This document shows, one piece after another, positions 1-45,170 of a DNA stretch of 45,170 nucleotides. Position 1 is the stretch's first letter. The number at the start of each line of letters is the position of its first letter. A program made the position numbers and the translations under genes. The notes beneath the pieces are model-generated. The model searched no databases and was not told the origin of the DNA. It was given only the letters and a program-made list of their open reading frames with translations. This DNA is from Pseudofrankia coriaricola (lineage in GTDB: Bacteria > Actinomycetota > Actinomycetes > Frankiales > Frankiaceae): NCBI RefSeq assembly GCF_001854805.1, contig NZ_MBLO01000247.1:1-45170 (forward strand), given 5' to 3'.

Positions 1-606
1 TCCCGATCAAGCAACCTACTGACTACACTTCGGACAACACAGGCCAAAGTGCCAGGCTGTGCGCGTAGCGATCTTCGAGCACTCGCAAGTTCGGGTTAGG
101 TGTCGGGCCCGCGGCCAGTCGAGAACCCGACACGGCATGGCTGGGCCGCGGGAAGATCCTGCGCGCGCCGGCCACCATCAATGCGAACCCGTCGGCCCGG
201 ATCGGCGGCTGACGGGAGCGTCCTCGACGTGGCAGCCGAGCCGCTGTTTCGCCAACCTGATGCCCGGCTGAACCGACTCCGGAGGCGGCGGCAGGGATGG
301 CCGCCGTCACGTCGATGGTCGATCAGCGTGGCCGTCAGGCGCGCCCGAGGTCGGTCGTCGGCCTCGGCGATGTGATGAATGGGCGGGTTCCGGGACGGAC
401 GAGGAACGCATGGAGGGCGTATCGGGCCTCCTCGGCTCGTTGGCGGTCCTCGTCCACCCGTACTAATGTACGTGCCATCACTCTGGGCATATATGACGCC
501 GCTTTCGGCTGGATGGGTTGGAGGGAGGTTCGTCGCGGCGATACATTCCGGCTTACAGGACGATCCAGGCCGGGGTGGGTGGAAATGATCCCAGGCGGAG
601 AGGACG
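1..606. other. Left-edge spacer, no recognised gene
   Basis: No ORF here resembles a known family, and the overlapping ORFs on both strands have the Arg/Pro-rich composition of shadow frames in GC-rich DNA. The best small candidate is a 47-codon minus-strand ORF at 335-478 (begins MARTLVRVDEDRQ). It has a helix-like N-terminal half but no recognisable partner or good ribosome binding site. The last 100 bases must hold the promoter of the GGDEF gene. The region is otherwise featureless to me. Confidence 0.5.
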
Positions 607-3099
607 ATGTCGCGCGCGGAGATCACTCGAGCGGCTGCGACGGAGTGCGACGCACCGAACTGCGGCGCGGCCGTTTTCCGCCGAATAGTCTATGCCTGGG
701 CGGCAGCCACTCCCACAGTCATGCTCGCTTCCTTCATCCTTCCCTCGCGCGCCGCTGACCTGGTGGTCCGCGCCTGCGGCATGGCCGCTATAGCGTTCCA
801 GGGTGGGTGCGAGCTGTGGTCGGCACGGCGAGCGAAGGGCGGCGAGCGACGTTGGCGACTGCTCCTTCTCGCCGGATGGATAGCGGTGGCAGTCGGCCTG
901 GTCATCACGTCCGTCAGGGCGTTGTTCTCGGGCCAGGACCCGGTGCCACCCTTGTCGGGCACGGAGCCGGCGTATCTGGCGTTCATTCCAGCATCCGTTG
1001 TCGCGCTGCTGGCTTTTCCCACCGACCCAATCAGCCCAGAGGACGAGCCGGTGCGCAGAGCCGGTCAACGCGGCACCCACTGGCGGACTGTCACCGTCAT
1101 GGACGCGGTGCTCCTCGTCGGTTCGCTGAGCCTGCTCGGCTGGGTGGTCGTACTCCAGCCTCTGGTGCGTGCGCGAGCACCCGCACCAGCCAGTCTCGTG
1201 GTCCTGTTGGCGTTCGGCCTCGGATGTCTCCTGCTACTGATCACCGTCCTGCTCGTGGCGGCGTTCCGGCGCCCCCGCCAGAAGAATTCGTTCGCATTGC
1301 TCGGTGGCGGGCTGGCCTCCATCACCATACTTCTGCACGCGTCGCTCTACTTCATCGCGAGCGGCCAACCGGAGCCCCTGCAACTCGAGGCCGCCAATGC
1401 CATTGGCACTGTGATGATCGGGCTTGCCTGCATCGCGCCGCCACGGCCATCGACTGGCTCTGTGGTTGCCGCTGCCCCCCTAAGTCTCGAATCCGCTCCT
1501 GATGACGGCAGGGCCTCCTGGCGCGTCCGGCGGGCTGGCTGGCGGGCCGGACCCGGCGTACGCTGGGTGAGGATATTCCTCCCGTACATTCCGCTGTCCG
1601 CGCTGGGCGTGCTGGCGGGCTTTCAGATGTCAACCGGGGCGCGGGTCGAACCGATCGAAATATACGGCATCTTCGCGCTCGTGTTGCTCGTACTGATCCG
1701 GCAGATGCTGACTTTGGCGGACAACCAGAAGCTGCTGGACAGGGTTCAGCAGAGCCGTCGCCAGCTGCACCACCAGGCGCTCCATGACCCGCTGACCGGG
1801 CTGGCGAACCGCGTGCTGTTCGGTGACCGGGTGGAAGACGCGGTCGCTCGGCGAGCCCGCGGCCGGCTGGCACTGCTCTTCTGCGATCTCGATGACTTCA
1901 AGATTGTCAACGACACCTTGGGCCATCCGGCCGGGGACGAATTGCTGAGGATAACTGCTCGGCGGCTGCTTGATTGCGTACCGCCCTCGGACACGGTCGC
2001 CCGTCTCGGTGGCGACGAGTTCGCGGTTCTTTTGGCGGACGATGCCGCGGATGCCGAGGCGGTCGGCAAGAGGGTGGGCGCGGTGGTCCGGGCACCGTGC
2101 TTTCTCGCCGGGCAGCCGTGCGCCATTCACGCGAGCCTTGGCCTGACAGTCACCGTGCCGGGATCCTCGATCAGTGCCGAGGACCTGGTCCAGCAGGCAG
2201 ATCTCGCCATGTACGCAGCCAAGCGGCGGGGGAAAAACAGTCTGGTCGTCTACGATCCTGACATCTTCGCTCACGGCCGGTCGCCGACGGCGCAACTCGC
2301 GCTGTGCCAGTTGTTGCTGGGCGATCCCGCCGGCGGCGTCATCGATGTCCTCTATCAGCCGATCGTCGATCTGACCCACCATCACACGGTCGCGTTCCAG
2401 GCTTCAACGTGCTGGCACCATCCGACGCTCGGGTTGCTCACGGCAGAGCAGACGGTCGCGGTCGCGACCGGAGCGGGGCTAAGAGCACAGCTCGAACAGT
2501 TGATCCTCGGCCGCGCCTGCCACGATGTCGGCCACTACCGAAGGCAGACAGGGCAGAACGTCGCCGTCTGCGTCAGCGTTTCGGCGGCGAGGCCGGCTGG
2601 TGACTTACTGCCCGACGTCGAGGCGGCGCTGGTGGCCTCCCGGCTCCCCGCCCAGGCCTTGGTCCTCAAGATTTCGGACATGGAGTGCCTCGACGAGGAG
2701 GCCGCGCGCGGCCTGCGGACATGCGTCACACGTGGCCTGCGCCTCGCGCTGAACGGCATCGCCAGGAACCAGAACACCTTTCTGGTGCTCGACGAGCTGC
2801 CGATCCAGATACTCATGTTCGACAGCTCCTTCGCCGGCCGCCTAACAGGCAGCGCCAACCGGGCCGACCTGCTCCGCCGGGCACTGCTCACCCTCACCAA
2901 GGACCTCGGTCTCACGGTCGTCGCCACCGGCGTCCAGAACCGCGAGCAGGCACGCGCATTGGCGCGCAATGGCTGCCGCTTCGGACAAGGACAGTTCTTC
3001 GGACCGCCAGCCGCACTGCCTGGTCAGCCGCCGCCTCACCGCAATGGCGGCGCCGACGGCCGGGCTGGCTACGGAAACGGGAACGGGAACCAGCGGTAA
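607..3099 (+). CDS. Membrane GGDEF diguanylate cyclase with degenerate EAL domain
   Basis: 830 aa. The start ATG has a good Shine-Dalgarno (GGAGAGG, 597-603). Residues 1-375 contain roughly eight or nine hydrophobic segments (for example near 85-107, 160-186, 194-220, 228-252, 320-340 and 352-372), so the protein is polytopic. A GGDEF domain follows (about 385-545) with the intact motif RLGGDEF (GGDEF at 468-472), consistent with c-di-GMP synthesis. The RxxD inhibitory site is absent; PPSD stands there. The C-terminal part (about 575-815) aligns with EAL domains, but the signature reads QAS at 598-600. The later DDFG and AEGVE motifs read NGIA and ATGVQ, so phosphodiesterase activity is very unlikely. 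The role is inferred as a membrane-sensed c-di-GMP synthase whose EAL domain is structural, regulatory or decaying. The gene is monocistronic and convergent with the next one. Confidence 0.9.
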   Translation: MSRAEITRAAATECDAPNCGAAVFRRIVYAWAAATPTVMLASFILPSRAADLVVRACGMAAIAFQGGCELWSARRAKGGERRWRLLLLAGWIAVAVGLVITSVRALFSGQDPVPPLSGTEPAYLAFIPASVVALLAFPTDPISPEDEPVRRAGQRGTHWRTVTVMDAVLLVGSLSLLGWVVVLQPLVRARAPAPASLVVLLAFGLGCLLLLITVLLVAAFRRPRQKNSFALLGGGLASITILLHASLYFIASGQPEPLQLEAANAIGTVMIGLACIAPPRPSTGSVVAAAPLSLESAPDDGRASWRVRRAGWRAGPGVRWVRIFLPYIPLSALGVLAGFQMSTGARVEPIEIYGIFALVLLVLIRQMLTLADNQKLLDRVQQSRRQLHHQALHDPLTGLANRVLFGDRVEDAVARRARGRLALLFCDLDDFKIVNDTLGHPAGDELLRITARRLLDCVPPSDTVARLGGDEFAVLLADDAADAEAVGKRVGAVVRAPCFLAGQPCAIHASLGLTVTVPGSSISAEDLVQQADLAMYAAKRRGKNSLVVYDPDIFAHGRSPTAQLALCQLLLGDPAGGVIDVLYQPIVDLTHHHTVAFQASTCWHHPTLGLLTAEQTVAVATGAGLRAQLEQLILGRACHDVGHYRRQTGQNVAVCVSVSAARPAGDLLPDVEAALVASRLPAQALVLKISDMECLDEEAARGLRTCVTRGLRLALNGIARNQNTFLVLDELPIQILMFDSSFAGRLTGSANRADLLRRALLTLTKDLGLTVVATGVQNREQARALARNGCRFGQGQFFGPPAALPGQPPPHRNGGADGRAGYGNGNGNQR

Positions 3100-3177
3100 G
3101 GAGTCAAACTCGGCCAGTTAGGGTCCCGCGGGTCGCACCTCAATTCGGACCGAACCGTCGCCAAAAGTGATGTTCTC

Positions 3178-3208
3178 GTGACCAGGGTTCGGCGCACTTC
3201 TTCGACAC
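3178..3208. repeat. Dispersed repeat, copy 1
   Basis: The core TGACCAGGGTTCGGCGCA followed by YTTCTKCGAC occurs here and again at 8250-8277, about 25 of 27 positions identical. This copy lies between two convergent genes and lacks the right arm that makes copy 2 a hairpin. The origin is unknown; it could be a relic of a small palindromic element. Confidence 0.5.
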
Positions 3209-3316
3209 TGTGTACTACCCGATCTTGGAAGCGACGGTCGGGCGGCTGTACGCGCTGTACGTCCACGGCAACAGCGACACGACCGGCGCGGTCCGCGGCG
3301 TAGGGACCATCAGATG

Positions 3317-5383
3317 TCAGCCCGCTGGCAGGAATCGGTTGTCGGTGAGGAGCGCGCGCACGCTGGCGGTGTCGGGGTGCGCCTCTCCGAGAACGCGTGT
3401 GGCGCGGGCGTACAGCTCGGTCAGCAGCGGCGTGGCGGACTCCAGGTCGCCCTGCGCGAGCATCGCGGACCCGAGGAACGTGGCGGCGCGGATGGTGTGG
3501 GGGTGCGCGTCTCCGAGGACTCGGTGGCCGTGGTCGAGTACTTCCTGGAACCAGCGGCGGGCCTCGTCGTACTCGCCGTCGTACCAGCACACCGCGGCGA
3601 CGTTGGCGGTCGCGGAGATCACATGCCGGTGGTCGTCGCCGAACTCGGCGCGCAGGCGGGCGAGGTGCTTCAGGCCGATCCGCCGGTCGCCGTCGGCGCC
3701 GTGGGTGTGGGCCGCGGCGGCGAGGCCTCGGGCCGCGGCGTGGTCGCCCTGCGCCCACAGCGTCGCGGAGACGTTGAGCGCCGCCAGGGCCGTGTCGAGG
3801 TGGGCCGGACCGAGCGCCGCGGTCCACCGGGTGAACGCCAGCTCGGCGAGCCGGCGGCTGTCCGGGTTGTCGCCAGCGGCGCGCAGCGCCCAGGCCAGCC
3901 ACAGGACGAGGTCGCGGGCGCCGGTCACCTCGCTGTCCACTAGGCCGGACGCGAGCACATGCGGATAGAGGTCGGCGACGTGCGACCAGTCCGGTAGCGC
4001 GGCGGCCGGCCGGGCGTGGTGGGCCGCGACCAGGAGTTGGTGGACGGCCCGGCGCATCGCCGGCCGTAGCGCCGCGGGAGTCGCGTCCCGCAGCACGGCG
4101 CGTACGAGGCGGTGCATCGTGAGCGTGTCATCGCCGCGGCTCACCAGTGACGCCACGAAGATCTGACCCTCGAGTTCCCGCAGCACGGCGACGTCTTTCG
4201 CGAGCTCGGCGAGTGGCTCTGGCAGAAGCCTGGCCACGCCAGGATGGAACCAGGCGATGGGGATGGGCGCCGAGCCGAACCATGCCCATAGCTGGAGCAG
4301 GCGTTCCATCGCGGGGTTGTCGGCGGCGTTGATCGCCAGGGTCCAGGTCGCGGCGACGGGTACCTGGTCGGGCGGGGCCCCGCGGTGCATCATGTCGACG
4401 ACGTTCCGGCTCAGTAGATCCAGGTAGTCGCCGGGAGTGATCCCGGTGTTCGCGATCCACGTCCCGGCCTGGTGCAACGCCAGCGGCAGGCAGCCCAGCG
4501 CGTCCGCGATCCGGCTGGCGGCCGCGTCGGTCAGCAGGCCCGCCTGGGCGTGCAGGAGGCGGACCGCGTCTGTCGTCGGAAGCTCAGTGACGGGCAGCGT
4601 CGTGGCCATCGGCCAGTCCCGGCGTCGGGACGTGACCAGTACGTGCCCTCCCGGAGCGCGCGCGGCGGCACCCAGCAGACCATGGATGTCGCCCGGCAGA
4701 TGAGCATTGTCCAGGATGACCAGCCAGCGGGGAAACCGCCGCCCGCCGCCGAGAACGGTGACGGCGCGTTGGGCAGACCGTTCGGCGTCGCCGACGACCG
4801 CGACCTCCATCTCGTCGGCGAGGATCGCCAGAGCGGCCGTGGAGGTCACTGGGTCCTCCGCGGGCACCCACCACACCAGGTCGTAGGCGGCGCTGTACCG
4901 GTAGGCGTACTCGATCGCGAGACTGCTCTTCCCGACGCCGCCGAGTCCGCACAGCACCTGGCGGGAACCTGTCTCGCCACGTAGGCCGGCATGTAGCGCG
5001 GCCAGTTCCCGGTCCCGGCCGATGAAGCGCGGGTTCCTGGGCGACGGGACGCGCCACACCTGCTCCGTGCCCGCAGGACGCCGCGGCGCCGACGCGCCCG
5101 TGCTGGACGTGTCTCGGGCCGCCCAATAGCGCCCCGTCCAGGCGTCCTCATCCTCGCCACAGGCGCGTACGAGGGCCCGCACGACCTGCTCGGAGGGCCA
5201 GCTCTTTCCGCGTAACGCCTTGCTGATGACCGGAGCGGAGTAGCCGCTGGCGGTCGCAAGCAGCTCCCGCTTCTGGAAGCCAGCCCGCCGCGTCAGCTCG
5301 CGCAGCTCGGCGATGAAGGCCCGCAGTGGCGGCGTGGCCTCAGCGGCGATCGCCTCCGGTGGACGTCCTGCCCGTCTCTCCAT
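3317..5383 (-). CDS. HTH-NB-ARC-TPR STAND ATPase
   Basis: 688 aa from the ATG at 5383 (MERRAGRPP). An in-frame ATG at 5557 exists, but its extra 58 residues look non-coding and the HTH domain begins just after 5383. Residues about 15-75 form an XRE-type helix-turn-helix. An NB-ARC NTPase follows, with Walker A GLGGVGKS at 146-153 and Walker B WLVILD ending at D225. A C-terminal solenoid contains tetratricopeptide repeats; H(L/P)(D/H)T motifs recur near the end, as in the kinesin-light-chain TPR type. Such proteins are common in actinobacteria and act as ATP-dependent switches in transcription or conflict signalling. The ligand and target are unknown. No effector domain such as TIR or a protease is fused, so a regulator is the likelier reading. 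Confidence 0.85.
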   Translation of the reverse strand: MERRAGRPPEAIAAEATPPLRAFIAELRELTRRAGFQKRELLATASGYSAPVISKALRGKSWPSEQVVRALVRACGEDEDAWTGRYWAARDTSSTGASAPRRPAGTEQVWRVPSPRNPRFIGRDRELAALHAGLRGETGSRQVLCGLGGVGKSSLAIEYAYRYSAAYDLVWWVPAEDPVTSTAALAILADEMEVAVVGDAERSAQRAVTVLGGGRRFPRWLVILDNAHLPGDIHGLLGAAARAPGGHVLVTSRRRDWPMATTLPVTELPTTDAVRLLHAQAGLLTDAAASRIADALGCLPLALHQAGTWIANTGITPGDYLDLLSRNVVDMMHRGAPPDQVPVAATWTLAINAADNPAMERLLQLWAWFGSAPIPIAWFHPGVARLLPEPLAELAKDVAVLRELEGQIFVASLVSRGDDTLTMHRLVRAVLRDATPAALRPAMRRAVHQLLVAAHHARPAAALPDWSHVADLYPHVLASGLVDSEVTGARDLVLWLAWALRAAGDNPDSRRLAELAFTRWTAALGPAHLDTALAALNVSATLWAQGDHAAARGLAAAAHTHGADGDRRIGLKHLARLRAEFGDDHRHVISATANVAAVCWYDGEYDEARRWFQEVLDHGHRVLGDAHPHTIRAATFLGSAMLAQGDLESATPLLTELYARATRVLGEAHPDTASVRALLTDNRFLPAG

Positions 5384-5794
5384 GTACTGACCGTGTCCCC
5401 CGACTGTGCGCGGCCGGGTGACCGCGCGCCGCACGTGTACAGCCGCGATCTTACGGCCCACGGCGGCCGGCCGGCTGGAAACAACGAAAGAAAGCGCCGA
5501 GAAGGAAACAACGAAAGAACCAGATCCGGTGTTCACCGCCTTGTCTGGCTGGAACACTCCACTCGTGGCCGGTCACCCAAGGTCCGTCATTCCCGGGCCG
5601 CATCGGGGGATGGGTGGCCGGCCTCCACCGCAAGCACAGGCCGGTGGGAAGGGCGGCTGGAAATCCGGCCGACCGCAGTAGGACCATTCGCTTCTGGCGC
5701 CCGCGACGGGCAGCGAATTCGTCGAGACCGTCCAAATCGCGATAGGCGATGGTGCTCGATGCCGGCGGGCTGAGCCTGGTTCGTCCCGCGTCGC
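5384..5794. other. Leader region of the STAND gene
   Basis: There is no convincing gene in this 411-bp stretch between the start of the NB-ARC gene and the stop of the aldo/keto reductase, both on the minus strand. It is locally richer in A and contains the 16-bp direct repeat described separately. It probably holds the promoter of the NB-ARC gene. Confidence 0.5.
5477..5519. repeat. Two exact 16-bp direct repeats, period 27
   Basis: GGAAACAACGAAAGAA occurs at 5477-5492 and again exactly at 5504-5519. The repeats are A-rich in a GC-rich genome and lie about 95-140 bases upstream of the NB-ARC start codon. The spacing, about 2.5 helical turns, and the position suggest a double protein-binding site, possibly for the HTH of that protein itself. 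This function is inferred. Confidence 0.6.
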
Positions 5795-6856
5795 CTATCG
5801 GGCGCCGTGGGGCTGCGAATCTAGATCGGCGGCGCCGAGGACCCATGGCGAGGTCTGGTCGATGAACTCGGTCGGGAAGCCTGGCGAGAATCCGGTGGCA
5901 CTGTCGAGCCGGGCGACGAGATCGGGTGTCAGAGTGACGTCGAGCGCGCCGAGGTTGTCACGGAGCTGATCGACTCGGCGCGCGCCCAGGATGGGAAGGA
6001 TCGCCGCGGAACGGCAGGTGGTCCAGGCGATCGCGACCTGCGACGGGGTGACACCGAGCTCGTCGGCGACCTCGCGCACGGTTCGGGCGACGGCGAGGTC
6101 GAGCTCGGTCAGTGACGCGGCACTCAGACGCGTCGGGGCCGGACCGCCCGCTTGGTCCTTGCTGGTCCCGGCCGTCGAGGGACCGGCCGGTGGGATGTAT
6201 TTTCCGGACAGGACGCCCCCACCCAACGGGCTCCAGGCGGTGACCCCTAGGCCGAGTGACTGTGCCATGGGCAGCAGCTCCCGCTCGATGTCGCGGTTGA
6301 GCAGACTATAGGGCACCTGCAGGCCCACGAACTGGCTCCAGCCGCGCCAGTCGGCGAGCGTGTTGGCACGGGCGACGACCCAGGCGGGGGCGTCGGAGAT
6401 GCCGATGTAGAGGATCTTGCCTGCCCTTATCGCGTCGTCGAGGGCACGCATCGTCTCCTCGATCGGGGTGAAGCGGTCCCACATGTGGACCCAGTACACG
6501 TCGATGTGGTCGGTGCGCAGCCGCCGGAGGCTGGTCTCGAGAGACGCACGCAGGTTCTTGCGGGCATTGCCGGCGGCGTTCGGGTCGGCGCGGTCGCGGG
6601 AGACGGTGTACTTGGTGCCCAGGACGAAGGACTCGCGGCGGCCGGTAAGCAGCTCGCCGAGGATCTCCTCGCTGGCGCCGTCGCGGTAGTTGATCGCGGT
6701 GTCGAGCGTGTTGCCGCCGGCCTCGGCGAAGGCGTCGAGGATGCGGCGGCACTCCTCCAGTGGGGCGCCGACCCCGCCCTGCTCACCAAAGGTCATCGCG
6801 CCGAGGATCAGCTCGGAGACCCGCAGCCCGCTGGCGCCCAACGTCCGGTATCTCAT
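5795..6856 (-). CDS. Aldo/keto reductase
   Basis: 353 aa, full length for a voltage-gated-K-channel-beta/YghZ-like aldo/keto reductase. The catalytic tetrad is visible: D52 and Y57 in LDTAINY, K82 in LGTKY, and H124 in YWVHMWD. The C-terminal LGARRVDQL segment is the NADPH-binding region of the family. It should reduce aldehydes or ketones with NADPH in the cytosol. The ATG overlaps the stop of the upstream VOC gene by 4 bases (ATGA), so the two are translationally coupled. A TetR gene diverges from the operon and is the likely regulator. The substrate is unknown. Confidence 0.92.
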   Translation of the reverse strand: MRYRTLGASGLRVSELILGAMTFGEQGGVGAPLEECRRILDAFAEAGGNTLDTAINYRDGASEEILGELLTGRRESFVLGTKYTVSRDRADPNAAGNARKNLRASLETSLRRLRTDHIDVYWVHMWDRFTPIEETMRALDDAIRAGKILYIGISDAPAWVVARANTLADWRGWSQFVGLQVPYSLLNRDIERELLPMAQSLGLGVTAWSPLGGGVLSGKYIPPAGPSTAGTSKDQAGGPAPTRLSAASLTELDLAVARTVREVADELGVTPSQVAIAWTTCRSAAILPILGARRVDQLRDNLGALDVTLTPDLVARLDSATGFSPGFPTEFIDQTSPWVLGAADLDSQPHGAR

Positions 6857-7293
6857 GACGACCCGCTGACGATCCGGGCGAGCTCGCGAGAGATCTCGTC
6901 GTCGGGCACGTCCCGGACGTGGGTGTCGAGAGCCCAGCGATGACCGGACGGGTCGAGGAACTGTCCGGTGCGATCGCCCCAGACCGCGTCGTGCACTGGC
7001 TCGAAGACCGCCGCGCCCGCGGCCACGGCGCGCTGGAAGGCCGCGTCGACATCGGGAACGGCCAGGTGCAGTGCGGCGGGCGTGCCCCCAAGGTCCTTCG
7101 GGGCGCGGATCTTGGCCTCGGGCATCTCGGCGGCGACCGCCAGCACCGTGTCGCCGAGCCGCAGCTCGACCATGAGGGCTCGCCCGTCCGGGAGCGTCAG
7201 CCGCCTGATCTCCTGAGCGCCCAGTGCCCGCTCATACCACGCCGCGTCGCTGTCGGTATCGGCTACCACGAGGTGTATCGCGATGGCGGTCAT
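6853..7293 (-). CDS. VOC family protein (PhnB/glyoxalase-like)
   Basis: 146 aa from the ATG at 7293 (MTAIAIHLVV). An upstream in-frame start at 7386 adds sequence unlike the family. It has one vicinal-oxygen-chelate unit in two beta-alpha-beta-beta-beta halves: residues 1-60 with YERALGAQE, and 70-135 ending in QFLDPSGHRWAL, the typical PhnB-like C-terminal strand. Members bind a metal and act in detoxification or antibiotic sequestration; which one applies here cannot be told. It is first gene of an operon with the aldo/keto reductase and divergent from a TetR regulator. Confidence 0.85.
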   Translation of the reverse strand: MTAIAIHLVVADTDSDAAWYERALGAQEIRRLTLPDGRALMVELRLGDTVLAVAAEMPEAKIRAPKDLGGTPAALHLAVPDVDAAFQRAVAAGAAVFEPVHDAVWGDRTGQFLDPSGHRWALDTHVRDVPDDEISRELARIVSGSS

Positions 7294-7406
7294 GCGGCGA
7301 CCATACACCCAGTCTGGACTACCCGTCTGGTCGGGCGGATCGTTGTGCGCTGCCAGGCACGGCCCGGACACCTGGTACCTGAGCAAGTAGCCAGGCCAAG
7401 GTGCCC

Positions 7407-7421
7407 TAACGTGAGAGGATG
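7407..7421 (+). promoter_or_regulatory. Possible leaderless promoter of the TetR gene
   Basis: TAACGT (7407-7412) fits the actinobacterial -10 pattern TANNNT and ends 6 bases before the ATG at 7419. That is the spacing expected if transcription starts on the A of the start codon. GAGAGG abuts the ATG and is too close to act as a Shine-Dalgarno, which supports leaderless translation. No clear -35 box is seen. Confidence 0.4.
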
Positions 7422-8117
7422 ACGCCGTCCCACACTGCGGAATCGGCCCGCCGGTCGGCGGGGGACCCGCCTCCCGCGGAGCTGAGGTCGCGTCTGCTTG
7501 GCGCGCTGGAGGGGTTGCTTGCGCACCGCGCGTTCGACGCGGTCAGCGTCATCGACATCATTCGTGCCGCCGGCGTGTCGAAGGCCAGCTTCTACTTCTA
7601 TTTCGCCAGCAAGCAGGCCGTGCTCGCCGAGCTCGTCCGCCAGGCGGTACGGCGCGGGCATGAGGCCGCGGACCCGTGGGTGAGCCCAGACGCGGCCGGA
7701 CCGTCGGATCCGGTGGAGGGCCTGCGCCAGGGCGTCACGGATGGCGCGCGGCTGTGGCGAGAAAACGCCGGCGTGCTGAAAGCGATCGTCGAGAGCTGGG
7801 GATCCGACGACGGGTTGCGTGCGCTGTGGCTCGACCAGATGAACAGCTTCACTGACGCCGCGGTCACCCGCATCGAGGCTGACCCCGAGGCGCTCCGGCA
7901 CCTCGGCGGCGTGGACGTCCAGGCCACTGCGGCGGGCCTCACCTGGCTCGGCGAACGGTTGTACTATCTCGCCGCCGCCGGGGTCCCGCCTTTCGACGAC
8001 CAGACGGTCCTGATCGACACGCTGACCAACGCCTGGACCGCCACGCTGTACGGGAGGCGAGCCGCCGACGGTAGGCCGGCGGGCGGGGCGATTGTCGACG
8101 GGCACGAGGGTAGGTGA
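7419..8117 (+). CDS. TetR family transcriptional regulator
   Basis: 232 aa. The N-terminal DNA-binding domain lies at about 22-70 with the TetR recognition region AAGVSKASFYFYFASKQAVL. The remainder is a helical ligand-binding domain without an assignable ligand. It sits 125 bases from and divergent to the VOC-aldo/keto reductase operon, the classical layout for a local repressor, and probably controls that operon and itself. I saw no clean palindrome in the shared intergenic region. Confidence 0.9.
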   Translation: MTPSHTAESARRSAGDPPPAELRSRLLGALEGLLAHRAFDAVSVIDIIRAAGVSKASFYFYFASKQAVLAELVRQAVRRGHEAADPWVSPDAAGPSDPVEGLRQGVTDGARLWRENAGVLKAIVESWGSDDGLRALWLDQMNSFTDAAVTRIEADPEALRHLGGVDVQATAAGLTWLGERLYYLAAAGVPPFDDQTVLIDTLTNAWTATLYGRRAADGRPAGGAIVDGHEGR

Positions 8118-8253
8118 CGGAGGCCTTCCGAATACCTCGGCGGGAGCAGCTGGGCAATAAGGCCGGATACGCGGATGCGGCCGCCTGGGGTCACGGCTGT
8201 CGAGGCTGCGACGGGCCTGGCTGGCGTGTCGCGGATGGTAGCTCCGTCATGAC

Positions 8254-8297
8254 CAGGGTTCGGCGCATTTCTGCGACCAGAAGTAGTGCGAACCCTG
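8254..8297. repeat. Nested palindrome containing dispersed repeat copy 2
   Basis: Perfect 9-bp arms CAGGGTTCG (8254-8262) and CGAACCCTG (8289-8297) enclose an inner perfect hairpin TTCTG-CGAC-CAGAA. The left half matches the 3178-3208 repeat. A folded element with a partial copy elsewhere resembles REP/MITE-type sequences; a terminator is the alternative. Confidence 0.6.
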
Positions 8298-8355
8298 TGG
8301 CCGAGATGCGCGGAACGTAACTATCCGCGCCCGCGGGCAAGACCGCCCCTGACCG

Positions 8356-8411
8356 GATCTTCACGGCGACCGCCAGCCCGGCGATCCGGGGTGGCGGTCG
8401 CCGTGAAGATC
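8356..8411. terminator. Very strong 20-bp inverted repeat
   Basis: Two perfectly complementary 20-base arms (8356-8375 and 8392-8411, beginning GATCTTCACGG) flank a 16-base loop. The loop can itself pair CCCGG with CCGGG around CGAT, giving a stem of about 25 bp. There is no T-tract, as is common in high-GC actinobacteria. It probably terminates the TetR transcript or insulates the MFS gene. Its exceptional length also allows a mobile-element origin. Confidence 0.6.
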
Positions 8412-8508
8412 TGTGCCGGGAGGCTGGACCAAGCTGGCCGATTTCCGCCAGCGCCTGGTCGGGCATGGAGATGAGCATGGGCCGGTGGCTGACGAGGACC
8501 GGATCCCC

Positions 8509-9771
8509 ATGGGGTCCCCGCTGGATAATGCCGCTTTCCGCCGGGTGTGGATCGGCGCCACCGTGTCCGCGGCGGGAGACGCGGCGAGCTGGGTCGCTCT
8601 GGTGGCGTTCGTGTTCGGGCGGCCGCACGGGAGCGTGGCCTTGCTCGCCGCGCTCTACACCGCGCCGGTGGCCGTCGGTGGCCTGGTCGCCGGCTGGGCG
8701 CTGGACCGGTACGACCGGCGATGGTTGTTGGCGGGAGACAGTCTGCTTCGGGCCGCGGTGTTCGGGTCGGTGCCGTTGGCCGCGGTCGCCGGTGGGTTGG
8801 GGACCACCCAGCTGTACCTGGTCGCCGCCATGTACGGGCTGCTGAAGATGATCAGCCTGGCCGGATTCCCCGCGCTGATCCCCAGCCTGGTGGCACCCGG
8901 GCAGTTGATGGCCGCCAACGCTCTGGAGTCGGTGAGTTTCGGGATCGCCGGTCTGGTCGGCGCGGTGGCGGCAGGTTTCTCGGTGGCCCTGGTCGGGCCC
9001 GGGTACGTGGTGGCCTTCGACGCGCTGAGCTACCTGGCGTTCGCGTGTTGCCTGCTCGGTACCCGCGGCCTGGCTGGCACCCGACCGTCCCGGGGTGGTG
9101 TGGCGGCGGGTGGCGGGCTGCGGCCCGTGCTGCGGTTGATCGCGGGCCAGCCGGTGCTACGGGACACCACCGTCATGTTCGCGCTGTTCAACATCGGCGA
9201 GGGCGCGCTGCTGGTCGTGCTGCCGAGGCGCGCTGTGGAGTACGGCCTGGGCGCCGGCGGGTACGGCTACCTGGTGGCCGCCATGACCGGTGGCGAACTG
9301 CTCGCCGCGCTGACCTTGCTGCGCGGTGCCTGGCGGCCATCGCTGACCCGCTCCATCATGGCGGCGTCACTGCTCGCCGCCGCCACGGTGCTCGCGCTGC
9401 TGGTGCCCTCCCGGTGGGCGGCGCTGGTCGGGCTGGTCGGGCTGGGCGGCTGCGCGGCGGCGATGACCACCTGGGCGCAGACCCTGCGCATGGCAGCCGC
9501 GCCGGCCGGTACCCACGGCAGGCTCTTCGGGCTGCTGCGCACACTGATGCAGGCCACCCCACCGCTCGGCGCCGGGCTGGCCGCGCTGACCCTGGGCCAT
9601 GGTGTGACCGTCACGGTACTCGCGGTCTGCGCTCTGATGGCGGTACCGACGCTCGCCTTCGCCCGCGACCTGACCGCCGCCGGTGCCCGGTCGGCTGAGC
9701 CCGATCCGGCGGCCACCGAGACGGACCCGACTACCAGGTCCGGCCCGGTGACGACCGCGAGCGGGGCATGA
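8509..9771 (+). CDS. MFS transporter
   Basis: 420 aa from the ATG at 8509 (MGSPLDNAAFRRVW), with GAGGA about 10 bases upstream; a GTG at 8485 is an alternative. About 12 hydrophobic segments span the length, in two six-helix halves. A DRYDRRW loop after helix 2 corresponds to the MFS motif A region. The FRRVWIGATVSAAGD N-terminus is typical of actinobacterial exporters of the MFS_3/enterobactin-exporter-like group. The substrate is unknown. The last bases run into the next gene 8 bases downstream, so co-transcription with the DNA-repair protein is likely. Confidence 0.88.
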   Translation: MGSPLDNAAFRRVWIGATVSAAGDAASWVALVAFVFGRPHGSVALLAALYTAPVAVGGLVAGWALDRYDRRWLLAGDSLLRAAVFGSVPLAAVAGGLGTTQLYLVAAMYGLLKMISLAGFPALIPSLVAPGQLMAANALESVSFGIAGLVGAVAAGFSVALVGPGYVVAFDALSYLAFACCLLGTRGLAGTRPSRGGVAAGGGLRPVLRLIAGQPVLRDTTVMFALFNIGEGALLVVLPRRAVEYGLGAGGYGYLVAAMTGGELLAALTLLRGAWRPSLTRSIMAASLLAAATVLALLVPSRWAALVGLVGLGGCAAAMTTWAQTLRMAAAPAGTHGRLFGLLRTLMQATPPLGAGLAALTLGHGVTVTVLAVCALMAVPTLAFARDLTAAGARSAEPDPAATETDPTTRSGPVTTASGA

Positions 9772-9778
9772 TCGGAGG

Positions 9779-11200
9779 GTGGATCTCGACTTCGACGTGT
9801 GCTTCGAGGCCACCCGCAGCCGGGACGCGCGGTTCGACGGCTGGTTCATCGTCGGGGTACACACCACCGGGGTCTACTGTCGGCCGAGCTGCCCCTCACC
9901 TGTGTGCCCGAAACCGGTAAACGTCACCTTCTACCGTATTTCGGCGGCCGCGCAGCTGGCCGGGTTGCGCGCGTGCAAGCGCTGCCGCCCCGACGCGGTA
10001 CCCGGCTCGCCGGATTGGAACACCCGGGCCGACCTGGTCGGCCGGGCGATGCGGCTGATCGCCGACGGGGTGGTGGACCGGGAGGGCGTACCCGGCCTGG
10101 CCGGCCGGCTCGCGGTGAGCAGCCGCCACCTGCACCGGGTACTCGTCGAGGGGGTCGGCGCCCCGCCGCTCGCGCTGGCCCGCTCCCGGCGGGCGTATCA
10201 GGCCCGGCTGCTGGTGGAGACTACGGGGATGCCGTTCGGCGAGATCGCCTTCGCGGCCGGCTTCGCCAGCATCCGGCAGTTCAACGACACGCTTCGGGAG
10301 GTCTTCGCGGCCACCCCGTCACAGCTGCGGGCGGCGCGACGGCGGGATGCCCCGCAGCCGCCCGGCGTCCTCATGTTGCGGCTTCCCGTCCGGGTGCCCT
10401 ACGACCCGCACGGCGTGCTGGGCTGGCTGGCGGCCCGGGCGGTGCCGGGGGTCGAGGATTGCCCGGACGGCGAGTACCGAAGGGTGCTCCGGCTGCCCGG
10501 CGGCCCCGGTACGGTAGCTCTGCGGCCGGCGCCCGACCATGTCCAGGCGACCTTCCGCCTGGCCAGCGTGGCGGACCTGGGTGCGGCGGTGGCCCGCTGC
10601 CGGCGTCTGCTCGACCTCGACGCCGACCCGCGAACCTACCTTCCCGTACTGGCTGCCGACCCGGCGCTCGCCCCGCTGGTCGAGGCGTTTCCGGGACTGA
10701 GGCTGCCCTGCTCCGTCGACGGAGCCGAGACCGCGCTGCGCGCGGTACTCGGACCACAGGCGGCGGCGGTCGCCACGCTCGGCGCGTCGCTGGCCGCGCC
10801 GGACGGCCGGCTGACCCACGCCTTTCCCGAGCCCGCGGCGGTTGCTGCGATAGACCCGGCGAAGCTGGGGCTGCCCATGGACCGCGGCCGCACGCTCCGC
10901 GAACTGGCGCGTCGGCTGGCCACGGGGGAGCTGGTCATGGACGAGGGTGTCGACCGCGCCGCGGTACGCCATACCCTCCTCGCCGTGCCCGGCCTCGGCC
11001 CCGCCCTGGTTGACGAGCTGGCCCTGTACGGACTCGGCGACCCCAATGCCTTTCCGGCCGGGGATTCCCGGCTGCGTGCCGCGGCCCGGCAGCGCGGGCT
11101 GCCCGGCGACGCCGCCGGCCTGGCCCGGTACGCGCGGCGGTGGCGGCCATGGCGCGGGTACGCGGCGCACCTCCTGCGGGCAGGACACACCGTTACCTGA
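9779..11200 (+). CDS. Ada-AlkA fusion: DNA-3-methyladenine glycosylase 2 / AraC regulator
   Basis: 473 aa from a GTG at 9779; the sequence DFDVCFEATRSRDARFDGWF matches the usual N-terminus of this family, which fixes the start despite a Shine-Dalgarno too close to it. The domains in order are: an Ada zinc-binding domain with Cys34, Cys38, Cys66 and Cys69; an AraC-type HTH (about 80-190); an AlkA N-terminal domain; and a helix-hairpin-helix glycosylase domain. The hairpin reads VPGLGPALVDELALYG and the catalytic Asp429 sits in NAFPAGD. It should excise alkylated bases and may activate its own adaptive-response promoter. The methyltransferase domain of classical Ada is absent. It follows the MFS gene by 8 bases. 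Confidence 0.93.
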   Translation: MDLDFDVCFEATRSRDARFDGWFIVGVHTTGVYCRPSCPSPVCPKPVNVTFYRISAAAQLAGLRACKRCRPDAVPGSPDWNTRADLVGRAMRLIADGVVDREGVPGLAGRLAVSSRHLHRVLVEGVGAPPLALARSRRAYQARLLVETTGMPFGEIAFAAGFASIRQFNDTLREVFAATPSQLRAARRRDAPQPPGVLMLRLPVRVPYDPHGVLGWLAARAVPGVEDCPDGEYRRVLRLPGGPGTVALRPAPDHVQATFRLASVADLGAAVARCRRLLDLDADPRTYLPVLAADPALAPLVEAFPGLRLPCSVDGAETALRAVLGPQAAAVATLGASLAAPDGRLTHAFPEPAAVAAIDPAKLGLPMDRGRTLRELARRLATGELVMDEGVDRAAVRHTLLAVPGLGPALVDELALYGLGDPNAFPAGDSRLRAAARQRGLPGDAAGLARYARRWRPWRGYAAHLLRAGHTVT

Positions 11201-11353
11201 CGGCCCGCCGGATCCGCCAACGTCCAGCGTGTCGTGGCCCCGGCAGCTCGGCGACGTCATCTGCGTGCTTCGCGCTGGAACGCTCGGACGGCGCGCGGGG
11301 CGGAGCTGGAGCTTCGCCGCCGCGCAGGAGCGGCCCGCCGCTCGGGCCTGCGG

Positions 11354-12022
11354 TTACCGCGTTGCGGTGGCCAGTGCCGCGCGGATGGCGTCCTCGCCGA
11401 CCGGCTGGCCCTTCTCGTTCGATAACGGCCCGTACGGGGTCCCCCACACCGGCGTGCCCGTCGCCTGCCGCCAGCTATCGGCCAGCGGTCCCGCGTCCAC
11501 CACGCTGTACCCGATGGATTCGATGAATTCGGTCACCGCCGCCTTCGCCGACGCGGAGTCCCCGGCGATCGGCAGGTACGAGCGGTCGGCCGCCCCCGCC
11601 GGACGGGCGAGTGACAGCAGGTGCTTGAAGAAGATGCTGTTGAACGCTTTCACGAGCATGGCGTCCGGGATGTACCGCAGCAGCAACTCGCTCGAGGTGA
11701 GCGACTTGCTGTCGAGCTCGGGGATGTGCCCGTCACGGTTGGGGCCGTAGTTGCACGTGTCAATGAGCGTCTTCCCTGCCAGTGGCGCGGCGGGCAAGTA
11801 GGGGAAGGCCTTGACCGGCACCGTGACCACGACGATGTCACCGGCCGCCGCGGCCTCCCCGCTCGTCGCCGCGGACGCCCGCGGCCCCAGTTCCGCGGCC
11901 GTGTCCGCGAGCGTTTCGGGACCGCGCGAGTTGCTGAGCACGACCTGGTGCCCGGCCTCGACGGCGAGCCGCGCGATGGTGCTGCCGATGGCGCCGCTTC
12001 CGATGAATCCCACAGTCGTCAT
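11354..12022 (-). CDS. NADP/F420-dependent-type oxidoreductase (Rossmann)
   Basis: 222 aa from the ATG at 12022 (MTTVGFIGSGAIGS); GGAGGG lies about 11 bases upstream. The GxGxxG dinucleotide motif starts at residue 8 and NSRGPE follows strand 2, a pattern seen in NADP-binding members. VVVTVPVKAF and LVKAFNS are conserved in the 'NADP oxidoreductase, coenzyme F420-dependent' (F420:NADP reductase-like) family. Many members act on unknown substrates, so an F420 role is only possible. It is the last gene of a minus-strand row with the epimerase and SDR genes. A paralogue lies at 14605-15228. Confidence 0.85.
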   Translation of the reverse strand: MTTVGFIGSGAIGSTIARLAVEAGHQVVLSNSRGPETLADTAAELGPRASAATSGEAAAAGDIVVVTVPVKAFPYLPAAPLAGKTLIDTCNYGPNRDGHIPELDSKSLTSSELLLRYIPDAMLVKAFNSIFFKHLLSLARPAGAADRSYLPIAGDSASAKAAVTEFIESIGYSVVDAGPLADSWRQATGTPVWGTPYGPLSNEKGQPVGEDAIRAALATATR

Positions 12023-12094
12023 ATTCTCAGCATCCCTCCAGAAGAGCCGAACCCTTGTCATCTGCCGGACTCGTTGTGATTCGGGTCCCTGCCA

Positions 12095-13030
12095 TCAGAT
12101 GGCGGAGAAGTAATGGCCGTTGTCCAAATCGGCGAGCAGGCTGGGCTGAGCGGGCTCCCAGCCGAGGGTCCGGCGGGTGATGAGGTTGGACGCCGGGTAG
12201 CTCTGCGTGACTATGTTCGCAAGGAACCCAAAGTATCCCGGCACCATCAGTACGTCCGCGGGAACGCTCACGACGGGCAGGCCCAGACGGCTGCCAATGG
12301 CCTCGGCGATTTCGCGGAACGGGATGCCCCCGTCCCCAACCGCGTGCCAGTATTTGCCAGCCGGCCCCTTCTCCAGCGCCAGGCGGAACAAGGAGGCGAC
12401 ATCGCGGACGTGCACGGCGTTCCACAGGTTCGCGCCGTCTCCGGGGTAGCCGGCGAAACCCTTCTCCCTCGCGAGCGCGATCAGCTGCAAGAGGAAGCCG
12501 GCACGATCGGTCGTGCTGTGCGCGATGTTGGCAATCCGCACGACCGAAGACCGCACTCCCCGCTCAGCGAGGCCGACTACGGCGGTTTCCACGACGTTAC
12601 GAGCGTGCAGGGTGCCCTTGTGCTCATCGCCGCCGGGAAGGGCCGGGTCCTCCTCGGTGGCCGGCCGGCCCAGGCTCCCTGGCGAGCCTATGCTCCCCGC
12701 CGCGACCAGCGGTTTTCCGGTTCCCGCCAGTGCTTCGCCGTACGCGAGCATGATCGGGACCTCCGCGGCGGCCACGGCGTCGATCCCGCCGGAGAGAAGC
12801 AGGTCTTGCCTGTGCGCGACGTGGATAACGCCGTCGGAGTCCGCGGCCGCCTCCTTGAGCCCGTCGAGATCCTCGAGGTCGCCGCGACGCACCTTCGCGC
12901 CATGCGCGGACAGCGCCGCCGCGGCCGTGTCCGACCGGGCCAGGCCGGTGACCTCGTGCCCGGCGGCGATGAGCTCGGGGACGATGTACGAACCGGAATG
13001 GCCGGTCCCGCCAGTGACGAAAACGCGCAA
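12095..13030 (-). CDS. SDR-type NAD-dependent epimerase/dehydratase
   Basis: 311 aa from a TTG start (LRVFVTGGTGHSGS read as Met-Arg-Val). A perfect AAGGAG lies 7 bases upstream, and the Rossmann strand begins at once, so the longer GTG/ATG forms are rejected. The nucleotide-binding motif is TGGTGHSG. The usual YxxxK pair is not obvious; HARNVVETA stands at the expected place, so it is an atypical extended SDR. It probably acts on NAD(P)-linked substrates, identity unknown. It begins 15 bases after the stop of the truncated LLM gene, so it may be transcribed with the SDR upstream. Confidence 0.85.
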   Translation of the reverse strand: MRVFVTGGTGHSGSYIVPELIAAGHEVTGLARSDTAAAALSAHGAKVRRGDLEDLDGLKEAAADSDGVIHVAHRQDLLLSGGIDAVAAAEVPIMLAYGEALAGTGKPLVAAGSIGSPGSLGRPATEEDPALPGGDEHKGTLHARNVVETAVVGLAERGVRSSVVRIANIAHSTTDRAGFLLQLIALAREKGFAGYPGDGANLWNAVHVRDVASLFRLALEKGPAGKYWHAVGDGGIPFREIAEAIGSRLGLPVVSVPADVLMVPGYFGFLANIVTQSYPASNLITRRTLGWEPAQPSLLADLDNGHYFSAI

Positions 13031-13037
13031 GCTGCTG

Positions 13038-13043
13038 CTCCTT
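13038..13043 (-). promoter_or_regulatory. AAGGAG ribosome binding site for a TTG start
   Basis: The minus-strand AAGGAG is spaced 7 bases from the TTG at 13030. Together with the immediate GxxGxxG fold downstream it decides the start of the epimerase gene. Confidence 0.8.
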
Positions 13044-13044
13044 G

Positions 13045-13372
13045 TCAACTGTCGTACTCCTGCTTCATCCACCCCAGCCCCACACCAACGCCAAGGCGGC
13101 CGTCGCTGAGCACGTCGAGCGTGGTCAGCAGCCGGGCCAGGTGCGGCGGCTCGTAGTAGAACGTGCTGAGCGTGCTGGCGTTCAGGCGCATCCGGCTGGT
13201 CGCCGCCGCGGCGACGGTCCACAGCAGCACCGGATCGAGGGAGCTGGTCATCTGCGGCCCGTGGGCCAGATAGCTGCTGTCCACATCAACCGGCGTGACC
13301 AGGCGATCGCCGACCCACAGGGTGTCGTAGCCAAGGTCCTCGAGTCCGCGGTAGAACGCGCTCAGGCCGGGG
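13045..13372 (-). pseudogene. LLM class oxidoreductase fragment
   Basis: The translated sequence from LSAFYRGLEDLGYDTLWVGDR to VGLGWMKQEYDS* is clearly the N-terminal third of an LLM-class (luciferase-like, often F420-dependent) oxidoreductase. The first 15 or so residues and about 170 C-terminal residues are missing, and there is no start codon of its own. The fragment begins directly after the SDR stop and ends in a stop just before the epimerase's Shine-Dalgarno. It looks like a deletion remnant between two live genes. Confidence 0.85.
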
Positions 13373-13379
13373 GCGTGGT

Positions 13380-14114
13380 TCAGATGGCGGTGGTGCCGCC
13401 GTCGGTGACCAGTTCCAGGCCGTTGACGTAGCTGGAGTCGTCGGAGGCGAGGAACAGGGCGACGGTGGCGATTTCTTCGGGGCGGCCCATCTTTCCGCGG
13501 GGGATGAGGGACTCGAATGCGGCCTTGGTTGCCTCGTCGAACAGTTCTTCCTGTTTGGCGGTGGCGACCTGGCCGGGGGTCAGGACGTTGACCCGGATCT
13601 TGCGGTCGCGCAGTTCGTTGAGCCAGACGCGGGCCCAGGCCTGCTGGACGGCTTTGCTTCCCGCGTAGAGGCTCCAGCCGGGGAAGGCGTCGAGGGAGGC
13701 GTTGGATCCGGTCATGAAGATCGAGCCGTTGTCGTTGATCAGCGGCAGTGCCTTCTGCACGGTGAACAGGGTGCCGCGCGCGTTGAGCCAGAAGGCGCGG
13801 TGGAACTGTTCCTCGGTGATCTCGCCGAGAACGGCGGGTTCGCCCATCCCGGCGCTGGCCCACAGCACGTCGATCGAGCCCTTTTCCCGCTTGACGGTGT
13901 CGTACAAGCGGTCCAGGTCGTCCAGTTCGGCCGCGTCACCCTGGACGGCGGTGACGTTGCGGCCGATCAGCTTGACGGCGTCGTCCAGTGCTTCCTGCCG
14001 CCGGGCCTGGATGAAAACGTGCGCTCCTTCCTCGACGAACAGTTTGGCGCCGGCCAGTGCCATGCCGGTGGATCCGCCGGTGATCACCGCTACCTTGCCA
14101 TCGAGCTTTCCCAT
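13380..14114 (-). CDS. SDR family oxidoreductase
   Basis: 244 aa from the ATG at 14114, with GGAG spaced 5 bases; a GTG at 14120 is also in frame. It is a classical short-chain dehydrogenase with cofactor motif TGGSTGMALA at 12-21 and catalytic S137, Y150 and K154 (WSLYAGSKA). PEEIATVALFLASDDSSYVNG is the usual C-terminal signature. The second glycine of the TGxxxGIG motif region is replaced (GMAL), but the fold should be intact. It reduces or oxidises an unknown alcohol/ketone with NAD(P)H. A beheaded TetR gene lies divergently upstream, with an operator-like sequence between them. Confidence 0.92.
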   Translation of the reverse strand: MGKLDGKVAVITGGSTGMALAGAKLFVEEGAHVFIQARRQEALDDAVKLIGRNVTAVQGDAAELDDLDRLYDTVKREKGSIDVLWASAGMGEPAVLGEITEEQFHRAFWLNARGTLFTVQKALPLINDNGSIFMTGSNASLDAFPGWSLYAGSKAVQQAWARVWLNELRDRKIRVNVLTPGQVATAKQEELFDEATKAAFESLIPRGKMGRPEEIATVALFLASDDSSYVNGLELVTDGGTTAI

Positions 14115-14140
14115 GATCACTCCGTTGAATTGATGGGTAT

Positions 14141-14155
14141 CCGAAACAGTTCCCG
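14141..14155. promoter_or_regulatory. Imperfect TetR-type operator upstream of the SDR
   Basis: CCGAAACAGTTCCCG is an imperfect palindrome (GAAAC-A-GTTCC core) 27 bases before the SDR start. Similar GGAACTGTTCC-like sites are common between TetR and SDR genes. Here it survives beside the TetR remnant. Binding is inferred. Confidence 0.4.
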
Positions 14156-14439
14156 CATCCCAGTACGCACGCGACTACACGACCGCCATCGCCGCGCGGC
14201 TCACCGAAACCGCCCGCGAAGCCGGCGCCACCAACCCCGAACAACTCGGCGAACAACTGGCGCTGCTCATCGACGGCGCCTCGGCCCGCACCCGAGTCCT
14301 CAACAGCGAATCCTTCCTCACCGCCGCCGCCATCGCCGCCGTCCTCATCGACAACGCCATCCCCGCGTCATCTGCTCGGCAGGCCAGCGATGACCGCGGA
14401 ACTACCGGGTCTGCTCCCGTTCCGGTGGGAGGCCAATGA
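14152..14439 (+). pseudogene. TetR regulator, C-terminal remnant
   Basis: The reading frame from 14152 (PASQYARDYTTAIAARL...) to the TGA at 14437 gives a typical TetR C-terminus. It includes GEQLALLIDGASARTRVLN, then AAAIAAVLIDNAIP, followed by about 25 unrelated residues. The whole DNA-binding half and any start codon are missing, so standard ORF calling does not show it. It is divergent from the SDR gene at 13380-14114, the normal layout of such a pair, so it was probably that gene's repressor. The SDR may now be expressed without local control. Confidence 0.85.
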
Positions 14440-14604
14440 CGGCCCGATCACGCCTCGTCGGCCGGAAGACGACGTCGAGTTCGGCGCGGCCGGAGCGGTA
14501 GCTGCCGGGATTCGGGCTGGAGAGCGGGTCGCGAGATCTGGCCGCGGCATCCGTACGTATCGTCGAACAGTGATGTGGTGCGAGAAGTGGTGGTGCGGGT
14601 GTGC

Positions 14605-15228
14605 TCAGCTGAGACTGCTGACGCCGAGGGAGAAGTTGAAGTCCCCCACGCCGTGGCGGGCCAAGCTGATCATCAGCAGGCCCGCCCCTTCCAGCCATTG
14701 CGCCATCTCCAGGCCTCCGGCATCCAGGGGGCGCAACCCGAGGCTCTCGATGAACGCCGATACGCTCGCCTTGGCCCGCGCGTCGTCGCCGGCGAAGAGC
14801 ACGTCCAGCGGGCGGCCCGGGGCCAGGACGTGGCCGAAGACGGTGTTGAACGCTTTCACGACGTGCGCGCTCGCCGGGGCGGCCTTGGCGATCTCCTGCG
14901 CGGCGGAAGTGCCGTCAGGGGTGACCAGCCCCGTGGCGTCGGCGTTCACGGGGTTTGTGATGTCGATGATGACCTTGCCGACGAGCGCGTTCCCGTACTG
15001 GGCGACGACCGGCACGGCGCTGGCGTTCGGCACGGCGAGGATGACGATGTCGCCGGCTGGGGCGGTGCCGAATGTCCCGACCGTGGCGCCGCCGCCGAGC
15101 GCGGCGGCCAAGTCCTTGGCCTTGGCCGCGTCGCGACCGACGACCTCGACGGCGTTGCCGCCCTCGACCGCGCGGGCGCCTATGGCGCGGGCCATGCCCC
15201 CCAGGCCGATAATGCTGATGCTGCTCAT
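14605..15228 (-). CDS. NADPH-dependent F420 reductase-like oxidoreductase
   Basis: 207 aa, about the usual length. Rossmann motif GLGGMARAIG starts at residue 8. VILAVPNASAVPVV, IDITNPVN and VVKAFNTVFGHVL are conserved in the F420:NADP reductase-like/YDR-type family. The substrate is unknown. The gene diverges from a LysR regulator 200 bases away, which probably controls it. It resembles the 11354-12022 product in fold and motif order but is clearly diverged. Confidence 0.87.
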   Translation of the reverse strand: MSSISIIGLGGMARAIGARAVEGGNAVEVVGRDAAKAKDLAAALGGGATVGTFGTAPAGDIVILAVPNASAVPVVAQYGNALVGKVIIDITNPVNADATGLVTPDGTSAAQEIAKAAPASAHVVKAFNTVFGHVLAPGRPLDVLFAGDDARAKASVSAFIESLGLRPLDAGGLEMAQWLEGAGLLMISLARHGVGDFNFSLGVSSLS

Positions 15229-15427
15229 GGAGTGCCTGCTTTCTGGAGCGGGATAGCTGGACAGAACGCCACGCCCACCCCGTTGTTGTTAACGGTGGTG
15301 TCGTCGACGCCCTTGAATGACGCAATAAACGGCGCTCAATTCCACGGTGCCACTGGCCTGAGTGTGTGTCCAAGACCTCTTTCAGCCGTTGCGATACCCT
15401 GAAGGCATCGCCGGACCGGGAGGTTCC

Positions 15428-16339
15428 ATGGATCTGGACCTGCGCAAGTTGCGCTACTTCGTCGCCGTCGCCGACACGTTGCACTTCGGCCGTGCGGCCG
15501 ATGAGCTGCACATCGCGCAGCCGGTGCTCAGTCGGCAGATCCGTGCGCTGGAACAGGATCTCGGCACTCCGCTGTTCACCAGGGACAGCCACGGCGTGGC
15601 GCTGACCGACGCCGGCAGGCAGTTGCTGACCGACGCTGGCCCGCTGCTGGCCTCCGCGCACGCGGTCCGCCGCCGGGTGACCGTGGCCGCACGCGGCAGC
15701 CAGCGGCTAATGGTCGGCTTCCGGGCCGGCATCCCGGTCATCCCGGCGGCGCGGGCCTTCGAGGCCCGGCACCCGGACGTGGTTGTGGACGTGCAGCGGA
15801 TCGAATGGGACGACCAGGCCACGATGCTGCTCGACGGCCGCATCGACGTCGGCTATGTACGGCTGCCCATCGACGAGACTGGCCTGCGCGTCACCCCGCT
15901 GTACACCGAGCCGCGGGTGGCGGTGCTGCCCGCCGACCACCGGTTGGCCGGCAAGGAGGAGGTCACCGAGGCCGACCTGGCCGGCGAGCCGCTGGTCTGG
16001 CCTGCCGACCCGAGCACACAGCCCACCAGGCGCCCGCACCCCAACGCCGGGTACCTGGTGCGTGGGGTGGACGAGACGCTCGAGCATGTCGCGGCCGGCC
16101 GGGGCATCTCGTTCCTGGCCCGTTCGGCGACCGTGTTCTACTCACATCCGGACGTCATCTATGTGCCCATCCCGGATCTGGCGCCCGACCAGGTGTGCCT
16201 CGCGGTGGCGGCCTCGCGCACCTCGCCAGTGGTCGACGACTTCTTCATCGCGGCTCAGGCGACGGCCGAGATCACGGCAGAATGTGGGAACTATGAAATG
16301 TGGCAGCTTGGAATCGGTGCCGTTTCAAAGCGCGACTGA
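15428..16339 (+). CDS. LysR family transcriptional regulator
   Basis: 303 aa from the ATG at 15428 with GGGAGG five bases upstream; an earlier start at 15362 adds unrelated residues. The N-terminal winged HTH (1-60) reads LRKLRYFVAVADTLHFGRAADELHIAQPVLSRQIRALE in family-typical order. The periplasmic-binding-like effector domain spans about 90-290. The last 20 or so residues (after AEITAEC) look unlike the family and may be read-through into a neighbouring sequence. It is divergent from the reductase at 14605-15228, the likely target. Confidence 0.92.
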   Translation: MDLDLRKLRYFVAVADTLHFGRAADELHIAQPVLSRQIRALEQDLGTPLFTRDSHGVALTDAGRQLLTDAGPLLASAHAVRRRVTVAARGSQRLMVGFRAGIPVIPAARAFEARHPDVVVDVQRIEWDDQATMLLDGRIDVGYVRLPIDETGLRVTPLYTEPRVAVLPADHRLAGKEEVTEADLAGEPLVWPADPSTQPTRRPHPNAGYLVRGVDETLEHVAAGRGISFLARSATVFYSHPDVIYVPIPDLAPDQVCLAVAASRTSPVVDDFFIAAQATAEITAECGNYEMWQLGIGAVSKRD

Positions 16340-16387
16340 GCAGCCCGACTGACAACAGCAGCGCCAACAGAGGGCACGCGGCCATAG

Positions 16388-16669
16388 CGATGGCGCCTGC
16401 TCCGCGCGATCACCGGCGATCTGTCCGTGCTCCGCTCCGAGTCGGACGCCGACGATGAGCGCCGCGCGGATCCGATCTGGCTGCGCGGGGTCATGTACAC
16501 CGCCGTGACGGCGATCGAGGCCTGCGTCGATGTCGCGCAGCACATCTGCGCGGCACAGGGCTGGGGACCGCCAACGGACAACGGTGACGCGATCCGTCTC
16601 CTCGGCAGTCACGGGGCGCTGGCCGCGACGCTCGCACTGTCGCTGCGCAAGGCCGGGTGCCGTAAGTAG
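16388..16669 (+). pseudogene. HepT-like RNase toxin remnant
   Basis: The frame after the TAG at 16385 reads RWRLLRAITGDLSVLRSE... then VMYTAVTAIEACVDVAQHI and GWGPPTDNGDAIRLLG. This is the core of the HepT (DUF86) toxin of the type VII HepT-MntA system. It stops at GCRK*, exactly where the family continues GFRN and the RNase motif RxxxxH. The catalytic site and about 50 C-terminal residues are lost. There is no bona fide start (a GTG at 16427 is internal), and no MntA antitoxin gene is nearby. It should be inactive. Confidence 0.8.
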
Positions 16670-16777
16670 CCCGTCTTGTCGGATAGGCGATGGACGTCAC
16701 GTTGGCGCCTCGCGGGAGCCTTGGACGGCGCGGGCTAGAGTCCGCCAGGTGCTGATCATTGAGGTGGACCTGCCGTG

Positions 16778-17497
16778 ATGGGACGGACGCACGCGCTGAG
16801 CGGGGCGGTGCTCTGGCTGGTCGCCGCGCCACTCCTTTCCCGCGAAGAGTGGTTGGGCTCGTACGCGGTGTCGTTGTCAACCAGCCAGGTGATCGCCGGT
16901 GCGGTGGTGGCCGCGGGCGCGGGGCTGCTGCCCGACATCGACCATCCGTCCGGCCGGATCGCGAACACTCTCGGACCGGTCACGAGGACGATGTGCCGGT
17001 GGGTGAGCCGGGCGTCTGGTGGCCATCGGCACGCCACCCACTCCCTGCTGTTTGTGGTCGCCATGGGGTATGCCATGGGGCTGCTGGCGGCCCACTTTCG
17101 GTACGGCTGGTGGGCGGCGCTGTTCGTTCTCGTGGGCTTCGGGCTGCGCGGCCTCGGTCTGGACTTCGAGGGGCATGAGGTCTGGTCGGGGCTGAAGGAC
17201 TGTGGGATGGCCGGGGTGGCCGTCTATCTCATGCATGACCTGAACATGAGCTTTGCCGCTTACCCGGTCGCCCTGGGTTGCCTCGCCCATCTGATCGGGG
17301 ACTGCCTGACCCCAGAGGGCTGCCCCCTGCTCTGGCCGGTGAACTGGCGGATGGAGACAGTCCTGGTACCTCGGACGGACGGCAGGGTCGAACGCTTGGT
17401 GGTTGTTCCGCTGCTGGCCTGTGCCGCCGTCGTCCTCACGGCCCAAGTGCTGATCCGCCACGCCCCGTCTCACTGGTTCAGCTCACTGACGGGATAG
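16778..17497 (+). CDS. YdjM-like membrane-bound metal-dependent hydrolase
   Basis: 239 aa from the ATG at 16778; a GTG precedes it directly in frame. It is an integral membrane protein with about five hydrophobic segments. It carries the family signatures: GRTHALSGA at the N-terminus, LLPDIDHPSGRIA (41-60 region), and the His-rich GGHRHATHSLLF. LGCLAHLIGDCLTPEG follows. These His/Asp residues are thought to bind metal; in E. coli the homologue ydjM is LexA-controlled. The biochemical substrate is not established. No operon partner is evident. Confidence 0.85.
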   Translation: MGRTHALSGAVLWLVAAPLLSREEWLGSYAVSLSTSQVIAGAVVAAGAGLLPDIDHPSGRIANTLGPVTRTMCRWVSRASGGHRHATHSLLFVVAMGYAMGLLAAHFRYGWWAALFVLVGFGLRGLGLDFEGHEVWSGLKDCGMAGVAVYLMHDLNMSFAAYPVALGCLAHLIGDCLTPEGCPLLWPVNWRMETVLVPRTDGRVERLVVVPLLACAAVVLTAQVLIRHAPSHWFSSLTG

Positions 17498-17517
17498 GCC
17501 GGCTGGAGTCGACGACC

Positions 17518-17537
17518 GATCGTCGTCAGCGACGATC
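17518..17537 (+). terminator. Hairpin after the YdjM-like gene
   Basis: GATCGTCG-TCAG-CGACGATC is a perfect 8-bp stem 20 bases after the stop codon. There is no T-tract. The rest of 17498-17787 shows no recognisable gene. Confidence 0.45.
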
Positions 17538-17787
17538 TTCAGCCAGTCCGGTGATGACATAGGTCGCCCGGGGCAGGTGCACCCACCCCAGCAGAACGTG
17601 ATCGTGGAGAAATCGCAGTCTTGCTGGTCGGGCGCACCTGATTCCGTTTCGGGCCAGATCATCCAGCTGCACAAGATCGCCGCCAACTGCGTCGAGTATT
17701 GCGTCGGTTGCGCGGCTTGATCTCAGGCCGCGTCGGGTGGAGGGCCTGGCTCAGCCGTCCGGCCAACCCGGGCTTCGTAGTCCATGC

Positions 17788-17883
17788 CTCACGCGCGCAA
17801 CCCGGCGCGTCGACATCGCGACCACGCGGGCCACCCGCATTCCGTTCCTGCGGGGCACGATGCCGAACTCGATCGCGTGGTGA
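17788..17883 (+). pseudogene. Tail of a paralogue of the following gene
   Basis: The frame ending at the TGA 17881-17883 encodes RVDIATTRATRIPFLRG then TMPNSIAW*. This matches the C-terminus of the next gene (RIDIATAKATRLPFLRG then TNPNSIAW*) at 20 of 25 positions. Only the last 30 or so residues remain. It ends 8 bases before the next start codon, so the locus was a tandem array that lost one member. Confidence 0.8.
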
Positions 17884-17891
17884 CCCGGCCC

Positions 17892-18852
17892 ATGACCGCG
17901 CTCGAGGACCGCCTGCGCGACGCGACCGCCGCGACCGCCGGCCTGGTGACCACCGACCTGGTGACCACCGACCTGGCACCCGGAAGGGTCCCAGCCTCGC
18001 CCACCAGCCTGGCCCGGCAGCGCTGGTACCACCGCGGCGAGCCGCGCACGGGCCGGGCGCGGCGTCTCGTGCCTGTGCTGGTCGGCGTCGTCGTCCTGCT
18101 CCTGGTCGGCGGGTCGGCGGTTGTGCTGCCCAGGCGCTCCGAAAGCCGCCCGACCCCTGGGCGGCGGCCGTCGCCGAGGCCGGATTCCCGGCTCGTTACT
18201 TCCTCACGACGATCGCCGACGGAAAGTACCGGGAGGTCGCCGTGCGGGACGCGCTGACCGGCGCCGTCACCGCGACCGTCCAGCCGCGGTCGGATGAGTT
18301 CTTCACGACGGTCGAGGCGACGAGCGATCCGCGCGTGTTCCATGCCTTCGCCTACGACCGCGCCACGCCCAGGGGGTTCGCGTACCGGTTGACGATCGAT
18401 GGGGCGGGCCACGAGGTGTCGCTGGTCCGGGACAGCACCATCAAGCCGATCTTCGGCTGGGGGACGGACGGACCCCTGCCACCGCAGCTGCCGCCGAACA
18501 CCGCGCCTCCGACGCTTCTGCAGCTGGACACCATGATCACCCCGCTTCTCGGCGTCGGCGGCACCCGGGTCTACGTCATCGCCGCCCAGCAACGTCCCGA
18601 CGGGGCCCCGGTGACCCGGGTCGTCGAGCTGGACGCCTTCACCGGCCGTCAGCTGCGGGCCCTGTTCGAGGAGCCGAAACAGGACCGGGGCAACGCCCTC
18701 TGGACGTTCACCCGATGGCCCTCGACCCGGCCGGCAAGCTCCTGATGGTCGTCGACGGCGCCGGCGCGGCCTACCGCATCGACATCGCCACCGCCAAGGC
18801 CACCCGCCTCCCGTTCCTCCGCGGCACCAACCCCAACTCCATCGCCTGGTAG
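17892..18852 (+). pseudogene. Membrane-anchored protein of unknown function, two frameshifts
   Basis: It begins at ATG 17892 (MTALEDRLRDATAATAG). Residues about 56-80 form one transmembrane segment (VPVLVGVVVLLLVGGSAVV). Near 18145 the frame shifts and continues as DPWAAAVAEAGFPARYF, and near 18710 it shifts again into MALDPAGKLLMVVDGAG ending PNSIAW*. Each shift fits the loss of one base. The extracytoplasmic part has repeated strand-like segments (TRVVELDAFTGRQLRAL, AYRIDIATAKATRLP) suggesting a beta-propeller-like fold. Function is unknown. It is either a recent pseudogene or contains sequencing errors. Confidence 0.75.
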
Positions 18853-18929
18853 CCCGAAGCCCGCGCGTTCACCAACCGCTCGCGGCGGGACGTTCCGGGA
18901 CGTTCGATGTCCACCGGATCGTCACATCG

Positions 18930-20255
18930 TCAAGCGAGACGACGCCCGCGGTGGCCGCGGTGGCCGCGGTCGAAGTATTCCCTCAGCCCCGTGAGCAGCC
19001 GGTCGACGTCGCTGTCGTCGTTGTACGGCGCCAGCCCGATCCGCAGGCCGCCGGCGTCACCGAGGCCGAGCCGGTGGGAGGCCTCATAGGCGTAGAAGGA
19101 GCCGGCGGGGGCGTTGACCCCGCGTTCGCCGAGGAAGGTCCGGATGTCCTGCGGGTCATGGCCCTCGAAGGTCGTAAGGAGGGTGGGCGTGCGGCGGGCC
19201 GCTCGTGACCAGAGCGTGGCCCCGGGCAGCTCGCGCAGCCCTGCCTCGATCCGCTCGCGCAGGACGTCCTCGTGGGCCTGAAGCGCCGCCATCGAAGCGA
19301 GAAGCCTCGCGCGCCGGTCCGCGCCCGCGCTGCCCGCGCCGGCCGCGCGGCCGGTACCGGCCGCGCTGGGTGCCAGGTCGGCGAGGAAGTCGACGGCCGC
19401 TGTCGTACCGGCCATCAGCTCGTAGGGGAGGGTGCCGAGCTCGAACCGCTCCGGCACGGCGTCGGTCGCCGGCAGCAGCTTGTCGGGGGAGAGCTGTTCG
19501 AGGAGCTCGGGCCTGCCGTAGGTGACGCCACAGTGGGGGCCGAGGAACTTGTAGGGAGAGCAGGCGTAGAAGTCCGCGCCGAGGGCCGGTACGTCGACCG
19601 CCGCATGCGCCGAGTGGTGCACGCCGTCGACGTGCAGCCAGGCGCCGGCGGCGTGGGCCAGCTGGCTGATCGCGGCGATGTCGGGCATGGTGCCGATCAG
19701 GTTGGAGGCCGCCGTGACCGCGACCAGCCGTGTGGCGTGGGAGAGGACACGCTCGATGTGGTCGAGCTCGAGCTCGCCGGTCTCGGGGTCGAAGTCGGCG
19801 AAACGGACCGTCACCCCGACCGCCCGCGCGGCGAGAACCCACGGCCGGACGTTGCCGTCATGGTCGAGCCGGGTGACGACCACCTCGTCCGCCGGACCCC
19901 ATCGCCTCGCCATCGTGCGGGCGAGGTCCATCGTGTTCTGCGTCATGCTGCGGCCGAAGATCACACCGTCCGGCTCGACGTCGAGGAGGTCGGCGAGGGC
20001 GGCACGGCAGGCGACGACGGTCTCCTCCGCGTTGCGCTCGCCGAGCGTCACGGTGCCACGGTTGGCCAGCGGACGGGTGAGCGTGTCGTAGACCGCCCGA
20101 GCCACGACATCGGGGGTCTGAGAGCCTCCCGGCCCGTCGAAGTGGGCGGCGCCGGCGGCGAGCGCCGGGAAGCGGCCGCGGACGGCGGCGACGTCATAGG
20201 CGGCGGCGACGTCATAGGCGGTGGCGGCGTCCGGGGCGGTAGGGGGCTCGGTCAT
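18930..20255 (-). CDS. Cysteine desulfurase-like PLP aminotransferase (class V)
   Basis: 441 aa from the ATG at 20255 (a GTG sits just upstream). It is a fold-type I PLP enzyme of the SufS/CsdA-like group. HVDGVHHSAHAAVDV carries the PLP-pairing Asp, and K236 in YACSPYKFLGP is the Schiff-base lysine. The family is usually annotated 'cysteine desulfurase-like protein' with unproven substrate. No suf or isc genes are nearby, so a general Fe-S role is doubtful. Two short in-frame expansions are odd: an 18-bp tandem repeat near the N-terminus and a 9-bp GHR repeat at the C-terminus. The gene lies just downstream of a truncated LLM start. Confidence 0.9.
   Translation of the reverse strand: MTEPPTAPDAATAYDVAAAYDVAAVRGRFPALAAGAAHFDGPGGSQTPDVVARAVYDTLTRPLANRGTVTLGERNAEETVVACRAALADLLDVEPDGVIFGRSMTQNTMDLARTMARRWGPADEVVVTRLDHDGNVRPWVLAARAVGVTVRFADFDPETGELELDHIERVLSHATRLVAVTAASNLIGTMPDIAAISQLAHAAGAWLHVDGVHHSAHAAVDVPALGADFYACSPYKFLGPHCGVTYGRPELLEQLSPDKLLPATDAVPERFELGTLPYELMAGTTAAVDFLADLAPSAAGTGRAAGAGSAGADRRARLLASMAALQAHEDVLRERIEAGLRELPGATLWSRAARRTPTLLTTFEGHDPQDIRTFLGERGVNAPAGSFYAYEASHRLGLGDAGGLRIGLAPYNDDSDVDRLLTGLREYFDRGHRGHRGRRLA
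20190..20225. repeat. 18-bp tandem repeat in coding sequence
   Basis: Two copies (20190-20207 and 20208-20225, 17/18 identical) encode the duplicated YDVAAA near the N-terminus of the desulfurase-like protein. The repeat keeps the frame. Confidence 0.8.
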
Positions 20256-20284
20256 CACCCCAAGCCTGCCAGTACCGCTCGGAG

Positions 20285-20337
20285 GTGCCCGCGCCCCACT
20301 CGGCGGCTTTGGTCGAAAGCAGTACGCCGATGTCCAT
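20285..20337 (-). pseudogene. LLM oxidoreductase, N-terminal remnant
   Basis: From the ATG at 20337 the frame reads MDIGVLLSTKAAEWGAG. The intact LLM gene at 26035-27003 starts MDIGVLLPTGAAQWGAD. Homology then stops and the sequence runs into the desulfurase-like gene. The 60-base leader upstream is also shared with the intact gene. It is a 5' stub of a duplicated LLM gene. Confidence 0.8.
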
Positions 20338-20368
20338 GGCGACGGTGCTCACGGCCGGTGCGGACAGC

Positions 20369-20389
20369 GACAATTCCCGGCGAGGAATG
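20369..20389. promoter_or_regulatory. Operator-like motif, copy 1
   Basis: CGACAATTCC-N6-GGAATGG: inverted ATTCC/GGAAT half-sites (20373-20377 and 20384-20388) with 6 bases between. It lies 33 bases before the XRE gene and 35 bases before the LLM stub, divergent to each other. The same motif occurs at 21672-21690 and 27035-27055. It is a probable binding site, possibly of the adjacent XRE regulator. Confidence 0.65.
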
Positions 20390-20421
20390 GCCCAGGACGC
20401 CACGGCCGGTAGAACAGGCCT

Positions 20422-21201
20422 GTGGACTTCCCTCACGCGCTACGTGAACGCCGTACCGGCCGTCGTCTCAGCCAGCTCGATCTGGCGCTGCGGGCGGGTA
20501 CCACCCAGCGGCACCTCAGCTTCATCGAGTCCGGTAGGTCCGTCCCCGGCCGGAGCATGGTCGTGCGTCTGGCCGAGTCACTCGAACTGCCGCTGCGGGA
20601 GCGCAACGAGCTGTTGTTGGCCGCCGGGTTTGCGCCCGTCTACCCGGAGAGCTCGCTTGACGAACCGGTGCTGGCCCCGGTGCGCACGGCGATCGATCAC
20701 ATCGTCCGTGGGCACTTGCCATATCCGGCGGTGGTCGTGGACCGCGACGGCGACCTGATCGCCGCGAACGACGCATTCGATCTGATCACCGAGGGCGCGG
20801 CGCCCGAGCTTGTAGGCCCGGGCAGAAACGTCTACCGCCTCGCGCTGCATCCAGAGGGCGTCGCGCCCCGTATCCGCAACCTCGCCGAATGGGCGCGCCA
20901 CATCCTGGCGCGCCTTGGCCACATGGCGGAGTTGCGCTCCGAACTCATGAGATACGTCCCTGAGCTGGCGCCGTCCGACGGGCAGCTCGGCTTCGCGGTC
21001 CCGCTTCACCTGGGGTCATCCCGCGGTGAGCTGCGCCTGATGACGACGGTGACGACCTTCGCCACCGCCGTCGACGTAACGCTCGCCGAGCTGAAGCTGG
21101 AGGCGTTCCTGCCGGTCGACCCGGCGACGGCCGAAGCTCTCTCGGCGGCCGCCGAGGCGGTGCCTCCCTCGCCTGGAGGTCAGGCTCCCGGGAACATGTA
21201 G
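20422..21201 (+). CDS. XRE regulator with MmyB-like ligand domain
   Basis: 259 aa from a GTG at 20422 (VDFPHALRERRTGRRLSQLDLA). HTH_31-type helix-turn-helix lies at about 5-65 with TTQRHLSFIESGRSVPGR. The MmyB-like PAS-related ligand-binding domain (about 85-245) contains VVVDRDGDLIAANDAF and the late LRLMTTVTTFATAVDVTLAELKLEAFLP. Members control small-molecule or fatty-acid-responsive genes; the ligand here is unknown. The operator-like motif begins 33 bases upstream and recurs near two other genes, which suggests autoregulation plus a small local regulon. The 3' end overlaps the SnoaL-like gene by 22 bases, convergently. Confidence 0.9.
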   Translation: MDFPHALRERRTGRRLSQLDLALRAGTTQRHLSFIESGRSVPGRSMVVRLAESLELPLRERNELLLAAGFAPVYPESSLDEPVLAPVRTAIDHIVRGHLPYPAVVVDRDGDLIAANDAFDLITEGAAPELVGPGRNVYRLALHPEGVAPRIRNLAEWARHILARLGHMAELRSELMRYVPELAPSDGQLGFAVPLHLGSSRGELRLMTTVTTFATAVDVTLAELKLEAFLPVDPATAEALSAAAEAVPPSPGGQAPGNM

Positions 21202-21602
21202 TCGGTCTTGATCCGGCCGTCGTCGTCGAGCACGACGATCTCCAGGCCCCCGCCCACCACGTCGCCGGTGTCGACGGACACGGTCTCCCAGCCGAACTTG
21301 ACGACGTCCCGGAGGCGCACCGCATCGGCGCACGACCGGAACGTGAGCCCCGCCTTCTCGACGAACTGTTCGTAGCTGCGTGCCACGCGGATCTCGATGG
21401 CGGCGTGCCCCTGGGCGTCGAGGGCCTGGTGCTCGAAGCTGAGTCCTGCCGCGGCCTCGCGGATCTCCATCGGCGGCTGGAGGATGTGGACGCCGTCCTC
21501 GGCCCACAGGCGCGCGATGGCCGCACGGCGCTGCGCCGCGTCCGGCTCCGTCCACTGGGCCACGTAGCGGTCGGCCAGATCCCGCGGGTCAACCTCAATC
21601 AT
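21180..21602 (-). CDS. SnoaL-like / NTF2-fold protein
   Basis: 140 aa from the ATG at 21602 with AAAGGAG spaced 6 bases. The cone-shaped alpha+beta barrel pattern fits the SnoaL/NTF2 superfamily: DLADRYVAQWTEPDAAQRRAAIARLWAEDG at the start is typical, followed by a central alpha-beta segment and late VVLDDDGRIKTDYMF. Members bind or isomerise small hydrophobic compounds; no activity can be assigned. It carries operator-like motif copy 2 in its leader, 71 bases upstream, so it is probably co-regulated with the XRE and LLM genes. It overlaps the convergent XRE gene. Confidence 0.82.
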   Translation of the reverse strand: MIEVDPRDLADRYVAQWTEPDAAQRRAAIARLWAEDGVHILQPPMEIREAAAGLSFEHQALDAQGHAAIEIRVARSYEQFVEKAGLTFRSCADAVRLRDVVKFGWETVSVDTGDVVGGGLEIVVLDDDGRIKTDYMFPGA

Positions 21603-21671
21603 GGAATCTCCTTTATCGGTATGTCGCCTGGACCTGTGGACCCAGATCCTGTGGGCGGCGATGGTGACCGA

Positions 21672-21690
21672 CAATTCCCGCCTGGGAATG
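21672..21690. promoter_or_regulatory. Operator-like motif, copy 2
   Basis: CGACAATTCCC-GCCT-GGGAATG, with 6-bp arms here, the most symmetric of three copies. Read on the minus strand it ends GGAATTGTCG; TTGTCG could be a -35 box with CAGGAT as -10 after 17 bases, driving the SnoaL-like gene. Confidence 0.65.
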
Positions 21691-22016
21691 ACCTCGTCCG
21701 GTGCGCGAGATCGGCGGAAAGGCTTCCGTCCGCCATGGCCTCGCGGGCGCGACCACGGTGATGACTCGGCGCGACCGTCGTCGCCGGCCTGCTGCCGCGG
21801 CGACACCGCCGACAGCCGCAACCCTACGATCATGGGCTTTCTGCGGTCGAGGCGGCGCCACTAGAGTTCTTGGCCGTGGAGACTGGCGTCGAAGACACGA
21901 TTTTCGGGTCGCGCGTTCTGGCCCGGCCTGATCCGTGCATCCCGGCGAGCAGTCTCGCTATCCCGAGGTCCGGCCGAGATCGCGTGGATGACACATGACT
22001 GGCGGTCGATTCGGCG
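21691..22016. other. Spacer, nothing recognised
   Basis: Between operator-like copy 2 and the TetR stop I see no gene, repeat or clear hairpin. The ORFs present are Arg-rich shadow frames. Confidence 0.5.
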
Positions 22017-22817
22017 TCAACCGGTGCCGTCGGCGCTGAGCTGCCTGCCCGGCGAACCTGGCTCGGCGCGTTCGATGAGGGAGGCCAGGCCGTCGAGGAC
22101 GCGGGCCAGGCCGAAGCGGTACGCGTGGTCGGGGTCGTGGGCGCTGCCATGCGCCTCACCGGCGGCGGTGCCGACCCGGCTGGCCAGCGGGTAGCGCCGT
22201 TCGTCGAGCACCTGGGCGAGCAGCGGGCCGACGCGCGCCCACCACTGCGCGTCATCGCCGGCGGTCGCCACGGCGGCTGCCTGGTGCGCCTCCCTGGCAT
22301 TGGCCTGCACGAAGGACAGCAGGTAGGTCAGGCAGTCGTCCATCTCCACATCGGAAAGGCCGAGCCCGTCGAGTGCTGACAGCTCGTGCTCGTACTTCGC
22401 CATGAGGCCTGGTCCGAGTGGCGGGCGGAGGGTCGAGATCTCGGCGGCCCAGGGATGCGCCGAGAAGAGTGCTCGGTTCTCGTCGGCGACGGCGGTCAAC
22501 CGCGTGCGCCAGCGCGCGCCCGTGGTGTCCGCGCGCGGCGTCCGGATGTAGACCGCGTCCAGCATCAGGTCAAGCATCTCGGCCTTGCCCGGCACATAGG
22601 TGTAGAGGGTCATCGGCACGACGCCGAGTGCCCGGGAGACCGCCCGCATGGTCACCGCGGCCAGCCCTTCGCGGTCGGCCAGCCCGATGGCGGTGTCGAC
22701 CACGGCACTCAGCTCCAGCCCCCTGGCCGGTCCACGGCGGGATGGTGCGAGCGGCTTCCCCCACAGCAGCGCCAGCGTGCGTGCCGGGTCACCAGATCCC
22801 GAGCGTTCATCCGTCAC
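22017..22817 (-). CDS. TetR family regulator with TetR_C-type domain
   Basis: 266 aa from the GTG at 22817 (VTDERSGSG); a GTG at 22835 is also possible but would start 7 bases from the operator. The HTH (about 40-85) reads LADREGLAAVTMRAVSRALGV then VPMTLYTYVPGKAEML, the order seen in TetR proteins with an extended N-terminus. The C-terminal domain is of the tetracycline-repressor class C type. It diverges from a VOC gene across a perfect 29-bp palindrome, so it very likely represses both. Confidence 0.9.
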   Translation of the reverse strand: MTDERSGSGDPARTLALLWGKPLAPSRRGPARGLELSAVVDTAIGLADREGLAAVTMRAVSRALGVVPMTLYTYVPGKAEMLDLMLDAVYIRTPRADTTGARWRTRLTAVADENRALFSAHPWAAEISTLRPPLGPGLMAKYEHELSALDGLGLSDVEMDDCLTYLLSFVQANAREAHQAAAVATAGDDAQWWARVGPLLAQVLDERRYPLASRVGTAAGEAHGSAHDPDHAYRFGLARVLDGLASLIERAEPGSPGRQLSADGTG

Positions 22818-22841
22818 CTGGCCATCTTCGTACACAAAACA

Positions 22842-22870
22842 CTGTACGATGTATGTTGTACATCGTACAG
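22842..22870. promoter_or_regulatory. Perfect TetR-type operator palindrome
   Basis: Left arm CTGTACGATGTA (22842-22853), spacer TGTTG, right arm TACATCGTACAG (22859-22870). All 12 positions are complementary. It lies between divergent TetR and VOC starts, 25 bases from each, and must overlap their promoters. Its AT-richness stands out against the local GC content. Confidence 0.85.
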
Positions 22871-22895
22871 AGTTGTCGATCCTGAAGGGCCAACC

Positions 22896-23303
22896 ATGAA
22901 GATCATTTCATCCGCCGTCTCACTGAACGTCGACGATGTCGAGGCGTCGGCGGGCTTCCTGACCCGGCACTTCGGCTTCGCCGAGCAGCTGGCCGCGGAG
23001 GGATTCGCTTCCCTCGTCCGCGACGACGCCGGTATGAACGTCGTCTTCCTGCGCCGTGGCCTGCCAACGCTTCCCGCCGACCAGCGCGACGACCGTGCGG
23101 GCGGGCTCATCATCGCCTTCGTCGTCGACGACCTGGAAGGTGAGCTCGCCCGGCTGCGTGGCGAGGGTGTGATGATCACTATGCCGCTGACCGAGGAGGA
23201 GTGGGGGGAGCGGGCTTTTCAGGTTCGCGACCCCAACGGCATCATCGTGCAGCTTGTCGACTGGAAGGGATCGGGCGCCCAGGCGGCGGTGGTCGAGGCG
23301 TAG
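22896..23303 (+). CDS. VOC family protein (glyoxalase/bleomycin resistance type)
   Basis: 135 aa from the ATG at 22896 with GAAGGG spaced 6 bases. Two VOC half-domains are seen: VSLNVDDVEASAGFLTRHFGF at the start and a second half ending FQVRDPNGIIVQLVDW, which supplies the terminal metal-ligand Glu/Gln strand. Proteins of this kind bind or modify toxic small molecules. Here the local TetR and operator point to an inducible detoxification or sequestration role. Substrate unknown. The C-terminus has a short unrelated tail. Confidence 0.88.
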   Translation: MKIISSAVSLNVDDVEASAGFLTRHFGFAEQLAAEGFASLVRDDAGMNVVFLRRGLPTLPADQRDDRAGGLIIAFVVDDLEGELARLRGEGVMITMPLTEEEWGERAFQVRDPNGIIVQLVDWKGSGAQAAVVEA

Positions 23304-23356
23304 CGAGCCGCGAGTCCGGTCTTCGGCTGATCGGACGATCGGACTCGGGGACACGG

Positions 23357-24202
23357 TCAGCGGGGTAGGGAAGCGTGCCGTTCCAGGAAAGCGGCGACGT
23401 CACTCTCCGACTCGATCGGCAGCGGATACACAAGGAGACGGTCGACCCCGAGTTCGGCGTACCGGCGGGCCGCGGCAGCGGTGACCTCGATCGGATCGAG
23501 CTGCATATAGATGATTTCCAGACGGCCGAGCCGGGCCGGTCGCTCGATCTCGACCGCTGCCGCGGCCAGTCCAGACAGGTGGGTGGCGAGGTCGGCGGCG
23601 GTGCCGTTGCCAAACCATCCGTGCCCACGGGCGACCGCGCGTCGGTAGGCGGCCGGGCTGTGACCGCCGATCACGACTCGCGGGCCGCCCGGGCGCACGG
23701 GCCGAGGATGCGCGTCGATGTCTGCGAACGAGACGTACTGCCCGCTGTAGACGGGCTGGGGATCGAGCCAGAGCGACGCCATCGCGTCCAGGTACTCGTC
23801 CGTGCGGCGGCCGCGCCCGGCCATCGGCACCCCGATGGCGGACATCTCCGGCTCCAGGTAGCCGGCGCCGACGCCGAGCAGCGTTCGCCCTTCGCTCAGC
23901 ACGTCCAGGCTCGCCACCTGCTTGGCCAGAACCAGCGGGTTGCGCTGGGGAAGGATGATGATCCCGGTGCCCAGCTCGAGCCGCCGGGTGGCCGCGGCCA
24001 CGTAGGTCAGGTGGATCAGGGGGTCGAGGATCGGGTCCGTCGCCTCCATCGGCGAGGCCGGCACCCGAGGGCTGGGCAGGACGACGTGTTCACCGGCCCA
24101 CCAGGAGCGATACCCCAGCTCCTCGGCCAGCCGTGCCAGGCGGACGGTCGCCTCCGGGCCGGCCGTCGCCTTCGCGTTAAGACCACTGACACCGAGTTCC
24201 AC
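23357..24202 (-). CDS. LLM class (F420-dependent type) oxidoreductase
   Basis: 281 aa from the GTG at 24202, 8 bases after AGGGA; a GTG at 24208 is too close to it. It has the bacterial-luciferase TIM-barrel pattern: RLARLAEELGYRSWWAGEHV near 20-40, TRRLELGTGIIILPQRNPLVLAKQ near 85-105, and VASLDVLSEGRTLLGVGAGY. The late PRVVIGGHSPAAYRRAVARGHGWFG fits the F420-dependent (Rv2161c/TIGR03619-like) subgroup. It should transfer hydride between F420 or FMN and an unknown substrate. Its start lies within the tail of a truncated dehydrogenase gene. Confidence 0.9.
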   Translation of the reverse strand: MELGVSGLNAKATAGPEATVRLARLAEELGYRSWWAGEHVVLPSPRVPASPMEATDPILDPLIHLTYVAAATRRLELGTGIIILPQRNPLVLAKQVASLDVLSEGRTLLGVGAGYLEPEMSAIGVPMAGRGRRTDEYLDAMASLWLDPQPVYSGQYVSFADIDAHPRPVRPGGPRVVIGGHSPAAYRRAVARGHGWFGNGTAADLATHLSGLAAAAVEIERPARLGRLEIIYMQLDPIEVTAAAARRYAELGVDRLLVYPLPIESESDVAAFLERHASLPR

Positions 24203-24611
24203 GCTCACGCTCCCTAGAACCTCTGCTCGTAGAACCTCTGCTCGGACGTCGCCTCGCCGCCCGTTCCGCCGGAACGTCGAGGACGGCCTTGCCCGCGACG
24301 CGGCGGGACAGCAGTGCCTCGGCGACCTCGGGCGCCCGCTCCCAGGGGCCCCGCCAGCCGATCTGTGGGTCCAGCTCGCCCCGGTCGAGCAGCCGGACGA
24401 GGTAGCCGATGACCTCGGCCAGTCCGGAGCCGATGACGAACGGCTCGATCCGCCGGTCGCCGGACCGATGCCGTTCCGCCTCGAAGTCGATGGTGGTCGG
24501 CTGGCCGGACGCCTTACCGATGGACAGCGCGACCCCGCCCGGTTCGAGCAGCGAGAAGGCCTCGGCCAGCTGCTGTCCGCCCACGTTGTCGAGAACGCCC
24601 CGCCAGACCAC
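24177..24611 (-). pseudogene. Quinone-reductase-type zinc-binding dehydrogenase, C-terminal remnant
   Basis: About 110 residues from VVWRGVLDNVGGQQLAEAFSLL through GGVALSIGKASGQPTTIDF to VAGKAVLDV match the C-terminal third of MDR-superfamily quinone oxidoreductases. The catalytic domain and the GxGxxG cofactor motif are missing, and the reading frame upstream towards 24650 is unrelated. The last 30 residues are an Arg-rich extension encoded partly by a 15-bp duplication and overlap the LLM start. It is divergent from the LysR gene, so it was probably that regulator's target. Confidence 0.75.
24215..24244. repeat. Exact 15-bp tandem duplication
   Basis: TAGAACCTCTGCTCG occurs twice in direct succession (24215-24229, 24230-24244). 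It lies just upstream of the LLM Shine-Dalgarno and inside the tail of the dehydrogenase remnant. It looks like a recent slippage event. Confidence 0.85.
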
Positions 24612-24650
24612 CGTGCCTGGCTTCTCCGCGTTGGTCCAAGACCCGTTGTT

Positions 24651-24665
24651 ATAACCAATGGTTAT
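24651..24665. promoter_or_regulatory. LysR-type T-N11-A box on the LysR start
   Basis: ATAACCA-A-TGGTTAT is a perfect 7-bp dyad with the LysR pattern T-N11-A. It overlaps the start codons of the LysR gene (24658/24664) and precedes the divergent dehydrogenase remnant. Autorepression is the natural reading. Confidence 0.75.
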
Positions 24666-25602
24666 GGACGTGCGCGTGCGGGACCTCCGTTACTTCTTGG
24701 CGGTCGCCGAGGAACAGAGCTTCACTCGGGCGGCGAGCCAGCGGCTGTACATCTCGCAGCCGGCGTTGAGCAAGCAGATCCGCCAGCTGGAGCAGTCGTT
24801 GGGGACCGTCCTGTTCGATCGGGACCGGCGGACGGTCCGGCTGACTCCGGCCGGAGAGGCCCTGCTGCTGTATGCCCGGCGGCTCACTGAGGACTGGGAG
24901 GCGGCGCGGCTCGCGGTGTCGGAGGCGTCAGCCCTGGCCGGGACGACGGTGCGGGTCGGATTTCAGATGCGGATCGGTCGCGGGCTCATCCCAGCCGTCA
25001 CGGCGCGGATGCGACAGCGGCTTCCCGGCTGGAAGCTGATGTTCCGCCAGGTCTCGTGGGCCGATCCCACAGTTGGCCTGGCCCATGGCGAGGTGGACGT
25101 CGCGATCGCCTGGCTGCCGGTGCCCGACACCGGCGCGCTTTCCTGGCGGGTCGTGGCGCGCGAGGACATCTGGGTCGCACTTGCGCCACGACACCGCCTC
25201 GCCGGACTGCCGACGGTGCCCTTCGCCGATCTGGTCGACGAGCCCTTCATCGCGCTGCCGAGGACGGCCGGCGCCCAGCGGGACTTCTGGCTCGGGGCGG
25301 CGGCCCGGCAGTCCCCGGCCGTCATTACCGGGGAGGCCGAGACCGCCGAGGAGTCGTTCGAAGCGGTCGCCTCCGGACTGGGGATCACCTTGCTCTCCGC
25401 CGGCAACGCCGAGATCTACCACCGCGACGACGTCGTCTGCCGGCCGGTCAACGGGCTGCCGCCCAGCGAGCTGGCCGTCGTCTGGCGCACGGTCGACACC
25501 CGACCGTTCGTCGACGTCTTCGCCGACACCTGCCGCGCCTGCGCCCGTCCCGCGGCCGTGGCCGGTCAGGTGGGCGAGCCGGAACCCTGCGCAGGACCGT
25601 GA
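24664..25602 (+). CDS. LysR family transcriptional regulator
   Basis: 312 aa from the ATG at 24664 (MDVRVRDLRYFLAVAEEQ); an ATG at 24658 is in frame. The winged HTH at 1-62 has FTRAASQRLYISQPALSKQ. The effector-binding domain occupies about 90-290 with DVAIAWLPVPDTGALSW and the late ASGLGITLLSAGNAEIY. No Shine-Dalgarno is visible because the operator occupies that place, so leaderless translation is possible. Its divergent partner is truncated, so its present target may be only itself or genes elsewhere. Confidence 0.92.
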   Translation: MDVRVRDLRYFLAVAEEQSFTRAASQRLYISQPALSKQIRQLEQSLGTVLFDRDRRTVRLTPAGEALLLYARRLTEDWEAARLAVSEASALAGTTVRVGFQMRIGRGLIPAVTARMRQRLPGWKLMFRQVSWADPTVGLAHGEVDVAIAWLPVPDTGALSWRVVAREDIWVALAPRHRLAGLPTVPFADLVDEPFIALPRTAGAQRDFWLGAAARQSPAVITGEAETAEESFEAVASGLGITLLSAGNAEIYHRDDVVCRPVNGLPPSELAVVWRTVDTRPFVDVFADTCRACARPAAVAGQVGEPEPCAGP

Positions 25603-25647
25603 CACCGATGGTGAGGTTCCCCGCGCACTCCGTCCTGGGCTGCGGCC

Positions 25648-26016
25648 CTAGGAGAGAGGGCCAGGTCGTGGGGACGGAGCCGGCGAGGTGTCCCGGCTCG
25701 AGGAGGCGATGAGGTCGACCGCCAGGGCACAGATCCACACGGCGACGGTGAGAGCGAGCACCCGCTCGAAGAGACCCTCCTGGGAACCAGGCGCGTACGG
25801 GCCCTGGGACGCCGTGAGGATCAGTGGCACCGAGCCGAGGATTCGAACGATGAGCATCACCGGTCGGAGGTGCCGCCATCGTGGAATTTCCCGCGTACGT
25901 CGCCAGAGGGGGAACGGCGTGACTGCCAGTACGGCGATGAGCAGGCCGGAGGCGATGGTGTCGGTGAGTCCTCCGGCGCTGTACAGATGTTGGTGAACAG
26001 GGCAGGCGCTGCCAGC
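25648..26016 (-). pseudogene. DUF998-like membrane protein, C-terminal remnant
   Basis: Without a start codon, the frame downstream of the LLM stop reads HQHLYSAGGLTDTIASGLLI, then AVLAVTPFPLWRRTRE, RILGSVPLILTASQG and GLFERVLALTVAVWICALAVDLI, ending at 25648. Three hydrophobic segments and the GLFERVLAL end resemble DUF998-type integral membrane proteins. The N-terminal half is missing. The family match is moderate; an unrelated small membrane protein translated from an internal GTG at 25860 (70 aa) is the alternative. Confidence 0.5.
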
Positions 26017-26034
26017 GAGGCGGCAGGGGAGCGG

Positions 26035-27003
26035 CTATCTACCTGTGGGCGCGTGCTCCGCTGCCGCCCGGCAGGCGGGGATCAGCGCGCCGATCCGCTC
26101 CAGCTGGTCACGCTGGGAGCGCAGGTCCAGGGCACCCAGGCGGGTGACGATGTGGCGCGCGCCGCCGGCAACGTACCTGGCCAGGCCCTCGAGCACCTGG
26201 TCAGCGGAGCCGGTGACCACCGCCTGGATCTTTTCCAACTCCGCCAGCGGCATCCCGTAGGTGGCCCGCGCGTAGTCGTCCAGGGTCCGGCGGCCGCTCT
26301 CGACGTCCTCGTCGATCCGTACCGAGACGAACAGCGCGGGTGTGATGTCCTCGGCGGCACGGCCGGCGTCGGCCGCCGCCGCGCGGACATCCCGCAGCCC
26401 GGACGCGTAGTCGGCCGGGTCCGGCGGATAGGGCAGCCACCCGTCGTACATCTGGCCGGCGCGGGCTAGCGCGGCCGGGGTCGCGCCGCCGAGCCAGATC
26501 GGCGGGCCGCCTGCCTGGAACGGCCTGGTCGCGGGCGGGAGGTCGTCGAACCTGAGGATTTCGCCGTGGAAGGAGTTGGCGCCGTTCCACAGCGCCCGCC
26601 ACAACGCGACCGTCTCGTCCAGCCGGGCGAAGCGCCGTCCCCACGGCACCTCGGACAGGGTGTAGAACGGTCGCCCGAAACGGCCGGGGAAGCCCGCCCC
26701 CACGGCCACCGTGAGCCGCCCGCTGGACAGCAGGTCGATCGACGCCAGGGACTGTGCGGCCTGGATCGGCCTGCGAAGGAACGGCAGCAGCGCGCCTGTT
26801 CCCAGGGTCACGGTCTCGGTCGCCGGGGCGAGCGCGGCCAGCATCGTCAGCGCCTCGATGCGCGGGCTGATCAGGGAGTCGTTGACGAAGAGCGAGGAGA
26901 ATCCCAGGCGTTCGGCCTGGCGGCCGAAGGCGACGAGTTCTCGAGGGTCGCCGTCCGCGCCCCACTGGGCGGCCCCGGTCGGAAGCAGCACACCGATGTC
27001 CAT
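26035..27003 (-). CDS. LLM class oxidoreductase
   Basis: 322 aa from the ATG at 27003 (MDIGVLLPTGAAQWGA). It has the luciferase-like TIM barrel: LVAFGRQAERLGFSSLFVNDS at 25-45, then TVTLGTGALLPFLRRPIQAAQ and SIDLLSSGRLTVAVGAGFPG. It probably uses F420 or flavin. No Shine-Dalgarno is seen. The leader is nearly identical to that of the LLM stub at 20285-20337, including operator-like motif copy 3 at 35 bases upstream. Expression is therefore probably tied to the XRE gene at 20422. Confidence 0.9.
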   Translation of the reverse strand: MDIGVLLPTGAAQWGADGDPRELVAFGRQAERLGFSSLFVNDSLISPRIEALTMLAALAPATETVTLGTGALLPFLRRPIQAAQSLASIDLLSSGRLTVAVGAGFPGRFGRPFYTLSEVPWGRRFARLDETVALWRALWNGANSFHGEILRFDDLPPATRPFQAGGPPIWLGGATPAALARAGQMYDGWLPYPPDPADYASGLRDVRAAAADAGRAAEDITPALFVSVRIDEDVESGRRTLDDYARATYGMPLAELEKIQAVVTGSADQVLEGLARYVAGGARHIVTRLGALDLRSQRDQLERIGALIPACRAAAEHAPTGR

Positions 27004-27034
27004 GCGGCTGATGCTCACGACCGGCGCGGACAGC

Positions 27035-27055
27035 GACAATTCCTGCCAGGGAATG
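27035..27055. promoter_or_regulatory. Operator-like motif, copy 3
   Basis: CGACAATTCC-N6-GGAATGG (half-sites 27039-27043 and 27050-27054), 35 bases before the LLM start. The same distance separates copy 1 from the LLM stub. On the minus strand the motif ends in TTGTCG, a possible -35 box. Confidence 0.65.
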
Positions 27056-27172
27056 GTCGGGCACCGCCGCCGGCGTGGGCCACTGTTTTTCGCGCTGGTG
27101 GCCGCCGCGGGGTCAATCGGGGGGTGCACCACCCGAACCAGACCTGTCGGACCCATCAGGCATGGTGGCGGT

Positions 27173-28060
27173 ATGCCCACCTCCGCCCACGAGACGCCGC
27201 TCGAGCTGCTCCGGCTCGACCCGTCCCTGCCCGACTGGGTGCAGAACGAACTGCTTGGCGACGACGCCCCCGCCTTCGACCATGCGCGGCTGTTCGACCC
27301 GAACGTCCGCCCGCGGACCTATCAGGCGGACGCGATGGTGCTGTACTGCGGACCGGACGACATGCCGCTGCGCGCCGCCGTCTATGAGGTCCAACGCGGC
27401 CGGGACCCGGACAAGCTTGGAACCTGGAAGCTGTATGTCGGTCATATGGAGACCGAGTTCCGCGTCAAGGCCTCCCTGGTGGTCTTCGTCCCCGACAGGG
27501 CGGTGGCTGACTGGTACCGCGACCAAGTCGCCCGGGACACCCGCAGCGGAGCGTGGTTGCGGCCGTGGTTCTTCACCGCCGAGGACGTCCCGCCCATCGT
27601 CGACGAGGAACTGGGAGCGGCCCGACCGGCGCGGGTGCTGTTCTCCGCGATGTGCCACCTCGACGACCCCGCTGTCGAGAAGATGTACCCCGCACTGCTA
27701 GCCGCGCTGGTGACGTTGGAACCAAGGGCGAAGATCTTTTACCATAACGTGACCGTGGGCAGTCTGCCCGAACCGGCCCGGGCCCGATGGGAGGCGTTTG
27801 TCATGACCACGGCTGTCGGCAAGCGGTACAACGACGAGATGCTCAACGAGGCCGACGCTCGCGGCGAGGCTCGCGGCGAGGCTCGCGGCGAGGCTCGCGG
27901 CGAGGCGAGGTCCGTGCTGCTGGTTCTGGAGAGCCGCGCCGTGCCGGTGCCCGACGCGATCCGCGAGCGGATCCTGGCCTGCGCCGACACGGACCAGCTG
28001 GACCTGTGGCTCCGTCGTGCGGTCACGGCGACCACCGTTGAGGACGTCATCCGGGGCTAA
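27173..28060 (+). CDS. Rpn/PD-(D/E)XK-like protein
   Basis: 295 aa from the ATG at 27173 (MPTSAHETPLELLRLDP); the ORF is open upstream but that part is unrelated. Residues about 45-100 show the nuclease-like core: TYQADAMVLYCG supplies the Asp and AAVYEVQRGRDPDK the E-x-Q of the PD-(D/E)xK variant seen in Rpn/YhgA-like and related actinobacterial proteins. A flexible ARGE repeat (residues about 229-244) precedes a helical C-terminus, as in other members with RE-rich repeats. Function in this lineage is not established. A hairpin follows the stop. Confidence 0.75.
   Translation: MPTSAHETPLELLRLDPSLPDWVQNELLGDDAPAFDHARLFDPNVRPRTYQADAMVLYCGPDDMPLRAAVYEVQRGRDPDKLGTWKLYVGHMETEFRVKASLVVFVPDRAVADWYRDQVARDTRSGAWLRPWFFTAEDVPPIVDEELGAARPARVLFSAMCHLDDPAVEKMYPALLAALVTLEPRAKIFYHNVTVGSLPEPARARWEAFVMTTAVGKRYNDEMLNEADARGEARGEARGEARGEARSVLLVLESRAVPVPDAIRERILACADTDQLDLWLRRAVTATTVEDVIRG
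27857..27904. repeat. 12-bp coding tandem repeat, 4 copies
   Basis: GCTCGCGGCGAG repeats exactly four times and encodes ARGE x4. Copy number can change without breaking the frame, giving a length-variable linker. Confidence 0.9.
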
Positions 28061-28071
28061 CCGGGAGATAT

Positions 28072-28104
28072 GGCTCGGATATCCGAGGTGCGGATATCCG
28101 AGCC
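28072..28104 (+). terminator. Perfect 14-bp stem hairpin
   Basis: GGCTCGGATATCCG - AGGTG - CGGATATCCGAGCC, 12 bases after the stop of the Rpn-like gene. Each arm also contains the self-complementary CGGATATCCG, so two dimer-type sites are present. Probable terminator; an operator is the alternative. Confidence 0.6.
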
Positions 28105-28868
28105 GAGGTAAGGCGACCACGGGCGATGCCCGACCCGTGGACACCGCGCCGACCAGCCGACGCTGCCATGAGCGGGGTTGCCTGGTGCTGGCGACGGTCG
28201 CGCGGCCGGCGGCGTGCGGGACCGGGCGATGTTGAACATCGCCATGCTCGCCTCCTGGACGAGGCCGAGGCTCTCGACGCGAGCGCGGTCACGCGAATGA
28301 ACGCGCCGTGAGTTCCAGTGCCGGGCGGTGACCTCGCGACGGCGTATCCACGGGTACCGAGATCGTTTGCCCGTGGCGCTCCCGGTCGGTGGCTCCGTGG
28401 GCGAGACCGCCGACGGTTGCGCATCTCCTTCGCCGCCCAATGTCACAGCCCGCCTGGGATTGGGGCGTCGGCGTCGGCGTGGGCGTCGCGCGTCGTTACG
28501 ACCAGGCTCCCTGTCTCCGCCGGCAGCAGCCGCCCCAGGCCAGCTCTGGCGATTCGTTCGCCCGCTGGTAGGCCGAGTCCGGAAGAGCCCCGCCAGCGCC
28601 GCCTACCTGGTGCCCGACTGATCGCCGCGTCATCGGCTGCCCGCGTCGTCGGTTGATCGAGGGCGAGGGATCGGTGTGATCCATGGCGGCTCGGCCCACA
28701 TCGGTGGGCGGGCATCGACGAGTCCTTTGAGTAGCGTCTCGGTTGCCCACGGTCAGTGCCGCCGTCGCGGACGCCAGGCCCGCCTGACAGGCGACCCCAA
28801 GGCTAGCGGGATAGAAGGGTACAAACGGCCAGTAAGTGGGCAGTCCGACAGTTCTGAGGGGAGTGCGG
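28105..28868. other. Gene-poor spacer
   Basis: No gene is recognised in about 760 bases. A minus-strand frame near 28230-28330 reads RARVESLGLVQEASMAMFNIARSR, which looks protein-like, but it has no start context or family. It may be part of a decayed gene. A short GGCGTC-type microrepeat lies near 28466-28490. The promoter of the acyltransferase must lie at the right end. Confidence 0.45.
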
Positions 28869-30341
28869 ATGGCGGAGCACGGACACGACTCGGAACGCGG
28901 GCAGCGCCGCGTGAACGCGGTGGCGCGCAGCCGCCCGGCGGCCGAGGACACCCGGGCGGGGACCCTGCTGGCCGGCCCGGCGCCGCCGCGGCTGCCCGGC
29001 CAGTCGAGGCTGCCCCACCAGTCGCGCCCGGGCCTCCAGCCAGCCGGTCCGACCAGCCCAGCCGGCCCCCGTGGGCAGGCCGTTCGGACAGCCGGAGCCC
29101 GCGAGCGGGGCGGCGTCAGGACTGGCGGTTACAACCCCGCGCTGGACGGCATCCGGGCGCTCGCGGTGCTCTGCGTGCTCGTGTTCCACATGGACTCGCT
29201 GCCCGGCGGCTACCTGGGCGTCGACGTGTTCTTCGTGCTCAGCGGATTCCTGATCACCGGACAGCTGCTGACCGAACGGGACCGGACCGGCGGGGTGTCC
29301 CTCGCGCGGTTCTACGTCCGGCGCGCCTACCGGCTGATGCCCGCGTTCTGGCTCCTGGCCCTCGTGGGCGTCACGGTGGTCGTGCTCCTGGGCATCGGCA
29401 CGGCGGGCGAGCGGTCCGAGTTTCTCCACAGCCTGGCCGCTTCGATGCTGTATGTGAACGACTACTCCCAGGTGGTGAGCCAGAGCACGGGGGCCGGCTG
29501 GCTTGGGCACACCTGGTCGCTGTCGCTGGAGGAGCAGTTCTATCTGCTCTGGCCGCTGGCGCTGCTCGCCCTGTGCCGCCGGCCGCGGCTCGCCCGCCGG
29601 CTGCCCATGGTCCTGCTGGGCGGGGTGGCCGCCGTCATGGTGTGGCGCGACGTTCTGATCGCGTTCGGAGCGTCCGGTACACGGACGTACTTCGCGCTGG
29701 ACACCCGCGCGGACGCGCTGCTGGTCGGCTGCGCGCTGGCCGCCTGGCTGCGAGCGGCCCGGCGCGGCGTGGACGGGGAGGGCGGCGCGGTCGCGGTGCT
29801 CGCGTGGCAGCGTCGCCTTGACCGCGTCAGGACCGTCCTGCCCGTGGTCGGCCCGGCCGCGCTCGTGCTGCTGGCCGTGGCGACGGTGACCGCGCCGAAC
29901 GGCTGGGGCCCACGGCCGACTTCGCTGTCCTACGGCGGCTACACCGTCGTCGCGCTGCTTGCCGGCGCCGTCATCCTCGCGGTGGAGCAGGGGACGACGG
30001 CGAGCTGGCTGTTCCGCGCCCTCGCCGCGCGGCCGCTGGCCTGGCTCGGCCGGATTTCCTACGGTTTCTATCTCTGGCACTTTCCGGTGGTCGCCCACTG
30101 GGGCGACGACCTGACCGGCGCACTCGGCCGGTGGCCGGCGATCCTGGTCGTCGGCGCCATCTCGGTGGCACTCGCGGCCGCGTCGTACTACCTGCTCGAA
30201 CGGCCCGTTCAGCGCCGCCCCGCGGGACGGCGGCGGCCACCCAGCGTGAGTCCGCATCGCCGCCCGGCCGCGCCGGCGGCTGTCGCGGGCACCCGCGACA
30301 GCGATCGGTCGCCGGAGGCAAGGGTCCGCGAGGCCTGCTGA
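28869..30341 (+). CDS. Acyltransferase 3 (OafA/YrhL-like) membrane protein
   Basis: 490 aa from the ATG at 28869 with GAGGGGAG spaced 5 bases. A hydrophilic Pro/Arg-rich N-terminal tail of about 85 residues precedes about ten transmembrane helices. Family motifs are present: LDGIRALAVLCVLVFHMD with the conserved His, GGYLGVDVFFVLSGFLIT, SLSLEEQFYLLWP, and late LGRISYGFYLWHFPV. Such proteins move acetyl or succinyl groups onto cell-surface glycans, lipids or secondary metabolites. No SGNH hydrolase domain is fused. The acceptor is unknown. The gene stands alone and is followed by a strong hairpin. Confidence 0.92.
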   Translation: MAEHGHDSERGQRRVNAVARSRPAAEDTRAGTLLAGPAPPRLPGQSRLPHQSRPGLQPAGPTSPAGPRGQAVRTAGARERGGVRTGGYNPALDGIRALAVLCVLVFHMDSLPGGYLGVDVFFVLSGFLITGQLLTERDRTGGVSLARFYVRRAYRLMPAFWLLALVGVTVVVLLGIGTAGERSEFLHSLAASMLYVNDYSQVVSQSTGAGWLGHTWSLSLEEQFYLLWPLALLALCRRPRLARRLPMVLLGGVAAVMVWRDVLIAFGASGTRTYFALDTRADALLVGCALAAWLRAARRGVDGEGGAVAVLAWQRRLDRVRTVLPVVGPAALVLLAVATVTAPNGWGPRPTSLSYGGYTVVALLAGAVILAVEQGTTASWLFRALAARPLAWLGRISYGFYLWHFPVVAHWGDDLTGALGRWPAILVVGAISVALAAASYYLLERPVQRRPAGRRRPPSVSPHRRPAAPAAVAGTRDSDRSPEARVREAC

Positions 30342-30398
30342 GACCGGAGCCTCGCGGCGCGGGCCTGGTCCCGCCGCGCCGCGCTCGTCGGTCTCAGC
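30337..30398 (+). terminator. Compound hairpin overlapping the stop codon
   Basis: Outer arms GCTGAGACCG (30337-30346) and CGGTCTCAGC (30389-30398) enclose an inner pair GCGGCGCGG and CCGCGCCGC. The left arm contains the acyltransferase TGA. This is a likely terminator, usable for both strands. Confidence 0.7.
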
Positions 30399-30520
30399 GG
30401 AGCGTCGCGCCGATTCCGGGGCTTCCGCCGTTCGTGCCGGTGCCGGGACGCGCGACATCAGTTCCCGGACGACGTCAGCCGATGACGGTGATGTGGCGTG
30501 TCGGCCGACACCTGTGCGTG

Positions 30521-31423
30521 TCAGTGGACATTGGCGGCACGCGGGTCGGGGACGCCGACGGGGTTGGGCCACATCAGCAGTGTGGCCGCGGCCTGGGCGA
30601 CCGGGGCCAGCAGCGCGGCGGCGCGGTCGACGGCGGCAGGGCCGAGCGCGTCCCAGGCCGGGCTCGCGAGGCGATCCGTCGTCGCCTCCAGATCGCGGGC
30701 GGCGGCCAGCGCGGCCTCGGTCGGCGCGCCGGCGGCCGGGGTCCCTCTCGGATCGGCGATCTGAGAGGTCGTCAGCCAGCCGCGAGCCCGCAGCCGGTCG
30801 GCCGCGGCGTCCCACTCGTCGTCGGTCCAGCCGCGGATCTGCTGGTAGAAGGCGCGGTCGGTGCCGCCCATGCTGACGCGCCAGACGAGGCTCTCGGGGC
30901 CGTCGAGACCGGCGGTGACCAGGGCGGCGACGTGCCCGTCGCCGCGGTGCTCCCGCAGGATGGTGGCGGCGTGCCAGATGGCGCCGAGTGGGTCGTCGGG
31001 CCAGGGCAGCGCGGCGTTCGCGGCGCCGAGCACCCGGCCGGCGACGGGCGTCCGGTCGACCGTGGACCGCAGCAGCGCGGCCAGCTCCGCGAGGTCGTCC
31101 GCGCCGGTCCCGGCGACCAGCGGGCTGAGCGCAGCGCGGGCGCCGTCGAGCCGGACGGCCAGCGCCTTCTCCGGGGAGATCCGGGTCCAGACGTCCGGCA
31201 GCGCCCTGGCGACCATGGCGGGCGCGAACCCGAAGAAGGCGCCGACGACCGGCCCCGCCTCGACCGGCCCCAGCGGTGCCGTCCGGCCGGCGAAGTACCC
31301 GCGCCAGTAGCCCCGCAGCCCGGCGTCCTCCCACGCCGCCAGGCTGGCTGGCGCGAAGTAGGTGACGGCGTGCACCGGCTCGAACAGCCGCCACATCCGT
31401 TGAGCCACGTTTGTCTCGACCAT
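30521..31423 (-). CDS. SCO6745 family protein
   Basis: 300 aa from the ATG at 31423 (MVETNVAQRMWRLFEPVHAVTYF). It matches the SCO6745/SalK-like family: the N-terminal motif (W/L)RLFEPVHAVTYF(A/S)P, the RGYWRGYFAGR segment, the GFAPAMVARALPD stretch and the late GWTDDEWDAAADRLRARGWL are all family-typical. The last resembles a winged-helix half. Some members sit in polyketide clusters, but biochemical function is not established. It diverges from the Clp-N gene. Confidence 0.85.
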   Translation of the reverse strand: MVETNVAQRMWRLFEPVHAVTYFAPASLAAWEDAGLRGYWRGYFAGRTAPLGPVEAGPVVGAFFGFAPAMVARALPDVWTRISPEKALAVRLDGARAALSPLVAGTGADDLAELAALLRSTVDRTPVAGRVLGAANAALPWPDDPLGAIWHAATILREHRGDGHVAALVTAGLDGPESLVWRVSMGGTDRAFYQQIRGWTDDEWDAAADRLRARGWLTTSQIADPRGTPAAGAPTEAALAAARDLEATTDRLASPAWDALGPAAVDRAAALLAPVAQAAATLLMWPNPVGVPDPRAANVH

Positions 31424-31564
31424 GACCACACACAATTCCGCTCATCGACCGAGGTCAAGCCCAGCTGGGCTCTCCCAGGAGGTTCCGCTGAGAACCGGGT
31501 GTCACCCAGCTGTTCCTGCGCCTCATTGACCACGCCAGCGCCGTCTGGCGTGACGATCTAACCT

Positions 31565-31591
31565 GGAACGGGGGGAATACGGATACGTCTA
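31565..31591 (+). promoter_or_regulatory. Possible ECF-sigma promoter
   Basis: GGAAC (31565-31569), 16 bases, then CGTCTA (31586-31591) resembles actinobacterial extracytoplasmic-function sigma promoters. Transcription would begin only a few bases before the ATG at 31603. A stress-inducible promoter would fit a Clp-N protein. Confidence 0.4.
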
Positions 31592-31602
31592 GGGGACCGC
31601 CG

Positions 31603-32325
31603 ATGTTCGAGAGATTCACCGACAGTGCCCGGCGTGCCGTCGTCCTCGCGCAGGAGGAGTCAAAGGCGCTCGGCCACGACAGGATCGGCACGGAGCACCT
31701 GCTGCTCGGCCTGGTGCACGAGGAGGCCGGGCCCGGGGGCGTCGCCCTGGCCTCGTTCGGCCTGACACTGGCCGACGCCCGGGCCGCGGTCGAGGCGGTC
31801 GTCGGAGTGACCGAGCCCGCGTCGATGACGCACATCCCGTTCACCCCCCGCGCGAAGCACGTCCTGGAGACCTCGCTGCGTGAGTCCCTGCTGCTCAGCC
31901 ACACCTACGTCGACTCCGGGCACCTCCTGCTCGGGCTGCTGGCCGAGCGCTCGGGTGTCGCCGCCGAGGTCCTCTACCGCGTCGGCATCGACCTCGAGGA
32001 GGCCCGCCGCCGCGCTCTCGACGCCATCGTCGCCGCGCCGGCGGAAGTGGCGCCGGCCCCGGCAACCATCACGCCACAGTCCGTCTTGGCCGAGGCCAAC
32101 ATGAAGGCGCGGAGGATCGCCGCACAGCTCAACCAGGCGAGGGCGGCGAAGGACGCCGCCCTCGACGCCGGCGACTTCGCCGGCGCGACCGCGATGCGCG
32201 AACGGGAGAAGGCCCTGCTCGCGGAACGCGCCCGACTGGTCGTCAGTTTCGGGCCCGACGGTCAGCCGACCGTGGGCCCCAGGCCTGACAGCCGGGTCCC
32301 ACCGCCGTCCGATCCGCCTCAGTAG
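31603..32325 (+). CDS. Stand-alone Clp N-domain protein with UVR-like motif
   Basis: 240 aa. Two Clp repeat (Clp_N) motifs: residues 1-70 with FTDSARRAVVLAQEESKALGHDRIGTEHLLLGL, and 75-140 with FTPRAKHVLETSLRESLLLSHTYVDSGHLLLGLL. Residues about 165-210 resemble the UVR/linker coiled coil of ClpC (KARRIAAQLNQARAAKDAALDAGDF). There is no AAA+ domain, so it cannot unfold proteins alone. By analogy with ClpC N-domains it may bind adaptors or substrates and modulate ClpC1P. The proline-rich tail is probably disordered. Confidence 0.88.
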   Translation: MFERFTDSARRAVVLAQEESKALGHDRIGTEHLLLGLVHEEAGPGGVALASFGLTLADARAAVEAVVGVTEPASMTHIPFTPRAKHVLETSLRESLLLSHTYVDSGHLLLGLLAERSGVAAEVLYRVGIDLEEARRRALDAIVAAPAEVAPAPATITPQSVLAEANMKARRIAAQLNQARAAKDAALDAGDFAGATAMREREKALLAERARLVVSFGPDGQPTVGPRPDSRVPPPSDPPQ

Positions 32326-32413
32326 CTTGCATGAGCCCCGCGCGAGAGTCGTGCCCGAGCTCTGCGCGCGGTGAGGACCTGTCGTCCCGGTGACGGCCGC
32401 GCGGTGACCGTGC

Positions 32414-33373
32414 TCAGTGCTGGGCGAACTGACTGTTGGTCGTCTGCACGGCCGAGGGCGCCAGGTTCACCGTATGGACGAGCTGCTCGCCGTACAGATC
32501 GGTGATCCTTACGGTGAACGGCCCCGGGCCGAGTCCCTGGGGCGCGACGAAGTAGTTCCACATCTCGCGTCCGAGGGCGACCCACGACCCGTTCACACGC
32601 ACCTCGAGCGAGACGACCGGGTTGCGGTGGTCGCGGACCTGGATGGCCAGCCAGTATGCCGACGATCCGTCCTTGATCTGGTACTGCACGGGGCCGAGGC
32701 TGGCCGGGCTGACCAGCCGCCAGGTGACGTTGACCTGCCCCGGGACGCCGCCCGCGATCCGCTCGAACGCCTGCGGGCTCAGGTCGACATGACCGGCGCC
32801 GCATTCCGGGCACCGGTCGGTGACCTTCACAACGGTGCTCCCGCCCGGCCCCTTGACCTCGATGTAGGCGCCGCAGGCGCGGGCGTTCTCGTAGTCCAGC
32901 TCGTTCATCGCGACCACCGGCATGGCGGGATCGTTCAGCCGGTCGAACATGCAGTTGCCGCCGCCGTCCGCGTCGTAGTGCGTCGCCGGGCCGGAGTAGA
33001 CGACGCCGGGCCTGATGCGCCCCGCCCCCACCGGTACGGGTGCCGGGCGCGAGGCCGGGCTGGTGGCGGGCGGCGCCGCGGGACGCGTGGACGTGGCGGG
33101 CCTTGTCTGCGAGGTCGGCGTCGTCGCCGACGGGCTGGCCGACGGCGATGGTGCCGCCGTGAACGTCGCGTCACCGGTAGACGGCTGGGCGGTGGTGGCC
33201 GTCGGTACCGGTGCCGCGGTGGCGGCGCTGGTCCGGGCCGGCGGCGCTGGCTGGGCCGGCCCGCCTGCGAAAGGGAGCTGGCAGCCCGCGATGGCCGCGG
33301 CGATGGCCGTCGCCGTCGCGGCGCCCAGCAGTGCGCGCCGCAACGGCGCGGTGGCGGCAGAAAAAGGGGACAC
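32414..33373 (-). CDS. Expansin-like lipoprotein
   Basis: 319 aa from a GTG at 33373, with AGGAAGG 8 bases upstream; longer forms lack a signal sequence at the N-terminus. A lipoprotein signal (LRRALLGAATATAIAAAIAGC) puts the lipidated Cys at 31. A Thr/Pro/Ala-rich linker runs to about 110. Then comes a double-psi beta-barrel (about 115-215) with GPATHYDADGGGNCMF and VTDRCPECGAGHVDLS, and a CBM63-like D2 domain (SAYWLAIQVRDHRNPV, EMWNYFVAPQGLG). The order and motifs fit bacterial expansins of the EXLX1 type, which loosen cellulose/wall polymers without hydrolysis. The conserved acidic residues of domain 1 and aromatic residues of D2 are present. Confidence 0.85.
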   Translation of the reverse strand: MSPFSAATAPLRRALLGAATATAIAAAIAGCQLPFAGGPAQPAPPARTSAATAAPVPTATTAQPSTGDATFTAAPSPSASPSATTPTSQTRPATSTRPAAPPATSPASRPAPVPVGAGRIRPGVVYSGPATHYDADGGGNCMFDRLNDPAMPVVAMNELDYENARACGAYIEVKGPGGSTVVKVTDRCPECGAGHVDLSPQAFERIAGGVPGQVNVTWRLVSPASLGPVQYQIKDGSSAYWLAIQVRDHRNPVVSLEVRVNGSWVALGREMWNYFVAPQGLGPGPFTVRITDLYGEQLVHTVNLAPSAVQTTNSQFAQH

Positions 33374-33667
33374 CAGAAATGCCTTCCTGGCCAGAACGCC
33401 GCAAACAGCCGGCGCTAAGGATCCCCTCCTGAAATTGGAGATTAACCGGAGCTGGAACGGCCGTCGAGCGTCAGCGGCCGGAATGGCGAACACATGCCGG
33501 CGAGTAGGGAAAACATGTTCCGGCGGAGTGCCGCTGGTGTGGCTTGTCTCCCGCGCTCGACGTGCCCGAGGCCCGCGCCGAGAACCGGAGTAACGAGATC
33601 GGGGCTCGTGTTGGCCGTACGAGGGAGAACCTTGCACCAGAGGCGGCGAAGGCGAAGGAGCGTGGCG

Positions 33668-34231
33668 GTGGGTGTCGAGACGAGGATCCTGCTCGTGTCC
33701 GGGAGCACGCGCGACGGCTCGACGAACACCGCCGCGCTGCGCACCGCCCAGGCGGTCGCTCCCGCCGGCGTCGTTGCGGATCTCTACCAGGGCCTGGCGG
33801 GGCTGCCGGCCTTCGTCCCCGACGGTGACGAGGCGGCCCACCCGGCTGTGACCGAGCTGCGGCGGCGCGTCGGCGCGGCGGACGCGGTGCTGTTCTGCAC
33901 CCCGGAGTACGCGGGATCGCTGCCGGGCGGCCTGAAGAACCTCCTCGACTGGACGGTCGGCGGCGGCGAGCTCTATGGCAAGCCGGTCGCCTGGGTCAAC
34001 GTGGCCGCCGAGGGCCGAGGGGGCGGGGCGGACGCCACGCTCGCCACCGTGTTGGGCTATGTCGGCGCGGCCGTCGTGGCGCCGGGCCCGGTGCGGATCT
34101 TCGTGCCGCGGGACGCGGTGGGGCCGGACGGGCTGATCGGCGACGAGTCCGTACGGGCCGCGCTGCGGGAGGTGCTCGAGCAGGTCGCCGGGAAGGCGCC
34201 GGGTGCCAGCGCGTCCGGGACGGGTGTCTGA
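33668..34231 (+). CDS. NADPH-dependent FMN reductase
   Basis: 187 aa from the GTG at 33668, the second of two GTGs; AAGGAG is 7 bases from it but only 1 from the first. It has a flavodoxin-like fold with the phosphate loop GSTRDGSTNTAAL at 9-21 and the isoalloxazine-side signature TPEYAGSLPGGLKNLLDW (about 75-95). It should reduce FMN, quinones or similar with NADPH. It is divergent from the expansin gene and followed convergently by the response-regulator gene. Confidence 0.9.
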   Translation: MGVETRILLVSGSTRDGSTNTAALRTAQAVAPAGVVADLYQGLAGLPAFVPDGDEAAHPAVTELRRRVGAADAVLFCTPEYAGSLPGGLKNLLDWTVGGGELYGKPVAWVNVAAEGRGGGADATLATVLGYVGAAVVAPGPVRIFVPRDAVGPDGLIGDESVRAALREVLEQVAGKAPGASASGTGV

Positions 34232-34280
34232 CCTGGCGGCGTGGCCGGGGCGAACCGCGCGGGTTCTCGGAGGATCGGCG

Positions 34281-34997
34281 TCACGAGTCGGCGCGGCCGA
34301 CGCCTGGGGTGATCAGTCCCGTCTCGTAGGCCACGATGACGGCCTGCGCGCGGTCGCGTACCTGGAGCTTGGACAGGATGCGCGCCACATGGGTCTTCAC
34401 GGTCGCCTCGCTGAGCTGGAACCGTACGGCGAGCTCGGCGTTGCTCAGGCCCCTGGCCAGGAGCTCGAGGACCTCGAGCTCGCGGCGGGTGAGCGCGGCC
34501 AGGTCGCGGTGCAGGCCCACGGCCCGGTCGTCCCGGGAGGCGAAGCGCTCGACGAGGCGGCGCGTGATGGCGGGGGCGAGCAGGGCGTCGCCCGAGCGGA
34601 CCAGCCGGACCGCGGCGACCAGATGCTCGGGGCTCACGTCCTTGAGCAGGAAGCCGCTGGCCCCGGCGGTCAGCGCCGCGTAGACGTAGCGGTCGAGATC
34701 GAACGTGGTGAGCATGATGACCCGCGGGGCGGTTGCCGGGGTGGTCGCAGGGTCGGTTGCCGGATCGGTCGGTCGGCCGGCGAGGATCCGCCGGGTGGCT
34801 TCCAGCCCGTCCATCTGCGGCATCCGGATGTCCATGAGCACGACGTCGGGGCGGGTGCGGCGGACCGCGTCGACGGCCTGTGCGCCGTCGGCGACCGCCG
34901 CGACGACGTCGATCCCGTCGGCGGCGAGGATCATCCTGAACCCGGAGCGGACCAGTGCCTGGTCGTCCGCGACGACGACCCGCGGCGGCCCGGTCAC
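34281..34997 (-). CDS. NarL/LuxR-type response regulator
   Basis: 238 aa from a GTG at 34997 that overlaps the kinase stop (GTGA). The receiver domain (5-135) has VVVADDQALVR and phospho-accepting Asp in PDVVLMDIRMPQMDG. The LuxR HTH lies at about 165-225 (LTRREVEL-type: LTRRELEVLELLARGLSNAELA). Between helix 3 and strand 4 an unusual TDPATDPATTPATA insertion of about 14 residues is encoded by a degenerate repeat. It is the output partner of the adjacent histidine kinase and likely acts on the divergent ABC transporter. Confidence 0.93.
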   Translation of the reverse strand: MTGPPRVVVADDQALVRSGFRMILAADGIDVVAAVADGAQAVDAVRRTRPDVVLMDIRMPQMDGLEATRRILAGRPTDPATDPATTPATAPRVIMLTTFDLDRYVYAALTAGASGFLLKDVSPEHLVAAVRLVRSGDALLAPAITRRLVERFASRDDRAVGLHRDLAALTRRELEVLELLARGLSNAELAVRFQLSEATVKTHVARILSKLQVRDRAQAVIVAYETGLITPGVGRADS

Positions 34998-36481
34998 CCC
35001 TCCTCCACCGGAATCACGGCCCGGACCCGGTAGCCGCCGGTGGGGCGTTTCCCCGCCCGAAGGGTGCCCCCGTAGACGGCGAGCCGCTCGCGCAGGCCGA
35101 TCAGCCCGCGGCCGCTGCCCGTCCCGGCCGGCGCCGTGGCGACGCCGCCGGTGTCGGTCACCTCGACCCGCAGGGCGTCGGCCGCGTAGGCGATGGTGAT
35201 CGCGACGTGGGCGCCGGCGGCGTGCTTGACCGTGTTGGTCAGCGCCTCCTGCACGACCCGGTAGGCGGCCAGGTCCACACCCACCGGCAGCGGAACCGGA
35301 GCTCCGGTCACGGTCAGCTCGACGGGCACGCCGGTGTCGCGGACCCGGCTGGCGAGCGCCGCTACCTGGTCGAGACCGGGCTGTGGCGCGAGGTCCGCCG
35401 TGCCCGCCGGGTCCGGCCCGTCGCCCGCCATGGTGAGCAGGCCCATCACATGGCGCAGCTCGGCCATCGCGGCGCGGCCGCCGGCCTCGACCGCCAGCAG
35501 CGCCTCCCGGGCCTCGCCGGGCGCCGCCTCGAGCACCTTGCGGGCCGCGCCGGCCTGCACCACCATCACGCTGACATTGTGGGTCACCACGTCGTGGAGC
35601 TCGCGGGCGATCCGGGAACGCTCCCGCTCCACCGCCAGCCGGGTCGTCGCCTCCTGCTCGGCTTCCAGGGCGACGAGCCGCTGCCTCCAGGTATGGATGG
35701 TGTTGGCCGCGATACCAATCGGCACCAGCACGAGAAGCGGAAAATAGATCGACCTGATTTCCAGGAAACCGCGGAACTCGAGCGGGGCGATCAAAGTCGC
35801 GCACACTGCCACGGCAGCCAGCGCGCCCGCTCGGTAAGGGCTGTACCGCGCGGCGCTGTAGCCGGCGATGACGCAGGAGGCGAACAGGAACTCGCCCGCC
35901 ATCTGGTCACCCGCGTACAGGCGGAACAGCAGCACCGAGCCGATCGTGGCGCCGAACGCCGCCAGCGGGTAGCGGCGGCGGACGACCAGCGGCGCCGCGG
36001 TCAGGGCCGCCGCCAGGACCAGCCACCAGACGTGGCCACCGTCGTGCGTCACGAGGGTGACCACGGAGTAGTCGCCGCCGGGCGCGGCGGGCGGCGCCGG
36101 CGGGTCGGGGGGCAGCAGCGGCGCGTCGGGGGGCAACAGCGGCGCGAGCCTGTCCGGCGGTATGAGCCTGCCTGGCACGATGACCAGCCCGTCGCCCCGG
36201 TACTTCCTCGCGGCCGCGGCCGTCGCCGTGGCCAGGGCGAGCGCCAGGATCACATCGGCGAGCCAGGCCCAGGGGGAGAGGGACGGCCGCTGGACGGTGG
36301 TCCCGCGTAGTTCCGCGGCGCCGCCACGCAGGCGGCCCGCGATCGCCGTCCATCGCCCCGATCCGGCGGGGGCCGTCCCGGCGAACCGGTGCCAGGAGGC
36401 GACGCGCGGCCGGTGGCCCGCGGCCCGCGGCGGTCTCGCGTCCTCCTCGCGCCGGCCCTGGGTGCTCGCTGTCCGGTTCAC
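34994..36481 (-). CDS. NarL-type sensor histidine kinase (HisKA_3)
   Basis: 495 aa from a GTG at 36481. A cytoplasmic N-terminal tail is followed by about five transmembrane segments. An extracytoplasmic proline-rich loop (PPDRLAPLLPPDAPLLPPDPP) lies between the first two. The dimerisation helix carries the phospho-His 296 in RIARELHDVVTHNVSVMV. The HATPase domain has ALTNTVKHA and GLIGLRERLAVYGG. It is translationally coupled to the response regulator. It sits divergent from an ABC transporter, a layout often used for sensing envelope-active drugs. The signal is unknown. Confidence 0.92.
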   Translation of the reverse strand: MNRTASTQGRREEDARPPRAAGHRPRVASWHRFAGTAPAGSGRWTAIAGRLRGGAAELRGTTVQRPSLSPWAWLADVILALALATATAAAARKYRGDGLVIVPGRLIPPDRLAPLLPPDAPLLPPDPPAPPAAPGGDYSVVTLVTHDGGHVWWLVLAAALTAAPLVVRRRYPLAAFGATIGSVLLFRLYAGDQMAGEFLFASCVIAGYSAARYSPYRAGALAAVAVCATLIAPLEFRGFLEIRSIYFPLLVLVPIGIAANTIHTWRQRLVALEAEQEATTRLAVERERSRIARELHDVVTHNVSVMVVQAGAARKVLEAAPGEAREALLAVEAGGRAAMAELRHVMGLLTMAGDGPDPAGTADLAPQPGLDQVAALASRVRDTGVPVELTVTGAPVPLPVGVDLAAYRVVQEALTNTVKHAAGAHVAITIAYAADALRVEVTDTGGVATAPAGTGSGRGLIGLRERLAVYGGTLRAGKRPTGGYRVRAVIPVEEG

Positions 36482-36536
36482 CGCATCAGTGTGGCAAGGC
36501 CGGGCACCCGCGACATCCACCCAGGTGAGCAGGGCG

Positions 36537-36557
36537 CTACATCGTGCGCCTACATCG
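36537..36557. promoter_or_regulatory. Direct repeat CTACATCG, possible response-regulator site
   Basis: CTACATCG occurs at 36537-36544 and 36550-36557, 13 bases apart, in the 219-bp region between the divergent kinase and ABC transporter genes. The position suits a binding site of the response regulator, but the pairing is inferred. Confidence 0.4.
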
Positions 36558-36700
36558 CAGGGATGACCCCGTTCCGGATCACCTGGCTGGGGTAGCCAAC
36601 GTCGCCATCGCGGCCGACGTGCACACCGGGGCAGTCGATCTAGCGTCCGTCCGGACCTTGCCCGACCCGACCTTTCCCGACCCAACCCGATGGGGGACGC

Positions 36701-37390
36701 GTGGACGCGCCGATGATGGAGATCCGTGACGTGACGAAGAAGTATGCCGGCGGGACGGCGGCCCTGGCCGACCTGTCGCTGACCGTGCGCGCGGGCGAGG
36801 CGCTGGCCGTCCTCGGGCCGTCCGGCAGCGGCAAATCGACGCTGCTGAACATGATCGCCGGTCTGGACAGGCCGAGCACCGGCAGCATCACGGTCGACGG
36901 CGTCCGCGTGGACGCGCTGAGCGAGGCCGCCTCGGCGAAGTACCGGCGCGCCCGGATCGGCATGGTCTTCCAGTTCTTCAACCTGCTGGACGACCTGACC
37001 GTCTTCGACAACGTCCTGCTGCCCGCCCAGCTCGCCGGGATGCCCCGCGCGAAGGCCCGTGCCCGGGCGGCCGAGCTGCTGGACTACCTCGGCCTGCGCC
37101 GGCACACCCACGCCTACCCGGGCCGGCTGTCCGGCGGCGAGCGCCAGCGCGTCGCCGTCGCCCGGGCACTGATCAACCGGCCCGCCCTGCTGCTGGCCGA
37201 CGAGCCGACCGGCGCGCTCGACCGCGCCTCCGGCGTAGAGGTCACCCGGCTGCTGACCGAGCTGCACGAGGACGGGCAGACAATCCTGCTGGTCACCCAC
37301 GACGTCGCGCTCGCCGAGTCCTGCGCGAGCCGGACCATCGAGCTGGTCGACGGCGCGATCACCCGGGACGTCACGGCGGCGGCCCGATGA
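36701..37390 (+). CDS. ABC transporter ATP-binding protein (MacB/LolD type)
   Basis: 229 aa from the GTG at 36701, with GGGGGA just upstream. Walker A is GPSGSGKST (39-47), the signature is LSGGERQR (143-150), Walker B is LLLADEPTGALD (about 163-174), and the switch His is in LLVTHD. The Q-loop reads VFQFFNLL as in MacB/LolD/SalX-type ATPases. It drives the permease encoded next, whose ATG overlaps this stop (ATGA). It is controlled, by position, by the divergent two-component system. Confidence 0.95.
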   Translation: MDAPMMEIRDVTKKYAGGTAALADLSLTVRAGEALAVLGPSGSGKSTLLNMIAGLDRPSTGSITVDGVRVDALSEAASAKYRRARIGMVFQFFNLLDDLTVFDNVLLPAQLAGMPRAKARARAAELLDYLGLRRHTHAYPGRLSGGERQRVAVARALINRPALLLADEPTGALDRASGVEVTRLLTELHEDGQTILLVTHDVALAESCASRTIELVDGAITRDVTAAAR

Positions 37391-39969
37391 CCGCGAGCCC
37401 CGGTGCGGTGGGTACGCAGAGCGTCCCGCCCGGCGGTCGCCCCGACGGGACGCCTGGCCGCGAGCCTGGCCGCGGGCCTGAGGGTCGGTCGGGTGGCCGG
37501 CCAGGGGGCCGCCGGCTGACCGGCCCGCTGGGCGCGGTGGTGCGCGCCGGCGTCGGCCGGCACCGGGTGCGGACCGTGGTGATGACGCTGACCGTCCTCG
37601 TGGCGGTGACCGCGTCGGTTCTGGCCGCCGGGCTGCTGGTGGCCTCCGACGCGCCGTTCGACCGCGCGTTCGCCGGGCAGCATGGCGCTCACCTGGCCGG
37701 GCAGTTCGACGGCACGAAGGTCACCGGCGCTCAGCTCGCAGCCACCGCGCGCCTGACCGGCGTCACGGCCGCGGCCGGGCCGTTCCCGACGGTGCCGGCA
37801 CGGCCGCGGACCACCACGGACGGGGGAACGGACGGGGGGAACCTACCGCCGGACATCGACCTGCCGCCGTTGACCGTCGTCGGTCGGGCCGACCCCGGTG
37901 GGCCGGTCGACCACGTCACCCTGCTGACGGGCCGGTGGGCCACCGGCCCCGGGCAGATCGTGCTCGACGCCGGTGCCGACGGCGTACCATCGCTGCCGCT
38001 GGGAGCCGGCCTGCGGTTCCCCGGGCTGGCGGGCAGCCCGACGCTGACGGTGGTCGGCACAGCCCGGTCGGTCAGCCACACCGCCGACGCCTGGGTCGTC
38101 CCCGCGCAGATCCCGGCGCTGACCGCCACCGGCACGACGGCGGGCTACCAGATGCTGTACCGATTCGCCGCCGCCGCCACCGACGGCCAGATCACGGCCG
38201 GCCGGGCCGCGATCGCGTCGGCGGTCCCGCCCGGCGCGCTGACCGGCGCGCAGTCCTATCTGGCCGTCCGGCAGACCGCGAACGCGAACTCCGCCGCGTT
38301 CGTGCCGTTCGTGGCGGCCTTCGGCGTCCTCGGGCTGGCCATGTCCGCTCTGATCATCGGGATCGTCGTCAGCGGCGCGGTCGGCGCCGCCACCCGGCGC
38401 ATCGGGATCCTCAAGTCGCTCGGCTTCACCCCGGCGCAGGTCGTGCGCGCCTACCTCGGGCAGGCGCTGATCCCCGCGTCGGTGGGCGTCGTCCTCGGTG
38501 TGCTGGGCGGGAACCTGCTGGCGGTCCCGGTGCTGCGCGAGCAGGCGGACGCCTACGGCAGCACGGCCCCGTCGATTCCCGTCTGGGTCGACATCGCCGT
38601 CGCCGCCGCCGCGCTCGCGGTGGTCGCCGGCGCCGCCCTCGCGCCCGCGCTGCGCGCCGGACGTCTGAGCACCGTCGAGGCGATCAGCGCTGGCCGGGCA
38701 CCCCGGGCCGGTCATGGGCGCCCGGTGGCGCGGCTGACCGGTCGGATGCCGGTGCCGCGCGCCCTGGGGATCGGTCTCGCCCATCCGTTCGCCCGCCCCG
38801 CTCGGTCGGCGGTGCTCGCCGCCGCGGTCGGCTTCGGCGCCATCGGGGTCACCTTCGCCGTCGGCCTGGGAATCAGCCTGGGCGACATACAGGCCGCGGG
38901 CAACCGCGACGCGGTCGGGCCGGTCACGGTGTTCACCATGGGGCCGCCCGACAGGGAGAACGCGGGCCCGCCAGGCCCGCGCGCTGGCGGTGGCCCACCG
39001 GCCGCCCCCGCCCCGGCACTCGGCGCCCCTGACCCGACGGCGACCGCTCCAGACCCGACGGCTGTCGCCGCCGCGATCACCGCGCAGCCGGGAACACGCC
39101 ACTTCTACGGCCGCACGGAGGCCCAGGTGAGTGTCACCGGGATCACCGGAGCGACCACCGTCGCGGCGTACCAGGGTGACTCGTCCTGGGCGGCTTACCA
39201 GATGATCTCAGGAACCTGGTTCAGCGGGCCCGGCCAGGCCGTCGTCGGCACCCGGTTCCTGCATGCCGCCGGGATCCGGGTCGGGGACACCGTGACCGCC
39301 ACGGACCAGGGGCACAGCGTCCGGCTCCGGATCGTGGGCGAAGCCCTCGACCTCCACAACGACGGCATGACCCTGCTGACCGACATCTCCACCCTCACCG
39401 GCCTCGGCCTCGACGCGCGGCCGGACGAGTTCCACGTCGACCTGAAGCCCGGGACCGACCTGGCGGGGTACATCCGAACGCTCGACACCGCGGTGGCACC
39501 GATCGGAGCATCGGCCCAGGCCACCACCACCGGGAGTTCCGACGTGATCGCCACGATGGAGGCGCTGATCGCGATGCTCACCCTCGGGCTCAGCGTCGTG
39601 GCGGCCCTCGGCGTCCTCAACACGGTCGTGCTCGACACCCGGGAGCGCGCCCATGACCTGGGCGTCCTCAAGGCGCTCGGTATGACGCCTCGACAGACCG
39701 TCGGCATGGTCATCGCCTCGATTGCCGGCCTCGGGGCGGTCGCGGGCCTCGTCGGCGTGCCCGTCGGGATCGCGCTGCACCACGCGGTGGTTCCGATGAT
39801 GGGCCACGCGGTCGGCACAGGAATCCCGCACGCCGACATCGCTGTCTACCACCCGGGCGTGGTGGTCCCGCTGGCTCTGGGCGGGCTGGTCATCGCGGTG
39901 GCGGGCGCGCTGCTGCCCGCCAGCTGGGCGGCGAGAACCCGAGCAACTGTCGCGCTGCGAACCGAGTAG
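37387..39969 (+). CDS. FtsX-family ABC transporter permease
   Basis: 860 aa. An Arg/Gly/Pro-rich N-terminal tail of about 45 residues is followed by TM1 (about 63-87) and a large extracytoplasmic region. The first FtsX domain spans about 304-435 and contains RRIGILKSLGFTPAQVVRAYLG. A second TM/extracytoplasmic unit starts near 468, and the second FtsX domain spans about 722-860, with DTRERAHDLGVLKALGMTPRQTV. This duplicated FtsX layout is normal for actinobacterial mechanotransmission-type ABC systems that export or remove lipids, lipoproteins or antimicrobials. The second extracytoplasmic loop holds a Pro/Gly-rich insertion near 520-560. Confidence 0.93.
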   Translation: MTASPGAVGTQSVPPGGRPDGTPGREPGRGPEGRSGGRPGGRRLTGPLGAVVRAGVGRHRVRTVVMTLTVLVAVTASVLAAGLLVASDAPFDRAFAGQHGAHLAGQFDGTKVTGAQLAATARLTGVTAAAGPFPTVPARPRTTTDGGTDGGNLPPDIDLPPLTVVGRADPGGPVDHVTLLTGRWATGPGQIVLDAGADGVPSLPLGAGLRFPGLAGSPTLTVVGTARSVSHTADAWVVPAQIPALTATGTTAGYQMLYRFAAAATDGQITAGRAAIASAVPPGALTGAQSYLAVRQTANANSAAFVPFVAAFGVLGLAMSALIIGIVVSGAVGAATRRIGILKSLGFTPAQVVRAYLGQALIPASVGVVLGVLGGNLLAVPVLREQADAYGSTAPSIPVWVDIAVAAAALAVVAGAALAPALRAGRLSTVEAISAGRAPRAGHGRPVARLTGRMPVPRALGIGLAHPFARPARSAVLAAAVGFGAIGVTFAVGLGISLGDIQAAGNRDAVGPVTVFTMGPPDRENAGPPGPRAGGGPPAAPAPALGAPDPTATAPDPTAVAAAITAQPGTRHFYGRTEAQVSVTGITGATTVAAYQGDSSWAAYQMISGTWFSGPGQAVVGTRFLHAAGIRVGDTVTATDQGHSVRLRIVGEALDLHNDGMTLLTDISTLTGLGLDARPDEFHVDLKPGTDLAGYIRTLDTAVAPIGASAQATTTGSSDVIATMEALIAMLTLGLSVVAALGVLNTVVLDTRERAHDLGVLKALGMTPRQTVGMVIASIAGLGAVAGLVGVPVGIALHHAVVPMMGHAVGTGIPHADIAVYHPGVVVPLALGGLVIAVAGALLPASWAARTRATVALRTE

Positions 39970-39980
39970 CCAGCAGCCGG

Positions 39981-40016
39981 TGGGAGATCCGGCCCCCGAC
40001 CATGCCGGATCTCCCA
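39981..40016. terminator. Bidirectional terminator hairpin
   Basis: TGGGAGATCCGGC (39981-39993) and GCCGGATCTCCCA (40004-40016) form a perfect 13-bp stem with a 10-base loop. It lies between the convergent permease and XRE genes and can serve both. Confidence 0.7.
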
Positions 40017-40046
40017 TCGGTACGTTCACCGCCCGTGCGGGCTGCC

Positions 40047-40916
40047 TCAGGCCGTGGGCGACGTCCCCGGCGCCGTCGACCACTGCGTCCCGAGGACCTT
40101 GAGCAGCTGGAGCGCCCGGTGGGTGGGCGTCCCGGGGGCGGCCGTGTACAGGATGATCCAGTGGTCGCGCTCGGGGTCGTGCAGCGCGTCGCAGTCGAGG
40201 TCGAGCCAGCCGACCTCGGGATGCCGGATGCGTTTGTGGGTCGAGCGGCGCACCTGGAGGTCGCGCTCGGCCCACAGCCGGCGGAACTCCTCGCTGACGT
40301 CGAGCAGTCGCCGGACCAGGTCGCGGATGCCCGGATCGCGGGGATAGCGGGCCGTGGCGGCGCGCAGGTCCGCCACCGACTCGCGGGCGAACCGCTCCAC
40401 GCTGGTCGGGTCGTGCCGTTCCCGAGCGCCGGCCCGGGTGAAGAAACGCCAGATGACGTTGCGTTCGGCCGGTGGGAGGGCCGAGAGGTCGCCGAGCAGC
40501 GCCGCGCCCATCGGGTTCCACGCCAGGATGTCGTACTTGGCGTCGCAGACCAGGGCGGGCGCGTCGTCGAAGCGGTCCAGCAGGTGCAGGACCCCTGGAC
40601 TGACGTCGGACGACAGGACGGACGCGGTGGGCGGCTGCTCGCCGGACAGATGGTGCAGGTAGGCGCGTTCGGCGTCGGAGAGCCGCAGCGCCCGGCTGAT
40701 GGCGCCGAGGATCTGACCGGACGGGCGTGGCCCGCGGCCCTGTTCGAGGCGGACGTAGTAGTCGACCGACATGCCGGCCAGCTGGGCGACCTCCTGGCGG
40801 CGCAGCCCCGGCGTACGGCGGCGCGGCCCGGCCGGCAGGCCCACGTCCGCCGGCTGTACCCGGGCGCGCCGCCCGCGCAGGAAGGCCGCCATCTCGTCGC
40901 GGCCGGCCTGGTCCAT
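40047..40916 (-). CDS. XRE regulator with MmyB-like ligand domain
   Basis: 289 aa from the ATG at 40916 (MDQAGRDEMAAFLRGRRARVQP). The HTH region reads LPAGPRRRTPGLRRQEVAQLAGMSVDYYVRLEQGRGPRP in the fixed family order. The MmyB-like domain (about 105-280) includes ALVCDAKYDILAWNPMGAALLGD and a C-terminal WIILYTAAPGTPTHRALQLL. Regulators of this type are usually divergent from an SDR or similar enzyme that they repress. Here the divergent gene is the SDR at 41020. Ligand unknown; no clean operator was found in the 100-base gap. Confidence 0.92.
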   Translation of the reverse strand: MDQAGRDEMAAFLRGRRARVQPADVGLPAGPRRRTPGLRRQEVAQLAGMSVDYYVRLEQGRGPRPSGQILGAISRALRLSDAERAYLHHLSGEQPPTASVLSSDVSPGVLHLLDRFDDAPALVCDAKYDILAWNPMGAALLGDLSALPPAERNVIWRFFTRAGARERHDPTSVERFARESVADLRAATARYPRDPGIRDLVRRLLDVSEEFRRLWAERDLQVRRSTHKRIRHPEVGWLDLDCDALHDPERDHWIILYTAAPGTPTHRALQLLKVLGTQWSTAPGTSPTA

Positions 40917-41019
40917 GACACGAGGGTGTACCCGCGCGGGTCCGCGAACCATGGGACCGCCGATACCAGCCTCGGGACTGCTCTCCTCATGGCCGGTCCC
41001 CGACGTGACGGTGAAACTC

Positions 41020-41781
41020 ATGACCTCCCACGAACCCGCTTCCCAGGCCTCCCTTCGCAAGATCGTGCTCGTCACCGGCGCGAACAAGGGAATCGGTCTC
41101 GCCACGGCGGCGGCCGTCGCCAGGCAGGGCCACACCGTGCTGCTCGGCGCGCGCAGCCCCGAACTGGGCGAGGCGGCGGCCGCGGCGCTCGCCCAGCAGG
41201 GACTGGACGCCGCGTTTCTCCACCTGGACGTCACGGACGAGGCGACGATCGCGCACGCGGCCGCGGTCATCGACGCCCGGCACGGCCGGCTGGACATCCT
41301 CGTCAACAACGCCGGCATCACCCGCGACCAGGGGCGCACGCCCTCCACGCTGCCGGTCGCCGCGCTGCGCGAGGTCTACGAGACCAACGTCTTCGGCGTC
41401 GTGGCCGTCACGAACGCCCTGATCGGTCTGCTGCGCCGGTCACCCGGCGCGGTCATCGGCAACGTCTCCAGCGGCCTGGGCACCTTCGCCTTCCTGGCCG
41501 ATCCCGATCCGACGCTGGGAAGATACGCGCAGCTGCTCGGCTACAACTCGTCCAAGGCGGCGCTGAACGCCATCACGCTGATCTACGCGCACGAGCTCCG
41601 CCCGTTCGGCATCACCGTCAACGCGCTCTCCCCGGGCTACTGCGCTACCGACCTCAACGGCCACACCGGTTGGGACAGCGCCGAGGAGGGCGGCGCCCGC
41701 ATCGCGGCCCAGGTGCTCGCCAGGCACGACGAGGGCTCGGGAGTGTTCCTGAACGAGAACGGCGGTACCTACCCCTGGTGA
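41020..41781 (+). CDS. SDR family oxidoreductase
   Basis: 253 aa from the ATG at 41020; a GTG at 41011 is in frame. Cofactor motif TGANKGIG lies at about 19-26, the NNAG motif in LVNNAGITRD, Ser in NVSSGLG, and the catalytic Y175 and K179 in GYNSSKAALN. The ANKGIG and SSKAALN forms match carbonyl-reductase-like SDRs. It is probably an NADPH ketone/quinone reductase. Its 3' end and stop lie within a 16-bp duplication. It is divergent from the XRE regulator. Confidence 0.93.
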   Translation: MTSHEPASQASLRKIVLVTGANKGIGLATAAAVARQGHTVLLGARSPELGEAAAAALAQQGLDAAFLHLDVTDEATIAHAAAVIDARHGRLDILVNNAGITRDQGRTPSTLPVAALREVYETNVFGVVAVTNALIGLLRRSPGAVIGNVSSGLGTFAFLADPDPTLGRYAQLLGYNSSKAALNAITLIYAHELRPFGITVNALSPGYCATDLNGHTGWDSAEEGGARIAAQVLARHDEGSGVFLNENGGTYPW

Positions 41782-41803
41782 TGCCGGCCCCTGGTGATGC
41801 CGG
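41772..41803. repeat. 16-bp tandem duplication across the SDR stop
   Basis: CCCCTGGTGATGCCGG occurs twice in succession (41772-41787, 41788-41803). The first copy holds the SDR stop codon. Confidence 0.85.
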
Positions 41804-41839
41804 CCCTCTCGTCCGACCTGATGCCGCGCCGCGGCCGGT

Positions 41840-41927
41840 CCGCCGTGCGCCTCCGCCGTGCGCCTCCGCCGTGCGCCTCCGCCGTGCGCCTCCGCCGTGC
41901 GCCTCCGCCGTGCGCCTCCGCCGTGCG
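41840..41927. repeat. 13-bp minisatellite, about 6.8 copies
   Basis: The unit CCGCCGTGCGCCT repeats six times exactly from 41840 and then loses register in a seventh partial copy. Degenerate GGCG/GCCTCCG sequence continues to about 41970. The unit length is not a multiple of three and all frames are open, so the long ORFs through it are artefacts. It separates the SDR gene from the TipAS-domain regulator. Confidence 0.92.
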
Positions 41928-42011
41928 TCCGGCGAAGCGTCGGGCGAGCGCCTCCGCCGGCGCGTCCGGCGAGCTTGACCCTGCCGCGACGTCAGGGCGC
42001 AGAGTCGAGAT

Positions 42012-42791
42012 GTGGAGGGTGAGAGCGCCGAGGAGCTGACCGTCGGGCGGGTGGCCGGGTTGTCCGGGGTCACCGTGCGGACGCTTCATCACTACGACCA
42101 GATCGGGCTGGTCTGCCCGTCCGGACGTACGGCGGCCGGCTACCGGGTGTACAGCCCGGCGGATCTCGAGCGGCTGCGGCAGGTGCTCGTCTACCGCGAG
42201 CTCGGCTTCCCACTGGAGGAGATCCGGGCACTGGTGAGCGACCCGGGCGTGGACACCGCTGCCCACCTCCGCCGGCAGCGCGGGCTGCTGGTGGAACGCG
42301 GCGAGCGGCTCGCGGCCATGGTGGCCGCGATCGACAGGCATCTGGAGGCACGCGCCATGGGCATGCGACTGACCCCCGAGGAACAACTCGAGGTCTTCGG
42401 CACCGACAAGGTCGGCGGTGAGTGGGCCGACGAGGCTGAGCACCGGTTCGGCGAGACCGACGCCTACCAGGAGTCCCAGCGCCGGGCCGCGTCCTACACG
42501 AAGGACGACTGGGCGCGCCTGAAGGCCGAGAGCGACGCGGCGTTGCGTGCCTGGCGCGAGGCGCTGCTGTCCGGTCTACCTGCGGACGGTCCCGAGACAA
42601 CGGCGTTGGCCGAGGAACACCGCCAGCACATCACCCGGTGGTTCTACGACTGCGGCTACGACATCCACGTCGGTCTCGCTGAGATGTATCTCGCCGACGA
42701 GCGTTTCACCCAGGTCTACGAGATCGTCGCCCCAGGCCTCGCCCGGTACGTCCACGACGCCATCCTCGCCAACGCCCCCGCCCGCACCTGA
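42012..42791 (+). CDS. MerR regulator with TipAS antibiotic-recognition domain
   Basis: 259 aa from a GTG at 42012; the start is uncertain because no good Shine-Dalgarno is seen. The MerR winged HTH (8-75) contains GVTVRTLHHYDQIGLVCPSGRTAAGYRVYSPADLERL. A dimerising coiled coil (about 85-115) follows, then a TipAS-like globin-fold domain (about 135-259) with HITRWFYDCGYDIHVGLAEMYLADERF. The Cys in FYDCGY is at the place of the thiopeptide-capturing Cys of TipA. It probably senses antibiotics or other lipophilic drugs and activates a promoter. A target gene is not evident next to it. Confidence 0.92.
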   Translation: MEGESAEELTVGRVAGLSGVTVRTLHHYDQIGLVCPSGRTAAGYRVYSPADLERLRQVLVYRELGFPLEEIRALVSDPGVDTAAHLRRQRGLLVERGERLAAMVAAIDRHLEARAMGMRLTPEEQLEVFGTDKVGGEWADEAEHRFGETDAYQESQRRAASYTKDDWARLKAESDAALRAWREALLSGLPADGPETTALAEEHRQHITRWFYDCGYDIHVGLAEMYLADERFTQVYEIVAPGLARYVHDAILANAPART

Positions 42792-42976
42792 CCCAGGCGA
42801 CCCAGGCGACGCGGGCTGTCGAGTGCCACCGCTCGGCGAAGGTTGGCGTGGATCCGGTTCGGCGGCGGCGCGGGGGAGAGCGGAGGCGTCCACTAGCGCC
42901 AGGCGGGCGTTGCGGGTACCAGGCGCGTTCCCAGGCTTCGAAGACGAGTGGTGAGGTGCCGCCGCCCGAGCGGGCG

Positions 42977-43417
42977 TCAGCCGCCCGGTCCGCCGTCCCG
43001 CTCCGTCAGCCGGCGCAGCAGGTAGATCGCCTCGTCGCCACGCACAGGGCGGAAGAACGCGGCGTCGACCTGCTCGACAGCCGCAACCGCGCGCGGCGCC
43101 AGCTCACCGCCCCGCTCGGTGATCCGCAGCAGCTTCGCCCGGGTGTCATCCGGGTCGGTCTCTCGCTCGACCAAGCCGTTGCGTTCCAGCGCGCGCAGCA
43201 CCTGGGAGGTCATCTTCACGTCGGTGCCGGCGTACGCGGCGACCGCCAACTGGTTGGGACGCTCGCCTTGCGCGTTCAGCCACCAAACGGAGGCGAGCAG
43301 CACGAACTGGACGTGCGTCAGGCCGAGCGGCGCCAGCGCGGCTGCGACGGCGCGCTGCCAGCGCAGCGTCGCGTGCCACAGCAGGAAGCCGGGGCTCTCA
43401 CTCGGATGCAGCGCCAC
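42977..43417 (-). CDS. MarR family transcriptional regulator
   Basis: 146 aa from a GTG at 43417. It has the winged-HTH MarR fold with GLTHVQFVLLASVWWLN (helices 1-2), VKMTSQVLRALERNGLVERE (recognition helix) and the wing DDTRAKLLRITERG. Dimerisation helices lie at both ends. It is transcribed in the same direction as the SRPBCC gene upstream, with a 20-bp repeat array in the 138-base gap. It is the obvious candidate to bind the palindrome at 44028-44046. Confidence 0.9.
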   Translation of the reverse strand: MALHPSESPGFLLWHATLRWQRAVAAALAPLGLTHVQFVLLASVWWLNAQGERPNQLAVAAYAGTDVKMTSQVLRALERNGLVERETDPDDTRAKLLRITERGGELAPRAVAAVEQVDAAFFRPVRGDEAIYLLRRLTERDGGPGG

Positions 43418-43470
43418 GCTCGACCGTTCAGCCCTCCGTCACCTCCGCCGGCTGGCTCCGCCTTCCGGCC

Positions 43471-43520
43471 GCGCGGCCCTGGCCATTGTCGCGCGGCCCT
43501 GGCCATTGTCGCGCGGCCCT
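43471..43520. repeat. 20-bp tandem repeat, 2.5 copies
   Basis: GCGCGGCCCTGGCCATTGTC repeats exactly at 43471-43490 and 43491-43510, with the first half again at 43511-43520. It lies between the SRPBCC stop and the MarR start. Confidence 0.88.
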
Positions 43521-43555
43521 GGGCTGGGCGCCTCGACTGGCCAGGGCGCCTCTGG

Positions 43556-44005
43556 CTAGGGTGCGTCGAACCGTGCCGCCGCCGGCTCGGTGGACTCGGC
43601 GAGGCGGACCAGCGCGGCGATCGTCTCCGGGAAATCCGCTGTGATCATCGGACCGACCCGGGGTCCGAGCTCGTCGGCCGCCGGGCCGCTGATCTCCATC
43701 CGGTAGGTCACCCTGTTGCGCTCGCCGTCGACCGGGTCGACGCGATGGGTGGTGCGCACGAGGACGTCGCCGAGGTCGGCCTCGTCGACGAACCGCTCGG
43801 GTTCGGCGACCTCGGCCAGCCGCAGCCGCACCGGGTTCTCGCCGTGCGGGTTCATGACGATCTCGCTTCCCACGGCGAACGGCCCGCTGACCTCGATCTG
43901 CTCGATATCCGCGTTCCAGGCCCCCCAGCCCGCCACGTCCACCCACAGCCGCCACACCGCGCCGGCCTCCGCCGTCGTCGCGACGCTGTGCTCATAGCTC
44001 CACAT
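43556..44005 (-). CDS. SRPBCC family protein (polyketide cyclase/START-like)
   Basis: 149 aa from the ATG at 44005 with GAGAGGAC upstream. It has the helix-grip fold: SYEHSVATTAEAGAVWRLWVDVAGWGAWNADIEQIEVSG at the N-terminus is diagnostic, and the middle has the RVTYRMEISGPAADELG strands. A long C-terminal helix (ITADFPETIAALVRLAE) closes the cavity. It binds or modifies a small hydrophobic compound of unknown identity. It heads a minus-strand unit with the MarR gene, with a palindromic operator just upstream. Confidence 0.88.
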   Translation of the reverse strand: MWSYEHSVATTAEAGAVWRLWVDVAGWGAWNADIEQIEVSGPFAVGSEIVMNPHGENPVRLRLAEVAEPERFVDEADLGDVLVRTTHRVDPVDGERNRVTYRMEISGPAADELGPRVGPMITADFPETIAALVRLAESTEPAAARFDAP

Positions 44006-44027
44006 GCCCCGTCCTCTCGATAGGTTA

Positions 44028-44046
44028 CGCGAAGACTATCTTCGCG
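44028..44046. promoter_or_regulatory. Palindromic operator upstream of SRPBCC-MarR
   Basis: CGCGAAGA-CTA-TCTTCGCG is a perfect 8-bp dyad 22 bases before the SRPBCC start codon. The size and position fit a MarR operator, probably for autoregulation of the unit. Confidence 0.7.
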
Positions 44047-44653
44047 CATCCTAAAAGGCCGGGGCTCATTGGGGGTCGCCGCATTCCCGCGAGCGGGTCG
44101 GCTCCCGCCTGGCCGGCCGGTGACCCACCATGTGGTCCACGCCGTTGACGAGCCTTCACCATCTTTCTGATCTTGCCGGACGCGGGGTGGTGCGCCGGGT
44201 CGCCGAGGGACGGTCGTCGGCACCGAGCCCGGGGCGCTGGACGCGCCGGCGACCAGCGCGGCCCGTACCCCGCCGTGAGCCCCGGGCCAGGCTGTGCTGA
44301 CCGGCGGGCGGTCCGTGGTGGCAGGAGCGGGTCAGGTGTCGCCGGGGGAGCGGCGGTCAGCCGGGGTGGTAGGTGAGGCGGAACGGGAAGGTCTACCGCG
44401 GGACCCTTTCGGGGACTGGCAGCCGGACGTCGGCCTTTTCAGGTAGCGATACGAGCCCACTGCGGGTCCGGAGGGCGTGGCGGGTCGAACTAAGCGAGCC
44501 TGGGGCGGCGATGCGGCGGATGAGTCGTCCATCGCCCGCGCAGCCGGGAGGCGGCCCGATTTCCGGCTCCATTGGCCGCAGCGTCGCCGCCAGCCGCTTA
44601 TTCTTCAGCGTCGCCGCGTCGCACTTCCGATAATTGCTCATCGACTTCCAAAA
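44047..44653. other. Spacer, no recognised gene
   Basis: About 600 bases with only shadow-frame ORFs on both strands. The part around 44380-44530 is rich in short complementary runs and could be structured, but I match it to no known RNA. I see no repeat shared with other parts of the window. Confidence 0.45.
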
Positions 44654-44677
44654 ATTCGGGGGTGTACACCCCCGAAT
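44654..44677. promoter_or_regulatory. Perfect 24-bp palindrome
   Basis: ATTCGGGGGTGT and ACACCCCCGAAT meet with no spacer. It lies 45 bases before the DUF222/HNH start and 8 bases before the LexA-like box. It may be a dimeric regulator site, or a terminator-like hairpin for leftward transcription, less likely because there is no loop. Confidence 0.75.
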
Positions 44678-44685
44678 GACAAGAA

Positions 44686-44701
44686 CTGGACATATGTTCG
44701 A
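44686..44701 (+). promoter_or_regulatory. LexA (SOS) box candidate
   Basis: CTGGAC-ATAT-GTTCGA compared with the actinobacterial consensus TCGAAC-N4-GTTCGA. The right half-site is perfect and the left keeps 3 of 6. It ends 20 bases before the ATG of the DUF222/HNH gene. In Mycobacterium tuberculosis several 13E12 (DUF222) genes are LexA-regulated. Confidence 0.55.
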
Positions 44702-44721
44702 ATGCGTGGTTCCGTTGAGGC

Positions 44722-45170
44722 ATGCTCGCGCCGCCTGTTCCCGAGGAACCGGATGGCCGGCCCGCCCAGGTGTGGGCCGGGCCGGACACCGGAATCCCTC
44801 AGGCTCCGTCTGACACCAACCGAGGTGGCGCCGCGGAAAATGGGCACGAGAACTACGTGGCGGTATCCGAAAACCATGTTTTCGACACCGCTAACTGCGG
44901 GGGCGGTGCCGGGTTTGGCGGGCGGCATCATGTGCTGGCCGAGCTGGACGGGGTCGTCGGCGGGCTGAAGACGCTGGCCGGAGCGAACCTGTGGGCGCTG
45001 TCCCACCCGGAGGCGCTGGAATTCCTTGACGCCGCGGAGCGGGCCGGCCGGCTGCTGGCCTCGGTCCTGTTCTCTGCGGTCCGGGACCTGGGCGGCCGGG
45101 ACCTGCGCGGCGTGTTCGGCGAGGAGGACCTGCCCTCGACGGCGGAACTCCTGCGCTGGCAACTGAAGAT
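44722..45170 (+). CDS. DUF222/13E12 HNH endonuclease, 5' part
   Basis: The frame opens at ATG 44722 (MLAPPVPEEPDGRPAQVW) and stays open to the window edge, giving about 149 codons. Codons from about 70 read VLAELDGVVGGLKTLAGANLW, then ALSHPEALEFLDAAERAGRLLASV and DLPSTAELLRWQLK. This is the N-terminal DUF222 signature of actinobacterial 13E12-repeat proteins, whose C-terminus carries an HNH nuclease; that part lies outside. Such genes are multicopy and often SOS-controlled. GAGG is close to the ATG. The N-terminal 65 residues are hydrophilic and low in recognisable structure. Confidence 0.75.
   Translation, partial: MLAPPVPEEPDGRPAQVWAGPDTGIPQAPSDTNRGGAAENGHENYVAVSENHVFDTANCGGGAGFGGRHHVLAELDGVVGGLKTLAGANLWALSHPEALEFLDAAERAGRLLASVLFSAVRDLGGRDLRGVFGEEDLPSTAELLRWQLK

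Follow-up and report, generated by a model that had tools for sequence, protein, structure and literature searches.

A predicted palindromic operator and small regulon of an MmyB-like XRE regulator in Pseudofrankia coriaricola

The 45,170-nucleotide stretch of Pseudofrankia coriaricola DNA analyzed here (the window) very probably carries an MmyB-like XRE regulator together with its operator and regulon, whatever the sign of regulation; binding is predicted from sequence. The XRE protein (20422-21201) would bind the palindrome ATTCCC-N4-GGGAAT as a dimer, and three promoters would be under its control: its own, that of a SnoaL-like gene, and that of an LLM oxidoreductase gene (Table 1). We infer the ligand, the promoters, the transcription starts, and the sign of regulation. 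A preliminary description had proposed a small regulon with the XRE protein as the candidate binder of a repeated motif. That proposal was supported by searches for a random genome-wide distribution of the motif and for its persistence in genomes lacking the regulator, neither of which was found.

Table 1. Positions of the genes and predicted regulatory sites in the window
Feature	Position	Strand	Basis or remark
XRE regulator, HTH + MmyB-like ligand-binding domain, 259 aa	20422..21201	+	Pfam, Foldseek
SnoaL-like (NTF2/ketosteroid-isomerase fold) protein, 140 aa	21180..21602	-	profile and fold match
LLM-class (luciferase-like) oxidoreductase, 322 aa	26035..27003	-	PF00296, 178.8 bits
LLM stub, approximately the first 16 codons of the LLM gene	20289..20337	-	homologous to LLM 5′ end, 26955-27003
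Duplicated block, 121 bp	20289..20409 (first copy); 26955..27073 (second copy)	.	local alignment
Operator 1 core, ATTCCCGGCGAGGAAT (1 mismatch), putative	20373..20388	.	between XRE gene and LLM stub; exact-motif match
Operator 2 core, ATTCCCGCCTGGGAAT (exact palindromic pattern), putative	21674..21689	.	upstream of SnoaL-like gene
Operator 3 core, ATTCCTGCCAGGGAAT (1 mismatch), putative	27039..27054	.	upstream of intact LLM gene; within duplicated block
XRE promoter, putative -35 position TGGCCC, weak	20388..20393	+	TGGC conserved beside core in alignment
XRE promoter, putative -10 box TAGAAC, 6 nt before start codon	20410..20415	+	sequence; operator centre -41.5
SnoaL-like promoter, putative -35 box TTGTCG, one base shared with operator	21669..21674	-	sequence, promoter pattern
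SnoaL-like promoter, putative -10 box CAGGAT	21646..21651	-	conserved column block around CAGGAT; operator centre -42.5
LLM promoter, putative -35 box TTGTCG, one base shared with operator	27034..27039	-	sequence, promoter pattern
LLM promoter, putative -10 box GAGCAT	27011..27016	-	promoter pattern; operator centre -42.5
Stub promoter, decayed -10 box GAGCAC, final T lost	20345..20350	-	sequence

In a whole-genome pattern search of the 11.2-Mb host genome, the exact motif GACAATTCC-N6-GGAATG was not randomly distributed: it occurred three times, always inside the window and on the plus strand, at 20369-20389, 21670-21690, and 27035-27055 (20368, 21669, and 27034 are the starts if a leading C is counted). 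The previously given coordinates held for copies 1 and 3, but copy 2 starts at 21670 rather than 21672. Each copy lies upstream of a start codon, as had been described: those of the XRE gene (20422, plus strand) and the LLM stub (20337, minus strand) for copy 1, the SnoaL-like gene (21602, minus strand) for copy 2, and the intact LLM gene (27003, minus strand) for copy 3. The window contained three matches to ATTCC-N6-GGAAT with at most one mismatch against 0.27 expected, and the host genome contained seven matches with at most two mismatches (one of them copy 3 on the opposite strand) versus two for a reversed control pattern. The refined palindrome ATTCCC-N4-GGGAAT is exact in copy 2 only and has one mismatch each in copies 1 and 3. 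This symmetrical core is the operator proper, at which binding is predicted. The 21-mer was rejected as the motif unit: its left arm, CGACAA, belongs to the enzyme promoters as their putative -35 box (TTGTCG).

The two copies of the duplicated block gave a local alignment score of 139, compared to 41 for the best of 200 shuffles, and the alignment of copy 2 to the other copies was confined to 35 bp around the motif. These alignments identify copies 1 and 3 as products of a single duplication and copy 2 as independent. Copies 1 and 3 do lie at the reported distance of 35 bases from an LLM start, but this was rejected as independent evidence because both copies share one homologous block. That all three copies are the trivial outcome of duplication or chance, as the relationship between copies 1 and 3 might suggest, is extremely improbable, since none of 100 shuffles of the window reached three matches and the copy 2 site is conserved together with its gene in other genera; for copy 2, the independent alignment and the conservation with the SnoaL-like gene refute this explanation. 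In the host, an LLM copy and its operator lie 6.7 kb away, and the regulator-adjacent LLM, recognized earlier as truncated, can be described more precisely as a remnant of approximately 16 codons whose -10 box lacks the final T. The stub promoter fails the pattern TTGTCG-N18-A-N3-T, which both intact enzyme promoters match, and operator 1 would now effectively be an autoregulatory site.

The regulator has an N-terminal XRE-type helix-turn-helix (PF01381, 38.4 bits; PF13560, 34.6 bits; both above their cut-offs) and, at the C terminus, a PAS-like ligand-binding domain (PF17765) that spans residues 87-241 and scored 72.5 bits (cut-off 26.3). The PF17765 match confirms the earlier designation of the gene beside copy 1 as MmyB-like, i.e., as an MmyB/MltR-like XRE regulator, and the same domain order is found in MltR (Caur_2278, PDB 3pxp) and the MmyB-like XRE family. 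MltR 3pxp was both the best sequence-profile match and the top Foldseek match (E 4.9e-12) of the AlphaFold model (pLDDT 86.9, pTM 0.72), although the 3pxp domain arrangement is unconfirmed for the regulator because the TM score was only 0.49 and the rmsd 9.5. A fatty-acid-like ligand and a ligand-induced dimer would be expected of an MmyB/MltR-like protein. The host genome contains 20 PF17765 matches; in the example genomes given in the relevant section of PMC3406030, MmyB-like regulators number 5 to 36 per actinomycete genome, with none in Thermobifida fusca. Of the putative target products, the SnoaL-like protein had no significant match in a Pfam scan, a profile match to 3dxo (E 3.6e-9), and an AlphaFold model (pLDDT 95) for which 3dxo was again the top Foldseek match (TM 0.74); the 3′ end of its gene overlaps that of the convergent XRE gene by 22 nt. 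The best NCBIfam model for the LLM protein was TIGR03619, yet the score fell below the model's own cut-off, and the cofactor may be F420 or FMN. The host LLM is 83 to 91% identical to the regulator-adjacent LLM in the four near relatives examined (L038, L039, L042, and L083).

To estimate conservation, the best 80 of 167 relatives were taken as orthologous loci, so that the counts describe the closer relatives. Genes were scored as present by tblastn (at least 45% identity over at least 100 aa, N-terminal end included), and one protein alignment (A1) combined the window protein, 32 of the 80 orthologues picked for diversity, and the L206 paralogue. The core, with at most one mismatch, was found no more than 260 bp ahead of the regulator gene in 79/80 loci. 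It began at -49 to -52 relative to the regulator start codon in 68 of these 79, 24 to 40 bp before the start codon in six, and 58 to 230 bp before it in five. The usual layout in relatives is a divergent LLM gene and the XRE gene on either side of one operator, with a convergent SnoaL-like gene and its own operator added in 33/80 loci. The divergent partner was an LLM in 64/80 loci, site 1 being present in all 64, and MDR genes were seen only at paralogue loci and unlinked sites. Site 2 preceded the convergent SnoaL-like gene in 32 of the 33 loci with that gene and was present in none of the 47 without it.

Per-column conservation reached its maxima in both half-sites and the -10. The CA beside the core, part of the LLM -35, was kept in 64/64 loci with an LLM versus 8/15 without one (Fisher p 2e-6, uncorrected for relatedness). 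We considered whether the motif is the promoter of an alternative sigma factor, with GGGAATTG as its -35, instead of an operator. This sequence does occupy the -35 position, with a conserved -10 CAGGAT at a fixed spacing from it, but the upstream half-site (ATTCC) and the downstream one are conserved to about the same degree, even at the one-way SnoaL-like promoter. In addition, the core persists at the regulator in 15 of the 16 loci without a recognized LLM, seven of these 15 have lost the -35 CA, and presence of the motif tracks the XRE regulator across genome samples. The sigma factor explanation is therefore very unlikely.

In a sample of 35 genomes of the family, the motif (at most one mismatch) was present in all 13 genomes with a regulator orthologue and in 2 of the 22 without one; where the regulator is absent, the motif is not maintained. 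In a class-level sample of 393 genomes searched with a stricter exact pattern, the corresponding counts were 13/22 and 5/371, with at most six candidates scored per genome, so that an orthologue may be missed. The nine orthologue-bearing genomes without the strict pattern were six family members that have the motif with at most one mismatch, plus G216, G266, and G297. In G386 and G154, the strict site lay away from the regulator locus, with no recognizable target among the neighbors of the G386 site (L215), and the strict sites of the five orthologue-less genomes yielded no relatives of the regulon genes.

The link between the XRE protein and the motif consists of co-occurrence and position, and the presence of the XRE gene in the 80 loci is by construction because the loci were chosen by that gene. 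Another regulator could thus bind the motif and the XRE gene be only a target, with the TetR and LysR genes at 22017 and 24658 as examples. When these two were used as queries against the 80 loci, one TetR-like (37% identity, L100) and one LysR-like (32% identity, L116) match was obtained, which argues that neither travels with the motif. Since the motif-first search of the two genome samples also found that the motif follows the XRE gene, and exact unlinked sites include two MmyB-type paralogue loci (L199 and L206), we regard a different binder as improbable.

Unlinked sites were sought in the genomes of 25 of the 80 loci, where 53 distinct sites were counted by eye after merging overlapping two-strand matches and split 39/14, the 14 being unlinked. 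Seven of the 14, including all five exact ones, are located at a gene for an LLM, a SnoaL-like protein, or a zinc-type alcohol dehydrogenase (MDR). Two of these seven (L199 and L206, both exact) have an MmyB-type paralogue on the other side; the L206 paralogue was scanned with Pfam, and the one at L199 is represented by a reading frame covering just its ligand-binding part. Four of the seven repeat a TTG(C/T)C element and a CAGGAT or GAGGAT box with a spacer of 17 to 18 bp. The other seven unlinked sites have no regulon-type neighbor, and three of them lie upstream of rplN, PrsW, and DUF503 genes. Among the 14, nothing related was found at four one-mismatch sites (L229 to L232).

The sign of regulation was approached through promoter geometry. 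At class II activator promoters, the operator is centered near -41.5, overlapping the -35, and binding raises transcription. At the three putative host promoters, the last operator base doubles as the first base of the -35 box, which centers the operator at -41.5 (XRE) or -42.5 (SnoaL-like and LLM), consistent with class II geometry. Because of these positions, ligand-controlled class II activation by the regulator is suggested, a prediction that we consider somewhat better than even. With -10 patterns chosen after inspection of the alignments, a TANAA[CGT] box was found 6 to 7 nt ahead of the regulator start codon in 63 of the 77 loci tested and no -10 was recognizable in the other 14. The SnoaL-like spacer was 17 in 28/32 loci; among 62 LLM-bearing loci, the LLM spacer was 17 in 34, 18 in five, and another length in two, with the -10 unrecognized in 21. 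In the recognized promoters, the operator stood just upstream of the -35, with 16 to 18 bp to the -10, in 62/63 (regulator), 30/30 (SnoaL-like), and 39/41 (LLM) cases. Judged from its putative start, the regulator mRNA looks leaderless, and the LLM start codon would lie approximately 1 nt past its transcription start. Lambda cI at OR2/PRM is a helix-turn-helix protein at approximately -42 that activates its own leaderless mRNA; the regulator resembles it in geometry only, activation here being predicted.

The same regulator, operator, and targets could instead form a repressor system, in which a substrate-like ligand would be needed to release the dimer, which otherwise keeps sigma off the -35. 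This would be the classical autoregulated divergent-repressor scheme and is the main rival to activation. The one-base overlap of the operator with each host -35 box could equally serve repression, the enzyme -35 box TTGTCG is, by our reading, fairly good unaided, and the six cores nearer the regulator start codon than usual would suit occlusion. Moreover, the XRE regulator MsrR of Corynebacterium glutamicum represses itself and the divergent mfs, according to part of PMC7532634. Against this, the fixed operator/-35/-10 geometry, found in most recognized promoters and in unlinked promoters, points to a constraint that sigma contact would explain better than occlusion, and PMC3406030, in its relevant parts, regards family members as activators. 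Repression is a substantial possibility, at well under even probability.

The MmyB/MltR-like family is already known, and no earlier account of the operator and regulon was found in the literature searched. The relevant parts of PMC3406030 give a family model of signal-activated dimeric DNA binding and activation, place MmyB and MltR at approximately 20% identity, and suggest that MmyB, the founding member from the methylenomycin cluster, recognizes pseudo-palindromic B-boxes; MmyB is called a positive regulator in a portion of PMC10717218. The B-box sequence was not found in the portions of the literature searched. The relevant parts of PMC3406030 also state that an MmyB-like gene and an SDR/MDR or antibiotic-related gene usually diverge from a common upstream region. 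Some of the unlinked sites lie at MDR genes, whereas in the present system an LLM oxidoreductase takes the place of the divergent partner, the predicted regulon extends to a convergent SnoaL-like gene, and an operator sequence is proposed; the relevant parts of PMC3406030 contain none, nor was one found for any MmyB-like regulator in the portions of the literature searched. MsrR, also of the XRE type, likewise controls its own gene and a divergent target, but its description in part of PMC7532634 sets it apart as a redox-sensing repressor with other targets. The XRE palindrome catalogue of PMC12565409 follows the same logic, with autoregulation and palindromes upstream of XRE genes; its main text has no ATTCC, GGAAT, or TTCC string, and the motif may be in its supplementary cluster table. 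Neither the operator nor an XRE-LLM-SnoaL regulon was described among the matches listed from the open-license PMC literature, an absence that carries little weight.

The regulator, site, and target genes recur in many soil actinomycetes and offer a handle on a poorly understood regulator family. An operator with a clear target set allows reporters, ligand screens, and a search for the molecule handled by the LLM, SnoaL-like, and alcohol dehydrogenase enzymes. As a speculative synthesis, to which we give a modest chance as a whole, ATTCCC-N4-GGGAAT, TTG(T/C)CG, and a CAGGAT-type -10 at 17 to 18 bp may constitute a movable promoter unit belonging to a single MmyB-like clade, placed at the same geometry before non-homologous LLM, SnoaL-like, and alcohol dehydrogenase genes. 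A single operator would then activate two back-to-back transcripts, the leaderless mRNA of the regulator and that of an enzyme. The regulator's ligand would be a hydrophobic signal or toxic metabolite, as yet undescribed, which the enzymes together make or degrade. In sister clades, changes around the recognition helix would have been accompanied by a shift to ATTACCT-N3-AGGTAAT, operator and helix having co-evolved. None of the 17 sister regulators checked (41 to 50% identity) had the motif of the window, and 8 of the 17 had this sister palindrome, which was chosen after inspection of the alignments and provides a first comparison toward a recognition code within the MmyB-like family.

The preliminary description proposed that a 21-bp motif around the XRE regulator is the operator of a small regulon. 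The motif is not found at random frequency: its three exact copies in the host genome (11.2 Mb, 280 contigs) all lie in the window, near the XRE gene and LLM stub (copy 1), the SnoaL-like gene (copy 2), and the intact LLM gene (copy 3). The refined palindrome, ATTCCC-N4-GGGAAT, is exact in copy 2 and has one mismatch each in copies 1 and 3. The 121-bp block with copy 1 aligns to a segment around copy 3 with a score of 139 (maximum of 200 shuffles, 41), and copy 2 is alignable with the others over the motif only. Judged by these alignments, copies 1 and 3 count as one event. Because the block extends from the first LLM codons to just short of the regulator's -10 box, an LLM start together with its operator is present twice; the regulator-side LLM copy has decayed to a stub of ~16 codons, and its -10 box lacks the final T kept in both intact enzyme promoters.

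Features of the window (approximate positions marked ~)
Feature	Position	Strand	Description
Motif copy 1	20369-20389	+	exact
Motif copy 2	21670-21690	+	exact
Motif copy 3	27035-27055	+	exact
Duplicated block, with copy 1	20289-20409
Duplicated block, aligned segment	26955-27073
Regulator	20422-21201	+	259 aa; XRE-type HTH and MmyB-like ligand-binding domain (PF17765, Pfam)
SnoaL-like gene	21180-21602		no significant Pfam match
XRE/SnoaL-like 3′ overlap	21180-21201		22 nt, convergent genes
MDR-like frame	24177-24611	-	resembles C-terminal half of a zinc-type dehydrogenase (ORF list)
Promoter-like match	24586-24614		unrelated place
LLM oxidoreductase	26035-27003		PF00296
295-aa protein	27173-28060	+	no Pfam or NCBIfam match
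12-bp tandem repeat	~27860-27905		encodes four GEAR repeats in the 295-aa protein
Second MmyB-like regulator	~40047-40920	-	PF17765 at 40101-40604, 192.8 bits
SDR-like frame	~41020-41781	+	identified by eye

The predicted structure of the regulator (pLDDT 86.9) ranked MltR (3pxp) first (E value, 4.9e-12), although with a TM of 0.49. The earlier name of the SnoaL-like gene was kept because the family profile of its product matches the SnoaL-like protein 3dxo (E value, 3.6e-9), which is also the best fit to its predicted structure (pLDDT 95). Overlaps of similar length between the XRE and SnoaL-like 3′ ends occur in orthologous loci (e.g., L040 and L043).

Footprinting covered the best 80 of 167 relatives' loci, from Frankiaceae, Streptomyces, Kitasatospora, Asanoa, Actinoplanes, Kribbella, and others; the Pseudofrankia asymbiotica locus is L038 (genome G035). 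With ≤1 mismatch, 79/80 loci (exception, L112) carry the core no more than 260 bp before the regulator gene, starting at -49 to -52 relative to the start codon in 68, at -24 to -40 in 6, and at -58 to -230 in 5; a script recovered the full 21-mer with ≤3 mismatches in 78/80. A divergent LLM gene, called by tblastn (≥45% identity over ≥100 aa, N-terminal end included), was present in 64 loci, all with the site; 15 of the 16 loci without LLM by this criterion also have the site. By the same kind of criterion, 33 loci have a SnoaL-like gene, preceded by a second site in 32 (exception, L073); no second site was found in the 47 loci without it. Conservation per column is maximal on both half-sites and drops in the central bases and flanks, with renewed rises over the -10 boxes and the coding sequence.

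The motif is also not retained in genomes lacking the regulator. Among 35 genomes of the family (orthologue, E ≤1e-100; motif, ≤1 mismatch), it occurs in 13/13 with an orthologue versus 2/22 without (Fisher P = 7e-8, relatedness ignored). Among 393 genomes of the class (orthologue, E ≤1e-75), an exact match to a stricter pattern occurs in 13/22 versus 5/371 (P = 5e-15, relatedness ignored), and 6 of the 9 orthologue-bearing genomes without it have the motif at ≤1 mismatch. Tblastn with the window proteins and an MDR found no regulon relative at the five exceptions; two of these sites precede rplN, and a third (L221) is where a different reading frame begins, HTH-protein-like in appearance. Three genomes have the palindrome ~110 bp before rplN (L198, in the same genome as Streptomyces prunicolor locus L043; L220; L222), apparently unrelated to the regulon. 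Two of the 13 class genomes with both have a strict site away from the regulator locus: at a SnoaL-like gene (44% identity) in G154 and, in G386, with no recognizable target gene found.

Within 150 bp upstream, 76/80 orthologues have the operator with ≤1 mismatch, versus ≥3 mismatches in all 17 sister regulators (L151 to L167, 41 to 50% identity), whose loci hold no match at ≤2 mismatches; among 19 other PF17765 loci in the host, one (L131) has a single 2-mismatch match. A different palindrome, ATTACCT-N3-AGGTAAT, defined after inspecting the same 17 sister sequences, occurs with ≤3 mismatches in 8/17 of their upstream regions versus 0.09% of mononucleotide-shuffled ones. L154, L155, and L166 seem to carry two adjacent copies.

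Sequence comparison indicates that operator and promoter are two separate elements. The conserved flank in the enzyme direction is GGGAATTGTCG. With -10 patterns defined after inspection of the same alignments, the SnoaL-like box (CAGGAT-like) has a spacer of 17 in 28/32 loci and 18 in 2 (2 unrecognized), and the LLM box (GANCAT-like) of 17 in 34/62, 18 in 5, and another length in 2 (21 unrecognized). Within the window, the pattern TTGTCG-N18-A-N3-T is found at the SnoaL-like promoter, the LLM promoter, and one unrelated position (0.36 expected). The CA belonging to the TTG of the LLM -35 box is kept in 64/64 loci with LLM versus 8/15 without, which fits a promoter rather than an operator role. 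Toward the regulator, a TANAA[CGT] box, a pattern likewise defined after inspection of the alignments, stops 6 to 7 nt short of the start codon in 63/77 loci tested, so that the regulator mRNA is probably leaderless; 62 of the 63 have a 16- to 18-bp spacer.

Of the 53 distinct sites (≤1 mismatch) counted by eye in the genomes of 25 of the 80 loci, 39 belong to the regulator locus and the remaining 14 lie elsewhere. Seven of the 14, including all five exact matches, precede an LLM gene (L204), SnoaL-like genes (L200, assigned by Pfam; L201 and L207, whose products are 45% and 54% identical to the window protein), or genes for zinc-type alcohol dehydrogenases (L199, L205, and L206); no regulon-type neighbor was found at the remaining seven, each of which has one mismatch. 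An MmyB-type paralogue lies on the other side of L206 (Pfam) and apparently of L199, where TACAAC or TAGAAC recurs shortly before a GTG. At L199 and L200 the operator recurs together with TTGCCG and CAGGAT, spaced by 17 bp; L205 and L206 have TTGTCC or TTGCCG with GAGGAT or CAGGAT and an 18-bp spacer. This shared layout before nonhomologous genes is strong evidence of function. MDR genes belong to the regulon in other genomes; the 5′ end of the window's MDR-like frame is lost at the LysR gene start.

The sites, their conservation, their geometry, and their co-occurrence with the regulator are shown by the analysis; we further propose that the regulator binds the palindrome as a dimer and that a ligand in its PAS-like domain would set its activity. 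The operator center lies at -41.5 (regulator) and -42.5 (both enzyme genes) from the inferred transcription starts, a layout resembling lambda cI at OR2 with the leaderless PRM transcript. The main alternative is a repressor touching the -35 box TTGTCG, whose first T, in the enzyme direction, is also the palindrome's last base. Activation is favored because, across several independent promoters, the operator mostly keeps a single position close upstream of -35, and because the family is described as signal-activated activators (PMC3406030). The available part of that source reports divergent SDR/MDR partners and mentions MmyB "B-boxes" without sequence; no operator sequence was found there, nor any account of this operator or regulon in the open-licence literature searched. 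The protein family is already known, and the new element is a proposed operator and regulon for one MmyB-like clade.

Elsewhere in the window, the 295-aa protein resembles PD-(D/E)XK/Rpn-type proteins. The second MmyB-like regulator has a different HTH type and is apparently divergent from the SDR-like frame, an arrangement matching the MmyB-SDR pairs reported in PMC3406030.
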